From Streptomyces brevispora (GTDB lineage: Bacteria > Actinomycetota > Actinomycetes > Streptomycetales > Streptomycetaceae), in assembly GCF_007829885.1 (NCBI RefSeq), contig NZ_VIWW01000001.1:1922001-1986000 (forward strand): DNA of 64,000 nt. The letters are read 5' to 3'. Shown here one piece after another: positions 1 to 64,000 of the stretch; position 1 is the stretch's first letter; each line of letters starts with the position of its first letter. A program made the position numbers and the translations under genes. A model generated the notes under the pieces. The model was not told where the DNA came from. It saw only the letters and a list, made by a program, of their open reading frames with translations, and did no database searches.

Positions 1-2
1 GG

Positions 3-290
3 AGCGCCGACGGGGTGCTGCGCGCCCGGATGCCCACTGCGGAGAAGTCCTTCAAGCCCCTTGTCCACTTCGCCTTGCTGGAGTGCACACCCGCAGGGGA
101 GCTGCTCCTCGCACACCGCAAGCAGCACCTTCTGCTGCGGGTGCCGGTGCCGCAGGACCTGGACGACCTGGCGGTGGCGGTGGAGGCCGCGCTGAAGGGC
201 TACGGGCGTGAGCGCGCCGCGCTGAAGAAGCAGTACGCGCCCGTGAACTGGCTCTGGTCGGACAGCGCGGCCACCGTGAACCATCTCTGA
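3..290 (+). CDS. C-terminal end of an unrecognised protein (5' truncated by window edge)
   Basis: The reading frame is open to the first base of the window and ends at TGA 288-290, so only the last 95 or so codons are seen. A GTG at 15 could be an internal start but has no visible ribosome binding site. The peptide is soluble, begins with an Ala/Arg-rich stretch and ends APVNWLWSDSAATVNHL. I do not recognise the family. Codon usage (G/C third positions) is that of a real Streptomyces gene. Confidence 0.45.
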   Translation, partial: SADGVLRARMPTAEKSFKPLVHFALLECTPAGELLLAHRKQHLLLRVPVPQDLDDLAVAVEAALKGYGRERAALKKQYAPVNWLWSDSAATVNHL

Positions 291-891
291 CGATGCACCA
301 TCTCGATTGCCGTGCGTGCGTGCGCGTCGTACCGGGTGCGGTGAGGCTGGTAGTGCCGCACGTGGAAGCCAAGTCCGTCCAGCGAACCCTTCGCTCCCAG
401 GGCCGGCAACCGGTCCAAGGGCTCGACTACAACCGTCACTCAGCGTGCAGGCTTCACGGAATGTGAGCCAGAACCTGAGAACGGGTTCTGGCTCAGTTTC
501 TGTTTGCACCGTGAGTCGCAAACAGAAACTGAGCCAGAACCGAGAGCGGACAGCAGATGTGCGCCGCTTCGGGAGGCGGAATGGTCTGCGACTGTTCGGT
601 TCGGGGAGCATTGGGCGAGCGGATCAGGCTCGGAAAGAACGGCGGCCCGTTGGTGGTGCGCCTCCAGGTGATCTCGCCGTGGACGTCATCGGCGATGATC
701 TCGCCCCTGCGGCCCCTCCCGGGGAGGTACCAGGCGCTCTGCCCCGGGTCCTGGGGCTGAGCTCTCTGGGTCGACTGCGTCGGGCGGTATCGGGCGGGGC
801 GGGATACGGATCGCGATAACTGCCGGACCCACCGGCCGGCAGACAGGCAAGCAGGCCCCGGCCGCCCGGTGGACCACGAGGGCAGGGACCC
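291..891. other. 600-bp non-coding stretch with overlapping inverted repeats
   Basis: No ORF here has convincing codon bias and a family match. The notable content is the inverted-repeat array at 464-541 (separate entry). The rest of the stretch is ordinary high-GC sequence in which I see nothing further. The arrangement could be a shared 3' region, because the partial gene on the left and the zinc-ribbon gene on the right converge here. Confidence 0.5.
464..541. repeat. Two mutually exclusive hairpins built from one 12-bp motif
   Basis: The motif tgagccagaacc occurs at 464-475, inverted at 484-495, and again directly at 530-541. Arms 464-475/484-495 form a 12-bp perfect stem with an 8-nt loop. 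Arms 484-507/518-541 form a 24-bp perfect stem with a 10-nt loop. The two stems share 484-495 and cannot form together. The long arm is only about half GC, low for this genome. It could be a terminator between convergent genes, the paired ends of a lost insertion element, or a recombinase site. Confidence 0.8.
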
Positions 892-1530
892 TCAGCCCAG
901 TCCGTTCCCGCAGCCGCAACAGAACCTGGACGCAGCCGGGTTGACGGTGGAGCAGGAGCCGCACGTCTTCTCCTGCCGCAGCGAGGAACCGCACTCGCCG
1001 CAGAAGCTCCCGCCGAGCGCCTGTGCCCCGCAGGACGGGCACCGAGGCTGCGCCTGCTGACCGACGTTGAGGCCCTGCGTGAGGTTCGTGGACTGGAGCT
1101 GGTCAGCGATCTGACGCCGCCGGGCCTCGGCCTGGAGCTGGGCGATCTCCTCCGTGGCGATGGGGGAGCAGCGGGCGCACTGGCCGACCTGACCGTTCCA
1201 GCAGATCTCTCCGCAGACCCAGTCGCCGCACCCTCGGCACTGGTTGAAGCGGTTGGCTATCTCGTTGACGGCGGTGCGCATCGCCTTGTCCTTGGCGGCG
1301 GAGTTCGTACCGCGGTCCAGCAACCGGTCGGCGGCGTTGCTGATGTTGGAGAGCGACCCACCGAAGAGACTGCTCACACCACGCACGAGGTTCTGGCCGG
1401 TTTCGCGGAGGTCACGCTCGAAGGCGGAGCGGTAGCCGTTGCCGCAGCGCTCGCAGTGGAACTCGAACTGGTAGCCCTGCGTGTTGGAGAGGTCGCGGAT
1501 GTTGTCGGTGAACGGAACGGCTTCAGACAC
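892..1530 (-). CDS. Zinc-ribbon protein with several Cys-x2-Cys pairs
   Basis: 212 aa, soluble. Three metal-binding blocks are visible: an N-terminal CERCG around residue 26; a central CRGCG...CGEIC...CARC block around residues 98-121; and a C-terminal double zinc ribbon with CPSCG, CGECG, CGSC and CCGCG. Between the first two lies a helical stretch with FGGSLSNISNAADRLLDRG. The layout matches zinc-ribbon proteins of unknown function that are common in actinomycetes; binding of zinc is inferred from the cysteines. GTG start; a weak GGGAA lies about 8 nt upstream. It stands alone, convergent with the partial gene at the left edge. Confidence 0.75.
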   Translation of the reverse strand: MSEAVPFTDNIRDLSNTQGYQFEFHCERCGNGYRSAFERDLRETGQNLVRGVSSLFGGSLSNISNAADRLLDRGTNSAAKDKAMRTAVNEIANRFNQCRGCGDWVCGEICWNGQVGQCARCSPIATEEIAQLQAEARRRQIADQLQSTNLTQGLNVGQQAQPRCPSCGAQALGGSFCGECGSSLRQEKTCGSCSTVNPAASRFCCGCGNGLG

Positions 1531-1632
1531 GTCTTGTTCCCATTTCTACTTCTACTCTCTGTCTCGATCATCGGGTCGATCCGGCGTCGGCCTCGACGTC
1601 GAGCCGGCGTCGGCGTCGTAACGGGCCGCTGG

Positions 1633-2172
1633 TCAGGAGCCGAGAACCAGCCCCGTGAGCGGTTCGAAGCCGTGGCGGGCGGCGTAGTGGGGACCTTCCA
1701 TGAGCAGCAGCGTGTTGATCAGCATCCCGCGGCCCATGAATCCGGCGATCTCCGGTTCCGTCGCACCCGAGGAAGCCAGGAGCCGGTGGATCTCGCCGAA
1801 CAGGCGTCGCGATTCCTCCCCGATCACCGGCTCGCCGGCGGCCGCGGAGAACGCGTGCGCGAAGACGAGCACGGCGGGCCGCTGTCGCAGGACGAGTTCA
1901 CGGTAGGCCGATCCGATGCGGGACGGGTCGAACCCCCCGTCCGCGAGGCAGGTGCTGAAGGCACGCAGGACCTTCTCGCCCGAGAACTGGTGGGTCAGTA
2001 CGAAGAGATTCCGCTTCGAACGGAACGCCTGCATCACGTAAGGCTGCGACACCCCCATCTCAGCAGCCACTTCGGCCGTCGAGGTCCCGAAGTAACCACG
2101 CCTCGCGAACGCGCGCTCCGCTGCCGCGAGGAGCTCGTCCGAGCGCGCCGGCAACCGCGTCGCGCCTCTCAC
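1633..2172 (-). CDS. TetR-family transcriptional regulator
   Basis: 179 aa. The N-terminal 55 residues carry the TetR helix-turn-helix: a helix with AAERAFARRGYFGTSTAEVA, then GVSQPYVMQAFRSKRNLF. The C-terminal ligand-binding part is helical and divergent. Start is GTG at 2172. It is transcribed away from the mannanase gene across a 295-bp gap that holds an AT-rich patch near 2190-2230, a likely promoter for the regulator. Nothing shows that it controls the mannanase; it may be autoregulatory or act on distant genes. Ligand unknown. Confidence 0.8.
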   Translation of the reverse strand: MRGATRLPARSDELLAAAERAFARRGYFGTSTAEVAAEMGVSQPYVMQAFRSKRNLFVLTHQFSGEKVLRAFSTCLADGGFDPSRIGSAYRELVLRQRPAVLVFAHAFSAAAGEPVIGEESRRLFGEIHRLLASSGATEPEIAGFMGRGMLINTLLLMEGPHYAARHGFEPLTGLVLGS

Positions 2173-2393
2173 GCCGTCACCTACCCTGCGTCTTCAATTC
2201 GTCGAAATATTATCAGCCAATAAGCGCGAGTGTCCTGTCCCATAAGTCACCGGATCGGACTTCGCGATCCCCGCCCGGCCGCCCCCGACGGCGCGACACC
2301 GCAGAAGCCGCCGACCGGTTGACGGCCACCGCAAACCCTGCCCGCTCTCTTGACGCGCCCCTGACTCGATGGCTTCATGGGAGCGCGCAAATA

Positions 2394-2407
2394 TGGGAGC
2401 GCTCCCA
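2394..2407. promoter_or_regulatory. CebR-type operator inside a larger palindrome
   Basis: TGGGAGCGCTCCCA is a perfect 14-bp palindrome identical to the known Streptomyces CebR (LacI-family cello-oligosaccharide repressor) box. It overlaps a second, longer inverted repeat: 17-bp perfect arms at 2369-2385 and 2400-2416. The left arm repeats the half-site TGGGAGCG, so there are effectively one full and one extra half operator. It lies 61 bp upstream of the mannanase start. Confidence 0.88.
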
Positions 2408-2467
2408 TGAAGCCATGAACCGTCTGTCGATGCTCAGCTCTTGATCCGTCCACCCCCTGGAGCCGCA

Positions 2468-4168
2468 GTGAGAACAGCAATAGGCACGGCAAAGAACCCA
2501 GCGCTCAAGACTCCCTTCACCGTCCTTCTGACCGTCCTGGCCACCCTCCTCGGGTTACTCGCCCTCGGCACCCTCACCCCGGCGCGGGCCGCCACCGCCA
2601 CACCCGCCACCTCCGCCTCCGCCTCCGCCTCCGCCGCCACCGGCCTCCACATCAGCAACGGCCGGCTGCTCGAAGGCAACGGGAACGACTTCGTCATGCG
2701 CGGGGTCAACCACGCCCACACCTGGTACCCGAGCCAGACGAAGTCGCTCGCCGACATCAAGGCGACCGGCGCCAACACCGTCCGCGTCGTCCTCTCCGAC
2801 GGCTACCGCTGGAGCAAGAACAGCCCGGAGGACGTCGCCGCCGTCATCGCCCAGTGCAAGGCCAACCGGCTCATCTGCGTACTGGAGGTGCACGACACCA
2901 CCGGGTACGGAGAGGACTCCGCCGCCGGCACGCTCGATCACGCCGCCGACTACTGGATCAGCCTGAAGAGCGTCCTCGCCGGCCAGGAGAACTACGTCGT
3001 CATCAACATCGGCAACGAGCCCTGGGGCAACACCAATCCGGCCGGCTGGACCGCGCCCACCACCGCCGCGATCAAGAAGCTGCGCGCCGCCGGGTTCGCG
3101 CACACGATCATGGTGGACGCGCCCAACTGGGGTCAGGACTGGCAGGGCGTCATGCGGGACAACGCGCAGGCCGTCTACAACGCCGACTCCACGGGCAACC
3201 TGATCTTCTCGATCCACATGTACAGCGTCTTCAACACCGCCGCGAAGGTCACCGACTACCTGAACGCCTTCGTGAGCGCCCGACTGCCCCTGGTCATCGG
3301 TGAGTTCGGCGGTCCCGCCGATCAGTACGGCGATCCGGACGAGGACACCATGATGGCCAGCGCCGAGCGGCTCAAGCTCGGGTACATCGCCTGGTCCTGG
3401 AGCGGCAACACCGACCCGATCCTCGACCTGACGATCGGCTTCGACCCCACCCACCTCAGCTCCTGGGGTGAGCGCATCTTCCACGGCGCCAACGGCATCG
3501 CCCAGACCTCCCGCGAGGCCACCGTCTACGGCGGCACCGCGGCCGACACCCAGGCCCCGACCACCCCCGGCACCCCCACCGCCTCCGCCGTGACGGGCAC
3601 CTCCGTCACCCTCCGCTGGACCGCCTCCACCGACAACGTCGCCGTCACCGGCTACGACGTCGTGCGCCTCAGTGCCGGCACCGAGACCGCTGTCGCCTCC
3701 TCCACCACCAACACCGTCTCCGTCACCGGTCTCAGCGCCAGTACCGCGTACACCTTCGCCGTCTACGCGCGCGACGCGGCCGGGAACCGTTCGGCGCGCT
3801 CGGCCACGGTGAGCGTCACCACGGCCAAGGGCGGCACGACACCCGGTGTCGGCTGCTCCGTCGGGTACCACGTCGTCGGCGAGTGGCCGGGCGGCTTCCA
3901 GGGCGAGATCACCATCCGCAACACCGGCACCACGGCCATCAACGGCTGGACGCTGGGCTTCGCCTTCGCCAACGGCCAGACCGTCACCAACATGTGGGGC
4001 GGAACCCCCACCCAGACCGGCGGTTCGGTGAGCGTCGTCCCCGCCTCGTACACCTCCACGATCGCCGCCAACGGCTCGGTCACCGTCGGGTTCACCGGCA
4101 ACCAGAGCGGTACGAACGCCGCGCCGACCGCGTTCACGCTCAGCGGCGCCGGCTGCACCGTCGCCTGA
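2468..4168 (+). CDS. Secreted GH5 endo-beta-1,4-mannanase with FN3 linker and CBM2
   Basis: 566 aa with the GTG at 2468, chosen because GGAG sits 5 nt upstream and it gives a normal Sec signal (RT..K..K then a Leu-rich core ending TPARA); the TTG at 2441 lacks this. Mature order: short Ala/Thr/Ser-rich linker; GH5 domain about residues 58-345 with acid/base Glu184 in NEPWG and nucleophile Glu279 in GEFGG; fibronectin III domain about 358-445; C-terminal family 2 carbohydrate-binding module about 454-564 bounded by cysteines (GCSVGY...GCTVA). The catalytic domain resembles bacterial subfamily GH5_8 mannanases, so mannan is the likelier substrate; cellulose is the alternative. Codon 30 is TTA (2555-2557), implying dependence on the bldA tRNA. 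A CebR box lies upstream. Confidence 0.88.
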   Translation: MRTAIGTAKNPALKTPFTVLLTVLATLLGLLALGTLTPARAATATPATSASASASAATGLHISNGRLLEGNGNDFVMRGVNHAHTWYPSQTKSLADIKATGANTVRVVLSDGYRWSKNSPEDVAAVIAQCKANRLICVLEVHDTTGYGEDSAAGTLDHAADYWISLKSVLAGQENYVVINIGNEPWGNTNPAGWTAPTTAAIKKLRAAGFAHTIMVDAPNWGQDWQGVMRDNAQAVYNADSTGNLIFSIHMYSVFNTAAKVTDYLNAFVSARLPLVIGEFGGPADQYGDPDEDTMMASAERLKLGYIAWSWSGNTDPILDLTIGFDPTHLSSWGERIFHGANGIAQTSREATVYGGTAADTQAPTTPGTPTASAVTGTSVTLRWTASTDNVAVTGYDVVRLSAGTETAVASSTTNTVSVTGLSASTAYTFAVYARDAAGNRSARSATVSVTTAKGGTTPGVGCSVGYHVVGEWPGGFQGEITIRNTGTTAINGWTLGFAFANGQTVTNMWGGTPTQTGGSVSVVPASYTSTIAANGSVTVGFTGNQSGTNAAPTAFTLSGAGCTVA

Positions 4169-4384
4169 CGCGGCCGCCCCACGCCGCACCGCAGCGCCGA
4201 CCGGCAGGGCCGCCGCCCAGCCAGCGCCCCTCGCCGGTCGGCGTTCGTACTCGCACCTGCATGCGCCCGTGCGTATATCCCGGTGTCTTCCCGGCGCTCG
4301 TGCGGCATGACGGTCCGACGCCGACGGGGGCGTTTGTCACGCCGCGCCTCCGGCTCGGACCTGCGGACCGGACGGGCAGTTCCG

Positions 4385-5005
4385 TCAGTCGTTGACGGTA
4401 AGGGTGACGGTTGTGGTGGCGCAGTCGTACGTCAGGAACAGCGCGCCGCTGTCCAGGACCTTGCGGTCGGTGAGCGTCCAGCTCAGCGGGGCGAACGTGG
4501 CCTTGTCGGAGAAGAGCGGGATGCCGGCGCCGAGGGTCACCGGGCTCAGCTTGACGATCAACCTGTCGATCTCGGAGTAGAGCGAGCTCGCCAGTTCCCC
4601 GCCCCCGACCAGCCAGATGTCCTTGCCCTCCTCCCGCTTCAACTCCTTGACGCGCGCCACCGGATCACCGGCCACGACCTCCACCGCGGGGTCCGGGCTC
4701 TCGCCCAGCGTCCGGGAGAACACGATGTGCCGCAGATGCGGGTAGGCGTCGGTCACTCCGGCCTTGAGGCCGATCTCGTAGGACCGGCGTCCCTCGACGA
4801 CGGTGTCGAAGTGCGTACCCTCCGCCGAAATGGCGAGCGCGGTACGGGCGGGGCCGGGCAGGGTCTCCGGATACTCGGCGATCATGTGCCCGATGTAGTC
4901 CTCCGGGATCGGCCAGAACCCGTCCGGACCGGTGGGATCGGCGCCGTCCGGACCGGCTATGAAGCCGTCCAGGGTGGAGGCGACGTAGTACACGAGCTTG
5001 CGCAC
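4385..5005 (-). CDS. Dihydrofolate reductase family protein (RibD C-terminal domain)
   Basis: 206 aa from a GTG at 5005. This start is preferred to 5077 because VRKLVYYVASTLDGFIAGPDG is the canonical N-terminus of the family and GAAAGG lies just upstream. The conserved NADPH-fold features are visible: STLDGF near the start, GRRSYE, a SRTL strand, DIWLVGGGELASSLY, and the terminal beta hairpin. These stand-alone RibD_C proteins are common in Streptomyces; their substrates are mostly unknown, and folate reduction should not be assumed. It is convergent with the mannanase gene and is the last gene before the left end of the transposon. Confidence 0.8.
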   Translation of the reverse strand: MRKLVYYVASTLDGFIAGPDGADPTGPDGFWPIPEDYIGHMIAEYPETLPGPARTALAISAEGTHFDTVVEGRRSYEIGLKAGVTDAYPHLRHIVFSRTLGESPDPAVEVVAGDPVARVKELKREEGKDIWLVGGGELASSLYSEIDRLIVKLSPVTLGAGIPLFSDKATFAPLSWTLTDRKVLDSGALFLTYDCATTTVTLTVND

Positions 5006-5110
5006 GCAGGGCCTTTCGTCCACGGTCGGCCGCCGCGGGGCGGGCGGCCCTCGCCAGCCATGGTCAAACAGGCTCACCCGCGGCGCAACGGGAATCGCGG
5101 CTTCCGTGTA

Positions 5111-5156
5111 GGGGTGCCGGTAAGAACACTGTCACCAGCCGCAAACGGCACTGATC
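5111..5156 (+). repeat. Left terminal inverted repeat of the Tn3-family transposon
   Basis: Begins ggggtgccggtaagaac and runs inward. Compared with the reverse complement of 17918-17963, mismatches occur only at positions 18, 37 and 41. The resolvase stop codon is at 5155-5157, so the gene abuts the repeat. Confidence 0.93.
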
Positions 5157-5919
5157 AGTCCTCAGACCTGGTGGGTTGGGGCAGTTCCGGCGTGCTCGTC
5201 GCCTCAGCGAGTGCGAGGCGACCGCCCTTCAGCTCGGGCACGTAGTTGTAGATCGTGTTCCTGGAGACGCCGAGGAGCTTTGCGATCGAGGTGACGGTGT
5301 TCTCCGGGCGGGCGAGCAGGTCGCGGGCGTGACGTACCTGTTCCTCCGTCATCGCCGGCGGGCGGCCGAGTCGGGCGCCGCGGGCGCGGGCGGCGTCCAG
5401 GCCCTCGTTGGTGCCCTGCACGATGAGTTCGCGGATGAACTCCGCCAGGGCCGCGAAGACGTGGAAGACCAGGCGCCCGCCGGGCGTGGTCGTGTCGAGC
5501 GCCTCATGCAGCGAGGTGAAGCCGACGCCACGCTTGCGCAGGCCGGACACGATCGCGATGAGGTCCTGGATGGAACGGCCGAGCCGGTCCAGTGACGGGA
5601 CGACGAGGGTGTCGCCCTCGCGCAGGTAGTCGAGGGCCTTCCACAGTTCCTCGCGTTCGGCGTTCTTGCCGGACTTCTTGTCGGAGAAGATCCGGATGCA
5701 GCCCGCTGTGTTGAGTGCGTGCATCTGCCGGTCGAGCAACTGCCCCTTGGTGGACACGCGTGCGTATCCCACGAGGCTGCCGGTCCGTACGGCCGGAACG
5801 GGGGCGAGGAGATCGGCGGTGTCGTCGTCCTGGGGTGGCTGCACCTGCCAGATCGTACAGAAAACGGAGCTCCTCAAGTTCTTGAGCACATCGACTTTCT
5901 GACACCGTTTTATGGGCAT
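5155..5919 (-). CDS. tnpR: Serine recombinase / resolvase of the transposon
   Basis: 254 aa as drawn. The resolvase N-terminal domain begins at LVGYARVSTKGQ (catalytic Ser56), followed by LDRLGRS around residue 110, the long E-helix region AALAEFIRELIVQGTNEGL, and a C-terminal helix-turn-helix TSIAKLLGVSRNTIYNYV. About 48 residues precede the usual family start, so the true start may be an internal GTG (for example the one before GYARVS) and the drawn 5' end may be part of a res site. It resolves cointegrates in Tn3-family transposition. Its position against the left terminal repeat, reading outward, fits the element's tnpR. Confidence 0.88.
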   Translation of the reverse strand: MPIKRCQKVDVLKNLRSSVFCTIWQVQPPQDDDTADLLAPVPAVRTGSLVGYARVSTKGQLLDRQMHALNTAGCIRIFSDKKSGKNAEREELWKALDYLREGDTLVVPSLDRLGRSIQDLIAIVSGLRKRGVGFTSLHEALDTTTPGGRLVFHVFAALAEFIRELIVQGTNEGLDAARARGARLGRPPAMTEEQVRHARDLLARPENTVTSIAKLLGVSRNTIYNYVPELKGGRLALAEATSTPELPQPTRSED

Positions 5920-5990
5920 GATCCGGTGCCGATTCGGCCGCTCATCGCAGCTTACCGATCTTGCTCATCAATCGGTCGATAGATGAGCAG
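5858..5990. other. Candidate res (resolution) region upstream of tnpR
   Basis: The stretch holds several short repeats of the kind seen in res sites: aaaacgg near 5863 opposed to ccgtttt near 5906; the palindrome ctcaagttcttgag at 5873-5886; gctcatc at about 5940 and 5963 opposed to gatgagc at about 5982. It lies between tnpR and the divergent ArsR gene, the standard position for res. Subsite boundaries cannot be fixed by eye. Confidence 0.4.
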
Positions 5991-6013
5991 TGCCACTTTG
6001 CAGGCGAGCTGAA

Positions 6014-6061
6014 CCGCAAAGAGTTCTTCGCGAATATCTCTTTGCGAAGAACTCTTTGCGG
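6014..6061. promoter_or_regulatory. 18-bp inverted-repeat operator before the ArsR/MFS operon
   Basis: Perfect arms ccgcaaagagttcttcgc (6014-6031) and its complement (6044-6061) flank a 12-nt spacer. A further copy of ctctttgcg begins inside the spacer at 6038, so the motif occurs three times. It ends 15 bp before the ATG of the ArsR-type gene; a tctatcgt at 6062-6069 could be a -10 element, which would make the transcript nearly leaderless. Probable binding site of that regulator. Confidence 0.75.
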
Positions 6062-6076
6062 TCTATCGTGTGGCGC

Positions 6077-6742
6077 ATGGCTGATGCAGTGGAGAGGCCG
6101 GATGGCCTGAACGTTGAAAAGGACTCGGTTGTCCTGGATGCCAAGGGGCTGCGTGCCCTGGCGCATCCGGTGCGCGTGCAGTTGGTCGGGCTACTGCGGA
6201 AGTACGGCCCGTCGACGGCCACCCGCCTCGCGGAGCGGCTGGGTGTGAATTCCGGTACGGCCAGCTACCACCTCCGGCAGCTCGGCGCGGCCGGTTTCGT
6301 CGAGGAGGACACCGAACGCGGCAACGCGCGAGAGCGCTGGTGGCGTTCGGTGCACCGGACGACCTGGTTCAACGATCCGGAGCTGTCCGAGCGAGAGCCC
6401 GAGGCCGCGCTGGCCTACCAGCAGTCCGTCGCCGCCATCTACACCCTGCGCACGCGGCAGACCCTGAACGAGCTTCAGACGATGCCCCGCGCATGGCGGA
6501 ACACCTTCGACATGAGCGACTGGGCCTTGCGGCTCACGCCCGAGGAAGCCGCCGCTCTGTACCAGGAGCTGGCGGAAGTCGTCGCGCGCTACCGGCGGGA
6601 CGCGCCGGAGACGGCGGCAAGTGCCCCCGAAGGAGCCGAACGGGTCGCCGTGATCACGCAGATCCTGCCCGAACTGGACGCGCCTGCCGCGTCGTCGCCC
6701 CCTTCCGGCCCTCAGGAAGAGGAAGGAAACCCGACGCCATGA
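6077..6742 (+). CDS. ArsR-type helix-turn-helix repressor paired with an exporter
   Basis: 221 aa. The ATG at 6077 is chosen because the upstream in-frame stretch is the operator. Residues about 25-90 form a winged helix (LRALAHPVRVQLVGLLRKYG, TATRLAERLGVNSGTASYHLRQL, then the wing ERGNARERWWRS), the HTH_20/ArsR class. No CxC metal site is visible, so a metal ligand is unlikely. The rest is helical and Glu/Ala-rich. The stop overlaps the MFS start in ATGA, so the two are translationally coupled and the protein most likely represses the exporter and itself. Confidence 0.85.
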   Translation: MADAVERPDGLNVEKDSVVLDAKGLRALAHPVRVQLVGLLRKYGPSTATRLAERLGVNSGTASYHLRQLGAAGFVEEDTERGNARERWWRSVHRTTWFNDPELSEREPEAALAYQQSVAAIYTLRTRQTLNELQTMPRAWRNTFDMSDWALRLTPEEAAALYQELAEVVARYRRDAPETAASAPEGAERVAVITQILPELDAPAASSPPSGPQEEEGNPTP

Positions 6743-8076
6743 CCGACGACGCCTCGGAGGCCCCCGGCATACCCGGCAAGAGGTCCTTACGGCCGCTGGG
6801 CGGGGTGCTGGCAGCCATGGCCGTGTCGCTGACCGGCACGCGCATCTCCGTTGTGGCACTGCCCTGGTTCGTCCTCGTCACGACCGGCAGCGCCACCCAG
6901 ACCGGACTCGTCGCCTTCTGCGAGATGACTCCCTACGTGGTGGTCAAGGCGTTCACCGGACCACTGGTGGACCGGATCGGCCCGCGGGCCGTTTCCTGGA
7001 CCACCGATCTGGCCAGCGCGACCGCCGCCGCTGCGGTGCCCCTGCTCCACACCCTGGACCTGCTCTCCTTTCCCCTTCTTCTGGTTCTGGTTGCACTTAT
7101 CGGCGCGGCCCGGGGCCCCGGCGACCTAGCCAAGGAGGTGATGGTCCCAGAGGCGGCTGAGCGCGGCCGAGTACCGCTGGAGCGCGCCACCGGTCTGTCC
7201 GGCGTGATCGAGCGGCTCGCCTCTACCGTCGGCCTGGCGATCGGCGGATCCCTGGTGGCGCTGCTCGGCCCCCTGACCGCGCTCGCCGTCAACGCAGGCT
7301 GCTTCGCCCTCGGATCGGTGATCATCAAACTCGCGCTGCCTCGCGGCATGGGGCACACGGCCGAGGAAGCCCCCTCGGCGGCCGGGAAGACGGAACCGGG
7401 CTACTGGCGGCGGTTCGGCGAGGGCTTCACCTTCCTGCGCGGCGAGCCGCTGCTGCTCACCGTCATCGTCATGGTGGGGATCACCAACCTGCTGGACGCG
7501 GCGTTCGTCGCGGTGCTCGTGCCCGTCTGGGCCAGGGATTCCGGCAACGGGCCGGCCGCGATCGGCCTGATGGGCAGCGTAATGGGAGCCGCGGGAGTCG
7601 GCGGGAGCCTGATCGCCGCGGTGGTCGCGCACCGGCTGCGGCGGCGGATGGTGGTTCTCACCGGGTTCCTGCTGGCCGGGGCACCTAGGTTCCTGATCCT
7701 CGCCTTCGATGCACCGCTGGGGGCAGTCCTGGCCGTCTTCGCGGTCACCGGGTTCGGCGCCGGCTTCGTCAACCCAGTGCTGGGGGCCGTCCTCGTCGAA
7801 CGGGTGCCGCGCCGGATGCTGGGCCGGGTCAACGCGCTCGGCGACTCGCTGGCCTGGGCAGGTATCCCACTCGGTGGGCTGCTCGCCGGGGCGGCGGTGA
7901 CCACTGCCGGACTCGTGCCGGTGCTGCTCACCTGCGGGGCCGCGTACTTCCTCACCACGAATCTGGCTGGACTGCGGCCGGAATGGCGCGAGATAGACCG
8001 AACGCGTGGGCGGGCCGTCATGAAGCAGCATGGCAAGGAAGACGCCTCACCAGACAGCGCGAACGCAGCGACCTGA
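6739..8076 (+). CDS. MFS efflux transporter, macrolide-exporter type
   Basis: 445 aa with about 12 hydrophobic segments between residues 18 and 420 and a charged C-terminal tail. The motif-A-like loop GPLVDRIGPRAVSW follows helix 2. The overall pattern (SLTGTRISVVALPWFVLVTTGSATQTG at the N-terminus) is that of MFS_3/MefA-like drug exporters. It overlaps the regulator by 4 bp. Codon 17 is TTA (6787-6789), so its translation should need the bldA tRNA; that is unusual for a simple resistance gene on a transposon and points to a Streptomyces history. Substrate unknown. Confidence 0.85.
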   Translation: MTDDASEAPGIPGKRSLRPLGGVLAAMAVSLTGTRISVVALPWFVLVTTGSATQTGLVAFCEMTPYVVVKAFTGPLVDRIGPRAVSWTTDLASATAAAAVPLLHTLDLLSFPLLLVLVALIGAARGPGDLAKEVMVPEAAERGRVPLERATGLSGVIERLASTVGLAIGGSLVALLGPLTALAVNAGCFALGSVIIKLALPRGMGHTAEEAPSAAGKTEPGYWRRFGEGFTFLRGEPLLLTVIVMVGITNLLDAAFVAVLVPVWARDSGNGPAAIGLMGSVMGAAGVGGSLIAAVVAHRLRRRMVVLTGFLLAGAPRFLILAFDAPLGAVLAVFAVTGFGAGFVNPVLGAVLVERVPRRMLGRVNALGDSLAWAGIPLGGLLAGAAVTTAGLVPVLLTCGAAYFLTTNLAGLRPEWREIDRTRGRAVMKQHGKEDASPDSANAAT

Positions 8077-8233
8077 CGCTTACGCGAGGGGAGGCGGACC
8101 AGGCTGGCACTCGGGACTGGTGAGCTCGCGTATTCAACTGTCGTGTGTTGGCCTGTCCGGCCCTGGGATTGCTACTGATCGTGACGTCTGCCAGCGGGCT
8201 ACGAATGTCAGAGGCATCCGGTTGGATGAGCAC

Positions 8234-8902
8234 GTGACTGTCTATGACGTAGCCCGCCAGCTCCCCACCATCGCCGACCTGCGAGACCTGTGCCGCTCGC
8301 TTGCGATGCTCGATGCGATCCTGAGCCCGGACTGGGAAAGCCGGTACTACTCGTTCAATGCCACTTGGGCTGAAGGCGAGGAGATGGCTTCGATGCGCAA
8401 CGGGTCGGGAGACGAGTACTCCATCGTGTTCTCGGCGGCTGGGGTCTATGTTCGCGGCTTTGGTCACGAAGCACCAATGAGCCCGTATGGACACGATGGC
8501 GAGCCCTGGCCGGGAGTGATCGACGATGTTCCCGAGGTCTTTAAGTCCTTCGTCGAGGAGCCGGCGTTCACCGACGAGGGCGGCGTGCCCGTCGTGACCG
8601 CCTGCTTGTGGCGGGAGGCGACGGACGATCAGTGGCACCACGGCACGATCGACTTCCCCTCGGACCGTGCCGACCCTGACGGGGCCACGGGGCTGTTCGA
8701 GCTTCTGGTCGACCGCTCTCCCGAGGCGTTCCAGCGCTTCGCAGAGGACTATTACGAGGTCCCTGTGGACTTGAGGACGGTGAGTGACGTGTATGCCTTG
8801 CGGCCGCTGAACCAGGAACTCGTGTCGTCGTTGAACGTAGAGGTCACCCTGGCGGACCTGGCCCAAGACATCTCCGAAATCGGCTATCCGCAGGCTCACT
8901 GA
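8234..8902 (+). CDS. Hypothetical protein, transposon cargo
   Basis: 222 aa from the GTG at 8234 (the frame is open upstream to 8030, but a normal start MTVYDVARQLP and a weak GGATGAG precede this codon). Acidic and soluble, without signal peptide or membrane segments. Well-formed sequence blocks such as SRYYSFNATWAEGEEMASM, GHEAPMSPY and FAEDYYEVPVDL indicate a genuine conserved family that I have seen annotated only as hypothetical. It follows the MFS gene by about 150 bp in the same direction. No function is proposed. Confidence 0.7.
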   Translation: MTVYDVARQLPTIADLRDLCRSLAMLDAILSPDWESRYYSFNATWAEGEEMASMRNGSGDEYSIVFSAAGVYVRGFGHEAPMSPYGHDGEPWPGVIDDVPEVFKSFVEEPAFTDEGGVPVVTACLWREATDDQWHHGTIDFPSDRADPDGATGLFELLVDRSPEAFQRFAEDYYEVPVDLRTVSDVYALRPLNQELVSSLNVEVTLADLAQDISEIGYPQAH

Positions 8903-8916
8903 GAGCCGATCCGTCT

Positions 8917-8944
8917 GCCCACCGGCACGTTTTTGCTGGTGGGC
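8917..8944. terminator. Bidirectional terminator hairpin
   Basis: Arms gcccaccggca (8917-8927) and tgctggtgggc (8934-8944) pair over 11 bp with one G-U, loop rich in T. It lies between the stop codons of two convergent genes. Confidence 0.7.
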
Positions 8945-8952
8945 CTTCGTAT

Positions 8953-10492
8953 TCAGAGGTCGCCGGTTCCCCGAGGAGCCCAGCCCGCTGGCGATCTTGC
9001 GTGATCCCCAGGGGCGTATCGGCTCCATGTCCCGCCGGTCTCGTTGCGGAGCCGGGTGGTGGTCTTGTCGTGGTAGCCGAGAGCGTCCGCGACGACGGGT
9101 GCGGGGAGTTCGAGGAGTTGCTGCCGGATGGCGGCGCCGCGGGCGGCGGCGATCGGGATTCCGACCTTGTTCAGGAGCGCGGACAGGTGGTTGGGGCCGA
9201 GCGGCTGGCCGGTCCGGCGGCCAGGAAAGAGCCAGCGGGATGCCGGGTTGGTGGCGGTGTTCATGTTGCCGCGGTTCGCGATGTGCTCCAGCAGCAGGGT
9301 GGCGACCGGTGCGGGAACGGGCGAGGGCGGCTCGCCGAGCCGCAGCAGCACAGCGTCGCCGTCGCAGATGACGTCGTCGATGGTGACCCGGACGACGCGG
9401 CTCAGCGGCTGCGCGTAGAGGAGAACGATGACTCCGGCGACGCGGAGTCGCATCGGTATCTCCGTGTCGGTCAGCAGTCGCCCAAGGGCGGCGAGGCGTT
9501 CGTCTTCGCTCAGTGCGGCCCGGCGGGAGACTTTCATCGCGGGGATGGCCAGGGAACGCCGGCAGTGCCGGCCCTGCACGGCCCAGTTGAGGAAGGCTCT
9601 CAGGCAGGTGCGGGCGTGCTCGGTGTTCTCGGCGAACCAGGCGTCGATGTCGATCTGGCCGCATGACGCGAGGGTGCTGTTGCGCTCGCTGAGCCATTGC
9701 AGGAAGGCGGTCGCGTACTTGGTCTGTTCGCCGGCGAAGCGACGGATGCTGGGTGTGATGTGGTTCCGCTCGGCGCGGGCCCGCAGCCGGGGGAGGACGT
9801 GCCAGGTCGCGAAGAGCCTGATCGTCTTGGCGTGCTCGGGATCGGCGATGTCGGACAGGTGGCCGGGAAGCCAGCGCTGGAAGGAACAGAGGTGCTTGTC
9901 GACCGGGCAGGACTCCGCAGGCCATGAGAAGTTCTTCCAGGTGAGAGGCGGCCCGCCAGGGCTGGAGCTCGTGGAAGGCGTCGTGGGTCAGCGGGATCTC
10001 GCCGAGGCCGAGTCGTTGAAGCAGCTGCGAGGCGTTTCCCAGCTGCCCGCGGCGCATGTCCAGCCAGGCCAGTCCGCTCCTGGGCTTGTCCATCGTCACC
10101 AGCAGGTCGAACAGCGGGACCAGCGCGGGACGGACGCGACCCGTGCCGTCGTCGAGGAGCGCGGTGAGGCGGTCGGTGAACGTGCAGCGTTCACACAGCC
10201 GTCCGCCCAGGAGCTTGCCCTCGAAGCCGCAGCGTGAGCAGTCGAAGGTCTGGGAGAAGCCAGCGCAGGTGGTGCAGATCGCGGCCCCATCCTCCGGGCA
10301 GAGCCCAGGAAGGGCTCGTTCCTGGCCGCATCCCGGGCAGGTGCCCCGCATCCTGACAGCTCGGTCCGAACAGGTCCGGCAGACGTATCCGTCCGGCCAG
10401 GTGCCGGCCTTGTGCCTGCGGCGGCCGCAGCGGCAGCAGTCCGCCATGAACCAGCGTTCGTACTGTTCGTCGGTGGCGTAGGGGCGGGTCAT
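8953..10492 (-). pseudogene. Zinc-finger tyrosine recombinase, frameshifted
   Basis: Translation starts at ATG 10492 with a cysteine-rich N-terminus (ADCCRCGRR, CRTCSDRA, CPGCG, CTTC, CSRCG, CERC), then a helical part up to MACGVLPG. Near 9900 the frame shifts by one base: the sequence continues as VDKHLCSFQRWLPGHL... in another frame to the stop at 8953, covering the SAM-like core domain and the C-terminal integrase domain (ALGYHDKTTTRLR...W). Uninterrupted it would be roughly 510 aa. Either a pseudogene or a sequencing error in a C/G run. It is the third gene of an ATGA-coupled operon with the XRE protein and the upstream recombinase. Confidence 0.8.
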
Positions 10493-10824
10493 GCGTCGGG
10501 CAGGATGCGGGCGGCGCGGGGGCGGAGCTTGGCGACGTTCGCGGGCGGGGTGGGCAGGTCACCGGTGGCGGCTTTGCGGACGCCGACGTTCTCGGCGGTG
10601 GTGGCCACCAGGTCGGCCGGGGTGCAGGAGAGGATGTCGCAGAGCGCGGCCATGACCTGCAACGACAGGCGTTCGGGGGTGCCGGAGACCAGGCGGTGGA
10701 CCTGGGAGGTGGACAGGTCGATGCCGCGTTCGCGCAGCAGCGGCACCAGTTCGGTGGCCGTGAAGATCTGGTGCTGGGCCATGACCTCGCGCAGCCGCCA
10801 GGTGTATCCGACCTTGCGTTTCAT
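10489..10824 (-). CDS. XRE/Cro-type helix-turn-helix protein between two recombinases
   Basis: 111 aa. Residues about 8-70 form a lambda-repressor-like HTH: WRLREVMAQHQIFTATELVPLLRERGIDLSTSQVHRLVSG, then LSLQVMAALCDILSC, the hallmark of small Streptomyces XRE proteins. Its ATG overlaps the stop of the upstream recombinase (ATGA at 10821-10824) and its stop overlaps the start of the downstream recombinase (10489-10492). Tight coupling suggests it is a structural or regulatory partner of the recombination module rather than a free-standing regulator. Confidence 0.85.
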   Translation of the reverse strand: MKRKVGYTWRLREVMAQHQIFTATELVPLLRERGIDLSTSQVHRLVSGTPERLSLQVMAALCDILSCTPADLVATTAENVGVRKAATGDLPTPPANVAKLRPRAARILPDA

Positions 10825-11972
10825 GCTTGCCTCCCGGTCTGGGTCTGGAGGGCGGCGGCGATGGTGGAGTCCAGATGCCGCCGCAGGGTGCGGGTGCGGA
10901 AGTCCGAGGACACGCAGGTGTAGAGCGAGGTGGTGCTGGCGTGCTCGTGACCGACCTGCTCTTGAACGAAGCGCGGGTCCCAGCCGTCCTCGATCAGGTG
11001 GGTGACGTAGGACCTGCGAAAGGAGTGAAAGTCAAGTCCGTCGTCCAGGCCGAGGGCCTTGCGGTAAGCGATGAAGCGGGAGTTGAGCCGCTGGCAGCCG
11101 ATCCGCAGCCCCCGCTCGGAGGGCCAGGCCGCCGGGTTGTTGTCGGTGCCGAACAGCGGGCGGACCTCGGTGAACCACTCGTCCAGGACGTCCGGGGTCC
11201 AGTCGAAGACGGTCAGCACCCCGCGGCGTTTGGGCGGCGATCCCTTCTTGGCTTTGCCGAATCGGACCTGGCACCGGCCGTACTCGCCGAACTCGCCGCC
11301 GTGCGGGTTGCGGCCGAAGTCGGCGGCGTCGAGCATCCGCGTCTCGTTGCGGCGCGTCCCGAAGGCGTAGGCGGTCTTGAACAGCGTCGCGTCGCGGAAG
11401 GCGGGCAGCCAGCCCTTGCGGCCGAAGGCCCGGATGCGAGCGACCTCGTCGTCGCAGTGCGCGAAGAAGGCGTGCAGCTCGGCCTTGGTGAACGCGCGCT
11501 TCTTGGCGTCCGCTTCGTTGTCCTGGACGTGCACCGCGGTGTTCCACTCGTGCACCACCTGCACCGGGTGGGTCCCGAACCGCTCTTCGCAGGTGGCCGT
11601 CCACTCGTAGAGCGGATCCGTGATGAAGTGGCAGAACGCCCGCACGGCCTCCGAGTACGAGCGGATCGTGGAGCGCTTCAGGTCCCGCAGCGAACGCAGA
11701 TCACCGAGCCACTCGTCGACCATCGCCGGCGTCCAGAGCCAGGGGTAGGTGTTCACGTAGGCAGCAAACGCCTTGACCGTGTTCTCCCGACCCTCGACGG
11801 TCGTTCGGGCCAGATTCCGGGCGAGCTGCTGGTTGGCGAACCCTGTCAACATCGCCGCGAAGACCTGTTCCTCCGGCCGCAGCAAAGCGACCCCGTCGAC
11901 CAGGTGCAGTCTCGCCACCCCCGGTACCGAACCGTTAAACCCCACCGATTCACCACTCTCCGTGACTCGCAC
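10821..11972 (-). CDS. Tyrosine recombinase / integrase
   Basis: About 383 aa from a GTG at 11972. The frame is open to 12113, but the extra residues run into the divergent tnpA start; none of the candidate starts has a strong ribosome binding site, so the 5' end is uncertain. N-terminal SAM-like DNA-binding domain (TVEGRENTVKAFAAYVNTYPWLW...), then the catalytic domain with all expected residues: Arg in AFGTRRNETRML, HSFRR (His and second Arg), GHEHAS (His), and the tyrosine of SLYTCVS. It looks intact. First gene of a three-gene operon; probably mobilises a smaller element that once inserted next to the tnpA fragment at 12112. Confidence 0.8.
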   Translation of the reverse strand: MRVTESGESVGFNGSVPGVARLHLVDGVALLRPEEQVFAAMLTGFANQQLARNLARTTVEGRENTVKAFAAYVNTYPWLWTPAMVDEWLGDLRSLRDLKRSTIRSYSEAVRAFCHFITDPLYEWTATCEERFGTHPVQVVHEWNTAVHVQDNEADAKKRAFTKAELHAFFAHCDDEVARIRAFGRKGWLPAFRDATLFKTAYAFGTRRNETRMLDAADFGRNPHGGEFGEYGRCQVRFGKAKKGSPPKRRGVLTVFDWTPDVLDEWFTEVRPLFGTDNNPAAWPSERGLRIGCQRLNSRFIAYRKALGLDDGLDFHSFRRSYVTHLIEDGWDPRFVQEQVGHEHASTTSLYTCVSSDFRTRTLRRHLDSTIAAALQTQTGRQA

Positions 11973-12111
11973 CAGATGCGAGAAAACCGCATCCGATGCA
12001 ATTGGCGGCGGTCGGAGTATCCGAACGGAAATTAGCGGTAGCGGGACGATCTTGATTCCGGTTCGGTGACGTGCCCGTTTTGCCTGGCCAGCGAGCTCTA
12101 CGTTCCTCGGC

Positions 12112-13380
12112 ATGCCTGTTGAGTACCTGTCTGCTGAGCGAGAGGCCCGCTACGGGCGGTTCACCACAGAGCCGTCGCCCGGCGAGCTGGAACAGTTCTT
12201 CCGCCTGGACACCAGAGCCCTGGAGTTGGCGCGGGCGAAGCGTCGTCCAGCCACAAGGTTGGGGTGGGCGGTGCAGTGGGGCACCGTGCGGATGCTCGGC
12301 ACCTTTCTGACCGAAGACCCCACGGCGGCCCCGGCCTCCGTAGTGCGGTTCGTCGCCGAGCAGCTCGCCCTCGATGACAAGCACTTCGCCGGGTACGGAG
12401 CGCGCTCGCAGACGGCCTACGAGCACGCGTGGGAGATCCGGGACGCCCGGCTACCGGGACTTCACCGAAGGCGAAGAGGAGCTGCGGGAGTTCCTGGCGG
12501 CGCGGGTGTGGTCGTCACTGGAGGGACCGAGGGCTCTGTTCGACCGGGCGGTGGTGTGGCTGGTGAACAACCGAGTGCTGCTGCCCGGGGTCACGACGCT
12601 GGCCCGCATGGTGGCCGCAGTCCGCCAGGAGGAGAACGACCGCCTGCACGCCGCGCTGTACGAGGCGGTCCCGTACGACCTGCGCACCGAGATGGTCCGG
12701 CTGCTGGAAGTGCCTGAGAAGAAGCGGGTGTCGGAGCTGGAACGGCTGCGGCTGGGACCGATGCGGGTGTCTGGCAGGGCCATGGAACTCGCCCTGGACC
12801 GCGCCCGGGAGGTGCGGGGCCTGGGCGCCGGCGCGGTGGACGCCGGACGGGTCCCGGCCGCGCGGATGACCGGGCTGGCCCGGTACGGGCTGACCTCGAA
12901 GGCGCCGACGCTCAAGCGGCTGGAGGTGACCCGGCAGACCGCGACGCTGCTGGCGACCGTGCGGCATCTGGAGACCGCGACGGTGGACGACGCGCTCGAT
13001 CTGCTGCACACCCTGATGGCCACGAAACTGCTGGCGAAGGCCGAGCGTCGGCGGGACGTGTTCGCCAGGGACGGCGACCGCTGGGGCGACCCCCGGGTGA
13101 AGCTGCTGGCCGGGGAGAAGTGGACGGCCGCCGAGCCGAAGGTGCTCACCGCACTAGGCCTGGAGAGCGAGCCGGCCGGACACCTCGCCGAACTCGCCTC
13201 CGCCCTGCATGCCGCGTACGTCCAGGCCGCCGCCGGGTTGCCGGGCAACACGGCGCTGGAGGTGGTGGCCGGGAGGCTGAAGCTGGCCAAGCTCGGCAAG
13301 GCGGAGGAGCCTGAACTCATGCCGCCGTTCCGCCAGCTGGTCAACGGCATGCTGCCGAAGGTCGACTTCCCCGCCCGTTG
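12112..13380 (+). pseudogene. Second Tn3-family transposase, N-terminal fragment with frameshift
   Basis: The first about 113 codons (MPVEYLSAEREARYGRF...AYEHAWEIRDA) are a Tn3-transposase N-terminal domain of the DUF4158 class. Near 12450 the frame shifts and the protein continues as GYRDFTEGEEELREFLAARVW...LPKVDFPAR in the +1 frame. The catalytic half (DDE core and C-terminus) is missing; unrelated sequence follows from about 13380. Sequence and orientation differ from the tnpA at 16565-17870, so it represents a separate, older Tn3-type element nested in or captured by the present one. Confidence 0.82.
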
Positions 13381-13438
13381 CGTGACCCCCACGCCCACGA
13401 CGAGTCAGACGACGGCGAGGCCGAGTAACGGAGGTGCC

Positions 13439-14686
13439 TTACGAGGCCTGATCACTTCCACGAGTGTCAGGGTGGTGGCCGTGGTCATCCGCATTCGCTG
13501 CACGGGTCCTGGCCGGGCTTTCCTCGAACTTGTACAGCGCCAGTAGGTGGCGGGCCAGGGCGAGTGCGGCAAGCAGCGCAACGAGCACGCACACGCCCCA
13601 CCAGCCAGCTTGGCTCCAGACGCGTACGCCGAGCCAGGAACCTGCGCTGCCGCCCAGGTAGGCGCAGGTCATGTAGGCGGTGTTGAGCCTGCTGCGGGCG
13701 TCGACGCGCAGGGCGTAGACGCGGACTTGATTGGCGACCATGCCGGACTGCATCGCGGCGTCGAGGAGCAGCGTGCCGAGTGTCAGGGCGGCCAGGCCCA
13801 GCGCGCCGCCCCGGGCACCAATGGTGAGGATCGCGGCAGAAACGAGGACACCAAGCATGCAGGCCAGGTTCACTGGATCTGGGCCGTAGCGGTCCACTAG
13901 ACGGCCGGCGAGCGGGGTACAGACCATGGTCGCTGCGCCGACCAGGGCGATCATTCCTACCGCCTGGGCACCCAGCCCGTAGGCCGGTCCGGCGAGCAGG
14001 AGCGCCAGGCAGGTCCAGACCGCAGAGAACCCCGCGAAGACGGTTGCCTGGTAGAAGCACGAGCGGCGCAGGTCTGGCTCGGTGCGCAGCAGGCGCAGCG
14101 GCTCGGCCAGGAGCGCTGTGTACGGCTGGCGGGAGGACGGGGTTGTGGTCGGCACCGCGAACACCAAGACGGTGGCGAGAAGCAGAGCCAGGACCGCGGC
14201 GACCAGGTAGGGGGCCCGCCAGCCCAGCCACTCACCGAGCGTGCCGCTGAAGGTCCGGGCCAGCAGCATGCCGCCGGTCGATCCGCTCAGCAGGGTGCCG
14301 ATCGCCGCTCCCTGGCGGTCGGCGGCCACGAGACCAGCCGCCAGGGGGCCGACGATCTGCGCGCCCACGGTGGTCAGGCCGACAAGCGTGCTGGCGGCAA
14401 TGAGGGCTGGCAGAGCCGGTGCGCAACCTGCTGCGAGCAGTGCCAGACCGGTCAGGGCGAAGAGGACGACGAGGAACGAGCGGTGCGGGAGCCGGTCGCC
14501 AAGCGGCACCAGCAAGACCATCCCGGCCGTGTAGCCAATCTGTGTGGCAGTCACCACCGCAGCGGCCGAATCGGGCGACACATGTAGCCCGGCGGCGACC
14601 AGCGGACCGATGGCCTGCGGAAAGTAGATGTTGCCCACTGCCACGGCGCACGTGACAGCCAGGATCAGGACCATCCGGCGGCTCAT
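13439..14686 (-). CDS. MFS transporter, cargo exporter
   Basis: 415 aa, about 12 transmembrane segments. Typical MFS signatures: PLGDRLPHRSFLV after helix 2 (motif A), GRLVDRYGPDPVNL in the second half. N-terminus SRRMVLILAVTCAVAVGNIYFPQAI matches the YnfM/Bcr-like drug-proton antiporter subgroup. The hydrophilic tail is His/Asp-rich. The start lies 3 bp after the stop of the SDR gene, so both are one operon reading away from the ArsR-like gene. Export of a product handled by the reductase is a reasonable guess, not shown. Confidence 0.85.
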   Translation of the reverse strand: MSRRMVLILAVTCAVAVGNIYFPQAIGPLVAAGLHVSPDSAAAVVTATQIGYTAGMVLLVPLGDRLPHRSFLVVLFALTGLALLAAGCAPALPALIAASTLVGLTTVGAQIVGPLAAGLVAADRQGAAIGTLLSGSTGGMLLARTFSGTLGEWLGWRAPYLVAAVLALLLATVLVFAVPTTTPSSRQPYTALLAEPLRLLRTEPDLRRSCFYQATVFAGFSAVWTCLALLLAGPAYGLGAQAVGMIALVGAATMVCTPLAGRLVDRYGPDPVNLACMLGVLVSAAILTIGARGGALGLAALTLGTLLLDAAMQSGMVANQVRVYALRVDARSRLNTAYMTCAYLGGSAGSWLGVRVWSQAGWWGVCVLVALLAALALARHLLALYKFEESPARTRAANADDHGHHPDTRGSDQAS

Positions 14687-14689
14687 CCT

Positions 14690-15457
14690 TCAGTCCACCG
14701 GCCCGCCCGCGACGTAGATGACCTGGCCGGAGACGAACCCCGCCCCGGGACTTACGAGGAAGGAGGCGGTATGTGCGATGTCGTCAGGCAGACCCACCCT
14801 GCCGACCGGGATGGACTGCTCCGCCCCGTGCCGGAACTCCTCGAAGCTCAGGCCGAGCCGCCGGGCGGAGGCCCTGGTCATGTCGCTCACGACGAATCCC
14901 GGCGCGATGGCGTTCGCGGTCACGCCATGCGGGCCGAGCTGGAGAGCGAGGGATTTGGTGAATCCGATCAAACCCGCCTTCGCGCTGGCGTAATCCACAC
15001 GGCCGGCATCACCAACCGCGGAGATGCTCGACATGTTGACGATGCGTCCCCAACCGGCCGCCACCATATGCGGGCAGACGGCCCGGGTGACGAAGAACGG
15101 GCCGCTGAGGTTGATCCCCAAGACCGTGTCCCACTGCTGCGTGGTCATGTCCACAAGGCCGGCACGGGGTCCGATGCCGGCGTTGTTGACCAGCACCGTC
15201 GGCGGTCCGAAAGCGGCGGCGATCCGGGCGATGGCCGCAGTGACCGCGGCCTCGTCGGCGACATCAGCGGCGACGGCCAGCGCTGCGCCGCCGACACTTG
15301 TGATGGCCTCCACGGTATCGGCGCATTCCGCCTCGTCCAGATCGATCACGCCGACCGCCAAGCCGTCGCCCGCCAGACGCCTGGCAACAGCGGCGCCAAT
15401 ACCGCGGGCAGCACCGGTGACAACCGCCGTCCGCTGCACATGAGTTGTAGGTGTCAT
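14690..15457 (-). CDS. Short-chain dehydrogenase/reductase
   Basis: 255 aa from ATG 15457 (the longer frame to 15493 adds residues foreign to the family). Classical SDR: cofactor motif TGAARGIG near residue 14, VNNAGIG near 88, catalytic Ser in NMSSIS and YASAK (Tyr and Lys), PG motif AIAPGFV, and C-terminal FVSGQVIYVAGG. Resembles FabG-like 3-oxoacyl reductases, which also include many secondary-metabolite and detoxification enzymes; substrate cannot be read from the sequence. No strong ribosome binding site. Co-transcribed with the MFS exporter and divergent from the ArsR-like regulator, 56 bp away. Confidence 0.87.
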   Translation of the reverse strand: MTPTTHVQRTAVVTGAARGIGAAVARRLAGDGLAVGVIDLDEAECADTVEAITSVGGAALAVAADVADEAAVTAAIARIAAAFGPPTVLVNNAGIGPRAGLVDMTTQQWDTVLGINLSGPFFVTRAVCPHMVAAGWGRIVNMSSISAVGDAGRVDYASAKAGLIGFTKSLALQLGPHGVTANAIAPGFVVSDMTRASARRLGLSFEEFRHGAEQSIPVGRVGLPDDIAHTASFLVSPGAGFVSGQVIYVAGGPVD

Positions 15458-15513
15458 GGGAGGAAGTCCACGGCATCGACGTTGCGCCGCCAATCGATGT
15501 AGCGTATGGCTTA

Positions 15514-16521
15514 ATGATCAGCTTTGTTCTCGGCGTCGAGGACCTCGCGGACACCCGCTTCGCCCTCTCACCCCTGCACGAAACCCTGTTCAGCCTGCGG
15601 GTGCTGCAGGACCCGGGCCTGTCCGCGCTGCATCTGCCCTGGCGCAGGTCCGTACTCGGCAGACTCGGTACGCTCGACACCGGCCTACTGATGTCCCTGG
15701 TCGCCCAGAGGCGTACCCTCCCCGACTTCCTGACCCCGAATCCCGCGAGCTTCGCGCCGGCCTTCGAAGAAGAACTCTCCGTCGTCCGCCAGGCGTCCTG
15801 CGCTCGGGTCCGCCACGACCTGCTGCTCGCGCACGCACCCGACCCTGTTCCCGAAGCGCTCCGCGACGCCACCGCCGCCGAAGACGCACCTGTCGCCAGG
15901 CTCCGCGACGCCATCTGCGATCTCCTGCGGCAGTACTGGGAGGTGGCCATCGAGCCGGTGTGGCCGCAGATGCGGCTGGTGCTGGAAGCCGACATGACCT
16001 ACCGCGCCCGCCAGCTCGCCCTGGGAGGCGCCCGAATGCTGTTCGCCGACATGCACCCGAACCTGCGCTGGCAAGGCGGAGAGCTGTACATCCACAAGAT
16101 GATCAGCAGGCACCGGGTTGCGGCATCTGGCCGGGGGCTACTGCTCCTGCCGTCCGTGTTCGCACACAAGCCCGCGCCCCCCGTGAGCCCGGACGAGCCG
16201 CCGAGCCTCGTCTATCCCAGCCGGGGAGTAGCCACGCTGTGGGGCTCGGAGATGCCGACCGTCGACACAACCGCCCTGGTGTCTCTGCTCGGTTCATCCC
16301 GAGCGAGACTGCTCAGCCTCCTGGAAGAGCCACTGGCCACCGTAGAGCTCGCCCGCCGTCTCAGGGTCACCCCAAGCGCTGTCTCCCAACACCTGCGTGT
16401 CCTGCACTCCACAGGACTGGTCACCCGGACACGTGACGGACGGCATGTTCTGTACCGGAGAAGCGCACTCGGCGACGGACTCACGACCACCGCAACCAGA
16501 CCACGAACTCACGACAGCTGA
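15514..16521 (+). CDS. ArsR-family regulator with long N-terminal domain
   Basis: 335 aa from ATG 15514. The N-terminal about 235 residues resemble the DUF5937 domain that precedes a winged helix in many Streptomyces regulators (MISFVLGVEDLADTRFALSPLHETLFSLRVL). The C-terminal ArsR helix-turn-helix is clear: SSRARLLSLLEEP, TVELARRLRVTPSAVSQHL, then RTRDGRHVLYRRS. Divergent from the SDR-MFS operon across a 56-bp gap, so it very likely controls that operon and itself. Its stop is only 43 bp from the 3' end of the tnpA remnant, i.e. this cargo lies against the deleted transposase. Confidence 0.85.
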   Translation: MISFVLGVEDLADTRFALSPLHETLFSLRVLQDPGLSALHLPWRRSVLGRLGTLDTGLLMSLVAQRRTLPDFLTPNPASFAPAFEEELSVVRQASCARVRHDLLLAHAPDPVPEALRDATAAEDAPVARLRDAICDLLRQYWEVAIEPVWPQMRLVLEADMTYRARQLALGGARMLFADMHPNLRWQGGELYIHKMISRHRVAASGRGLLLLPSVFAHKPAPPVSPDEPPSLVYPSRGVATLWGSEMPTVDTTALVSLLGSSRARLLSLLEEPLATVELARRLRVTPSAVSQHLRVLHSTGLVTRTRDGRHVLYRRSALGDGLTTTATRPRTHDS

Positions 16522-16564
16522 GGTTCAGCACTCCGCCTCCGCCCAACCCCGCCTGGCCAGGCGA

Positions 16565-17870
16565 CTACCCACTCATGTCCATGTCGAGGTTGACCTCCCC
16601 GTACGGACGCACGTGCGACCAGAACAGCGGGGTCAGGCCGCGCCGGTCGGCGGGCGTGAGAAGCTCCGGTTCGCCGAGGATGTCCTGAAGCATCAAAGTG
16701 TTCACGTAGACCAGGGCCGATTGCAGAATCCGCAGGCACAGCACGAACATCTCCTGCTCGTCGCGCCGGTTCGAGGCGATCTCCCCGCCCTTGCCGTAGG
16801 CGATCACAGAGTTGGCGCCGTTGGAGGACTCCATGACGTTCAGGCCCTCCTCGATCTCCCGCTGGAGGTCCCGTAGCCGCAGGTACCGGGCCACAAAGAT
16901 GGTCTTCCGCGCGCGGCCGACCTCCAGCATCGCCGCATAGGTGGGGTGGGAGGCGTTGCGGGTGAAGCGCCGCAGGATCGCCTCGGTGGACGCGGTGCGG
17001 GTCCGGATCGCGGTGGCGTACTTGAATCATCTGGTCGTACTGCTGGGCGATGAGTTCCCAGCGGATCGGGCGGGTCAGCGCCGGGGTCAGCTGCGGGTAG
17101 GCGTCCGGCTCGAACAGATCCCGTGGCAGACCGATCGCCCGCACCGCCAGGAGCTTGTCGATCTCGGTGAGCATCGTCTCCAGGCTCACGTTGCCCGGCG
17201 CTTCCTTGACCTTCGCCAGCACCGGCGGCGCGTCCTCGCCCTCCGTACCACCGCCCTCGGGTCCGGCGTCGTCCTGGTCGGCGCCGGCCACCAGAGCCGC
17301 GATCCGCTCGATGCTCTCCACGGTCAGCCGGGAGGAGATCAGGGCCGTCAGCGACTCCTCGGCCGCCCGCAGGGCAGCCGCCACGATCCGATCGCACCGG
17401 CCCGGCGTGGGCGGCTCGATGCTCTCCTCGCGACAGCGGGCCAACAGTTCCACCCGGACCTGCTCGGGCCTGCGTTCCTTGCGCGCGACGTGCTCGGCCA
17501 GATACGTCGTCAGCTTCTCCGCGTCCGCGACGCTGCACTCACGGAAGCCGAGGTGCTCCCGGATCTGCGCGCGGTGGTACTCGACCGTGCGGCCCGTCCA
17601 GTCGTAGGACTCCAGCTCCGAGGCAGGAACCCGCACCTGACGGGCGACGAACTCCACGGCCTCACCGGGAGGCTCTGTCCGGTTCCGGGGAAACCGGCCG
17701 TACTGCGTATAGAACTTCAGCAGCACGGCGAAGCCCAGTCGCGTCGCACCGCGCTTGCCGGACACGAGCACTTGCTCGTCCTTCAACAGCGTCCAGTGCT
17801 CGACGAGTTCATCCAGGTCCAACGGAGTGCGGGCCACGATCGCCGGTCGTCCTCGCAGAGCTTCACCCAC
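16565..17870 (-). pseudogene. tnpA: tnpA of the transposon, catalytic core deleted and frameshifted
   Basis: Starts at GTG 17870, 47 bp inside the right terminal repeat. Residues 1 to about 270 are a Tn3-family N-terminus (LDLDELVEHWTLLKDEQVLV...ELESYDWTGRTVEYHRAQIREHLGF). Near 17060 the sequence jumps directly to the family's C-terminal block RWELIAQQYDQM, then a one-base frameshift near 17030, then KYATAIRTRTASTEAILRRFTR...NGANSVIAYGKGGEIASN...FWSHVRPYGEVNLDMDMSG and TAG. A full TnpA is close to 1000 aa; only about 430 remain, so several hundred residues holding the DDE catalytic centre are gone. It cannot be active. Confidence 0.88.
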
Positions 17871-17917
17871 CGCAGCCGTACGGCCCCGGACTCACCCACA
17901 CGGGCGACGCCCCGCAA

Positions 17918-17963
17918 GATCACTGCTGTTTGCGGCTGGTGACAGCGTTCTTACCGGCACCCC
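17918..17963 (-). repeat. Right terminal inverted repeat of the Tn3-family transposon
   Basis: Ends ...gttcttaccggcacccc at 17963 and is immediately followed by the duplicated gtgta at 17964-17968. Matches the left end at 43 of 46 positions. Confidence 0.93.
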
Positions 17964-18405
17964 GTGTACGTCCGCGTACGTCCGCGTGCTTCCGCCTGAG
18001 AGCCCCGGATCTCGAACCCCGAACCTCGGATCTCGGGGCTCGGGGCTCGGGGCTCGGGGCTCGGGAGTCGAGCCCCCGGAGTCGAGAACCGGGAACGGCG
18101 GTCCGGTCACTCGTTCGTGGGTACGCGGACGGGGCCCGGCCCGGCGCTCGAACCTCGGGATTCAAGGGTCGGGCTTCGAGAGCCGAGATTCGAGCGGTCT
18201 CTTTAACCCGGCCACAGACAAGGGGGGTTGGGGAAACCCCACCCCCCTCCCCTACCCGTCACGGCCAGCAAGTATGACTAATCGTGATCGACTTGCGGCG
18301 CCCCGTGACGGCTGCTTACGGTGCCCACAATGAATCGACCCCGACGCGGTGTAAGAAGCACCAGGCCGGGGTCTCACCCCAAGATCGAAAGATGAAGGCG
18401 ATCTC
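17964..18405. other. Non-coding stretch with tandem heptamers and a hairpin
   Basis: After the target duplication come imperfect cgtacgtccg repeats (the original insertion target), then five tandem copies of ctcggg(g/a) at 18032-18066 within a longer run of related ctcgg/tcgag words to about 18200. A strong hairpin (aggggggt..gggg with complement) lies at about 18221-18249. The final 150 bp upstream of the gene at 18406 are less GC-rich and probably hold its promoter. No coding potential seen. Confidence 0.6.
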
Positions 18406-19521
18406 GTGGCTATCGAGCACCCTAGTCCCGCCCTCCGCGCCCCCGCATCCCCGCGCCCGCACCCCACGGCCAAGCCCGGATACGGCAAGCGGTCCACCCC
18501 GGATCAACGCCCACCCTCGAACGGCGACTTCGCCCTCCTCCCCGAGCGGGAGCGGTACGTCGCCGGGTACGTCGACCGGCTCGCCGACGGTGCCGCGATG
18601 GACATCAAGTCGCTGGCCAAGAACCTTCCACTGTTCGGGCAGATGGCCGTCGGCAGCGCGCTCAGGGCCCTCGGCGTGGCCGGTCACCTGCGGCACGTAC
18701 GGTGCCGGGTCGGCGAAGACGGCACGTCGCGCTGGGTCACGTACACCTTCTGGTCCCGTTCCGCCCGCGACAACGAGTGGTGGGGCGCGTTCCTCGGCGC
18801 CCACGAGGTGGCGGTGGTAGCGGCCGAGGTGGCCGTGGGGGTGGTACCGGTGCCGGTGCCGGTGCCGGTGCCGGTATCAGTAGCCGTGGAGGTGGCGCCT
18901 GTCGCCGCTGCCACTCCTGGGGCGGCAGCCCCGGGGCCGGACCCGGCGCCCGAGCCCACTCCCGCGCCCGCTCCCGCTCCCGCTCCCGCTCCCGTCGTAC
19001 CGGAGCAGCGGAACCCGGACCCCGCCCCGGCCCCGGACCCGGACCCCGCCCCTCGCGGTCACTCCCCCGCGTACCTCGTCCTGGCCCGACTCGGCCGCAG
19101 CGAACCCCGGTTGGCCCTCTCCGCCGCCGACTGCACCGCGCTCGAAGACCTGGCCGGTGCCTGGTTCGCGCGTGGCGTGAACGCCGAATACCTCACCCAC
19201 GCCCTCACCTCGGGGCTCCCCGAGCAGGTCGGCTCCCCCGTAGGGCTCGTCCGGCGGCGGCTGCGCGACAAGATCCCGCCCCAGGTGCCCGCCGCCCCCA
19301 CTCCGGGCGCACCTGGCGCACCGTCCGCACCGGACGCCACTCGCCGCCTCATGGTGGAGTGCACCGAATGCCGTTCGCCCGGCCGCCCCGAAGCGCTCAC
19401 CGACGGTCTCTGCCGCCCCTGCCGCGCCCCGGCAGCAGCCGCCGCCCCCGCCGAGCCGCCCATCGAGCGCGACATTCAGGCGCACGTCGGCCGTCTGCGC
19501 GAACTGCTCAAGGCGCCCTGA
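18406..19521 (+). CDS. Helix-turn-helix protein with Pro/Ala linker and zinc ribbon
   Basis: 371 aa, GTG start with GAAGG about 8 nt upstream. Residues about 45-115 form a winged-helix-like domain (LLPERERYVAGYVDRLADG...DIKSLAKNLPLFGQMAVGSALRAL...VTYTFWSR) that Streptomyces genomes often label MarR-like. Residues about 145-220 are a low-complexity Val/Pro/Ala/Asp linker encoded by (gtgccg)n and (cccgct)n repeats. The C-terminal third carries a conserved helical part and a CTEC...CRPC zinc knuckle. Likely DNA-binding; target unknown. First gene to the right of the transposon. Confidence 0.75.
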   Translation: MAIEHPSPALRAPASPRPHPTAKPGYGKRSTPDQRPPSNGDFALLPERERYVAGYVDRLADGAAMDIKSLAKNLPLFGQMAVGSALRALGVAGHLRHVRCRVGEDGTSRWVTYTFWSRSARDNEWWGAFLGAHEVAVVAAEVAVGVVPVPVPVPVPVSVAVEVAPVAAATPGAAAPGPDPAPEPTPAPAPAPAPAPVVPEQRNPDPAPAPDPDPAPRGHSPAYLVLARLGRSEPRLALSAADCTALEDLAGAWFARGVNAEYLTHALTSGLPEQVGSPVGLVRRRLRDKIPPQVPAAPTPGAPGAPSAPDATRRLMVECTECRSPGRPEALTDGLCRPCRAPAAAAAPAEPPIERDIQAHVGRLRELLKAP

Positions 19522-19568
19522 CATCCGGAGGCAGCACATGCCGTCCACGTGCCGTCCCTGTACGGGCC

Positions 19569-20192
19569 CTACAGTCTGCGCGCTGCGATCTTCTCCCCGT
19601 GGGATCCACGGACTACGAGGTTCTGGGCCTTGCCGTCGCCGTCGTCCCCGTCCCACCACTCGACGAACTCGGCCGACATCTCTTCGGCATCGAACCTGTC
19701 GGCGGCGCTGGGTCGATAATCCGTCGTCAGCTCGACGTCGAAGTCGGAGTCGGACGTCCCGAGCTCCACAACGGTGATCGCGCTGACGTGTCTCACGAGT
19801 GCCGGGTTGTCCACTCCGAGCCATTCCCGGAATTCGGGAAGGAGACCCTTCTCCTTCGTCCTCACGGTCACCCGGCCGGCGGGCGGGTGCCTGGGGCGCT
19901 CGCTCACACCGTCCAGGCACCCCACCACCCAGGCCCCGCGATCCGTCTCGGCCACCCGCCCCGCGTCGAGCGCCCGGCGCGTACAACCACCCCATACGAC
20001 CTCGGCGATCGACGCCCCCTTTCCGACCGACTTCCTTACCGCGCGGCCCTTTTCGTACCCGTCCGCGTAGGCGTCCCGCGCTGTCTGCCTCTCGTCCCTG
20101 ACCGGTGCCCACTCGGTGCAGGACGACACGGTCGCGGCCCCGAGCACGACGCAGAGCAGGGCGAGACACCACAAGCGATGCGCTGGATTCAC
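19569..20192 (-). CDS. Putative lipoprotein
   Basis: 207 aa from GTG 20192, which gives a compact lipoprotein signal ending in the lipobox VSSC; an ATG at 20213 is an alternative. After the cysteine comes a soluble domain of unrecognised family with a WGGC...GC pair and an acidic, Trp-rich C-terminal part (FVEWWDGDDGDG). Probably anchored to the outer face of the membrane. Same strand as the lipoprotein at 20351 and may share a transcript with it. Confidence 0.72.
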   Translation of the reverse strand: MNPAHRLWCLALLCVVLGAATVSSCTEWAPVRDERQTARDAYADGYEKGRAVRKSVGKGASIAEVVWGGCTRRALDAGRVAETDRGAWVVGCLDGVSERPRHPPAGRVTVRTKEKGLLPEFREWLGVDNPALVRHVSAITVVELGTSDSDFDVELTTDYRPSAADRFDAEEMSAEFVEWWDGDDGDGKAQNLVVRGSHGEKIAARRL

Positions 20193-20350
20193 AGTCCTCA
20201 GTCCTCTCCCCATCCCTGATACAGATGGCCGGAAGAGCGGATCGGTGCCAGAACGCCCAGGTGACGAGGACGACCCGGCCTGTCTGCCGCGCCCGCACGC
20301 ACGTCAATCCCGTCGGTCACCCTGCACGCCGTCGGTCGCCGTCCCCGTCG

Positions 20351-20683
20351 TCAGTCCACCGTCTGACACCCCAACGTCACGCGCTCCTTGTCGACCGCGC
20401 AGGCGTCCACTGCGGGGTCGGAATATTCATCGGCGCCGTCAAAGCGGAAGCGGAAGTGGACCTGGTCACCTTCGAAGGGCACCTGCGGGTGGGGCTCAAG
20501 GCTCCAGTCAACGACCGCGGCGGTGACACCGAGAGGCTGCCCATCCGTGTCCACGACCTGCACCCTGACACCAGCCATACCGCGCTCCGCCGTAGTGTCG
20601 GTGCAGCCCCAGGAAGAGCAGCCGGACAGGGCGAGAATCACCAGAGGCAGCGGGGCAACGGCGAGTACCCGTGCGGGGAACAC
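20351..20683 (-). CDS. Small putative lipoprotein
   Basis: 110 aa, GTG start with GGAGG 8 nt upstream. Signal peptide MFPARVLAVAPLPLVILALSGC with lipobox LSGC, followed by a small beta-rich domain (MAGVRVQVVDTDGQPLGVTAAVV..W) and two further cysteines near the C-terminus (DACAV, LGCQ). No family recognised. It reads toward the lipoprotein at 19569-20192, with about 160 bp between them. Confidence 0.7.
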   Translation of the reverse strand: MFPARVLAVAPLPLVILALSGCSSWGCTDTTAERGMAGVRVQVVDTDGQPLGVTAAVVDWSLEPHPQVPFEGDQVHFRFRFDGADEYSDPAVDACAVDKERVTLGCQTVD

Positions 20684-20790
20684 TGAGATGACCTCCGGTC
20701 GGGGTGGGGCGGGTCAGCGTATCCCGGGGCCTGGGAGCTGCGGGTGATGGCGGCGAGTGCCTGCGGCGGCGAAGCCGAAGCGCAGAGGAG

Positions 20791-20848
20791 CCCCGTGAAG
20801 TGGGCGGGTGCTTAAAGCACCCCGTGAAGTGGGCGGGTGCTCAAAGCA
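20791..20848 (+). repeat. Tandem duplication of a 29-bp unit
   Basis: Two copies (20791-20819 and 20820-20848) differ at one base and begin ccccgtgaagtgggcgggtg. A partial third copy (tgggcgggcg) follows. It lies in a decayed region beside the acetamidase remnant. Confidence 0.85.
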
Positions 20849-20909
20849 ACTGCATTGGGCGGGCGCCCCCCTCGACCATCACCCGCACCACCCGCACGTC
20901 TCCCCGGGA

Positions 20910-21290
20910 CTACGCCCGCGGCGGCCCGTTCAGCAGCGAGCGCTCCACATGGGCCGAGACCACCCAGTTCGGCGCGTCCGCGATCTCGGAGATCTTCAGG
21001 TCCGCCGCCACGCTCGCCAGCAGGTACGCGTCCTGCGGAAGGAGCCCCGTACGGGCCGCGATCTCGTCGATCAGGGCGCGGACGGCGTCCTTCGCCGCCT
21101 CCATCAGGTCCGGTCCGATGCCCGTCGTGGCGAGGGCCGCGCCGGTCCGGGCGCTGACCGGGTCCGTCTCGATGACCGGGGTGCGGGGCGCCGCTCCCTT
21201 GCGGACGTCCACCCGCGGCCGCACCGTCGCCCGCGTCTCGATACCCGTACCGCAGACCTCGCCGTCGCCCCACCTGGGGCTGCGCCCGCA
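20910..21290 (-). pseudogene. Acetamidase/formamidase, C-terminal remnant
   Basis: The readable block runs GDGEVCGTGIET...VRPRVDVRKGAAPRTPVIET...LPQDAYLLASVAADLKISEIADAPNWVVSAHV and ends in TAG at 20910-20912. These are the last third of FmdA/AmdA-type amidases (normally about 300-400 aa). The N-terminal part, including most metal ligands, is absent; the preceding codons are unrelated. A non-functional leftover. Confidence 0.75.
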
Positions 21291-21374
21291 CCGGTAGGGC
21301 TTGCGCGGCGCATGCGCCCCGGGCGGGTCGGGGCGCAACGCACGCCCGACCCCGCCCGGCCCCGGTCAGGTGAT

Positions 21375-21535
21375 GCTGCGGATGCGGCGAAACGGCCAGG
21401 GACACCGGCACCGCGGCCAGGGCGAGGAAGATGCCGGTCTCGATCGACTGGAAGAGCCAGAAGCGGTCGGCGGGCCGGTACTCGATCCAGTGCCTCGTTG
21501 GCAGAGAAGCTGGGCAAGTGACCTTGCGGCCGGGC
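21375..21535 (-). pseudogene. Short remnant of a membrane protein C-terminus
   Basis: About 50 codons read HWIEYRPADRFWLFQSIETGIFLALAAVPVSLAV. This resembles the conserved last transmembrane segment of Streptomyces integral membrane transport proteins. There is no start, ribosome binding site or upstream domain, and it sits beside the amidase remnant. Both suggest deletion of a larger region. Confidence 0.4.
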
Positions 21536-21554
21536 CCGGTTCGGGACACCGGGG

Positions 21555-22064
21555 TCAGCGGTAGTCCTCCGGGTGGTCCTGCATCCAGGTGTTGACGCGG
21601 TCGCGTGTGTCGAGCAGTTCCGTCCGGTGCTTGTCCAGGCCCGTGGTGCCGGTGTCACCGTCCACGGCGGCGCGCATCGTGCCCATCCATGCCAGCGGCT
21701 CCTTGTAGTGGGCCGGGCCCTGCGGGGCCGCCCTCATGGCCTTGTCCATGCGGGCGAGTTCTTCGTTGACCCTGCCCAGGAGGTAGGCGCAGTTGCCCGG
21801 CGTGCAGTCCTCTTCCAGGGTCGCCTGGAGACCGGCGAAGGCGTCGCGCACCTTCTCGGACCCGATCGCCGTCGCATCCTTCTCCGGCACCTCGTCGGCC
21901 GCCGTCGACGCGTTCGCCGACGCCGCGGCCTTCGGTGCGCCGTCTGCGGGCCCCTGCGACGTGGTGTCACCCGAACAGCCCGTCAGGACCGCCACCAGCA
22001 CGGACACCGCGGCCAGGGCGGCGACGTGCTCGCGGACACGGACAGAGCGAATGCGGACGGACAT
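21555..22064 (-). CDS. Putative lipoprotein
   Basis: 169 aa from ATG 22064 (GAGGGGG about 5 nt upstream). N-terminus RIRSVRVREHVAALAAVSVLVAVLTGC is a lipoprotein signal with lipobox LTGC. A Ser/Ala-rich linker follows, then an all-helical domain with one CTPGNC pair and the ending DRVNTWMQDHPEDYR. Family not recognised. Function unknown; outer membrane-leaflet location inferred. Confidence 0.75.
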   Translation of the reverse strand: MSVRIRSVRVREHVAALAAVSVLVAVLTGCSGDTTSQGPADGAPKAAASANASTAADEVPEKDATAIGSEKVRDAFAGLQATLEEDCTPGNCAYLLGRVNEELARMDKAMRAAPQGPAHYKEPLAWMGTMRAAVDGDTGTTGLDKHRTELLDTRDRVNTWMQDHPEDYR

Positions 22065-22150
22065 GGGACCCCCTCGTCGGATGGCCCAGACCATATCCCG
22101 CCGCCACCGCCGCCGCCCCACCAGATGATCAAGCCGTGATCAGCCGTTGA

Positions 22151-22729
22151 TCAGCCGTTGATCAGCTTCTGCAGCGCGGGCGCGTAAAGGTCGGCGATGC
22201 GTTCCGGGGTGACCCGGGCACCGGCACCCTCGCGGTGGAGGCTGAGGGTCGCGCCCAGCCCGAGGAGGTGTCCGGCCAGGAGTTCGGCGCGCAGCGCACG
22301 GTCCCGGCCGGGGAGCCGGGCGGCCAGGGCGTCGGTGACCTGTTCGTGGAACCGGTCGCGCAGCAGCGAGCGTTCGTCCTGGTTGCCGAGGGAGAACACC
22401 ACCCGCAGGAGCGGGTCCGACTTGAGCTCGCGGCGGCGGGTCACCAGCGTGACGACCATGTGGCGGCCCAGCAGGTCGAGCGGTGCGTCGAACAGTTCCG
22501 CGGCGTCCGGGCCGAAGTCGGCCACGGTGTTGAAGAGCTTCTCCTTGCGGCCGAAGTGCTTGACCACGAGGGCCGGGCTCACCCCGGCATCCGCGGCGAT
22601 CCGGCGGATCGTCACCTCGGCGTACGGGCGCTGGGTGAACGCCCGCCGCGCCGCGCGCAGGATCGCGCCCCGGCCGGTACCCGCGTCCGCGGACCCGGTG
22701 GCCGGTGCGATGGCCTGGCCGCCGGTCAT
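22151..22729 (-). CDS. TetR-family repressor of the adjacent exporter
   Basis: 192 aa. ATG 22729 has CAGGAGG 5 nt upstream and overlaps the MFS stop (ATGA). TetR helix-turn-helix at residues about 20-65: ILRAARRAFTQRPYAEVTIRRIAADAGVSPALVVKHFGRKEKLF. The C-terminal part follows the usual TetR helical pattern (LLRVVFSLGNQDERSLLRDRF...LLAGHLLGL). Co-translation with the exporter means it senses exporter level or its substrate. The palindrome 24267-24313 upstream of the MFS gene is the likely operator. Confidence 0.88.
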   Translation of the reverse strand: MTGGQAIAPATGSADAGTGRGAILRAARRAFTQRPYAEVTIRRIAADAGVSPALVVKHFGRKEKLFNTVADFGPDAAELFDAPLDLLGRHMVVTLVTRRRELKSDPLLRVVFSLGNQDERSLLRDRFHEQVTDALAARLPGRDRALRAELLAGHLLGLGATLSLHREGAGARVTPERIADLYAPALQKLING

Positions 22730-24237
22730 GCGCCCTCCTGGATCCGTGCTGTCCGTACACCGCCCTTGCGGATGCCCGGTGCCTCGCGGCTCTCCTTGAC
22801 CGTACCCGCCCCGGCCTGCTCGCGGCCCGGCAGGAACAGCGCGACGGCCAGCGCCGCGAGCGCCGCACCCCCCGCGATCACGAAGACCAACTGGTACGCG
22901 TGGAGGGTCGGGGCCGTCCGGCCACCGGCCTGGAACGTGATGTTGGCCAGGACCGCGGCCACCGTCGCGCTGCAGAAGGCCTGCCCGATCGACCGCATGA
23001 GGGTGTTCAGACCGTTGGCCGCCCCGGTCTCGCTGACCGGGACCCCGCGCATCACCAGCGCCGGAAGGGCCGAGTAGGCGATCGCCGTGCCCGAGGCGAC
23101 GACCGTGGCACCGGCGATGATCATCCAGAGGCTGTGGCTGGTGAAGTACCGCACCCCGTAGCCGACGGCGATGATGCCGGCGGCCAGCGCCAGGCTGACC
23201 TTCGGGCCGCGCTTCGCGGAGATCCGCGCCGAGACGGGCGAGAGCGCCACCATCGACACCCCGCCCGGCAGCAGGCACAGTCCGCTGACGACGAGCGAGG
23301 CCCCGAGCCCGTAGCCCGTGGCCTTCGGCTCCTGGACCATCTGGGCGGTGACCAGCGAGTTCGCGTAGAACGCGAAGCCGATCAGCAGGGCGGCGATGTT
23401 GGTGAGCAGTACGGCCGGGCGCGCCGAGACCCGCAGGTCGACCATGGGCGACGCGACGCGGAGCTCGTACACGCCCCAGAACAGCGCCACCACGACGGCG
23501 GTCACGAGCAGGCCGACCGTCCGGACCGATCCCCAGCCCCACTCGGCGCCCTGGGTGACCGCGAGCAGCAGGCAGACCAGTGCGGCGGACAGGCCCAGCG
23601 CGCCGACGGCGTCGAAGCGGCCGCGGCTGCGCAGCGGGGACTCCGGCACACAGCGCAGGACCAGCGCGATGTCGATGAGGCCGATCACGCCGGAGACCCA
23701 GAACATGGTGTGCCACTCGAAGTTCTCGATGACCAGAGCGGCGACCGGCAGGCCGATGGCCGCGCCGATCCCGAGCGTGGAGCTCATCAGCGCGACGGCG
23801 GACAGGACGCGCTCGGGCGGGAGCTCGTCGCGCAGGATGCTGATGCCCAGCGGTACGACGGCGATCGCCGCGCCCTGCAGGGCGCGGCCGGTGATCAGTA
23901 CCCCGATGTGCGAGCTGACCGCACAGAGCACCGAGCCCACCACCAGCACCGCGAGCGAGGCGACGAGCACCCGCCGCTTGCCGTACATGTCGCCGACCCG
24001 GCCCAGGACCGGGGTGAAGACCGCGCCGGTGAGGAGCGTGACGGTGACCAGCCAGCTCGCGGCTGCGGGGGTGGCGCCGGTCAGCTCGGGGATGTGCGGC
24101 AGCAGCGGGACGACGATCGTCTGCATGACCGCGACCACGACACCGCAGAACGCCAGCACGCCGACGGCGAAGCGGGGGTGTGGGGCCTGGACGACGGGGG
24201 TCGTGGGATCGGCTGGGACCGGTATCTCCGCGGGCAT
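22726..24237 (-). CDS. MFS exporter, DHA2 (14-helix) type
   Basis: 503 aa from ATG 24237 (GGAGAG 2 nt upstream, better than the frame-open GTG at 24264). About 14 hydrophobic segments; motif A in GRVGDMYGKRRVLV, motif C-like GIGAAIGLPVAA, as in EmrB/QacA-type drug:proton antiporters. N-terminus is a short cytoplasmic tail. First gene of a two-gene operon with its TetR regulator. Substrate unknown. Confidence 0.88.
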   Translation of the reverse strand: MPAEIPVPADPTTPVVQAPHPRFAVGVLAFCGVVVAVMQTIVVPLLPHIPELTGATPAAASWLVTVTLLTGAVFTPVLGRVGDMYGKRRVLVASLAVLVVGSVLCAVSSHIGVLITGRALQGAAIAVVPLGISILRDELPPERVLSAVALMSSTLGIGAAIGLPVAALVIENFEWHTMFWVSGVIGLIDIALVLRCVPESPLRSRGRFDAVGALGLSAALVCLLLAVTQGAEWGWGSVRTVGLLVTAVVVALFWGVYELRVASPMVDLRVSARPAVLLTNIAALLIGFAFYANSLVTAQMVQEPKATGYGLGASLVVSGLCLLPGGVSMVALSPVSARISAKRGPKVSLALAAGIIAVGYGVRYFTSHSLWMIIAGATVVASGTAIAYSALPALVMRGVPVSETGAANGLNTLMRSIGQAFCSATVAAVLANITFQAGGRTAPTLHAYQLVFVIAGGAALAALAVALFLPGREQAGAGTVKESREAPGIRKGGVRTARIQEGA

Positions 24238-24266
24238 GGCTCTCCGTACGGTGCTCGGCGTCAAGA

Positions 24267-24313
24267 GGGGGTGTACGCGTGTTCACCCACAGGGTAAACG
24301 CACGTACACCCCC
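24267..24313. promoter_or_regulatory. Candidate TetR operator upstream of the MFS exporter
   Basis: Arms gggggtgtacg (24267-24277) and cgtacaccccc (24303-24313) are perfect complements; between them gcgtg and caggg/cacgc words continue partial symmetry. It begins 30 bp upstream of the MFS ATG, overlapping the expected promoter. Confidence 0.7.
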
Positions 24314-24401
24314 TCGGCGACGGATTGTCCGAAGACCGCGTTAGCCTCGGATCCGAGAAGTGGTAACGGATGACGGACGAGAACAGGTGGAGGTGGCTGC
24401 G

Positions 24402-24704
24402 ATGGCGAGGATTCCGGCAGCGGCAGTGGCGGCGGGCGGACTGGTCGGCGGCTACGCCGTCGCACGGTGGACCAGGAAGCGTCCGCTGGGCGGGGTGGCC
24501 CTCGCCGCCGCGGGCACCGCCGCGGCGTACGAGTGGAACCGGCAGGCCGGGCCGCGCGCCGCCGTCGGGCTGACCACCGCCTATGTCGCCGCCTTCGCGG
24601 GATCGCACCCGCTCGCCAAGAGGATCGGCGCCTGGCCTTCGGTCTTCACCGTGGCGGGCACGATGGCCGCCGCGTCCTGGGCCGTCACCCGCCGCGCGGC
24701 CTGA
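24402..24704 (+). CDS. Small membrane protein of unknown function
   Basis: 100 aa from ATG 24402, with GGAGG 8 nt upstream. Three to four short Ala/Gly-rich hydrophobic segments separated by basic residues (ARWTRKRPLGG, EWNRQAGPRAA, HPLAKRIGAWPSVF). The pattern is typical of small actinobacterial inner-membrane proteins without assigned function. Divergent from the MFS-TetR operon; it may lie just outside its regulation. Confidence 0.7.
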   Translation: MARIPAAAVAAGGLVGGYAVARWTRKRPLGGVALAAAGTAAAYEWNRQAGPRAAVGLTTAYVAAFAGSHPLAKRIGAWPSVFTVAGTMAAASWAVTRRAA

Positions 24705-24886
24705 ACGCGAAGCCCTCCTTCAAGACCACGCCGCCCGCTGGGCCCGCCGGAGCAGGGCGAGCCGGGGCTCGCCCAGGCCGTCGCGGTGCAGCGGCGGCGC
24801 GTCCTTGCCGTGCCGGGCCGGCCGGAAGGCGCCGCTCAGCAGCTCCGCGACCTTCGCCAGGCCCAGGGGCTGCGGAATTCACCGAT

Positions 24887-26365
24887 TCACGCGCCCAGGG
24901 CCCACGACACCGTATAGATCAACAGCCCCGCCAGCGCACCCACCACGGTGCCGTTGATGCGAATGAACTGCAGGTCGCGGCCGATGTGCGCCTCGATCTT
25001 CTTCGATGTCTGGTCCGCGTCCCAGCCGGCCACCGTTTCGCTGATCAACGACGTGATCTCCGCCCGGTACGTCGTCACGACGTACACCGCCGCGTCCTCC
25101 AGCCAGCCCTCCAGTTTCGCCTGGAGACGGCCGTCCGTCGCCAGGCGGGCGCCCAGGGACATCAGGGAGGCACGGGCGCGCAGGCGCAGTTCGCTCTGCT
25201 CGTCCTCGGCCGCCGCGATGACCATCGTGCGGACCGACGACCAGGCCGACGCGATGACGTCCTGCACCTCGCCGCGCCCCAGGACCTCCGACTTCAGCCG
25301 TTCCACCCGGGCGCGGGTCTCCGAGTCCGTCTGGAGGTCGGCCGCGAAGTCCGTCAGGAACGTGTCGATCGAGCCGCGCGCGGGGTGCCCCGGCATGTCG
25401 CGCATCTCCGTGATGAAGCGCAGCAACTCCTTGTAGACCCGCTCCCCCACCCGCTTGTCGACGAACCGCGGGGTCCAGCCCGGCGCACCCCCCTGCACCG
25501 CGTCCATCACCGAATCGCCGTGCAGCACCAGCCAGTCGTGCGCCCGGACACAGACCAGGTCCACCACCTTGCGGTGACCGCCGTCGGCGACGACCCTCTC
25601 CAGCATCTTGCCGAGGCCCGGACCGATCTCCGCGGCGTTCGCCCGCCGGGTGATCGCCTCACCCACCACGGCCTGCACATCCGAATCCCGCAGCACCGTC
25701 AACGCACCGCGCAGCGCGGTCGCCAGCTCGGCCGTGACCCGGTCCGCGTGATCCGGCTCGGCGAGCCACGCACCGAGCCGGCCACCGATGCCGAGGGAGT
25801 GGATCCGGTCCCTCACGACACCGCCCGACAAAAAGTTCTCACCCACGAAGGAACCGAGTGAGGCCCCGAGCTGGTCCTTCTTGGTGGGAATGATGGCGGT
25901 GTGCGGAATCGGCAGGCCGAGCGGACGCTTGAAGAGCGCCGTGACGGCGAACCAGTCGGCCAGCGCACCCACCATGCCCGCCTCGGCGGCCGCGGCGACG
26001 AAGCCCGGCCAGCCGCCCACCCCCTCGCTCTTCGCCCAGGTGGCGAGGACGTACACGAGCGCGACCAGCAGAAGGAGGCCGGTGGCCGTGGTCTTCATAC
26101 GACGCACGCCGCGACGCTTCTCCTCGTCGGCGGCGGTGTACGCGAACGACGCCAGGGAGGCGGCACGACGGGTGCCCGAGCCCTCGCCCGCACCCACCCG
26201 CTCGCCCCTGCCCGCACCCGCGCCTGCGCTCACGTCCGCGCCCTCGCCTTCGTCCGCGCCCGCGCCGTCGCCTGAACCCACGTCGTCACCCTCGCCCGAG
26301 CTCGCGTCCGTACCGGCACCCCGCTCGCCGGGTCCGGTGCCTTCGATCCGTTCCATCCGCTCCAC
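24887..26365 (-). CDS. DUF445 family membrane protein
   Basis: 492 aa as drawn. The first about 95 residues are a Gly/Glu/Asp-rich tail (GEGDDVGSGDGAGADEGEGA) that may be partly untranslated; an alternative start is near the RRGVRRMKTTATG segment. Then one membrane helix (LLLLVALVYVLATW), the DUF445 signature AEAGMVGALADWFAVTALFKRPLGLPIPHTAIIPTKKDQ split over the next 40 residues, a long soluble helical region, and a C-terminal membrane helix (GTVVGALAGLLIYTVSWAL). YjiN-like; role unknown, probably envelope-associated. Convergent with the small membrane protein. Confidence 0.8.
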   Translation of the reverse strand: MERMERIEGTGPGERGAGTDASSGEGDDVGSGDGAGADEGEGADVSAGAGAGRGERVGAGEGSGTRRAASLASFAYTAADEEKRRGVRRMKTTATGLLLLVALVYVLATWAKSEGVGGWPGFVAAAAEAGMVGALADWFAVTALFKRPLGLPIPHTAIIPTKKDQLGASLGSFVGENFLSGGVVRDRIHSLGIGGRLGAWLAEPDHADRVTAELATALRGALTVLRDSDVQAVVGEAITRRANAAEIGPGLGKMLERVVADGGHRKVVDLVCVRAHDWLVLHGDSVMDAVQGGAPGWTPRFVDKRVGERVYKELLRFITEMRDMPGHPARGSIDTFLTDFAADLQTDSETRARVERLKSEVLGRGEVQDVIASAWSSVRTMVIAAAEDEQSELRLRARASLMSLGARLATDGRLQAKLEGWLEDAAVYVVTTYRAEITSLISETVAGWDADQTSKKIEAHIGRDLQFIRINGTVVGALAGLLIYTVSWALGA

Positions 26366-26500
26366 CCGTCCGCGTACGCGTCGCCCCCCGACGCCCCGTA
26401 CGCATTGTCCTTGCCTGACCTACTCCCGGGCCGCACGTTGAGTTCCCCGCGCCCTGCCGCATCATGGAACAGGCCCACGAACAGAGGAGACACACCGCCC

Positions 26501-27745
26501 ATGCCCAGGCGCCAGGGGTACGCCCTGCTCATCGCCCTCGTGGCCGGCACCGCCGCGCTCGCCGCCGCCGTGGCGTTCACCGGCTCACTGCTGTTCTCCG
26601 GGCCCCGGGCAAAGGCCTCCGCCACCACCGGGCCGCAGAACACGGCCAGGACCCCCGCCGCACCGGCCCACTCCTCCGGCCGCTGGCTCACCACCTGGGC
26701 AACCGCGCCCGTCCTCGGAGCGGCCGACCCGAACCACGGCCAGGACCTCGCCCACCGCACCATCCGTAACGTCGTGCACACCAGCATCGGCGGCAACGCG
26801 GCCCGCATCACGCTCTCCAACCTCTTCGGTACGCGGCCGCTGCTGATCGACAACGTCACCGTGAACACCCGCCCCGTGACGTTCCGCGGCGCACCGGCCA
26901 CCACCGTCGGCGCGGGCCGGCAGATCATCAGCGACCCCGTCGTCGTCCCGGTCGCCGCCGACGCCGACCTCGTCGTCACCCTGCGCACACCCACTGCCCG
27001 CGGCCCTGTCACCGTCCACCCCAACAGCCACCAGAGCTCCTACGTGGAGACCCGGCAGGGCACCTGGCGCACCACCGCCTGGCGCTACCTCACCGCGGTG
27101 GACGTGCACAGCCCGGCCGCCGCCGGGGCCGTCGTCGTGATCGGCGACTCGCTCACCGCAGGCACCGGCTCCACCACCGACGCGAACAGCCGCTGGCCCG
27201 ACGTCCTCTCCGACCGGCTGAACGGCCGGTACGCGGTGGTGAACCAGGGCATCGGCGGCAACCGCCTCCTGCGCGACGGCATCGGGCAGCGCGCCCTCGA
27301 CCGCTTCGACCGTGACGCGCTGGGCGTCACCGGCGCGAAGACCGTCATCATCGCCCTCGGGATCAACGACGTGCAGGGCTTCCCCCAGGAGAAGGACCCA
27401 CAGCGGATCACGGACGCCCTGCGCACCATGACGCAGCGGGCCCACGCCCGCGGGTTGCGGGTCATCGGCGTGACCCTGATGCCGTACGACGGCTACCGCA
27501 GCTGGACCCCCGCCCAGAACACCGTACGCACCCGGGTCAACGAGCTGATCCGGGCCGGCGGAATCTTCGACCAGGTCCTCGACTTCGACCGCGACATGCG
27601 CGACCCGGCCCAGCCGGACCGGCTGCTCCCCGCCTACGACTCCGGTGACCACCTGCACCTGAACGACGCGGGCTACCAGCGCCTGGGCTCCCTGGTGAAC
27701 CTGGCCGACCTGGTACGCGCCCGGCCGTCGTCCGACGCGCTCTGA
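26501..27745 (+). CDS. Secreted SGNH/GDSL hydrolase
   Basis: 414 aa from ATG 26501 (AGAGGAG 10 nt upstream). One N-terminal membrane or signal segment (YALLIALVAGTAALAAAVAFTGSLLF) then a Thr/Ala linker. The hydrolase fold shows all four blocks: GDSLTAG (nucleophile Ser), GIGGN, GINDV (Asn) and DHLHLND (Asp and His). An N-terminal beta-sandwich-like part (residues about 70-200) precedes the catalytic domain, as in other Streptomyces extracellular SGNH esterases. Ester substrate unknown. Divergent from DUF445. Confidence 0.87.
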   Translation: MPRRQGYALLIALVAGTAALAAAVAFTGSLLFSGPRAKASATTGPQNTARTPAAPAHSSGRWLTTWATAPVLGAADPNHGQDLAHRTIRNVVHTSIGGNAARITLSNLFGTRPLLIDNVTVNTRPVTFRGAPATTVGAGRQIISDPVVVPVAADADLVVTLRTPTARGPVTVHPNSHQSSYVETRQGTWRTTAWRYLTAVDVHSPAAAGAVVVIGDSLTAGTGSTTDANSRWPDVLSDRLNGRYAVVNQGIGGNRLLRDGIGQRALDRFDRDALGVTGAKTVIIALGINDVQGFPQEKDPQRITDALRTMTQRAHARGLRVIGVTLMPYDGYRSWTPAQNTVRTRVNELIRAGGIFDQVLDFDRDMRDPAQPDRLLPAYDSGDHLHLNDAGYQRLGSLVNLADLVRARPSSDAL

Positions 27746-27901
27746 GCGCGGCGGGGCCGGGCACGGCAGGCGACAGCACGGGGAGACGCGGGGCAGGACC
27801 GGGCGAGGCAACGAAACAGGAGCGCCGGGCCCGGGCGGCCTGGGGCGACGCGAGGCGGCCCTGGGCGGCCCCGAGCGGCGCGGACTCGCCCGGACGCGCG
27901 G

Positions 27902-28588
27902 CTACTTGCCCCCGTCGCCCTTCTCCAGCCGGCCGCGCGAAGGCTCCGCCTCCCGCAGCCGCTGCTTCTCCGCCTTGCTCCGCTTGCGCTCCACACCGAC
28001 ACCGCCCATCAGCGCGAAACCGGTGACCCGCACCCGCGGGGAGTCCGGTGCGGGGATGCCCTCGTCCTTCGTGCTCTCCCCGAAGCCGCCCATGATGCCG
28101 ATGCCCCGGACCTCCACATTCAGATCCGGCGGAACCGTCACCTGCATGCCGCCCATGATCGTGAAGCAGCGGATGACCACCTCGCGGTCCTCGAAGTCCG
28201 CCTCACGCAGATCGATCTCACCACCGCCCCATATCGCGAACGCGGTGAACTTCCGGCCGACCGTCCAGTTGCCCCGGCGCCGGAACCCGCCCCAGAACGC
28301 GAAGGCACCGGCCGACGTCGCGGGCTTCCCCACCCGGTCCGACCAACGCGCCATCGAACCCGTCAGATGCTGCCCCGCCGCGACCGGCGCCACCGCGGCC
28401 CCGATATCCGGCAGATCACGGACGAGCGGCTCCAACTCCCCATGCGTGCGGGCCTTGTAGGTGGCATCGAGGCGCTGGTCGAACTCCTCCATCCCCAGCC
28501 GCCCCTCGGCCACCGCCTCGCGCAGGATCTCGGCAATACGTTCACGCTCGGCGTCGGAGGCACGCATGTCCGGAAGTTCACTAGTCAT
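27902..28588 (-). CDS. DUF1707 and cell-wall-active (LiaF-like) domain protein
   Basis: 228 aa from ATG 28588. The N-terminal 55 residues are a DUF1707 SHOCT-like motif (MRASDAERERIAEILREAVAEGRLGMEEFDQRL). The C-terminal part is a beta-solenoid DUF2154/LiaF-type domain with repeated GGG, IMGG and LMGG turns (FAIWGGGEI, FTIMGGMQV, IGIMGGFG, FALMGGVGV). It lacks transmembrane helices. Such proteins are linked to envelope-stress systems in Gram-positives; the role here is inferred. A highly charged tail follows. Confidence 0.82.
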   Translation of the reverse strand: MTSELPDMRASDAERERIAEILREAVAEGRLGMEEFDQRLDATYKARTHGELEPLVRDLPDIGAAVAPVAAGQHLTGSMARWSDRVGKPATSAGAFAFWGGFRRRGNWTVGRKFTAFAIWGGGEIDLREADFEDREVVIRCFTIMGGMQVTVPPDLNVEVRGIGIMGGFGESTKDEGIPAPDSPRVRVTGFALMGGVGVERKRSKAEKQRLREAEPSRGRLEKGDGGK

Positions 28589-28627
28589 ACCGCGCAGCTT
28601 ATTGAACGCTAGCGCTTCCGTCACCGA

Positions 28628-29716
28628 TCACATGCCCGCAGCCGACGCGTACATCTTCGCGATCACGGCCTCGATGTCCGGCTCCCGCACCGAAAGATCC
28701 ACCAACGGATACTCCGCGGCGATCCGCGCCACCAACGGCGCCGCCGACGCGGACGCCGGGAACGCCAGCCACTGCCGCGGCCCCTCCACCTTCACCGTAC
28801 GCACCGCCAGATCCGACTCCAGCCGGATCGGCGGGAGTTCACGCTCCAGATCCACCACCAGCATCCGCTCACTCTCCCCCACCTCATGCAGACCCGACAG
28901 CGCCCCGTCATACATCAGACGGCCGTGATCGATCACCATCACCCGCGAGCACAGCTGCTCGATGTCCGTCAGATCATGGGTCGTGAGCAGCACCGTCGTA
29001 CCACGCTCCGCGTTCAAGTCCCGCAAAAAACCACGCACCTTGGCCTTCGACACCACATCGAGGCCGATCGTCGGCTCATCCAGGTACAGCACCTCCGGAT
29101 CGTGCAGCAACGCCGCCGCGATATCACCGCGCATCCGCTGCCCCAACGACAGCTGCCGAACCGGAACATCCAACAACTCACCCAGGTCCAGGAGTTCGAC
29201 ACAACGGTCCATGTTGGCCCGGAAGCGGGCGTCGGGAACCCGGTACATCCGGTGAACCAGACGGTACGAGTCACGCAGCGGCAGGTCCCACCAGAGCGTG
29301 GTGCGCTGCCCGAAGACCACACCGATCCGGTGCGCCAGCCTCGTACGCTCCCGCGAGGGATCGATGCCCGCCACCCGCAGCGAACCACCGCTCGGGGTGA
29401 GAATGCCCGTCAGCATCTTGATCGTCGTCGACTTCCCCGCCCCGTTCGGGCCGATGTAGCCGACCATCTCGCCACGCGCCACCCGGAAACTGATGCCGTC
29501 CACCGCCCGCACCTCACGGCGCTCGCTGCGCATGAAGCCCGTCCGGCGACGCACGTCGAAGACCTTCTCCAGCCCGTCCAGTTCGATGAAGCCGGCATCA
29601 ACGCCGCCGCCGGCGCCCGGACCGGCTCCGGATTCCGCACCGGTCCCGACGCCCGGACCGGCTCCGGTCTCCGCACCGGTCCCGACGCCCGCCTCAACAC
29701 CCGTTTCCGCGCCCAT
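28628..29716 (-). CDS. ABC transporter ATP-binding protein (ABC-2 exporter)
   Basis: 362 aa from ATG 29716. The first about 40 residues are a Gly/Ala/Thr low-complexity stretch of unclear reality. Walker A GPNGAGKST, signature LSLGQRMRGD, Walker B VLYLDEPTIGLD and H-loop THDLTDIEQL are all intact. The C-terminal extension (about 70 residues) is typical of ABC-2 export ATPases. Downstream partner of the two permeases; the three genes (31465 to 28628) form one operon. Exported substrate unknown; ATPases of this NatA-like type paired with PF06182 permeases often act in drug or lipid export. Confidence 0.87.
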   Translation of the reverse strand: MGAETGVEAGVGTGAETGAGPGVGTGAESGAGPGAGGGVDAGFIELDGLEKVFDVRRRTGFMRSERREVRAVDGISFRVARGEMVGYIGPNGAGKSTTIKMLTGILTPSGGSLRVAGIDPSRERTRLAHRIGVVFGQRTTLWWDLPLRDSYRLVHRMYRVPDARFRANMDRCVELLDLGELLDVPVRQLSLGQRMRGDIAAALLHDPEVLYLDEPTIGLDVVSKAKVRGFLRDLNAERGTTVLLTTHDLTDIEQLCSRVMVIDHGRLMYDGALSGLHEVGESERMLVVDLERELPPIRLESDLAVRTVKVEGPRQWLAFPASASAAPLVARIAAEYPLVDLSVREPDIEAVIAKMYASAAGM

Positions 29717-29738
29717 GTCCCACGCCTCGCCTCGCTCG

Positions 29739-29770
29739 GTATCCGTATCCGTATCCGTATCCGTATCCGT
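29739..29770. repeat. Five-copy hexanucleotide repeat between permease and ATPase genes
   Basis: ggtatc followed by four cgtatc-phase repeats (unit GTATCC, GGATAC on the coding strand) occupy the 53-bp gap before the ATPase start and run up to the permease stop at 29770-29772. If translated it would read alternating Thr-Asp. Confidence 0.85.
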
Positions 29771-30639
29771 CAACTTCCCGTACTCCGGTACGCCCGCAGG
29801 CCCGCACGCCAGGCCAGACCGGCGGCCACCCAGCACAGGCCCGCCACCACCGGCGGCAGGAACGCCACCCAGTCCGGCAGACCCAGCGGATAGTCCCGGC
29901 CCAGCACGTACAGCGCCGGCAACCAGTTCACGAAGGCCAGCGGCACGACGAACGTCACCCCACGCACCAGATCCTTCGCGAAGATCGTCGGCGGGTACTG
30001 AAGCAGCGTGTTGCCCCCGTACGTGAAGGAGTTCTGCACCTCCGAGGCGTCCTGCGCGAAGAACTGGAACGCCGCCCCGGCCACGAACACCGCCGCGAAG
30101 ATCGCCGCCCCGCTCAACAGCATCAGCGGCACCATCACCACCTTCAGCGCCGTCCACCCGATGTCCAGGGTCACCAACGCATACCCGAGCACCAGCAACC
30201 CCTGCGAGATCCGCCCCAGCCTCCGCAACGCGAACCGGTCCGCCGCCACCTGCGCGAGCACCGGAACCGGCCGCACCAGCAACGTGTCCAACGTCCCGTC
30301 CCGCACCCGCCGCCCCAGCCGGTCCATCGAACCCATCGCCAGATCGGCCAGCCCGAACGCCGTGCCCGACACCCCGTACAACAACGCGATCTCCGGCAGC
30401 GTGTAACCACCCAGCACGTCCACGTGCGAGAACATCAGCATGATCGCGACGAAATCGAACGCCGTCGCCGCGAAGTTACCCACCGCCGTCATCACGAACG
30501 ACGCCCGGTACGCCATCGTCGAGCGCAGCCACATCGCCGCGATCAGCCCATACGCCCGGACCCCCTCGACCAGCCGCGACCGGGACGCGAACACCACCGC
30601 GGACCCCTCCGCCACAGCCACGTCCACCACCTCAGCCAC
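29770..30639 (-). CDS. ABC-2 family permease (PF06182-like), second subunit
   Basis: 289 aa if started at the GTG 30639, which overlaps the upstream permease by 8 bp. A GTG at 30597 with GGAGGGG upstream is an equally good start. Six predicted membrane segments; family features YRASFVMTAVGNFAATAFDFVAIMLMF near the N-terminus, RRVRDGTLDTLLVRPVPVLAQVAADRF mid-protein and EVQNSFTYGGNTLLQYPPTIF. With the other permease it likely forms the heterodimeric channel. Confidence 0.85.
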   Translation of the reverse strand: MAEVVDVAVAEGSAVVFASRSRLVEGVRAYGLIAAMWLRSTMAYRASFVMTAVGNFAATAFDFVAIMLMFSHVDVLGGYTLPEIALLYGVSGTAFGLADLAMGSMDRLGRRVRDGTLDTLLVRPVPVLAQVAADRFALRRLGRISQGLLVLGYALVTLDIGWTALKVVMVPLMLLSGAAIFAAVFVAGAAFQFFAQDASEVQNSFTYGGNTLLQYPPTIFAKDLVRGVTFVVPLAFVNWLPALYVLGRDYPLGLPDWVAFLPPVVAGLCWVAAGLAWRAGLRAYRSTGS

Positions 30640-31465
30640 CCTGGACCACCACCCTCCGCGTCGCCGCCGACTGCAGCAGCCGTCCCACGGACAACAGCGC
30701 CAGCGCCCAGCCCGCCTGGAACCCGTACGCCCGCACCAGACCCCACCCCGTGTGCCTGCCCAGGAACACATCCGCCGGCACCTGGAGCAGCGCCGACCAC
30801 GGCAACGCCCGCGCCACCTCGCCCAGCAGCCCCGGGAACAGATTCAGCGGCAACAACAGCCCCGAGAAGAACATCCCCGCCAGGAACGCGATCTGCGCCG
30901 CACCCGCCCCGTCCATCAGCCAGAACGCGGACAGCGCGACCAGATAACGGATCGCGAAGCTCACCACGACCCCGAGCGCCACCGAGACCAGGAACGCCGG
31001 CCAGATGCCCGGCGACGTGGGCAGTGCCAGATCGAAGGCGAACGAACCCAGCAGCATCGGCATGATCCCGCGCCCCAGCAGATGAAACGCCGCCCGGCCC
31101 AAGTCACCCGCCAGCCACCACAGTTGAAGATCGATCGGCCGGTAGAGGTCGACCGCGACATCACCGGTACGGATCCGCTCCATCAGCTCGTCCTCGAAAC
31201 CGCCGCCCATCATGGCGCACGTCATCAGCAGCGCCTGCCCCAGCCACACATACGTGAGCGCCTGCGACATGTCGTAACCACCGAGTCGCGGACGCTCGTC
31301 CCACAGCGCCGTGTACGTGTACGCCATGATGAAACCGAAGACGGTGTTGGTGAACACCCCCGCCACCGTCGCGATCCGGTACGTGGCATAGCGCCGGAAC
31401 CCGCCCGCCGCCACCACCGCATAGAGCCGCACAGCACCCCACCCCCGGCACTCGGGTGCCACCAC
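30632..31465 (-). CDS. ABC-2 family permease (PF06182-like), first subunit
   Basis: 277 aa. Starts at ATG 31465 or a nearby in-frame codon. Six membrane segments; matching family blocks FRRYATYRIATVAGVFTNTVFGFI, MERIRTGDVAVDLYRPIDLQLWWLAGDLG and MDGAGAAQIAFLAGMFFSGLLLPL. First gene of the export operon. Divergent from the penicillin-binding protein with about 135 bp between them. Confidence 0.85.
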   Translation of the reverse strand: MVAPECRGWGAVRLYAVVAAGGFRRYATYRIATVAGVFTNTVFGFIMAYTYTALWDERPRLGGYDMSQALTYVWLGQALLMTCAMMGGGFEDELMERIRTGDVAVDLYRPIDLQLWWLAGDLGRAAFHLLGRGIMPMLLGSFAFDLALPTSPGIWPAFLVSVALGVVVSFAIRYLVALSAFWLMDGAGAAQIAFLAGMFFSGLLLPLNLFPGLLGEVARALPWSALLQVPADVFLGRHTGWGLVRAYGFQAGWALALLSVGRLLQSAATRRVVVQGG

Positions 31466-31601
31466 GTGTGGGCACCAAAGCGCAGGAGCCTAGCCCAGCC
31501 GGGCAACCGCCGCGACCGCTTTTCGGAGGTCGATCCGGTAGTTATTCGGGAGAAAAGTGCACTATGGGAGAACTGACCGCGGCCGAGGAGTCTGCACCGA
31601 C

Positions 31602-34073
31602 ATGAGCGACGAGCCACAGCAGCAGAGCGGGGACCCCGAGCCCCGGGGCCGGCGCCCCAGAGACCTGCCTGCCGGCGCTGCCGCCCCCGGACCACAAGGC
31701 GCCCCGGCCACGGACACCACCGGGAAGAAACAGAAGAAACCCAGACGCCCCAAGCGCACCGGCTGGCGCCGCGCCGTCCCCACCTGGCGGATGGTCCTCG
31801 GCGGCATCATCCTCATCGCCCTGGTCCTGATCGGCGGCTTCATCGCCGGCTACCAACTGGTCGACATCCCCCCCGCCAACGCCAGCGCCACCGCCCAGTC
31901 CAACGTCTACCTCTACAAGGACGGCAGCGTCATCGCCCGCGACGGCGAGATCAACCGGGAGAACATCAAACTCGCCCAGGTCCCCCTCACCGTCCAGCAC
32001 GCCGTCCTCGCCGCCGAGGACCGCGACTTCTACTCCGAACGCGCCGTCGACATCAAGGCAATGTTCCGGGCCGGCTGGAACACCGCCACCGGTAAGGGCA
32101 AACAGGGCGGCTCGACCATCACCCAGCAGTACGTCAAGAACTACTACCTCGGCCAGGAACAGACCGTCGCCCGCAAGATCAAGGAATTCTTCATCGCGAT
32201 CAAGCTCAACCGCGAGGAATCCAAGAGCCACATCTTCGAGGGCTACCTCAACACCAGCTACTTCGGCCGCAACGCCTACGGCATCCAGGCCGCCGCCCAG
32301 GCCTACTACAGCAAGGACATCGGCAACATCACCACCGCCGAAGGCGCCTACCTCGCCTCCCTGCTCAAAGCACCCAGCGCCTACGACGTCGTCACCCACC
32401 CCGAGAACAAGGGCACGGCCGTCGCCCGCTGGAACTACGTACTCAACGGCATGGTCAAGGAGAAGTGGCTCAGCAACACCCGCCGCGCCGCCATGACCTT
32501 CCCCGTCCCCGGCCCGGTCAAGCCCGCCAACAGCCTCTCCGGCCAACGCGGCTACATCGTCCAGGCCGTCGAGGACTACCTCGTCCAGAACGACATCCTC
32601 GACGAGAAGACCCTCGCCACCCGCGGCTACCGGATCACCACCACGCTGGAGAAGAAGAACCAGGACGCCCTCGTCAAAGCCGTCAACGACAACGTCATGG
32701 CCAAGACCACCACCGAGCGCGACGCCGACCGCAACGTCCGCGTCGGCGGCGCCTCCATCAACCCCGCGACCGGCCACGTCGTCGCCATGTACGGCGGCAT
32801 CGACTACACGATGCAGTACGTCAACAACGCGACCCGCACCGACTACCAGGTCGGCTCCACCTTCAAACCCTTCGTCTTCACCTCCGCCGTCGCCAACGAC
32901 TCCACCACCCAGGACGGCCGACGCATCACTCCCAACACCTTCTACGACGGCACCAACAAACGCATGGTCCAGGGCCCCGACGGACCCACCGGATACGCCC
33001 CGTCCAACGAGGACGACGTCAACTACGGACCCATCACCGTCCGCACCGCCACCGACAAGTCCGTCAACGCCGTCTACGCCCAGATGGCCGAGGACGTCGG
33101 CCCCGGAAAGGTCCGGCAGACCGCCGTCAACCTCGGCATCCCCAAGGACACCCCCGACCTCACCGCATCCCCGTCGATCGCCCTCGGCCCCGCCACCGCC
33201 AGCGTCCTCGACATGACCGAGGCCTACGCCACCCTCGCCAACCACGGCAGACACGGCGCCCACATCCTCGTCGACAAGGTCACCAAGGACGGCACGACCG
33301 TCGACCTCCCCGACCGCAGCACCAAACAGGCCGTCAGCCGCCAAGCAGCCGACACCACCACCTCGATCCTCCAGAGCGTCGTCGACGGCGGCACCGGCAC
33401 CGCCGCCCAGGGCGCGGGCCGCCCCGCCGCCGGAAAGACCGGCACCGCCGAGGAGGACAAGGCCGCCTGGTTCGCCGGCTACACCCCCGACCTCGCCACC
33501 GTCATCGCCGTCATGGGCCAGGACCCCACCACCGGCGTACAGAAACCGCTCTACGGCGCACTCGGACTGGACCGCGTCAACGGCGGCGGCACCCCCGCCG
33601 AGACCTGGGCCCAGTACACCGGCGCCGCCCTGCGCGGCACCCCCGTCAAAGACTTCACGCTCGACCTGGAGAGCGACACCGACGACACCGGGCTGCCCAG
33701 CGAGGCGAGCACCGCACCCGGCAACACCGGACAGCCGTCCCGGACCCCGTCCCGGACCCCGTCCAGCACCGCCCCCAGCGCCCCGCCCAGCACCCCGCCC
33801 ACCAACCCCTCCGCCCCGGACAACTCGACCGCCACCACCGGCGGCGGCACCGACACCGGCGCAGGCACGAACAGCGGCACCGACACCGGGGGCGGCGACA
33901 GCGGAGGCGGCAACAGCAGGGGCAGCGACACAGGGGGCGGCGAGACCGGCGGAGTCAACACCGGCGGAGAGGACAACAGGGGAGGCGACAGCAGAGGAGG
34001 CGACAGCGGCGCAGCCACCCCAGGCGGCCTCCTCGAAGGCGCCCGCGGCACCCACGCCCCCGGCCGCCCGTAG
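31602..34073 (+). CDS. Bifunctional penicillin-binding protein (class A)
   Basis: 823 aa. Cytoplasmic Pro/Gly-rich N-terminus, one membrane anchor (MVLGGIILIALVLIGGFIAGY, about 65-85), glycosyltransferase domain with catalytic EDRDFY and GGSTITQQYVKN, then transpeptidase domain with STFK (active Ser), the SVN-type motif in DKSVNAVY, and KTGT. The C-terminal about 130 residues are a Pro/Ser/Thr then Gly/Asp/Thr/Ser low-complexity tail absent from most family members; it may span the wall or be a translated repeat. ATG 31602 has GAGGAG 11 nt upstream. Builds peptidoglycan strands and crosslinks. Confidence 0.9.
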   Translation: MSDEPQQQSGDPEPRGRRPRDLPAGAAAPGPQGAPATDTTGKKQKKPRRPKRTGWRRAVPTWRMVLGGIILIALVLIGGFIAGYQLVDIPPANASATAQSNVYLYKDGSVIARDGEINRENIKLAQVPLTVQHAVLAAEDRDFYSERAVDIKAMFRAGWNTATGKGKQGGSTITQQYVKNYYLGQEQTVARKIKEFFIAIKLNREESKSHIFEGYLNTSYFGRNAYGIQAAAQAYYSKDIGNITTAEGAYLASLLKAPSAYDVVTHPENKGTAVARWNYVLNGMVKEKWLSNTRRAAMTFPVPGPVKPANSLSGQRGYIVQAVEDYLVQNDILDEKTLATRGYRITTTLEKKNQDALVKAVNDNVMAKTTTERDADRNVRVGGASINPATGHVVAMYGGIDYTMQYVNNATRTDYQVGSTFKPFVFTSAVANDSTTQDGRRITPNTFYDGTNKRMVQGPDGPTGYAPSNEDDVNYGPITVRTATDKSVNAVYAQMAEDVGPGKVRQTAVNLGIPKDTPDLTASPSIALGPATASVLDMTEAYATLANHGRHGAHILVDKVTKDGTTVDLPDRSTKQAVSRQAADTTTSILQSVVDGGTGTAAQGAGRPAAGKTGTAEEDKAAWFAGYTPDLATVIAVMGQDPTTGVQKPLYGALGLDRVNGGGTPAETWAQYTGAALRGTPVKDFTLDLESDTDDTGLPSEASTAPGNTGQPSRTPSRTPSSTAPSAPPSTPPTNPSAPDNSTATTGGGTDTGAGTNSGTDTGGGDSGGGNSRGSDTGGGETGGVNTGGEDNRGGDSRGGDSGAATPGGLLEGARGTHAPGRP

Positions 34074-34099
34074 AACGCGCCCCGAAAGCCCCGGGCCCA

Positions 34100-34160
34100 G
34101 GACCGAGAACGGGACCGGAACCGGGACCGAGAACGGGACCGGAACCAGGACCGGAACCGG
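34100..34160 (+). repeat. Purine-rich 24-bp tandem repeats after the PBP gene
   Basis: The unit gggaccgagaacgggaccgg plus aacc occurs twice (34100-34122 slightly truncated, 34123-34146), followed by degenerate gggaccggaacc words to about 34200. Non-coding, between the PBP stop and the convergent gdx gene. Confidence 0.7.
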
Positions 34161-34228
34161 GACGCCGGGAGCGGGAGCGGGACCGGAACCGGGGCTGCGA
34201 CCAGGCCGGACACGACCGGCCCGACCCG

Positions 34229-34549
34229 TCAGTGACCCGAAGTCGCCTTCAGCCCCACCACAGCCACCAGCAACAGACACACGAAGAAGATCCGGGCCGC
34301 CGTCACCGGCTCATGCAGCACAACCATGCCCAGCACCGCCGCACCCGCCGCACCGATACCCACCCACACGCCGTACGCCGTACCGATCGGCAGCGTCCGC
34401 GCCGCATGGGACAACAACACCATGCTCGCCACGATCCCGAGACCCGTGAACACACTCGGCCACAACCGGGTGAACCCCTCGGTGTACTTCATCCCGATCG
34501 ACCAGGCCACTTCCAGCAGACCAGCGATCAACAACAAAAACCACGCCAT
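34229..34549 (-). CDS. gdx: SMR-family guanidinium exporter (SugE/Gdx)
   Basis: 106 aa from ATG 34549 (GGAGG 7 nt upstream). Four transmembrane helices; essential Glu13 lies in LLEVAWSIGMKYTEGF, and the G-W-P sequences match the SugE branch rather than EmrE. SugE/Gdx proteins export guanidinium and were first known as quaternary-ammonium-type proteins. The identity is supported by the guanidine-III-like aptamer immediately upstream. Works as a dual-topology dimer in the membrane. Confidence 0.92.
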   Translation of the reverse strand: MAWFLLLIAGLLEVAWSIGMKYTEGFTRLWPSVFTGLGIVASMVLLSHAARTLPIGTAYGVWVGIGAAGAAVLGMVVLHEPVTAARIFFVCLLLVAVVGLKATSGH

Positions 34550-34591
34550 GACAGCACCTCCGACGACACTGAACACACGAACAATTCAGGT

Positions 34592-34633
34592 GCGTCGTCT
34601 TTGCGAAAACCCGGTACGGCGCGTCTCGTCGGG
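34592..34633 (-). ncRNA. Guanidine-III riboswitch aptamer upstream of gdx
   Basis: Reading the minus strand from 34633: CCCG, then ACGAGACGCGCCGUAC, then CGGG, a short U/A-rich link, then GACGACGC. Compared with the Thermobifida guanidine-III aptamer as I recall it, 14 of the 16 core nucleotides between the P1 strands are identical, P1 is compensated (CCGG/CCGG there, CCCG/CGGG here), and the 3' pseudoknot strand ACGRCGC is present with one C-A mismatch. It ends 42 nt before the start codon. GACGAC of the aptamer can alternatively pair with GUCGUC at 34567-34562, which directly precedes the ribosome binding site. Confidence 0.8.
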
Positions 34634-34743
34634 GCCCCACCACACTAGCAAAGAACAGGCAAAAGGCCTGGTGACAACAGTCACCAGGCCCCACCCACCC
34701 CAACCAGCACCACAAACCACAGGCACCGGAACAAGCCCACGAA

Positions 34744-35082
34744 CTACAGATACAAGCCCATCGAATCCAGCGAACCCTCGAACCGGTCCGCAGCCACCGC
34801 ATGCAGATCCCGCTCCCGCATCAACACATACGCAACCCCCCGCACCTCAACCTCCGCACGATCCTCGGGGTCGTACAACACCCGGTCCCCCGGCTCCACC
34901 GACCGCACGTTCTGCCCCACCGCAACCACCACGGCCCACGCCAGACGACGCCCCACCGCAGCCGTCGCCGGAATCAGAATGCCACCACCGGAACGCCGCT
35001 CCCCCTCAGGCGAATCGGACCGGACCAGCACACGGTCATGCAGCATCCGGATGGGCAGCTTGTCGTCCGCGTTCTCACTCAC
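34744..35082 (-). CDS. GroES-like co-chaperonin domain protein
   Basis: 112 aa from GTG 35082. The core IRMLHDRVLVRSDSPEGERRSGGGILIPATA...VVAVGQNVRSVEPGDRVLYDPEDRAEVEVRGVAYVLMRERDLHAVA is a complete GroES fold with mobile-loop region ERRSGGGILI. It has a longer C-terminus than GroES and no adjacent groEL, so it is a stand-alone paralogue (conserved in Streptomyces at this spot); whether it engages GroEL is not known. Confidence 0.85.
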   Translation of the reverse strand: MSENADDKLPIRMLHDRVLVRSDSPEGERRSGGGILIPATAAVGRRLAWAVVVAVGQNVRSVEPGDRVLYDPEDRAEVEVRGVAYVLMRERDLHAVAADRFEGSLDSMGLYL

Positions 35083-35148
35083 GCCCCGCAACCTACCTGG
35101 CCGGCCCACCACCACACGCCCGAGGGGGCACCACGCGACACCGAAGCC

Positions 35149-35469
35149 CTACTTCCTGCGCCGCCGAGCCGACACCACGAACAGACCGACCACACCCACC
35201 GCGACCAACGCAGCCGGAACCACCCGCTCCAACCGCGGCGCACCGTCCTCCGTCACAAACTGGGCCCGCACGTCCGACACCGACCGATTCACCGCGACGA
35301 ACGCCCGCCCCGCCGTCCGATCCACAGCCTCCGCGGCCTTCGCCTTCGCATCACCAATGATCGTCTTCGGGTGCACCCGCACCCCGATCTCATCGAGCAC
35401 CACCGCGAGCTGCTCACGCCTCGTGATGATGTCCGCCTCGATCTGCGCAGGGCTCCTGGCATCCGACAC
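35149..35469 (-). CDS. DUF3618 membrane-associated protein
   Basis: 106 aa. N-terminal DUF3618 block SPAQIEADIITRREQLAVVLDEIGVRVHPKTIIGDAKAKAAEAVD, amphipathic helices, then one C-terminal membrane segment (VVPAALVAVGVVGLFVVSARRRRK). Function unknown. Sits between the GroES-like gene and bcp, divergent from bcp. Confidence 0.85.
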   Translation of the reverse strand: MSDARSPAQIEADIITRREQLAVVLDEIGVRVHPKTIIGDAKAKAAEAVDRTAGRAFVAVNRSVSDVRAQFVTEDGAPRLERVVPAALVAVGVVGLFVVSARRRRK

Positions 35470-35596
35470 TGCGCCGCCTCCGTGATCCTCGTCCGGTAAA
35501 CCTTCATCGACAGTCTGTCAGCTCGGCCGCCCCCGCACCCGGCGGCACCCCTATTACGCTCGGTCCCGTACACCCCACGTGCCAACGAGGAGAACC

Positions 35597-36064
35597 ATGA
35601 GCGAGCGACTCCAGCCCGGCGACACCGCCCCCGCCTTCACCCTCCCCGACGCCGACGGCAACGACATCGCGCTCGCCGACCACAAGGGCCGCAAAGTCAT
35701 CGTCTACTTCTACCCCGCCGCCCTCACCCCCGGCTGCACCAAGCAGGCCTGCGACTTCACCGACAACCTCGACCTCCTGGCCACTGCCGGATACGACGTC
35801 ATCGGCGTCTCCCCCGACAAGCCCGAGAAACTCGCCAAGTTCCGCGAGAAGGAAAACCTCAAGGTCACCCTCGTCGGCGACCCCGCCAAGGAAACCCTCG
35901 AGGCCTACGGCGCCTACGGCGAGAAGAAGCTCTACGGCAAAACAGTGACAGGCGTCATCCGCTCCACGATCGTCGTCGACGAAGAGGGCAAGGTCGAGCA
36001 CGCCTTCTACAACGTCAAGGCCACCGGCCACGTCGCCAAGATCATCAAGGACCTCGGCATCTGA
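35597..36064 (+). CDS. bcp: Thioredoxin-dependent thiol peroxidase (Bcp/PrxQ)
   Basis: 155 aa from ATG 35597 (CGAGGAG 5 nt upstream). Peroxidatic Cys47 in TPGCTKQACDF with resolving Cys52, the PrxQ subclass spacing. Conserved YFYPAALTPG and GVSPDKPEKLAKFREK. Reduces organic hydroperoxides with thioredoxin as electron donor; cytosolic. About 100 bp of A/C-rich, low-complexity aac repeats follow the gene. Confidence 0.92.
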   Translation: MSERLQPGDTAPAFTLPDADGNDIALADHKGRKVIVYFYPAALTPGCTKQACDFTDNLDLLATAGYDVIGVSPDKPEKLAKFREKENLKVTLVGDPAKETLEAYGAYGEKKLYGKTVTGVIRSTIVVDEEGKVEHAFYNVKATGHVAKIIKDLGI

Positions 36065-36272
36065 CGACCAAACCCGAAAAACACCCGGAACCACCCAAAA
36101 ACAACAACCAGCAACAACAACCGGGACCAACAACCAAGAACAACAGCCGGGGATGGGGCCGAACGGCCGAAAAGATGTGATGGACATCCCAATCCCCCGC
36201 CGAATCGGTTTGCGACCGCCATGACCGCGCAGAAGCCTCCCCTGGAACACCCACCGAGGAAAGGACCCGGCC

Positions 36273-37769
36273 ATGGCGGCCTCCGACCCCCATCAGGCGG
36301 CCGATCCCGAAGCACTCAAACGCCACCCCACCCTCTTCCGAGCCATCCGCAAACGGAAGAACCCGAGGCTGCGCCGCACGGACATCACCGTCACGGACGA
36401 CCAGGCCGTCAAGCGAGCCGTGAAAGCGGCCTCACTCGGCAACGCCATGGAGTGGTTCGACTTCGGCATCTACTCCTACCTGGCCGCCACCCTGGGCCAT
36501 GTCTTCTTCCCGTCAGGGAACGACACCACCCAGCTCCTCTCCTCCTTCGCCACCTTCGCCGTCGCCTTCCTCGTACGACCCCTCGGCGGCATGTTCTTCG
36601 GCCCCATGGGCGACAAGCTCGGCCGCAAGAAGATCCTCGCCCTCACCATGATCCTCATGGCGATCGGCACCTTCGCGATCGGCATCATCCCCTCCCACGA
36701 CGCCATCGGCGTCTGGGCCCCCGTCCTGCTCATCTTCTTCCGGATGCTCCAGGGCTTCTCCACCGGCGGCGAGTACGGCGGCGCCTCCACCTTCATCGCC
36801 GAATACGCCCCCGACAAGCGACGCGGCTACTTCGGCAGCTTCCTCGAATTCGGCACACTCGCCGGATACGTCGGAGCGGCAGGCCTCGTCACCGCGCTCT
36901 ACGCCCTCCTCGACACCGGCCAGATGGAGTCCTGGGGCTGGCGCGTCCCCTTCCTCGTCGCCGGCCCGCTCGGCCTCGTCGGCCTCTACCTGCGACTGCG
37001 CCTCGACGAAACCCCGGCCTTCCAGAAACTGGAGGGCGGCTCGGCACACGCCTCCGAGGCGGCGGACGGCGTCGAGACGAGCGCCAAGGGCGACCTCGCC
37101 AAGATCTTCCGCAACTACTGGCCGACGCTGATCCTCTGCATCGCCCTGGTCGGCGCGTACAACATCACCGACTACATGCTGCTGTCCTACATGCCGACGT
37201 ACCTCTCGGACGAGCTCGGCTACAGCGAGACGCACGGCCTGCTCATCCTGCTCGTCGTCATGGCCTTCCTGATGCTGATCATCAGCCAGGTCGGCAAGCT
37301 CTCCGACCGCTTCGGCCGCAAACCGCTGCTGATGACGGGCATGCTCGGCTTCCTGGTCTTCTCGCTGCCCGCCTTCCTGCTCATCGGGCAGGGCGGCATC
37401 CCGGCCATCACGATCGGCATGCTGATGCTGGGCCTCTCCCTGGTCTGCATGCTCGGCACCATGTCCGCCGCCCTCCCGGCCCTGTTCCCCACCCAGGTCC
37501 GCTACGGCTCCCTGTCGGTGGGCTACAACCTGTCGGCGTCCCTCTTCGGCGGTACGACCCCGCTCGTCATCACGGCCCTGATCAGCGTGACGGGCAACAA
37601 CCTGATGCCGGCGTACTACGCGATGGGCGCGGCGGTGATCGGCGTGATCGCCGTGGCCTGCATGAAGGAAACGGCCAACAAGCCCCTGGACGGCTCCCCG
37701 CCCTCGGTGGAGACGGCGGAAGAGGCGGCGGACCTGTGCGCGGCCCAGACACCGGACCCGAAGTTCTGA
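36273..37769 (+). CDS. proP: Glycine betaine/proline:proton symporter (ProP)
   Basis: 498 aa, 12 transmembrane segments, MFS metabolite:H+ symporter family. Typical motifs GNAMEWFDFGIYSYLA at helix 1 and GDKLGRKKIL after helix 2, ETPAFQKLE in the central loop, and GQGGIPAITIGMLML. ATG 36273 has GAGGAAAG upstream. ProP imports osmoprotectants under osmotic upshift; the C-terminal coiled coil of E. coli ProP is not obvious here. A 16-bp terminator hairpin follows at 37785-37824. Confidence 0.88.
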   Translation: MAASDPHQAADPEALKRHPTLFRAIRKRKNPRLRRTDITVTDDQAVKRAVKAASLGNAMEWFDFGIYSYLAATLGHVFFPSGNDTTQLLSSFATFAVAFLVRPLGGMFFGPMGDKLGRKKILALTMILMAIGTFAIGIIPSHDAIGVWAPVLLIFFRMLQGFSTGGEYGGASTFIAEYAPDKRRGYFGSFLEFGTLAGYVGAAGLVTALYALLDTGQMESWGWRVPFLVAGPLGLVGLYLRLRLDETPAFQKLEGGSAHASEAADGVETSAKGDLAKIFRNYWPTLILCIALVGAYNITDYMLLSYMPTYLSDELGYSETHGLLILLVVMAFLMLIISQVGKLSDRFGRKPLLMTGMLGFLVFSLPAFLLIGQGGIPAITIGMLMLGLSLVCMLGTMSAALPALFPTQVRYGSLSVGYNLSASLFGGTTPLVITALISVTGNNLMPAYYAMGAAVIGVIAVACMKETANKPLDGSPPSVETAEEAADLCAAQTPDPKF

Positions 37770-37784
37770 ACCCCTGCCCCTTTC

Positions 37785-37824
37785 AACGGCCCGTATCGCT
37801 CCAACGGAAGCGGTACGGGCCGTT
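37785..37824 (+). terminator. Terminator hairpin after proP
   Basis: Arms aacggcccgtatcgct (37785-37800) and agcggtacgggccgtt (37809-37824), 16 bp with one G-U, 8-nt loop. Confidence 0.8.
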
Positions 37825-37849
37825 CCGTATCTTGTCGGATATCGGACGT

Positions 37850-38162
37850 GACTCTCCGATAAACGGTTCGTTGATCCGTACGAGGCCGCGAACGCGCGGC
37901 CGGATACGGAGGGGAACCTGGCCGACCCGTACGAGCGGGAGAGTCTCACCGTTGCCGTCGCCGACTCCAGGAACTGGACGACCTGATGCGTCGGCTCGGG
38001 CTCAAGAAGAGCGGCGGCCAGCGGCGCGTGTTGCAGGAGAAGGTAGCCGGGCACGGATTGGACACCTCGCACTTCAGGCAGCGAAGCCCATGGCGGAAAT
38101 ACCCCGACGCAGACATTGCCGACGCCGTCGCATCCTCGTCGTCACCGCGCGAGCTCAGATAA
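37850..38162 (+). pseudogene. HNH-nuclease-associated protein remnant beside tRNA-Leu
   Basis: Two frames together read YERESLTVAVADSRNW then, after a one-base shift near 37980, DDLMRRLGLKKSGGQRRVLQEKV, GHGLDTSHFRQRSPWRKYPDADIADAVASSSSPREL and a TAA. This repeated GLKKSGGxRR...HFR..PW..Y block belongs to HNH-endonuclease-type proteins common in Streptomyces. No start codon or intact domain remains. Its position just before a tRNA gene hints at an old integration. Confidence 0.65.
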
Positions 38163-38211
38163 GTCCTGGGACCCATCAACCCGCAACCCCTCCTTGTAGA
38201 CTGCCGGAGCG

Positions 38212-38294
38212 CGCGAGTGCTGGAATTGGTGAGACAGGCTGGTTTTAGGTACCAGTGCCCTAGCGGCGTGAGGGTTCGAGTCCCTCCTCGCGCA
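38212..38294 (+). tRNA. tRNA-Leu (anticodon UAG)
   Basis: Acceptor GCGCGAG pairs with CTCGCGC at 38287-38293, discriminator A38294. Anticodon stem CTGGT/ACCAG encloses loop TTTAGGT, anticodon TAG, reading CUA. T arm GAGGGTTCGAGTCCCTC (with loop TTCGAGT) and the long variable arm of class II tRNAs (TGCCCTAGCGGCG) are present. CCA is not encoded. This is not bldA, whose anticodon is UAA. A 16-bp terminator follows. Confidence 0.95.
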
Positions 38295-38298
38295 CCCC

Positions 38299-38338
38299 GG
38301 GACAGGCCCGGCCCCCGTCAGCGGGCCGGGCCTGTCCC
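38299..38338 (+). terminator. Terminator after tRNA-Leu
   Basis: Perfect arms gggacaggcccggccc (38299-38314) and complement (38323-38338), 8-nt loop. Confidence 0.85.
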
Positions 38339-38354
38339 GTTCGTACGCGGACCG

Positions 38355-38957
38355 TTACCCCACCAGTTCCCGCACCACCGGCACCAGCGCCCGGAACGCC
38401 AAGCCGCGGTGGCTGATCGCGTTCTTCTCCGCCGGGGTCAGTTCCGCGCAGGTCCGGGTCTCGCCCTCCGGCTGGAGGATCGGGTCGTAGCCGAAGCCGT
38501 GGGTGCCGGACGGGGTGTGGCGCAGGGTGCCCAGGAGGCGGCCCTCGACCACGCGTTCCGTGCCGTCGGGGAGCGCGAGTGCGGCGGCGCAGGCGAAGTG
38601 GGCGGCGCGGTGCGGGGTGTCGATGTCGGAGAGCTGGGCCAGGAGCAGGGCGAGGTTGGCCGGGTCGTCGCCGTGGGTGCCGGACCAGCGGGCCGAGAAG
38701 ATGCCGGGGGCGCCGCCGAGTACCTCGACGCAGAGGCCGGAGTCGTCGGCGATGGCGGGGTGGCCGGTCGCCCGGGCGAGGGCGTGGGCCTTGAGGAGGG
38801 CGTTCTCGGCGAAGGTGACGCCGGTTTCCTTGACGTCGGGGATCTCGGGGTACGCGTCCGCGCCGACGAGTTCGTGGGTGAGGCCGGCGTCGGCGAGGAT
38901 CGCGTGAAGTTCGGTGATCTTCCCGGCGTTGCGGGTGGCGAGGATGAGGCGGGTCAT
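38355..38957 (-). CDS. rdgB: XTP/dITP pyrophosphatase (RdgB/HAM1)
   Basis: 200 aa. Family motifs LATRNAGKITEL at the N-terminus, FAENALLKA, DDSGLCVEVLGGAPGIFSARW, GFGYDPIL and TCAELTPAEKNAISHRG near the end. Removes non-canonical purine nucleotides (XTP, ITP, dITP) before they enter nucleic acids. Last gene of an apparent rph - lipoprotein - rdgB run on this strand, convergent with the tRNA. Confidence 0.93.
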   Translation of the reverse strand: MTRLILATRNAGKITELHAILADAGLTHELVGADAYPEIPDVKETGVTFAENALLKAHALARATGHPAIADDSGLCVEVLGGAPGIFSARWSGTHGDDPANLALLLAQLSDIDTPHRAAHFACAAALALPDGTERVVEGRLLGTLRHTPSGTHGFGYDPILQPEGETRTCAELTPAEKNAISHRGLAFRALVPVVRELVG

Positions 38958-38989
38958 GGGTCGATTATCGCCGGGTGTGCGGGTGTGGT

Positions 38990-39382
38990 TTACGGGGTGC
39001 AGACCTTGCCGATTTCCTTGGCCGCGTCGGTGACCGGGGTGATGTCGGGGGTGGTGTCGCCCTTGTCGATGGAGTCGCGGACGTTGCCGACGCCGGACCG
39101 GAGGTGGTCGACGGCCTTGCTGAGGTCGGCGTTGTCGGTCTTGTCGCCGAGCTTGGCGAGTTCTCTTTCGATGTCGTCGAGGGCTTCGGAGGCTTGGCTG
39201 GGGTCGTCGGAGGCTTTGGAGACGGTCCGCTGGAGGTTGTTCACGCTGGTGGCGATGGCGTCGGCGGTCTGTACGCAGTCCATCGCCTTGTCGATGGCGC
39301 CGCAGCCGGCTGCGGTGGTGATGGCGAGCAGTGTGGTGGTGATGGCCAGTGCTGTGCGGTGGCGTCGGTGGCGTGTGGCCAT
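38990..39382 (-). CDS. Putative lipoprotein between rph and rdgB
   Basis: 130 aa from ATG 39382. Signal peptide with ALAITTTLLAITTAAGC (lipobox TAAGC). The rest is an alpha-helical, Asp/Lys-rich domain (IATSVNNLQRTVSKASDDPSQASEALDDIERELAKLGDKTDN) resembling small Streptomyces lipoproteins without known role. Same strand as rph and rdgB. Confidence 0.82.
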   Translation of the reverse strand: MATRHRRHRTALAITTTLLAITTAAGCGAIDKAMDCVQTADAIATSVNNLQRTVSKASDDPSQASEALDDIERELAKLGDKTDNADLSKAVDHLRSGVGNVRDSIDKGDTTPDITPVTDAAKEIGKVCTP

Positions 39383-39494
39383 GGTGTGGTCTCTCCCCGG
39401 GTGCGGATACGCGGACGGGCGCACGGTTCGATCCGTGCGCCCGTATTCGTATCGACGTCGTGGGGTGGGTACTTGGTTGCTTCTTTACCTGGCC

Positions 39495-40232
<738 letters not shown>

Positions 40233-40376
40233 GGTGTCGACTTTATCGGGTGCGGGGAGTGGGCTGTTGCGGTGTGCGGGGGGTGCTTGCTGCCGGGTGT
40301 GCCGCAGGCCCCGTCCTGGTGGGGCGGGGCCTGTCGGGTGTCGGGCCGGTGGGGCCCGTGTGGGTTCAGCGGTGGG

Positions 40377-40610
40377 TCACATCATGTCTTCGATGTCGGC
40401 GGCGATGGGGTCGGCGTCGGTGCCGATGACGACCTGGATCGCGGTGCCCATCTTGACGACGCCGTGGGCGCCGGCGGCCTTGAGCGCGGCTTCGTCGACC
40501 TTGCTCGGGTCGATGACCTCGGTACGGAGGCGGGTGATGCAGCCTTCGATCTCTTCGATGTTCTCGATCCCGCCGAGCCCGGCGACGATCTTCTCAGCCT
40601 TGCTGGCCAT
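40377..40610 (-). CDS. nagF: PTS N-acetylglucosamine EIIB component
   Basis: 77 aa from ATG 40610. Phosphoacceptor Cys24 in EGCITRLRTEV, then GVVKMGTAIQVVIGTDADPIA: a complete single-domain EIIB of the glucose family. It passes phosphate from EIIA (Crr) to sugar carried by the NagE membrane components. Divergent from nagE1, with the dre box 40775-40790 in the 222-bp gap controlling both directions. Confidence 0.9.
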   Translation of the reverse strand: MASKAEKIVAGLGGIENIEEIEGCITRLRTEVIDPSKVDEAALKAAGAHGVVKMGTAIQVVIGTDADPIAADIEDMM

Positions 40611-40774
40611 GGCCTTCTCCCTGGTTCTTCGCGTACATGTGACGGCCCACCATGGGTCCGTTTCGTCACGGTAACGCACGGTTGGCCCAACTTCGCGGGC
40701 AGGCAGCCGAGCCATCACCAATGATGACGATCACCGGCGCCCTGCCTTCCGGGCGGGCTCCGCACCGTACCGCA

Positions 40775-40790
40775 ACTGGTCTACACCAGT
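40775..40790. promoter_or_regulatory. DasR-responsive element (dre) between nagF and nagE1
   Basis: actggtctacaccagt is a 16-bp near-palindrome matching the known DasR consensus ACTGGTCTAGACCACT at 14 of 16 positions. It lies 43 bp before the nagE1 start in the divergent promoter region. Confidence 0.92.
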
Positions 40791-40832
40791 CTGCAACGAC
40801 CCCGAATTGTGGCTTGTTCCGGGAGGACGCCG

Positions 40833-42143
40833 ATGAGCTCCAGCAGCGCAGCGATCCCACAGAAGCAGTGGTGGCACGGTCTCTTCCAGGGTCTCCAGAA
40901 GATGGGGCGCAGTCTTCAGCTGCCGATTGCCGTGCTGCCGGCGGCGGGCATTCTCAATCGGCTCGGTCAGCCGGATGTCTTCGGTGACGAGGGTCTGGGG
41001 TGGACGAACATCGCCAAGGTGTTCGCGGCGGCCGGTGGTGCGCTGTTGGATTCGGGGCTGGGTCTTCCGTTGTTGTTCTGTGTCGGTGTCGCGATCGGGA
41101 TGGCGAAGAAGTCGGACGGTTCGACGGCGCTGGCGGCTGTGACGGGTTTCCTTGTCTATTACGCGGTGCTGCACGCCTTCCCGGTGGACTGTGGAACTGG
41201 TTCGACGTTCGTGTCAGGTGGTACGTGGTTCGGTACGTGTGTCTCGGGTGATGCGCAGGTGACGGCGGCGGCGTATCAGAATCCGGGTGTGTTCGGCGGC
41301 ATTGTGATGGGCCTGATGTCGGCCTGGTTCTGGCAGCGGTTCCACCGGGTCAAGCTGGTGGACTGGCTGGGGTTCTTCAATGGCCGGCGGCTGGTGCCGA
41401 TCATCATGGCGTTCGTGGGTCTGCTGTTCGCGGCGTTGTGTGCGTGGCTGTGGCAGCCGATCGGTGACGGGTTGACGAGCTTCTCCAAGTGGCTGGTCGA
41501 TCTGAACTGGCTGGGTTCGGGCATTTTCGGTGTGGCCAACCGGGCCTTGTTGGTGATCGGTCTGCATCAGTTCCTGAACACGTTCGTCTGGTTCCAGTTC
41601 GGTGATTTCACGAAGCCGGACGGGACGGTCGTGCACGGTGACATCAACCGGTTCCTGGCGGGTGACCCGACGGCGGGGCAGTTCACTTCGGGGTTCTTCC
41701 CGATCATGATGTTCGCGTTGCCGGCTGCGGCGCTGGCGATCTACCACTGCGCGAAGCCGTATCGCCGGAAGGCGGTGGGCGGGATGATGCTCTCGGTCGG
41801 TCTGACGTCGTTCGTGACGGGCATCACGGAGCCGATCGAGTACTCGTTCCTGTTCGTGGCGCCTGTGCTGTACGGGATTCACGCGGTGCTGACGGGTGTG
41901 TCGATGGCTCTCACGTGGGCGGTCGGGGTGAAGGACGGTTTCAGCTTCTCGGCGGGCTTGATCGACTACGTCATCAACTGGAGTCTGGCCACCGAGCCAT
42001 GGCTGATCATCCCGATCGGTCTGGGGTTCGCTGTGGTGTATTACGTGATCTTCCGGTTCGCGATCACCAGGTTCAACCTCCAGACCCCGGGCCGGGAGCC
42101 CGATGAGGTGGAGGCGGAGATCGAGGCGAATCTCACGAAGTAG
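40833..42143 (+). CDS. nagE1: PTS N-acetylglucosamine EIIC permease, first copy
   Basis: 436 aa from ATG 40833 (GGGAGGA 5 nt upstream). EIIC of the glucose-GlcNAc PTS family: helical segments, RSLQLPIAVLPAAGILNRLGQ, GIGMAKKSDGSTALAAVTG, GLHQFLNTFVWFQFG, GQFTSGFFPIMMFALPAAAL and the sugar-site loop GITEPIEYSFLFVAPVLYGIHAVLTG. No fused EIIB; NagF supplies it. Followed by a 14-bp terminator at 42177-42208. Confidence 0.9.
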   Translation: MSSSSAAIPQKQWWHGLFQGLQKMGRSLQLPIAVLPAAGILNRLGQPDVFGDEGLGWTNIAKVFAAAGGALLDSGLGLPLLFCVGVAIGMAKKSDGSTALAAVTGFLVYYAVLHAFPVDCGTGSTFVSGGTWFGTCVSGDAQVTAAAYQNPGVFGGIVMGLMSAWFWQRFHRVKLVDWLGFFNGRRLVPIIMAFVGLLFAALCAWLWQPIGDGLTSFSKWLVDLNWLGSGIFGVANRALLVIGLHQFLNTFVWFQFGDFTKPDGTVVHGDINRFLAGDPTAGQFTSGFFPIMMFALPAAALAIYHCAKPYRRKAVGGMMLSVGLTSFVTGITEPIEYSFLFVAPVLYGIHAVLTGVSMALTWAVGVKDGFSFSAGLIDYVINWSLATEPWLIIPIGLGFAVVYYVIFRFAITRFNLQTPGREPDEVEAEIEANLTK

Positions 42144-42176
42144 CCGTTGGGCGTGGGGTGGGGACCCCGTACGTCG

Positions 42177-42208
42177 AAGGCCCTCGGACCGTCCGGTCCG
42201 GGGGCCTT
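42177..42208 (+). terminator. Terminator after nagE1
   Basis: Arms aaggccctcggacc and ggtccgggggcctt, 14 bp with one mismatch, loop gtcc. Confidence 0.75.
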
Positions 42209-42291
42209 TGGCGTGTCACCGTGCGTGGGTGATGGCTACTGCGAAGTAGTCGGAAATTGCAGGTTTCTTATCTAACCCTCACCGTGCTACA

Positions 42292-42324
42292 ACTGGTCTA
42301 CACCACTCAGTGGTCCAGACCACG
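42292..42324. promoter_or_regulatory. Two tandem dre boxes upstream of nagE2
   Basis: actggtctacaccact (42292-42307, 15 of 16 matches to the dre consensus) and agtggtccagaccacg (42309-42324, about 13 of 16) sit one base apart, about 85 bp before the nagE2 start. Tandem DasR dimers could bind the same DNA face. Confidence 0.9.
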
Positions 42325-42409
42325 CGCCGCGCTGCGGCGCGTCTCTTGAGTCGTCGCCCACCCAGAACCCCTGTCCCCGGCGCGGCGCCTTGTCCAATGG
42401 AGGAAGTTG

Positions 42410-43687
<1,278 letters not shown>

Positions 43688-43701
43688 CCCGTACCGGGTA
43701 C

Positions 43702-43743
43702 GACGAAGCCCTCTCCTTCCCTGCGGAAGGTGAGGGCTTCGTC
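43702..43743. terminator. Bidirectional terminator between nagE2 and the MBL gene
   Basis: gacgaagccctc-t-ccttcc and its complement form a 19-bp palindromic stem with loop ctgc, between two convergent genes. Confidence 0.85.
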
Positions 43744-43760
43744 GTGTGTGCGGGGCGTCG

Positions 43761-44513
43761 TCAGATCTCGTAGACCGCGCCCGGGACCGCCAGCTCCGCC
43801 GGTCCCGAGAAGACCTCGCGGGCGTCCAGCAGATTGCGTTCGGCGTCGGTCCATGGCGGGATGTGGGTGAGGACCAGCCGTCCCACCTCGGCGCGGGCGG
43901 CGAGCTCGCCTGCCTCGCGGCCGTTGAGGTGGAGGTCCGGGATGTCCTCCTTGCCGTGGACGAACGACGCCTCGCAGAGGAAGATGTCGGCGCCCTCGGC
44001 CAGGTCGTCCAGGGCCTCGCAGGTGCCGGTGTCGCCCGAGTACGTGAGTGAGCGGCCGCCGTGCTCTATGCGGATGCCGAACGTGTCGACGGGGTGGCAG
44101 AGCTTCTCCGTACGCACCGTGAAGGGGCCGATGTCGAACCAGCCGGGCTTCAGCGTGTGGAAGTCGAAGACCTCGCTCATCGCGTGGTCGGACGGGGTGT
44201 CGCCGTGGGCGGTGGTGAGCCGCTGCTCCGTGCCGTCGGGGCCGTAGACCGGGATGCGGTCCGGGCGTCCGCCGTCGTGCGGGTAGTACCGGACGACGAA
44301 GTACGCGCACATGTCGATGCAGTGGTCGGCGTGGAGGTGGCTGAGGAAAATCGCGTCGAGGTCGTAGAGACCGACGTGGCGCTGCAGCTCGCCGAGGGCT
44401 CCGTTACCCATGTCGAGGAGCAGCCTGAAGCCGTCGGCCTCTACGAGGTAGCTCGAGCATGCCGATCCCGCGGACGGGAACGAGCCGGAGCATCCGACGA
44501 CGGTGAGCTTCAT
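43761..44513 (-). CDS. Metallo-beta-lactamase-fold hydrolase (RNase Z/PDE-like)
   Basis: 250 aa from ATG 44513 (GGAGG 8 nt upstream). Metal motif SHLHADHCIDM, DTGTC (bridging Asp), and a final metal His in LTHIPPW. N-terminus MKLTVVGCSGSFPSAGSACSSYLVEADGFRLLLDMGNGAL is that of the ElaC/RNase Z-like cyclic-nucleotide phosphodiesterase group rather than beta-lactamases. Exact substrate unknown. Confidence 0.87.
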   Translation of the reverse strand: MKLTVVGCSGSFPSAGSACSSYLVEADGFRLLLDMGNGALGELQRHVGLYDLDAIFLSHLHADHCIDMCAYFVVRYYPHDGGRPDRIPVYGPDGTEQRLTTAHGDTPSDHAMSEVFDFHTLKPGWFDIGPFTVRTEKLCHPVDTFGIRIEHGGRSLTYSGDTGTCEALDDLAEGADIFLCEASFVHGKEDIPDLHLNGREAGELAARAEVGRLVLTHIPPWTDAERNLLDAREVFSGPAELAVPGAVYEI

Positions 44514-44720
44514 GGAGCGTGAACCTCCGAGACGTGGGACGGGGAGGGTTCGTGCGGTTCGTGGAGCGGTTTGTTGAGCGTAAGGCGCGACAGAGCCGGT
44601 CGCTCCTCTGGGGCGTGCCGTTGTGGGGGAACTCACCTGTGGTGTCACCGGTTCGATGGAAAGGGTGAGTGGTGAGCCTCTTCGGCGGCGGAGGTGCGGG
44701 CGGTGTCCCCGGGAATGGCG

Positions 44721-44762
44721 GACGCCGGGTGGGCGGACCGGTGGGTCCGCCCACCCGGCGTC
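44721..44762. terminator. Strong hairpin after cysM
   Basis: Perfect 19-bp arms (44721-44739 gacgccgggtgggcggacc, and 44744-44762) with a 4-nt loop ggtg, just downstream of the cysM stop. Confidence 0.88.
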
Positions 44763-44787
44763 CGGGGTGGGGAAGTGCGATGGGGGG

Positions 44788-46016
<1,229 letters not shown>

Positions 46017-46144
46017 GGCGTGGGCTCCTGTCGAAGCGGAGTGGTGGCGGTGGGCGTGGGACGCGCGGCTCTGCCCCCGCGCGGGGGTGGTGTGTGGGTG
46101 GTGCGGGTGGCTTCCGGCCGGGCGGCGCCGGGCATCGGCCCGGC

Positions 46145-46270
46145 TCAGGCCTCGCGGCCGGCGGTCCGGTGGTTCGTACAGATCGCGCTGGAGAGCCGGC
46201 ACAGGTCGACGTGCAGGCGCGCCACGAGCAGCATGCCCGGCGTCTTGTCGCTCACGTCATGGAGAACCAT
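46145..46270 (-). CDS. Putative cysteine-operon leader peptide (41 aa)
   Basis: ATG 46270 to TGA 46145, not in standard annotation sizes. The core ARLHVDLCRLSSAIC strongly resembles the short leader peptides found upstream of sulfur-assimilation genes in Streptomyces; two Cys codons lie eight apart. A downstream Met13 could be the true start (29 aa). It ends 129 bp before cysO on the same strand, so ribosome stalling at Cys codons during cysteine shortage could control cysO-cysM. GGAG-type sites are not obvious. Attenuation is inferred. Confidence 0.75.
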   Translation of the reverse strand: MVLHDVSDKTPGMLLVARLHVDLCRLSSAICTNHRTAGREA

Positions 46271-46403
46271 GGGCTCATCGTATCGATTCCCGGTCCGGGA
46301 TCCGGAATGTGATCTCACCTGGTGGATGGTTGGCGTTCGGCAGGTGGACAGGGCCGGGTTCTGCGGCCCTGTCCGGGGGTGGGGCGGGTGCCGGTGGCCG
46401 GGT

Positions 46404-46841
46404 TCAGGCGGCGTTGTACGCGTCGACGATCTCGACGTCCTCCTCGGTGATCTCGCCGTCCACGATGCGGTAGGAGCGGAATGGGAAGGGTCCCGCCTCG
46501 TCGGCTTCGGCGTCGGCGGTCGATACGAGGACGTAGTGGGCTCCGGGTTCGTTGGCGTAGGTGACGTCGGTGCGGGAGGGGTAGGCCTCGGTCGCGGTGT
46601 GCGAGTGGTAGATGATCACGGGTTCCTCGTCGCGGTCGTCCATGTCGCGGTAGAGCTTGAGGAGGTCGGCCGAGTCGAATTCGTAGAACGTGGGCGAGCG
46701 GGCCGCGTTGAGCATCGGGATGAAGCGTTCGGCGCGGTCCGTTCCGGCCGGCCCGGCGACCACGCCGCACGCCTCGTCGGGGTGGTCGGCGCGGGAGTGC
46801 GCGACGATCTGGTCGTACAGCTCCTGGGTGATGGTCAGCAT
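46404..46841 (-). CDS. mec: JAMM/MPN metallopeptidase (Mec)
   Basis: 145 aa from ATG 46841. Zinc motif EACGVVAG (Glu) and HSHTATEAYPSRTD (His-x-His...Ser-x2-Asp) of the JAB1/MPN+ family. Mec releases cysteine from the CysO-cysteine adduct in Mycobacterium; it could also trim the CysO tail. Same strand as the leader peptide, cysO and cysM. Confidence 0.92.
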   Translation of the reverse strand: MLTITQELYDQIVAHSRADHPDEACGVVAGPAGTDRAERFIPMLNAARSPTFYEFDSADLLKLYRDMDDRDEEPVIIYHSHTATEAYPSRTDVTYANEPGAHYVLVSTADAEADEAGPFPFRSYRIVDGEITEEDVEIVDAYNAA

Positions 46842-46965
46842 GGCGCCCAGCATAGGACGACGGGTCGCCGAGTACCGAGGGGTGGTACGCAGGGGACCGT
46901 ATCGTGGACGCACCCCTTGGGGCGGCTGGTTCGACGGCGGCCCGTCCGGGGTGGTGCCGGTGGAT

Positions 46966-48399
46966 TCAGCGGCCCGCGAAGGCCTTGTCCCCGGGGTTGC
47001 GGGCCTTGCGGACCAGGTAGGAGACGCCGAGGATCAGGGCCCACAGGGGCGCGCAGTACAGCGAGATCCTGGCGTCTTTGTCGATGCCCATCATCACGAT
47101 GACCATGCCGATGAAGGCGAGGGCGAAGACGCTGGTGTACGGGGCGCCGGGGGCCCGGAAGCTCGATCGCGGGAGGACTCCGCGGTCGGCCAGACGGCGG
47201 TAGCGGATCTGGCTGACCAGGATCATGATCCAGGCCCACATGCCGGAGATGGTGGCGAAGGAGACGACGTAGGTGAAGGCGTCGCCGGGCCACCGGTAGT
47301 TGATCCAGACGCCGACGAGCATGAGGGCGGCCGAGACGGTGGTGCCGACGAGCGGGGTGCCGCTCCTGGTCAGCCGGGTGAAGACCTTCGGGCCCTGTCC
47401 GTTGAGTGCGAGGTCGCGGAGCATGCGGCCGGTGGAGTACATGCCGGAGTTGCAGGACGAGAGCGCCGCGGTGAGGACGACGAAGTTGACGATGCCCGCG
47501 CCGACGCCGAGGCCCATCTTCTGGAACGCGGCGACGAAGGGCGAGATGCCCGGCTGGAACTCGGTCCAGGGGACCACCGAGAGGATCATGACGAGGGCGC
47601 CGACGTAGAAGATGGCGATGCGCCACGGCACGGCGTTGATCGCCTTGGGCAGGACGCTCTTCGGGTCCTTGGACTCGCCCGCGGTGACGCCGACGAGTTC
47701 GACGGCGAGGAAGGCGAACATCACGATCTGCAGGGTCATCAGGGTGCCCGATATGCCGTGCGGGAAGAAGCCGCCGTCGGCCCAGAGGTGGGTGACGGAC
47801 GCGGAGTCGCCGGCGTCGGAGAAGCCGAGGGTGAGGATTCCGGCGCAGATGAGGATCATGCCGACGATGGCGGTGACCTTGACCATCGAGAACCAGAATT
47901 CGAGTTCTCCGAAGAGCTTCACGGATATCAGGTTCACGCCGTACAGGATGACCGTGAAGATCAGCGCGGAGACCCATTGCGGAAGTTCGAACCAGAACGT
48001 CATGTACTGGGCCGCCGCGGTGACTTCGGTTATTCCGGTGACGACCCAGAACAGCCAGTAGGTCCAGCCGGTGACAAAGCCGGCGAAGGGCCCGACGAAT
48101 TCGCGGGCGTACTCCGAGAAGGACCCCGTGACCGGTCGGTACATGAGGAGTTCGCCCAGGGCCCGCATGATGAAGAAGATCACCACACCCGCTGTGGCGT
48201 AGGCCAGGACGAGGCTGGGCCCGGCCTTGGCTATGGCCTTTCCGGCGCCGAGGAAGAGGCCGGTGCCGATGGCCCCGCCGATCGCGATCATCTGGATCTG
48301 GCGTGCTCCGAGGGCGCGCTGGTAGCCCTCGCCCGAGGTGGTGTCCGCGGCGGTGGCCTGCGGTTCTTCCTGTCCCTTGTCGACCTTCGGCGATGTCAT
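46966..48399 (-). CDS. Amino acid permease (APC superfamily)
   Basis: 477 aa, about 12 transmembrane segments. N-terminus GYQRALGARQIQMIAIGGAIGTGLFLGAG is the AAT (amino acid:cation symporter) signature, with AELVGVTAGES, and KSVLPKAINAVPWRI. Closest to D-Ala/D-Ser/Gly (CycA) or GABA (GabP) permeases; substrate unresolved. Neighbour of mec on the same strand but with a normal start region of its own. Confidence 0.87.
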   Translation of the reverse strand: MTSPKVDKGQEEPQATAADTTSGEGYQRALGARQIQMIAIGGAIGTGLFLGAGKAIAKAGPSLVLAYATAGVVIFFIMRALGELLMYRPVTGSFSEYAREFVGPFAGFVTGWTYWLFWVVTGITEVTAAAQYMTFWFELPQWVSALIFTVILYGVNLISVKLFGELEFWFSMVKVTAIVGMILICAGILTLGFSDAGDSASVTHLWADGGFFPHGISGTLMTLQIVMFAFLAVELVGVTAGESKDPKSVLPKAINAVPWRIAIFYVGALVMILSVVPWTEFQPGISPFVAAFQKMGLGVGAGIVNFVVLTAALSSCNSGMYSTGRMLRDLALNGQGPKVFTRLTRSGTPLVGTTVSAALMLVGVWINYRWPGDAFTYVVSFATISGMWAWIMILVSQIRYRRLADRGVLPRSSFRAPGAPYTSVFALAFIGMVIVMMGIDKDARISLYCAPLWALILGVSYLVRKARNPGDKAFAGR

Positions 48400-48739
48400 G
48401 CGGTGCGCCTTTCTCCACGCCGGTCCGTGCCGTGCGGCTGCGGATCGGGTCCTGGCCCTCCGGATATGGCTGGAGTGCCGCCGGTGGTTGCCGGCCGGTA
48501 GCGCCCTCGGGGACAGGGATGGCGTCCTCCGGGCGGCCGTGAGGGTTCCTCACGGCCACAACGGCGAACCATCGAAAACATATGGCGCATACCACAGGAG
48601 AATGCGGGCACCGGTGTCCGGTCAACACAAAGAAGGCCGTTCAGGTGACGTGCTCGTCCTTGGGATCCGAGCGTCTTTCGAACGGCCTTCGGGTGAATGC
48701 GGAACGATCCGGCCCCTGTGTCGTATTACGGCAGTCGCG
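48400..48739. other. Permease promoter region and hairpin
   Basis: No gene. A hairpin (gaaggccgttc 48632-48642 and complement 48680-48690, extended inside by gacg/ctcg pairs) lies just downstream of the DUF2017 stop and is a probable terminator. The 48400-48600 part holds the amino acid permease promoter; nothing else is recognised. Confidence 0.55.
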
Positions 48740-49324
48740 TTACGGCATAAGGGTCTCGATGAGCGTTTCCTGGAGTCCGCCCAGCCAGAGGTAGGCCATG
48801 ACCATGGGCTTGCGCGGGTCGCTGTCGGGCAGCCGGTAGAGCGAGCCGTCCTCGCCGCCGTCCTCGTCGGAGACCTCCAGCCGGGTGCCGATGGTCAGCC
48901 GCAGGTCGTTGAGGGAGCCCAGCCAGCTGCGGCACTCGTCGGCGGTGAGCCTGAGCACGGCGCCGCCGTCCCCGGTGGGCGAGAGCCGGTCGAGGGTGCG
49001 TACGACGGCGAGGGCGTCGTCGCGCTTGCGGGTGCGCAGGTCGTTCTCGGTGAAGCGGCGGAACTCGGCGGACGCGGCGCGCAGTTCGCTGTCGTCGTTG
49101 CTGTAGGCCTCGGGGAAGAGCCGGGCCAGGGCGGGGTCGCTGGGCGGTTCGCTGGGGCCCTCGGCGAAGAGCGCGGCGAGCGGGTCCTCGCCCTCGGCGG
49201 GTTCGTCACCGGGGCCGATGAGCTCCAGCAGCTGGACGGCGAGGGAGCGCAGGATCGCGATCTCCACCTCGTCGAGCGCGACGGCCGCGCCGCCGCCGGG
49301 GGTGGCCTCGAAGTGGCCGGCCAT
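48740..49324 (-). CDS. DUF2017 protein
   Basis: 194 aa from ATG 49324. Acidic, soluble, helical; conserved blocks ALDEVEIAILRSLAVQLLELIGP, ARLFPEAYSNDDSELRAASAEFRRFTENDLRTRKRDDA and MVMAYLWLGGLQETLIETLM. This family always accompanies clpS in actinobacteria; its role is unknown. Co-directional with clpS, 92 bp apart. Confidence 0.88.
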   Translation of the reverse strand: MAGHFEATPGGGAAVALDEVEIAILRSLAVQLLELIGPGDEPAEGEDPLAALFAEGPSEPPSDPALARLFPEAYSNDDSELRAASAEFRRFTENDLRTRKRDDALAVVRTLDRLSPTGDGGAVLRLTADECRSWLGSLNDLRLTIGTRLEVSDEDGGEDGSLYRLPDSDPRKPMVMAYLWLGGLQETLIETLMP

Positions 49325-49416
49325 GGGTTCTCTCCGATGGTGGTCGGGCGGGTCGGTGCGGGGGCGGGTCGGTGCGCAGGGGCAGGGACGGGGGCGAGTG
49401 CGGGTGCGGCGAGCCG

Positions 49417-49722
49417 CTAGTTGCGGTCCTGGGTGAGTGTGGCCCACAGCCCGTAGCCGTGCATCGCCTGGACGTCGCGTTCCATCTCCTCGCGGCTTCC
49501 GCTGGAGACGACGGCGCGGCCCTTCTGATGGACGTCGAGCATCAGCTTGTGGGCCTTGTCCTTGGAGTAGCCGAAGTAGGCCTGGAACACATAGGTCACA
49601 TAGCTCATGAGGTTGACCGGGTCGTTGTGGACCAGCGTCACCCAGGGGACGTCGGGCTCGGGGACAACGAGGTTCTCCTCGGCCGATTCGGGACGTTCGA
49701 TCTCTACGGGGGCGACGCTCAC
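49417..49722 (-). CDS. clpS: ClpS N-end-rule adaptor
   Basis: 101 aa. Core [66 protein letters not shown] is a complete ClpS domain with the N-degron pocket Asn-Asp. Delivers N-end-rule substrates to ClpAP/ClpCP. Confidence 0.95.
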
Positions 49723-49796
49723 CTACCCCATGCTGCCACCAGGGAGGGGGCATCGCACAAACGGCCCCGGCACCGCGTCGGCTCCGACACCCCCAT

Positions 49797-49817
49797 CTCG
49801 TCACTTTGACGAAATAG
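49797..49817. promoter_or_regulatory. Candidate operator upstream of pncB
   Basis: tctcgtcactttgacgaaat is a near-palindrome (TCGTCA / TGACGA with a 3-nt centre) embedded in cccc/gggg flanks, 17 bp before the pncB start. It could be the site of an NAD-biosynthesis repressor; the protein is unknown. Confidence 0.5.
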
Positions 49818-49833
49818 GGGTAGCATCCCCGGC

Positions 49834-51162
49834 ATGAACTCCGCGGACCTCGGGCGGCGCGTCGGCGTGCCGTCGACAGCGCTCTTCACCGACCAGTACG
49901 AGCTCACGATGGTGCAGGCCGCACTGAAGGCCGGCACCGCCGGCAGGCGCTCGGTCTTCGAGGCATTCACCCGCCGGCTGCCCGAGGGGCGGCGCTACGG
50001 CGTCGTCGCGGGCATCGGGCGGGTTCTGGACGCGGTCGAGAACTATCACTTCGACGACGCGATGCTCGCCTTCCTGCGGGACCAGAACGTCGTCGACGGG
50101 CCGACGCTCGACTATCTGGCCGATTACCGGTTCAGCGGGGACATCTGGGGCTACCCGGAGGGCGAGGTGTACTTCCCCGGCTCGCCGATCCTGCGGGTCG
50201 AGGGCTCCTTCGCCGAGTGCGTGCTGCTGGAGACGGTGGTCCTGTCGATCCTCAACCACGACTCGGCGATCGCCGCGGCGGCCTCGCGGATGTCGGTGGC
50301 GGCGGGCGGGCGCGGGCTGATCGAGATGGGTGCACGGCGCACCCATGAGCTGTCGGCGGTGGCCTCGGCCCGCGCCGCGTACATCGGCGGTTTCGACACC
50401 ACCTCGGACCTGGCCGCGGGCTTCCGCTACAACATCCCGACCGTCGGGACGAGCGCCCACGCCTTCACCCTGCTGCACGACACCGAGCGGGACGCGTTCC
50501 GGGCCCAGGTGGAGTCGTTGGGGCGCGACACGACGCTGCTGGTCGACACGTACGACGTCACGGCGGCGGTCCGTACGGCGGTCGAGGTCGCCGGGACCGA
50601 GCTGGGGGCGGTACGGATCGACTCCGGGGACCTGCTGCTGGTCGCGCACCGAGTGCGCCAGCAGCTGGACGAGCTGGGCGCCACCGGGACGAAGATCGTG
50701 GTGACCTCGGACCTGGACGAGTACGCCATCGCCTCGCTGGCCGCGGCGCCGGTGGACTCGTACGGGGTGGGCACTCAGCTGGTGACCGGCAGCGGGCAGC
50801 CCACCTGCTCGATGGTCTACAAGCTGGTCGCCCGCGCCGCCTCCGCCGATCCGGCGGACCCGCTGCGGCCGGTGGCGAAGAAGTCGCTGGGCGCGAAGAC
50901 CTCCCTCGGCGGTCGCAAGTGGGCGGCGCGCCGGACGGACGAGGACGGGGTGGCCGAGGCCGAGGTGATCGGGACCGGCCCGGTGCCGCCGGACCTGGCC
51001 GGCCGGCAGTTGCTCGTGGAGCTGGTCAGGGCCGGTGAGGTGGTCGCGCGGGAGCCGCTGGACGCGGCTCGGGAGCGGCATATCGCTTCGCGGGCGGGGC
51101 TGCCGATGTCCGCGATGCAGTTGTCGCGGGGCGAGCCGGTGATTCCTACGGAGTACGTGTGA
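49834..51162 (+). CDS. pncB: Nicotinate phosphoribosyltransferase
   Basis: 442 aa. Motifs STALFTDQYELTMVQAALKAGT, RRLPEGRRYGVVAGIGRVLDAV, MGARRTHE, TVGTSAHAF, DTYDV, RIDSGDLL and GVGTQLVTG. Converts nicotinate + PRPP (with ATP) to nicotinate mononucleotide in NAD salvage. Pairs with pncA downstream. Confidence 0.95.
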   Translation: MNSADLGRRVGVPSTALFTDQYELTMVQAALKAGTAGRRSVFEAFTRRLPEGRRYGVVAGIGRVLDAVENYHFDDAMLAFLRDQNVVDGPTLDYLADYRFSGDIWGYPEGEVYFPGSPILRVEGSFAECVLLETVVLSILNHDSAIAAAASRMSVAAGGRGLIEMGARRTHELSAVASARAAYIGGFDTTSDLAAGFRYNIPTVGTSAHAFTLLHDTERDAFRAQVESLGRDTTLLVDTYDVTAAVRTAVEVAGTELGAVRIDSGDLLLVAHRVRQQLDELGATGTKIVVTSDLDEYAIASLAAAPVDSYGVGTQLVTGSGQPTCSMVYKLVARAASADPADPLRPVAKKSLGAKTSLGGRKWAARRTDEDGVAEAEVIGTGPVPPDLAGRQLLVELVRAGEVVAREPLDAARERHIASRAGLPMSAMQLSRGEPVIPTEYV

Positions 51163-51180
51163 GGGGGCGGGAGCCTTCCG

Positions 51181-51320
51181 GGCCGGGCTCGGTTTCGCCG
51201 GGCCGGGCTCGGTTTCGCCGGGCCGGGCTCGGTTTCGCCGGGCCGGGCTCGGTTTCGCCGGGCCGGGCTCGGTTTCGCCGGGCCGGGCTCGGTTTCGCCG
51301 GGCCGGGCTCGGTTTCGCCG
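51181..51320. repeat. Seven perfect tandem copies of a 20-bp unit between pncB and pncA
   Basis: The unit ggccgggctcggtttcgccg is repeated exactly seven times without a mismatch (51181-51320), starting 18 bp after the pncB stop and ending 93 bp before pncA. The copies contain gggctcggtttcgccgg words that could pair weakly with each other. Length is not a multiple of three. Confidence 0.98.
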
Positions 51321-51413
51321 GGTTCTCCCTAAGTGCGGTTCGAGTCTCTAGGCTCGTTGTCACCCCGGTAACCGCTGTTCCTCTGTTCCCTCCCCCACCG
51401 AAGGACACCCGCC

Positions 51414-51998
51414 ATGCACCGCGCCTTGATCGTCGTGGACGTTCAGAACGACTTCTGTGAAGGCGGAAGCCTCGCGGTGGCGGGTGGTGCCGATGTCGCC
51501 GCCGCCATCACCGACCTGATCGGCGAGGCCCAGCCCGGCTACCGGCACCTGGTGGCCACCCGCGATCACCACATCGACCCCGGCAGCCACTTCTCGCCCA
51601 CGCCGGACTTCGAGCACTCCTGGCCGGCGCACTGCGTGGCCGGTACGGAAGGGGTGGGCTTCCACCCCAATTTCGCGCCCGCGGTCGCCTCCGGCGCGAT
51701 CGACGCGGTCTTCGACAAGGGTGCGTACGCCGCGGCGTACAGCGGCTTCGAGGGCCTGGACGAGAACGGTGTCGGGCTGGCCGAGTGGCTGCGCGACCGC
51801 GGGGTGAGCGCGGTCGACGTGGTCGGCATCGCGACCGACCACTGCGTCCGGGCCACCGCGCTGGACGCCGTCCGTGAGGGCTTCACCACGCACGTACTGC
51901 TCGATCTGACCGCGGGCGTCGCCGAGGCGACCACGGTCCGTGCGCTGGCGGAGCTCCGGGAGGCGGGCGTGGTGCTCTCCGGCAGGCCCGTGGTGTGA
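51414..51998 (+). CDS. pncA: Nicotinamidase
   Basis: 194 aa. Catalytic triad Asp9 (VVDVQNDF), Lys102 (DKGAY) and Cys144 (IATDHCV); metal ligands in ATRDHHIDPGSHF. Deamidates nicotinamide to nicotinate for PncB. Also the activator of pyrazinamide in mycobacteria. Confidence 0.95.
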   Translation: MHRALIVVDVQNDFCEGGSLAVAGGADVAAAITDLIGEAQPGYRHLVATRDHHIDPGSHFSPTPDFEHSWPAHCVAGTEGVGFHPNFAPAVASGAIDAVFDKGAYAAAYSGFEGLDENGVGLAEWLRDRGVSAVDVVGIATDHCVRATALDAVREGFTTHVLLDLTAGVAEATTVRALAELREAGVVLSGRPVV

Positions 51999-52002
51999 GC
52001 GG

Positions 52003-52335
52003 TCAGCTCTGCCGGGCCGGCAGGGCGGGTCTCAGGAGCGCCCGGATCGGGTGCCAGAGCTCCTGGGCCCGCTCGGGTCTCGCGCGCCAGAGCAGGCCGT
52101 CGGGGTGGTGCAGGACGGCGGTGATCTCGTCCGGGGTGGGCGGCTCGGCGTTGCCGCGGAGGTAGACGGCGCGCAGTCCCAGATTGCGCAGCCGGGTCAG
52201 TGCGCGGGCCCGGTTGGCCGCGTGCACCAGGACGCGGACCGGGGTGTCCGGCCCCACGCTCTGTGCCGGACTGGGCAGCGTGATCGCGACGACCACGCTG
52301 CCGTTCGGCAACTTGCTGAATCCTCCGCCTGCCAT
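52003..52335 (-). CDS. Hypothetical protein
   Basis: 110 aa from ATG 52335. Small soluble protein with strands GSVVVAITLPSPAQSVGPDTPVRVLVHAANRARALTRLRNLGLRAVYLRGN; no family recognised. Convergent with pncA, with only 4 bp between stop codons. Confidence 0.65.
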   Translation of the reverse strand: MAGGGFSKLPNGSVVVAITLPSPAQSVGPDTPVRVLVHAANRARALTRLRNLGLRAVYLRGNAEPPTPDEITAVLHHPDGLLWRARPERAQELWHPIRALLRPALPARQS

Positions 52336-52459
52336 ACTCCGCGCTCCCCCGTGAGACGTCGTGTCAATAAGAATCGGAACAAGAGGCACCTAAACACGAT
52401 CGGCCGCCGCCCGCTAGGGGGCGACGGCCGATCATGATCTGACCTGCGGTGATACCGGA

Positions 52460-54859
52460 CTACTTGTGCGAGGGTCCAACCTGGACGGTCATCGTGGAGC
52501 CGCTGAGCGGCTCGCTGATGATCGAGATCCGGGTGTTGGTGTCAGCGACCTGCACGCTTCCGGTCTTGTTCTCCTTGTACCAGTAGGTGCCCTTGTGGTC
52601 GTCGAAGATCGGCACGCCGAGCTGCGGCTTGATCTTCGTGGCCACGTCACCGTTGTGCAGCGTGAAGCCGTCGGTGGGGTACCAGCTGAACGGAGCGTCG
52701 AAAGGCTGGATCTTGTTGCGGATGACCGTGCCGTTCGACCACTTCAGCGGCTTCGCGTGCGCGTCGATCGGCAGGATCAGGCCCTGGCCCGGGTGGACCG
52801 AGACGTTGTTGTCCTTCTGCGAGCTGTCCCACAGCCAGATCAGCAGGCCGTTCTGGTACGGGTAGTGCTCGACCCAGTCCGGACGGGTGTTGGAGAAGCC
52901 GAAGTTGTACGGGCCGACCTTGAGGGTCTGGTCGTACGAGACGTACTGGCGGTTCTCCGCGATGTAGCGCTGCGGGTATTCCTTGCTGAACGTGGCACCG
53001 ACCCGGGAGAAGCCCTTGGCGGTCCAGCCGTTGTCGCCGCCCTCGGCGTTGTCCGAGAAGAGCACGGCACCGTCGGCGTTGACCGCGATGGTGTCGGCCG
53101 CGAAGCCGATGCCGCCCGCGCCACCGTCGGTGGTGTAGCGGAAGCGGATGTCGATCTTCTTGCCCGCGTAGGCGTCCAGCGAGTACGAGAGCTTCTGGTA
53201 CTTGCCGGAGACGTCGGTCAGGGCCGGCTTGTCACTGGCGTCGCGCGGGATCGCCTTGCCGTCGGCGGTGCCGTCGAGCGCGGTCCAGCTGGTGCCGCCG
53301 TTGTCCGACGCCTCGGTGTAGAGGTAGTCGTAGTCCTTCTCGATGTCCCACCAGCCGGCGAGGTCGAGGGAGGCCTTGGACTTACCGGTCAGGTCGACCG
53401 GACGGGACAGGGTGTTGTTGAGGTTGTCCCCCATGTCGCTCCACCACTGCTTGGCGCCCTCGGCGGGCGTCGTGACGGCGGTGGTGACTGCCTTGGCGGG
53501 CAGTTCGACGACGAGCGCCTGCTTGTTCTTGGTGTTGTACTCGGAGACGCCCAGCTTGTGGGTCGACTTCGTCGCGGCCTTGGCCGTGGCGTAGTCGAGC
53601 CAGCCCAGCTGGAACTTGTCCCAGGCGGTCATGTCGCCGGGCAGGTCACCGATGCTGTTCTTACCGGTGCCGAGCCAGGAACCGGCCGACATCAGGGACC
53701 AGAAACCGACCGAGTTCTCGGCGGTGTTGGTCGTGTCGTACAGGTCCGGCAGGCCGAGGTCGTGGCCGAACTCGTGGGCGAAGACGCCCAGGCCGCCGTT
53801 CTCGGGCTGTGCGGTGTAGTCGCCGACCCAGATGCCGGTGTCACCGATCTGGGTGCCGCCGGCCTTGTTGCCGGCCGGGCCGGTCGCGCCGACGTTGGTG
53901 CCGTAGGCGTACCAGCGGTGCGCCCAGATGGCGTTGGTGCCCTCGGTGCCGCCGCCCGCGGACTCGTCCTCGCCGGCGTGCACGATCTGGAAGTGATCGA
54001 TGTAGCCGTCGGGCTCGTTGAAGATGCCGTTGCCGTTGTAGTCGTAACGGTCCCACTGGTCGTACTGGGCGAGATCCGTCTTGATCTGCTCGGGCGTACG
54101 GCCCTTGGCCTTCTGGTCGGCGGCCCAGGCGTTCACGCCGTCCCTGACCATGTCCCAGGCGTTGGCGCAGTTGGACGAACCGCAGTAGTTCGAGCCGTAG
54201 CGGGCCTCGTTGTACGGGACCTTGACCCAGTCGGAGACCGCGCCGTCGACCGAGTAGCGCCCGGAGGACGTCTTCTCGTAGTACGTCTTGAGCGAGTCCT
54301 TGCCGGCACTCTTGCCGAAGTACAGGTCCTGGAAGTGGGCCTGGTTGTAATCGGCCTGCCAGGCGGTGCTGTTGTCCTTCTTGGGGTCCGGCTTGGCTAT
54401 CTTGTTGTGCGCCGGTCCCGGCTTGCCGCCGTACTTCGGAACGGGAGGCTTGGGGCCCTCGCCGTCCGGGTCGAACATGGTCGTGTTGTCGACCTGGTCG
54501 CCGAACTCCACCAGGATGGTGAAGATCTTGTCGGTCTTCTCGCGGCCCAGCTCGACGTACTTGTTGTCGTCGAGCTTGACGACCTTGGAACCGTTGCGGT
54601 TCGACACCTTCTTGTCGCCCGACATGACCTGTTCCAGGGCGGCCTGACGCTGAGCGTCCTGCTGCTTGCTGAACGGGCCCTTGAGGTTGTGCGCGCCGCC
54701 CTTGGCCGACCCCGGGTCCCGGCGGTCGACGACGGAGGCGGTGGTGCCTGACGCCTTGTCATCAGCCTGAGCGGTGGCGAAGGCGGATGCGGTGGCGGCG
54801 GTCGCGGCCAGAGCCACGACAACCGCTCCGGTGCGAAGCGCCCGTCTCTTAATGATCAC
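52460..54859 (-). CDS. Secreted M6 immune-inhibitor-A-type metalloprotease
   Basis: 799 aa, GTG start with GGGGAGGA 10 nt upstream. Sec signal about 1-31 (RRALRTGAVVVALAATAATASAFA). Zinc motif HEFGHDLGLPD in the M6 catalytic domain, followed by a VPGGMTAWDKFQLGW-like segment and C-terminal beta-sandwich domains with repeated DGTADGK-type loops. Similar to Bacillus InhA; extracellular protein degradation, possibly in sporulation or competition. A 12-bp palindrome GTCACAAGTGAC (54928-54939) lies before its ribosome binding site. Confidence 0.9.
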   Translation of the reverse strand: MIIKRRALRTGAVVVALAATAATASAFATAQADDKASGTTASVVDRRDPGSAKGGAHNLKGPFSKQQDAQRQAALEQVMSGDKKVSNRNGSKVVKLDDNKYVELGREKTDKIFTILVEFGDQVDNTTMFDPDGEGPKPPVPKYGGKPGPAHNKIAKPDPKKDNSTAWQADYNQAHFQDLYFGKSAGKDSLKTYYEKTSSGRYSVDGAVSDWVKVPYNEARYGSNYCGSSNCANAWDMVRDGVNAWAADQKAKGRTPEQIKTDLAQYDQWDRYDYNGNGIFNEPDGYIDHFQIVHAGEDESAGGGTEGTNAIWAHRWYAYGTNVGATGPAGNKAGGTQIGDTGIWVGDYTAQPENGGLGVFAHEFGHDLGLPDLYDTTNTAENSVGFWSLMSAGSWLGTGKNSIGDLPGDMTAWDKFQLGWLDYATAKAATKSTHKLGVSEYNTKNKQALVVELPAKAVTTAVTTPAEGAKQWWSDMGDNLNNTLSRPVDLTGKSKASLDLAGWWDIEKDYDYLYTEASDNGGTSWTALDGTADGKAIPRDASDKPALTDVSGKYQKLSYSLDAYAGKKIDIRFRYTTDGGAGGIGFAADTIAVNADGAVLFSDNAEGGDNGWTAKGFSRVGATFSKEYPQRYIAENRQYVSYDQTLKVGPYNFGFSNTRPDWVEHYPYQNGLLIWLWDSSQKDNNVSVHPGQGLILPIDAHAKPLKWSNGTVIRNKIQPFDAPFSWYPTDGFTLHNGDVATKIKPQLGVPIFDDHKGTYWYKENKTGSVQVADTNTRISIISEPLSGSTMTVQVGPSHK

Positions 54860-55227
54860 GTGATGCAGTCCTCCCCGGCGCTCGCGGCAGCGGCCTGGGG
54901 TGTAAAGCGGGCCGCGCGCGGAAACGCGTCACAAGTGACGACATTCGACCGGAGTTACGTGAGAAAAGACAGACCTTGACTTGAACAGACCAACTGCACT
55001 ATGCAGGAGCACATTTCCGGTATCCGGACGACCACCGTCGACCCAACCGGCGCGCCGAAGACAGTAATTGGCGTGGGAATGACTCCGTGCGCCCCCCGTG
55101 CACCGGCACTGTGGGTTAGGCCAGGCTTACTACCTGTTCCGTCAGGGCATCCACCGTCGTAGAGTCGCTTGACAGTGCGACCGTGTTGAGAGACCGCCCA
55201 TCCGACGCCCCGAGGACGGATAACGCC
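54860..55227. other. Protease promoter region
   Basis: Holds the palindrome cgtcacaagtgacg (54927-54940), an operator candidate for the protease, and a TTGACA at 55169-55174 that may be the -35 element for the small membrane protein at 55228. Otherwise no feature. Confidence 0.5.
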
Positions 55228-55554
55228 ATGCCACGTCCTACTGCCGCACAGCTCTCCTACGGTTCGGTCACCGTTGTCTTCTCGACCCTCGCCATGCTGC
55301 TGTTGTCCGGTACCGGTTCGGAACTCGGCATCGCCGTGATCTGCACGGCCGCGCTCGCGCTCGGCCTGCTGGTGGCTGTGACCGTGCCCGCTCCGGCGCG
55401 CCGGAGGACGGGGACGACGGGGGCCGCGGTGGCCGCACTCCAAGACGCCGGCCCCGCCGCCGAACCCGGGGGCCGCACCCCCGGTCAGGTACAGCGCACG
55501 ATCCCGGCCGCACGCGCCTCCGAGCGGGTGGGCGAGCACTCGCTGCGGCGCTGA
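55228..55554 (+). CDS. Small membrane protein
   Basis: 108 aa from ATG 55228 with GAGGACGG upstream. Two adjacent transmembrane segments (VTVVFSTLAMLLLSG and GIAVICTAALALGLLVAVTV) then a Pro/Ala-rich tail. A short conserved Streptomyces family; function unknown. Divergent from the protease. Confidence 0.7.
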   Translation: MPRPTAAQLSYGSVTVVFSTLAMLLLSGTGSELGIAVICTAALALGLLVAVTVPAPARRRTGTTGAAVAALQDAGPAAEPGGRTPGQVQRTIPAARASERVGEHSLRR

Positions 55555-55665
55555 CGACCCGGAGGTCCGGCAGCGCCGACCGGGCCGGGACGACGGGAAG
55601 GCCGGAAAAGCCGGGAAGGCCGGGGAGTGCCGACACGCTCTCCGGCCCGATCCGAACGAACGGAT

Positions 55666-56334
55666 CTAGTTGTTGGTGGTCACCACCACCGTCTTGGCCG
55701 CCTTGTCCTGCAGGCCCTGCTTGTACGGCTTGTCCGTGAACATCAGCACGATGTTGATGAGCCACCACAGGCACGGGCAGCACAGCAGCGCCGGCAGCCA
55801 CAGCACCACGGCCCGCAGGAACGAACTGCCGGTGTCCGGCACGCTGCCGTCGTTGAGCATCGCGACCCGCAGCTTCAGCAGCCGCTTGCCCAGGGTGCGG
55901 CCGTCCTTGTGCGTGAAGTACGTGTCGTACCCGACGTAGACGACCAGTCCGATCAGCGACCAGATCAGCTGGTGACCGTTGTACGTCTGGGCGAAGAGGT
56001 CGCCGACGTTGTCGCTGCCGCTGCTGTTGCTGTTGCTCGACATCTCCACCGCACCGCCCCAGGGCAGCGAGATCAGATACAGCGGGATCGAGATGATCAG
56101 GAAGTCGATCAGCCGGGCCAGGATGCGCTTGCCGGGCTCGGCCAGCGGGGGCATGCCCGCCAACGGGTCCGCGCCACCGAACTGGCCACCGCCGTAGGGG
56201 CCGGGGTCGTACGGCGGCGGAGGCGGCGCGCTGTCGTAGGGCGAGCCGGATGGCGGCGGCTGGGGTTCGTGCGGCTTCTTGAGGAACGGGTCGTCCTCGG
56301 GTGGCTGACCGGACGTCGGCTGATCGTTGCTCAT
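55666..56334 (-). CDS. RDD family membrane protein
   Basis: 222 aa. Pro-rich cytoplasmic N-terminus (residues 1-60, repeated YGGGQ and PPPP), then the RDD domain: ARLIDFLIISIPLYLISLPWGG (helix 1 with conserved R and D), GYDTYFTHKDGRTLGKRLLKLRVA (helix 2), and a C-terminal pair of helices. Function of RDD proteins is uncertain (some are transporters). Confidence 0.88.
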   Translation of the reverse strand: MSNDQPTSGQPPEDDPFLKKPHEPQPPPSGSPYDSAPPPPPYDPGPYGGGQFGGADPLAGMPPLAEPGKRILARLIDFLIISIPLYLISLPWGGAVEMSSNSNSSGSDNVGDLFAQTYNGHQLIWSLIGLVVYVGYDTYFTHKDGRTLGKRLLKLRVAMLNDGSVPDTGSSFLRAVVLWLPALLCCPCLWWLINIVLMFTDKPYKQGLQDKAAKTVVVTTNN

Positions 56335-56462
56335 GGGGGCAGTGCATCCCGCCGCACGGGCGCCCGCAACGGCTCAGGTGCGTTCGGGGTAACGGAAGCC
56401 GCCCGACGGCCCCTCACCCGTTGAGCCGTCAGCCGTGCGGGTCGGCGCGGGGCGGGGCGCAT

Positions 56463-56571
56463 CGGACCTCTTCGGACTCCTTCGGACTGCTTTGGACCTT
56501 TTCGGATCTCTTCGGGTCCCTTCGGGTCCCTTCGGGTCCCTTCCGATCTCTTCGGGTCTCTTCTTGGTACG
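56463..56571. repeat. Ten-fold degenerate 10-bp repeat between RDD genes
   Basis: Strict 10-nt period from about 56463: ttcggactcc, ttcggactgc, tttggacctt, ttcggatctc, three copies of ttcgggtccc, ttccgatctc, ttcgggtctc. One helical turn per unit. It sits between the stop of the second RDD gene and the start of the first, i.e. in the promoter region of the gene at 56334. Confidence 0.9.
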
Positions 56572-56591
56572 GGCCCCGCTCCGGCGGCCTC

Positions 56592-58361
56592 TCAGCCGGC
56601 CACGAAGGTGTGGGCCGCCTTGTCGTGCCAGCACTGGCGCCACGGCCGGTCGATCAGGCACCACAGCACGTTGACCACCCCGATCGCCAGGACGCCCAGC
56701 ACGCCGTAGACCAGCCAGCGGCGCAGCGCGGCGCCGAAGGTGGGCGCCACACCGGACTCGATGTCCCGTACGTCGATTCCGCAGAGTTTCTTGCCGAGCG
56801 TGCGGCCCCACTTCGCGGTCGGCAGCGCCTCCAGGAGGACACCCAGCACCAGGAACGCGCCGAGGACCGCACCGGCCAGGCCGGCCGTGGTGGAGTCCAG
56901 CAGCCAGACGGTGACGGTCTCGCCGGACAGCTTGGCCGCGTCGATCTTCTCGTTGATGTGGTCCGTGGCCTGTGTCGCGAGGGGGAGGGCGATGACGCCG
57001 ACGAGCGCGGACAGCACCACGGAGTCGATGAGCCGGGCGGCGAACCGCTTGCCGAGCGCGGCCGGACGGGCGGCCGCCCGGGCCGCCGCGAGCTGTTGGA
57101 AGTGGTCGTTGACCGGGGGCTTCCAGGGCACGACGGGCTGGTCGGGCTGGGGCGCCTGGGGTGCCTGGGGTGCCTGGGACTGCTGCGGGAACGCGGGCCG
57201 TTGCTGCTGCGCGGGCGCCTGTGGCAGGGCGGCCTGTTCCGGCCGGGCCTGCTGCTGCGGTGCCTGCTGGGCCCAGGAGCCACCGCCGCCGGGGCCGGGC
57301 GCGAGCGGGCCGTTGAGCCGGGCCGATGCCTGGGCGGCCGGGTCCTGCCACGTGGGGCCCGAGGGGGGCGCGGAGGCCCGGGGGGAGGCCGGGGTGGCGG
57401 GAGCGGGAACGGGGGCCTGCGCGGCGGGCGGCGCGGCCGAAGCGGGGGCCTGCGCGGCGGCGGGGCCGAGCGCGCGGATCGACATCGTCCCCTCGGCGGG
57501 CGGCTGTTCCGCGTTGCTCGGGGCCGACGGCGTGCGGCCGGAACCCGCGGCGCGGAGGGCGACCGTGCCGCCGCCGGGCGGACGCCCCGCGTCACGGTTG
57601 CCGCCACCGGGGCCGCCCGAGCTGCCGGGGCCGCCGGAGCGGTCGGGGCGGGTGGCCCGGATGGAGACGGTGTTCTCGGCTGCGACGCCGCCGCCACCGT
57701 CCCGCATGCCCGGCAGCGCACCGCCGGTGGGTTCCGGCCGCACGGGCCGTCGCGGGTCGACGGGGGTCAGGTCGGCGCCGGGACGCACGGCCGGAGAACG
57801 GTCGCCGGAGGAACGTACGGCCGGCGAACGGTCGCCGGAGGAACGTACGGCCGGGGAACGGTCGGCAGACGCACCGGCCACAGGGGTACCAGCTGCGGAC
57901 GCACCGGCCGCAGACGTACCGGCCACAGGCGAACCGGCTGCCGGCGAACTGCCCGCGGGCGTCCGAGGATCGGGGCCCGGCTCCGGCTGTTCGCCCTGGT
58001 GTGCGGGCTGTCCGCCGCCACCCCAGGAGACCCGGCGGTCGCGCTCGCCGCCGAAGCCGTTCTGCCGGGAGGCGTCGGCCTGCCAGGCGGTCGACGGTTC
58101 GGGCCGGTTCTCGTCGTACGGCTCCTGGTCGAAGAAGACCGGGCCCGTTTCGTCCATCGGCGCGGGGCCGGGCGGTGGTGGCCCGGCCTCCTCCGCGGCG
58201 GGTGCCGAGGGCATCGCCTCGCCCCTCTGCGGGGCGGGCCTGCTCGTGCCGGGAACCCACGAACCACCGTTCCAGTACCGGACATAGCCGGGAATGGAAG
58301 GGTCGGGGTAGAACCCCTCGCGGGGGCTTTCGTCACCGGGTGCCGGGGTTGGGGCGCTCAT
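56592..58361 (-). CDS. DUF2510-RDD membrane protein
   Basis: 589 aa from ATG 58361. Residues about 15-40 are a DUF2510 WW-like motif (FYPDPSIPGYVRYWNGGSW). A long Ser/Ala/Gly/Asp/Pro linker with SPAVRSSGDR-type repeats follows, then the C-terminal RDD domain (KRFAARLIDSVVLSALVGVIALP, KWGRTLGKKLCGIDVRDIESG, LRRWLVYGVLGVLAIGVVNVLWC). Paralogue of the upstream RDD gene. Role unknown. Confidence 0.87.
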   Translation of the reverse strand: MSAPTPAPGDESPREGFYPDPSIPGYVRYWNGGSWVPGTSRPAPQRGEAMPSAPAAEEAGPPPPGPAPMDETGPVFFDQEPYDENRPEPSTAWQADASRQNGFGGERDRRVSWGGGGQPAHQGEQPEPGPDPRTPAGSSPAAGSPVAGTSAAGASAAGTPVAGASADRSPAVRSSGDRSPAVRSSGDRSPAVRPGADLTPVDPRRPVRPEPTGGALPGMRDGGGGVAAENTVSIRATRPDRSGGPGSSGGPGGGNRDAGRPPGGGTVALRAAGSGRTPSAPSNAEQPPAEGTMSIRALGPAAAQAPASAAPPAAQAPVPAPATPASPRASAPPSGPTWQDPAAQASARLNGPLAPGPGGGGSWAQQAPQQQARPEQAALPQAPAQQQRPAFPQQSQAPQAPQAPQPDQPVVPWKPPVNDHFQQLAAARAAARPAALGKRFAARLIDSVVLSALVGVIALPLATQATDHINEKIDAAKLSGETVTVWLLDSTTAGLAGAVLGAFLVLGVLLEALPTAKWGRTLGKKLCGIDVRDIESGVAPTFGAALRRWLVYGVLGVLAIGVVNVLWCLIDRPWRQCWHDKAAHTFVAG

Positions 58362-58639
58362 CACCGTGGTCCCGTATCTCTTCGAGGCCTAAGACCGACC
58401 GGCCGTTGGGGAACGGCGTCGCTGGGCTGGGCACGCGCCCGCCACATTCCGGTCGGTCTAAATACAAGGGTCCACATCTATCAGACACCCGCGCACCCCC
58501 GGGCCGGTCCAGGGGTTTGGGCCACTTTTCGGTCACCCGAACTTTTTTCCCGAAGTCGCGTAATGGATGGCGGGGAGGGCGCTCTCTCCCTGTGAAGGCC
58601 GGTCGTGGAACCGGCCCACAGGTCTCGAAAGGACGCCTC

Positions 58640-59116
58640 ATGCACTCCGTCGTGGAACGCGAACTGGAACTCAAGCTGGTCCTGTCGCCCGAGCGCAGCA
58701 TCCCCGTGCCCGCCCGGCTGACGTATCGCACCCAGGACCCGTACGCCGTGCACATCACCTTCCACATCGGCTCGGACGCGCCCGTGCACTGGACGTTCGC
58801 CCGCGATCTGCTGGTGGAGGGCGTGTTCCGGCCGTGCGGGCACGGGGACGTACGGATCTGGCCCACCAGGATCAACGAGTGCAACATCATTTGTGTGGCG
58901 CTGACCTCGCCCGACGGCAACGCCCTGCTGGAGGTGCCGTCCGCCGCGGTGTCCGCGTGGGTGGAGCGGACGCTGCGGGTGGTCCCGCCGGGCACGGAGA
59001 CCGAGCGGCTCGGCATGGACGAGGGCATCGCCGAACTGCTGGCGCCGCTGCCGGCCGACGACCTGTGGATGAGCGACCCCTGGCCGTCGGACGAGGCGCA
59101 GGACGGGGAGCAGTGA
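58640..59116 (+). CDS. ssgG: SsgA-like sporulation protein (SsgG by position)
   Basis: 158 aa from ATG 58640. SALP family signature: VVERELELKLVLSPERSIPVPARLTYRTQDPYAVHITFHIGSDAPVHWTFARDLLVEGVFRPCGHGDVRIWPTR. These proteins control septum and cell-wall placement in sporulating Streptomyces; SsgG positions division septa. The symbol is given from remembered synteny (downstream of the pnc region) as well as sequence; another SALP is possible. Confidence 0.85.
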   Translation: MHSVVERELELKLVLSPERSIPVPARLTYRTQDPYAVHITFHIGSDAPVHWTFARDLLVEGVFRPCGHGDVRIWPTRINECNIICVALTSPDGNALLEVPSAAVSAWVERTLRVVPPGTETERLGMDEGIAELLAPLPADDLWMSDPWPSDEAQDGEQ

Positions 59117-59241
59117 CGAGGTGTCCGCGCAGGCCGCCCGTGCGGCGGTGGCGGAAGGCTGAGCGGGCCCGGTGCGGCGGGAGACCGCGGTCGCCGCACC
59201 GGCAGGCGCGCCCGCCACCGCACCGTGCGCCCTGTCCCGCG

Positions 59242-60609
59242 TCAGAACACCTTGCCCGGGTTGAGCAGCCCCAGCGGGTCGAAGGCCTGCTTGATCCCCC
59301 GGTGCAGTTCCACGCTCACCTCGCCGAGTTCCCGGGCGAGCCACTCCTTCTTGAGGACGCCCACGCCGTGTTCGCCGGTGATCGTGCCGCCGAGTTCGAG
59401 GCCGAGCGCCATGATCTCGTCGAAGGACTCGCGGGCCCGTCGGGACTCGTCGGCGTCGGTGTGGTCGAAGCAGACGACGGGGTGGGTGTTGCCGTCGCCC
59501 GCGTGGGCGCAGACGCCGATGGTGAGGTCGTACTTCTCGGCGATGGCCGCGGTGCCCTCCAGCATGGCGCCGAGCTTGGAGCGCGGTACGCACACGTCGT
59601 CGATCATCGTGGCGGACTTGACGGTCTCCAGGGCGGTGAGCGACATCCGCCGGGCCTGGAGCAGCATCTCGGACTCGGCCGCGTCGTCCGCCGGGACGAC
59701 CTCGGTGGCGCCCGCGGCCGTGCACAGTTCCGCGACGGCGGCCAGGTCCGCTGTGGGGTCCGGGGTGTCGAAGGCGGCGAGCAGGAGGGCTTCGGTGGAG
59801 TCGGGGAGGCCCATGTTCGCCATCTTGTTGACGGCACGGACCGTCGTACGGTCCATCAGTTCGAGGAGTGACGGAGTGTGGCCCCGCTCCATGATCCGGC
59901 AGATCGCGTCGCAGGCGGCTGCCGCGCTGGGGAACTCGGCGGCCAGGACGAGCTGCTGGGGCGGCTTCGGCTTGAGCGCGAGCACGGCCTTGACGACGAT
60001 GCCGAGGCTGCCCTCGGAGCCGACGACGAGCCGGGTGAGGTCGTATCCGGCGACGCCCTTCGCGGTGCGGCGGCCGGTGGAGAGGAGGCGTCCGTCCGCG
60101 AGGACGATGTCGAGGCCGAGGACGTATTCGGCGGTGACCCCGTACTTGACGCAGCACAGGCCGCCGGAGGCGGTTCCGATGTTGCCGCCGATGGTGCACA
60201 TCTCCCAGCTGGAGGGGTCCGGCGGGTAGTACAGCCCGTGCTCGTTGACCGCGCGGGACAGCACCGCGTTGATGACGCCCGGTTCCACCACGGCGATCCG
60301 GTCGACGGGGCTGATCTCCAGGATCCGGTCCATCCTGATCAGGGAGAGCACGATGCAGCCGTCGGAGGCGTTGGCGGCGCCCGACAGGCCCGTGCGGGCG
60401 CCCTGTGGGACGACCGGGACGCGCAGGGTCGTGGCGGTGCGCATGATGTGCTGGACCTGCTCGACGGTGCGTGGGAGTGCGACGACGGCCGGTGCGCCCG
60501 CTTCGCAGAAGCTCGCCATGTCGTTGGCGTAGGAGGCGGTGATGCCCGGATCGGTGATCAGGGCCTCGGCCGGGAGACCGGCACGCAGTAGTTCGAGAAG
60601 ATCGTCCAT
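59242..60609 (-). CDS. FAD-linked oxidase, glycolate-oxidase (GlcD) type
   Basis: 455 aa from ATG 60609. FAD-binding PCMH domain with VVPQGARTGLSG, PGVINAVLSRAV and the GGNIGTASGG flavin loop, then the FAD-oxidase C domain ending in a conserved YDLTIGVCAHAGDGNTHPV and GTITGEHGVGVLKK. GlcD-like; oxidises a 2-hydroxy acid (glycolate or D-lactate class). Divergent from the TPR gene. Confidence 0.87.
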   Translation of the reverse strand: MDDLLELLRAGLPAEALITDPGITASYANDMASFCEAGAPAVVALPRTVEQVQHIMRTATTLRVPVVPQGARTGLSGAANASDGCIVLSLIRMDRILEISPVDRIAVVEPGVINAVLSRAVNEHGLYYPPDPSSWEMCTIGGNIGTASGGLCCVKYGVTAEYVLGLDIVLADGRLLSTGRRTAKGVAGYDLTRLVVGSEGSLGIVVKAVLALKPKPPQQLVLAAEFPSAAAACDAICRIMERGHTPSLLELMDRTTVRAVNKMANMGLPDSTEALLLAAFDTPDPTADLAAVAELCTAAGATEVVPADDAAESEMLLQARRMSLTALETVKSATMIDDVCVPRSKLGAMLEGTAAIAEKYDLTIGVCAHAGDGNTHPVVCFDHTDADESRRARESFDEIMALGLELGGTITGEHGVGVLKKEWLARELGEVSVELHRGIKQAFDPLGLLNPGKVF

Positions 60610-60706
60610 GATCCAAGACTGGCACTCGGGCCCATTGGTGTGAACCCGTATGCGGCAGCCTTCCCAAGGCGCGGTGCGATCTTCATACTGACGCAGAGTG
60701 ATCGGC

Positions 60707-62431
60707 ATGGACGTCACTACGCAGCAGCCCCCGGCGGCCCCCGGGCCGGACCACTCCCCCGGCACGGCCTACGCCCCGCCCTGTGAATCGCCTCCGTCCC
60801 TGCCGCCGGACCCCGCGTATCCGGCGGAGCCGCCGCCCGTCTCGCTGCGCACGACGCTGCGCAGGGCCGCGTTCGGCGCGGTGGCGGGTGCGGTGCTGGT
60901 GACGGGTGCGGTGGTCTCCGTGCCCGACGAGGGCAAGGACGCGGCGCCGCCCGTGCCCGGTCCGGTGTCGCGGGCGATGACCGCGACGGCGGCCGGCTCC
61001 CCCGCCTCGCTCTCCGACCTGACGGCGCTCATCGGGGACCGGCAGGCGTGGGTGGGCACGCATCCGTCGGACGCGCGGTCGTGGGCGGTGCTGGGGTCGG
61101 CGTACGTGGAGTGGGGGCGGTGGGCCGTGGACCCGGCGTACTACACCCGGGCCGAGCAGGCGCTGAAGCGGTCGCTGAACGTGCAGCCGGGCGAGCGGGG
61201 GAACGCGGCGGCCTGGGTGGGGCTCGCGTCGCTCGCCAACGCCCGGCACGACTTCGTCACGGCGAAGAAGTGGGGCGAGGCGGTACGGGCCCGGCTGCCG
61301 CAGCAGTGGACGGTGTACCCGGAACTGATCGACGCGTACCGCGGCCTGGGCGACCTCAAGTCGGAGACCACGGCGGCGGCGAAGTACGCGGCGCTGCGGG
61401 CGGGCGTCCCGTCGCTGGGCCGCACGGCGGAGGTGTACCGCGACCGGGGCATGCGCGAGGACGCGCTCGCGACCGCGCAGGACGCGGCGAACCGGGCGAG
61501 GACGCCCGCGGAGAAGACCCTCTGCCTGTCCAGGCTCGGCGAACTGGCCTGGGACCGGGGCGAACCCCAGGAGGCGTTGGCCCAGTACGGGGCCGCGCTG
61601 CGCATCGACCGCGCCCACCACACCTCCCTCGCCGGCCGGGCGCGTGCGCTGGCGGCCCTCGGCCGCACCGACGAGGCCCAGCGGGACTACCGGGCGGCGC
61701 TGGCCAGGTCACCCCGCCCCGAATACATGCTGGAACTGGGCGAGTTGTACGAGTCGCTCGACCTGGACGACAAGGCCGCCGACCAGTACGCGCAGCTGCG
61801 CAGGGCGCTGACCCTTGCCGACAGCCAGGGCGTGGACAACGCCCTGCTCCTGGGCCGCTTCGAGGCCTCCCACGGCGATGCTGACGCGGCTGCGGAGCGG
61901 CTGCGGGCGGAGTGGGACCGCGGGCACCACAGTGCGGCGGTGGCCGACGCGCTGGGCTGGGCGCTGCACCGCTCGGGCGACTCGGCCTCGGCTCTGGAGT
62001 ACGCGCGGAAGGCGGTCGACTCGGGCGGCCGGTCCGCGGCGTACGCCTACCACCTGGGCATGATCCAGCGTGCGTTGAACGACTTCGGTACGGCCCACCG
62101 CCATCTGGAGGAGGCGCTGCGCACCAACCCGCAGTTCTCGCCGCTGGACGCCCAGAGGGCGCGGGAGGCCCTGGACGCCTTGGGGCGGCCGTCCATGGAT
62201 GATCCGCGGGACCTGCGGCCGGGACCGCCGCCGGCGCCGCCGCGGGCACCGGAACCGGTGCGGGCCGCCGCGCCGCAGGCACCGAAGCGGTCTCAGGAAC
62301 CGGAACCGTCGCGGGCCGCCCCGTCGCAGGCGCCGGTTCCGCCCCTCTCGCCCGCGATGCCGGGCGCGGCGGGCCCGCAGCCGGCGTCCGCGGCCAAGCC
62401 GTCCGCGGCGGGGCCGTCGTCGGACCACTGA
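60707..62431 (+). CDS. TPR-repeat protein with membrane anchor
   Basis: 574 aa from ATG 60707. Pro-rich cytoplasmic N-terminus, one membrane helix (FGAVAGAVLVTGAVVSV), then about nine tetratricopeptide repeats (AEQALKRSLNVQPGERG, LGRTDEAQRDYRAALARSPRP, SAAYAYHLGMIQRALNDFGTAHRHLEEALRTNPQFSP and others) and a Pro/Ala tail. A scaffold, partner unknown. Divergent from the GlcD gene. Confidence 0.82.
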   Translation: MDVTTQQPPAAPGPDHSPGTAYAPPCESPPSLPPDPAYPAEPPPVSLRTTLRRAAFGAVAGAVLVTGAVVSVPDEGKDAAPPVPGPVSRAMTATAAGSPASLSDLTALIGDRQAWVGTHPSDARSWAVLGSAYVEWGRWAVDPAYYTRAEQALKRSLNVQPGERGNAAAWVGLASLANARHDFVTAKKWGEAVRARLPQQWTVYPELIDAYRGLGDLKSETTAAAKYAALRAGVPSLGRTAEVYRDRGMREDALATAQDAANRARTPAEKTLCLSRLGELAWDRGEPQEALAQYGAALRIDRAHHTSLAGRARALAALGRTDEAQRDYRAALARSPRPEYMLELGELYESLDLDDKAADQYAQLRRALTLADSQGVDNALLLGRFEASHGDADAAAERLRAEWDRGHHSAAVADALGWALHRSGDSASALEYARKAVDSGGRSAAYAYHLGMIQRALNDFGTAHRHLEEALRTNPQFSPLDAQRAREALDALGRPSMDDPRDLRPGPPPAPPRAPEPVRAAAPQAPKRSQEPEPSRAAPSQAPVPPLSPAMPGAAGPQPASAAKPSAAGPSSDH

Positions 62432-62526
62432 CGGCCGGGGAAACCGCCCGGCCGAGGGCGGCACGGACGGCCGGGGGCGGCACGGACGGCCCACCCCTCG
62501 CGCCCGTCCGTCGGGGCCCCGGCCGC

Positions 62527-63798
62527 TCAGCCCCGGGCGCGGCGACGGCGCAGCGCGGCGAAGCCCAGCGCGCCCGCTCCGGCCGCGACGAGGGCCGCCG
62601 CGGCAACGGCGATCGCCGAGACGCCGCTGCTCCCGGTCGAGGCCAGCTGCGTGTCCGTCCCCGTGTGCGTCCGGGTGTCGGCCGGAGCCGTGGTCGTCGT
62701 CGACGGTGTGGCCGACGCGGTCGGGGTGTGCGTGCCGGTGCCGGCCGGAGCCGAGGCCGTCGCCGAGGGCTTGGCCGAGGGCTTGGCCGAGGGCTTGGCC
62801 GAGGGCTTGGCCGACGCGGTCGGGGTGGGCCTGCCGGAGGCGGCTGCCGTCAGCTTGATCGACGCCGATTCGCCGCAGAAGGTGCTGCCCCTGAACGGGA
62901 TCGATCCCTCGTTGACGATCGCGCAGGGTGCCACGTCGGTCTTCCCGAGCGCGGCGCCCTTGCGGTAGGCCACGCGGACCTTGACGCTCGTGCTGCTGTG
63001 CGCCGCCATGGAGGCGTCCTTGCCGATGACGTCGAAGCCGTACAGGTCCGGCTCGGCGTTGGACGTGATCGGCTTGAGCGTCTTCCAGGCCCCGGAGCGC
63101 AGCACGTGCACGGTGGTGTGGCGGTTGGTGTACAGCACGTCCGTCACGTTCTCGTACGCCGAGGGCGTGGGGTTGGACACCGTGGCCCGGAAGGTCACGC
63201 CGGGCCCGCCCACGACGGCGGTGGCGGGCACCCCGGACAGGCTGGTACTGAGCGCGCCGACCTTGACGGTGTCCTCGTCGACGTCGTTGGCCGCGCCCGC
63301 GGCACCGTAGGAGATCATGGTGGTCAGCTTCAGGTGGTCGGTGCCGCCGTTGCTGTCGCCGTTGTGGGGGGTGCCCATGGGCAGGCCGATGCGCAGTTGC
63401 ACGGTCCGCGACTGGCCGGCGGCCAGCGGGAAGGTCTCGGGCAGTTCGCCGAAGAACTTCAGGTCGGACATTTTCAGCGGCACCGTCTTCCACGCCGTCC
63501 CGCTGAGCCGGTACTGGAGGCTGAGGGCGTTCGGCGGCAGGCCGCCGCCCCCGTCGATGTGGTAGATGAGCCGCGTCGAAGAGGTGTCGTTCTTCCCCAC
63601 GTTGGACGCCGTGGTGGTGAAGCCGACCGGCTGGCCGGCCAGCCCGATCTCCGCCGGCGCCGCGGTGGAGACGGCCAGCGCCGGCAGACCCGAGTCGGCC
63701 GTGGCCGCCGGCGCCAGGGCTACTCCGGTGGCTGCCAGTAACAGGCCGGCCCCCGCGACGGAGACGGACGAACGCAGTGTGCGTGCGGTGGTGTTCAA
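62527..63798 (-). CDS. Sortase-anchored LAXTG surface protein
   Basis: 423 aa from a TTG at 63798 (GGGGGAA 4 nt upstream; nothing better upstream). Signal peptide RTLRSSVSVAGAGLLLAATGVALAPAATA, large beta-rich extracellular part, then a Thr/Ser/Ala/Lys-rich stalk including four tandem AKPS repeats near 62767-62815, and the C-terminal sorting signal LASTG-hydrophobic helix-RRRRARG. LAXTG is the class E sortase site of Streptomyces. Ligand unknown. Confidence 0.85.
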   Translation of the reverse strand: MNTTARTLRSSVSVAGAGLLLAATGVALAPAATADSGLPALAVSTAAPAEIGLAGQPVGFTTTASNVGKNDTSSTRLIYHIDGGGGLPPNALSLQYRLSGTAWKTVPLKMSDLKFFGELPETFPLAAGQSRTVQLRIGLPMGTPHNGDSNGGTDHLKLTTMISYGAAGAANDVDEDTVKVGALSTSLSGVPATAVVGGPGVTFRATVSNPTPSAYENVTDVLYTNRHTTVHVLRSGAWKTLKPITSNAEPDLYGFDVIGKDASMAAHSSTSVKVRVAYRKGAALGKTDVAPCAIVNEGSIPFRGSTFCGESASIKLTAAASGRPTPTASAKPSAKPSAKPSAKPSATASAPAGTGTHTPTASATPSTTTTAPADTRTHTGTDTQLASTGSSGVSAIAVAAAALVAAGAGALGFAALRRRRARG

Positions 63799-64000
63799 CG
63801 GTTCCCCCGAAGTACGTGTGTGGCGCGGCCGGTTGCCGCGCCCGACGGCGGCGGACGAATCCGCTTGCCGTCTCACACAGTTGGACATGCCGACCCGGTC
63901 TCCGGTTGTGACGCCCTTTGTCCCGGTTCTGTCACCGAAGATAGTGGATTCGCACGACTGCAACCGGCCTGTCGTCAACGAGCCGTATGCGCAGGCAGTC
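63799..64000 (-). other. Upstream region of the LAXTG gene
   Basis: Non-coding to the window edge. Presumed promoter of the surface protein; no box recognised. Confidence 0.4.

Follow-up and report, generated by a model that had tools for sequence, protein, structure and literature searches.

A Tn3-family transposon of Streptomyces brevispora with a broken tnpA and a decayed recombinase module that likely exchanges gene cassettes

In a 64,000-nucleotide stretch of the Streptomyces brevispora genome (the window), we find a 12,853-bp Tn3-family transposon that has a broken tnpA and harbors a decayed recombinase module, one that likely entered site-specifically and likely exchanges cassettes. 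We put the probability of this reading at roughly 0.7. The module (the "XER module") lies in an insert within the transposon and combines a tyrosine recombinase (INT), an XRE regulator, and a ~510-aa XerD-like gene (Table 1). A conserved recombination-like site, ACTGGTGGGCTC-GCGTATTC-AACTGTCGC, lies 3' of the ~510-aa gene. In the order of events that we propose, the native transposon would have landed first and would later have gained the module and a second exporter block.

Table 1. Features of the transposon and of the DNA inserted in it (positions in the window).
Feature	Position	Strand	Basis or remark
Target duplication GTGTA, left copy	5106..5110	no strand	Read in sequence
Left terminal inverted repeat, Tn3-family element	5111..5156	+	
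Serine resolvase	5155..5844	-	PF00239, E 2.9e-41; start by analogy with annotated L134 homologue, open frame to 5919
50-bp palindrome, candidate operator upstream of regulator gene	6013..6062		22-nt arms, 95%
ArsR-type regulator, native cargo	6078..6742	+	97% DNA identity to L134
MFS exporter, native cargo	6739..8076	+	Profile match, L134 comparison
Outer recombination-like site of XER module	8106..8144	+	10-bp left extension and 29-bp core, 27/29
Window cassette gene, 222-aa protein	8234..8902	+	Same cassette in L232, L253, L274
Inner recombination-like site	8935..8963	+	23/29 (weak); 66 bp from aligned XerD-like gene end
XerD-like gene, ~510-aa family, frameshifted near 9904	9001..10492	-	Homologue alignment; predicted fold of intact homologue
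XRE/Cro-type regulator	10489..10824	-	PF13443
Tyrosine recombinase INT	10821..11945	-	PF00589, invariant residues; start by alignment, open frame to 12113
Palindromic repeats around GCATCCGATGCA, candidate binding sites upstream of INT	11963..12004		
Second Tn3 transposase (tnpA2), different from native, N-terminal remnant, frameshifted	12112..13372	+	PF13700
Second MFS exporter, in insert	13439..14686	-	
Short-chain dehydrogenase, in insert	14690..15493	-	
ArsR-type regulator, in insert	15451..16521	+	
Native tnpA, C-terminal piece	16576..17111	-	L134 comparison
Native tnpA, N-terminal piece	17112..17870	-	PF13700; L134 comparison
Right terminal inverted repeat	17918..17963	-	
Target duplication GTGTA, right copy	17964..17968	no strand	Read in sequence

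The element has the real ends of a Tn3-family transposon, as the original prediction held. Its inverted repeats are identical at 43 of 46 positions (93%; 36 of 38 in the outer 38 bp), both start with GGGG, and GTGTA stands on either side. The resolvase open reading frame stops at 5155, within the left repeat, and was thus correctly described as touching that end. Inverted GGGG ends of ~38 bp, a 5-bp target duplication, and a resolvase module (PF00239) are all features of a Tn3-family derivative. A search for other copies of the ends was also proposed at the outset: a 17-mer of the end matches at least 119 stretches of the genome collection, and this end family is therefore widespread. In the 7.54-Mb host genome the 36-bp end pattern (up to 3 mismatches) occurs in two places, both of them these ends (reversed control, 0). 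We surveyed 122 loci of up to 18 kb for end pairs (119 found via the end 17-mer, plus the window, L134, and L136) and identified 13 inverted pairs. The 5-bp flanks are identical in four pairs (the window, L027, L050, and L062), one base apart in two (L136 and L097), and non-matching in seven; a nearly full TnpA (at least 940 of 1,007 residues) lies inside five of the 13. The same ends also bound short elements (0.65-2.9 kb) that contain hardly any tnpA or none (L027, L050, L022, L015, and L089), and L027 (2.9 kb) and L050 (1.9 kb) have exact 5-bp duplications without a complete tnpA.

The native gene set can be read from L134, an element of 6,197 bp on a plasmid of Streptomyces sp. NBC_01213, which shares these ends but has 5-bp flanks that differ from each other. 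It encodes a resolvase, an ArsR-type regulator, an MFS exporter, and a TnpA of 1,007 codons; judging by this element, the native form of the window transposon is ~6.2 kb. DNA identity between the two is 97.1% over 5108-8105, 95.4% in the C-terminal part of tnpA (16576-17112), and 93.8% in its N-terminal part (17111-17963). Relative to L134, the window tnpA has lost 1,678 bp at 17111/17112 as well as 127 bp of its 3' end, its remaining pieces lie in different frames, and past the 3' end of the MFS gene 8,470 bp stand in place of 127 bp. The intact DDE TnpA that marks an autonomous Tn3-family transposon is therefore absent from the element, and elsewhere in the host genome no match to the Tn3 catalytic domain spans it in full. 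Because tnpA is broken the element is non-autonomous, and it would now depend on TnpA from elsewhere for movement.

With its tnpA gutted and no further copy of its ends in the genome at up to 3 mismatches, the element is best described as a non-autonomous Tn3-family derivative, and what looked like a large cargo is DNA nested within it. The two regulator/exporter modules and the recombinase operon of the original prediction do exist, but not all of them are native cargo of a single large transposon: the recombinase operon, the tnpA2 remnant, and the second exporter module belong to the 8.47-kb insert. There is an open reading frame 47 bp inside the right repeat, where tnpA had been placed, yet it is the N-terminal piece of the gutted gene and not an intact one. 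The unusual part of the element is the recombinase module inside it, and the 12.9-kb size is the product of nesting and decay. As a member of its family the outer transposon is ordinary and decayed, a caution that an element may have intact ends and a target duplication without being intact itself.

Known Tn3-family elements offer several parallels. Tn4556 is likewise a Tn3-family transposon of Streptomyces, described as ~6.6 kb long with 38-bp ends, TnpA and TnpR, a methyltransferase and a prenyl transferase as cargo, and a TnpR reported with a PF00589 motif (PMC6403206); compared with that description, the window element has a serine resolvase and an ArsR/MFS pair instead. TIMEs and other non-autonomous Tn3 derivatives, as characterized in PMC4133298 and PMC13367494, resemble the window element in having Tn3 ends without a working tnpA. 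They differ from it, as far as those accounts go, in that the window element is 12.9 kb long and contains a nested recombinase module, although small same-end relatives (0.65-2.9 kb) exist.

Among 392 genomes searched, one relative (G190) has both flanks of the transposon (left, 92%; right, 89%) in colinear order with just 37 bp between them, which makes the locus empty in this genome. The proposal that relatives would have an empty site is thus borne out as to the locus, but the single GTGTA expected there could not be read because the 37-bp junction stretch, which corresponds to 98 bp of window DNA, does not align. In three further relatives (L281-L283) the left flank matches and the right flank does not, and an earlier search of 61 genomes, including the host's own, found no clear orthologous site. 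The right flank (window 18000-19600) is one of a family of sequences, with further copies, ~70-78% identical, in the host genome, G029, and G019.

Homology with the host transposon stops at 8105 and the 10-bp left extension of the outer recombination-like site begins at 8106; the site is therefore the edge of the insert. Inside it, the genes for the XerD-like protein, the XRE regulator, and INT form a trio in one operon, within an inserted element with variable cargo, as in XER modules, although the XerD-like member is frameshifted. An apparent 824-aa protein was rejected as a real gene, since it results from reading past the frameshift in the ~510-aa gene into a different frame. The XerD-like protein matched no Pfam or NCBIfam family above cut-off, its PDB sequence matches included no recombinase, and it has no profile match to INT. 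The predicted fold of a homologue (mean pLDDT 78.9, pTM 0.43) matched recombinases, and the module is thus predicted to have two tyrosine recombinases, the XerD-like one assigned from its predicted fold. No INT relatives were found in viral contigs, and matches in the phage collection amount to 10 records, all below 60% identity. PADLOC, run on eight proteins, returned no defence-system match; tblastx against regions of the host's own genome gave GC-rich noise and was left out of the results.

The recombination-like site (up to 3 mismatches) is present in 57 of 295 Streptomyces genomes, at 81 sites, while the reversed pattern was found 0 times. Starting from these 81 sites we fetched 40 regions, favoring clustered and closer matches; L240 was removed as a duplicate of L135, and the orientation, cassette, shared-DNA, and multi-site counts were confined to sites matching at 23 or more of 29 positions. 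There are 68 such sites in the fetched regions and plasmid loci. The 3' end of a XerD-like gene lies within 6 kb of 41 of them, on the opposite strand in all 41 cases and downstream of the site in 37; the other 27 sites have no XerD-like 3' end inside 6 kb. The orientation rule also holds for sites fetched by the site alone, half of which (25 of 50) are near a XerD-like 3' end, all 25 in the same orientation. Where a locus has several sites they are direct repeats (14 of 14 loci) spaced 478-4,180 bp apart, in short arrays with a maximum of 3 sites per locus. The two window sites (cores at 8116 and 8935) are also in direct orientation, with one gene between them.

Across genomes, the site was found in 20 of the 26 that have a close XerD-like gene (at least 60% identity, among the matches listed) and was absent from the other 6, compared with a presence in 37 of 269 remaining genomes. 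These 37 of the 57 site-bearing genomes, which have no XerD-like match of at least 60% identity among the matches listed, contain either orphan sites or more diverged XerD-like genes. In window 8905-8950, before the inner site, GCCCACCGGCA and TGCTGGTGGGC may pair as a hairpin that takes in the left half-site.

DNA shared to the right of the site points to cassettes. In all 147 in-register pairs from different loci the shared DNA reaches at most 30 bp outside the site; these pairs are non-independent, and because a pair was admitted only with a start at or before +45, the finding is confined to the outer limit (-30). Two more pairs share the left side instead and stop at the right edge of the site. 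Inner sites keep the right half while the left half varies, and outer sites keep the left half, which is followed by cassette-specific sequence. Fifteen sites represent the empty platform, and eight groups, totalling 23 sites, are each found in at least two loci whose DNA immediately upstream is not shared. One such unit, of 675 bp, is 97% identical in two genomes (G217 and G277) in which its neighbors differ. Bounded units are mostly 0.4-1.4 kb long with a single likely gene, and the same unit may stand beside different neighbors; some are larger or have two genes (3.9 kb in L276; L196).

Likely cassette genes, picked by length and codon composition, encode NUDIX proteins, methyltransferases, an aminoglycoside-2''-adenylyltransferase-like protein, ArsR with cation efflux, RusA, pentapeptide repeats, DUF6228, and several proteins without assigned function. 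The window carries one cassette (8116-8935), the 222-aa protein of which gave no family match. With cassettes bounded by sites in a direct array, as in integrons, the likely mechanism is integron-like cassette exchange, to the extent that comparison of sequences can indicate it. INT and the XerD-like protein would join circular cassettes to the platform site by a crossover within the GCGTATTC spacer. After such a crossover, the flank would keep the left half-site and the module the right one. The XRE protein may act on the GCATCNGATGC palindromes upstream of INT.

Related modules in Paenarthrobacter occur as whole units. Plasmid pA of Paenarthrobacter ureafaciens AT (NZ_CP094490) has tandem modules; the stretch fetched comprises a full unit plus 3,917 bp of a second. 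The record pD of the same strain (NZ_CP094493) is a circle of 4,712 bp, 100% identical to the full unit of pA, and may represent excision as a circle or else an artefact of assembling the tandem copies. In strain YJN-5, module copies of 4,744 bp that are 99.9% identical lie between unrelated flanks on two plasmids.

These whole units, in tandem and alone, would also suit a different reading, in which cargo elements accrete at the end site of the module, an ordinary integrative element, or remnants stay behind between att sites (CIME-like accretion). The short arrays and the larger or two-gene units agree with it, as do the Arthrobacter XER modules with 4 or 14 cargo genes in the description of PMC6305408. 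Such accretion accounts less well for bounded units that mostly have one likely gene in 0.4-1.4 kb, or for the same unit found beside different neighbors, and we consider it somewhat unlikely. It is far less probable still that the 29-bp site is the terminal repeat of a second Tn3 element, that of tnpA2, and not a tyrosine-recombinase site. The sequence GGGGGTTGAT stands directly before the site in many copies, and of the 19 loci in which INT is nearly full, 7 have tnpA2 next to the trio, but an inverted copy (at least 22 of 29) was absent from the tnpA2 side in four loci (L199, L261, L264, and L269), the 14 multi-site loci have direct and no inverted repeats, and half-sites are exchanged. Given that tnpA2 has no inverted partner in these four loci, we rejected this interpretation.

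For the outer element, one could also suppose that the 12.9-kb composite moved whole, with TnpA provided in trans, and that the whole is a working transposon. Intact ends and the target duplication are what such movement would leave, and L027 and L050 have exact duplications despite lacking a complete tnpA; however, the ends form a single pair in the host genome and the other Tn3 catalytic-domain matches there cover only a partial domain, making movement of the whole quite improbable.

Cassette-capturing integrons have been described mainly in proteobacteria, and the attC sites of their cassettes take a folded form. To our knowledge, integrons are rare in actinobacteria. The module resembles an integron in its recombinase platform, its one attachment site, its small cassettes in direct array, and its orphan sites. 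It differs in its two recombinase-fold proteins and XRE regulator, in its short arrays, and in cassette sites that resemble the platform site and not a folded attC; INT scores 38 bits against the integron-integrase model TIGR02249, for which the cut-off is 265. Thus, on these comparisons, the module is integron-like in layout yet no integron by its integrase. RIT elements and Tn554, both named in PMC8138268, are, like the module, multi-gene mobile elements with tyrosine recombinases; RIT elements have three recombinases, whereas the middle gene of the module encodes an XRE regulator (PF13443).

The closest described counterparts are XER modules of Arthrobacter plasmids, which share with the window module the trio of XerD, XRE regulator, and XerC and a variable cargo, as presented in PMC6305408. 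To that presentation we add, for Streptomyces, the site, the cassette boundaries, and the link to Tn3. Among the titles listed in searches of the open-licence PMC literature, none other than PMC6305408 described the trio or a cassette system of Streptomyces or other actinobacteria. Further additions are the orientation rule, the distribution in Streptomyces, and a likely circular form.

The odds are about even that Streptomyces and other actinobacteria have an integron-like system of their own, with a two-recombinase platform, an XRE switch, a ~30-bp site, and circular single-gene cassettes, often on plasmids and beside Tn3 transposases, and with orphan cassettes in genomes that have no platform. 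If so, the plasmids, transposons, and chromosomes of Streptomyces could exchange genes by a new route, with cassettes that include an aminoglycoside-adenylyltransferase-like gene, NUDIX proteins, methyltransferases, and metal efflux. For the uncharacterised XER modules, this would supply a site, a rule of orientation, and a reaction open to testing.

Some further observations concern XER genes elsewhere. A 563-aa XerD-like homologue (P0045) bears the XRE domain PF13443 and is possibly a fusion of two genes of the trio. The host genome has a second XER copy at the end of contig C1 (L191), near which 30-bp repeats in both orientations, CRISPR-like in appearance, occupy positions 10355-10506 of that locus.
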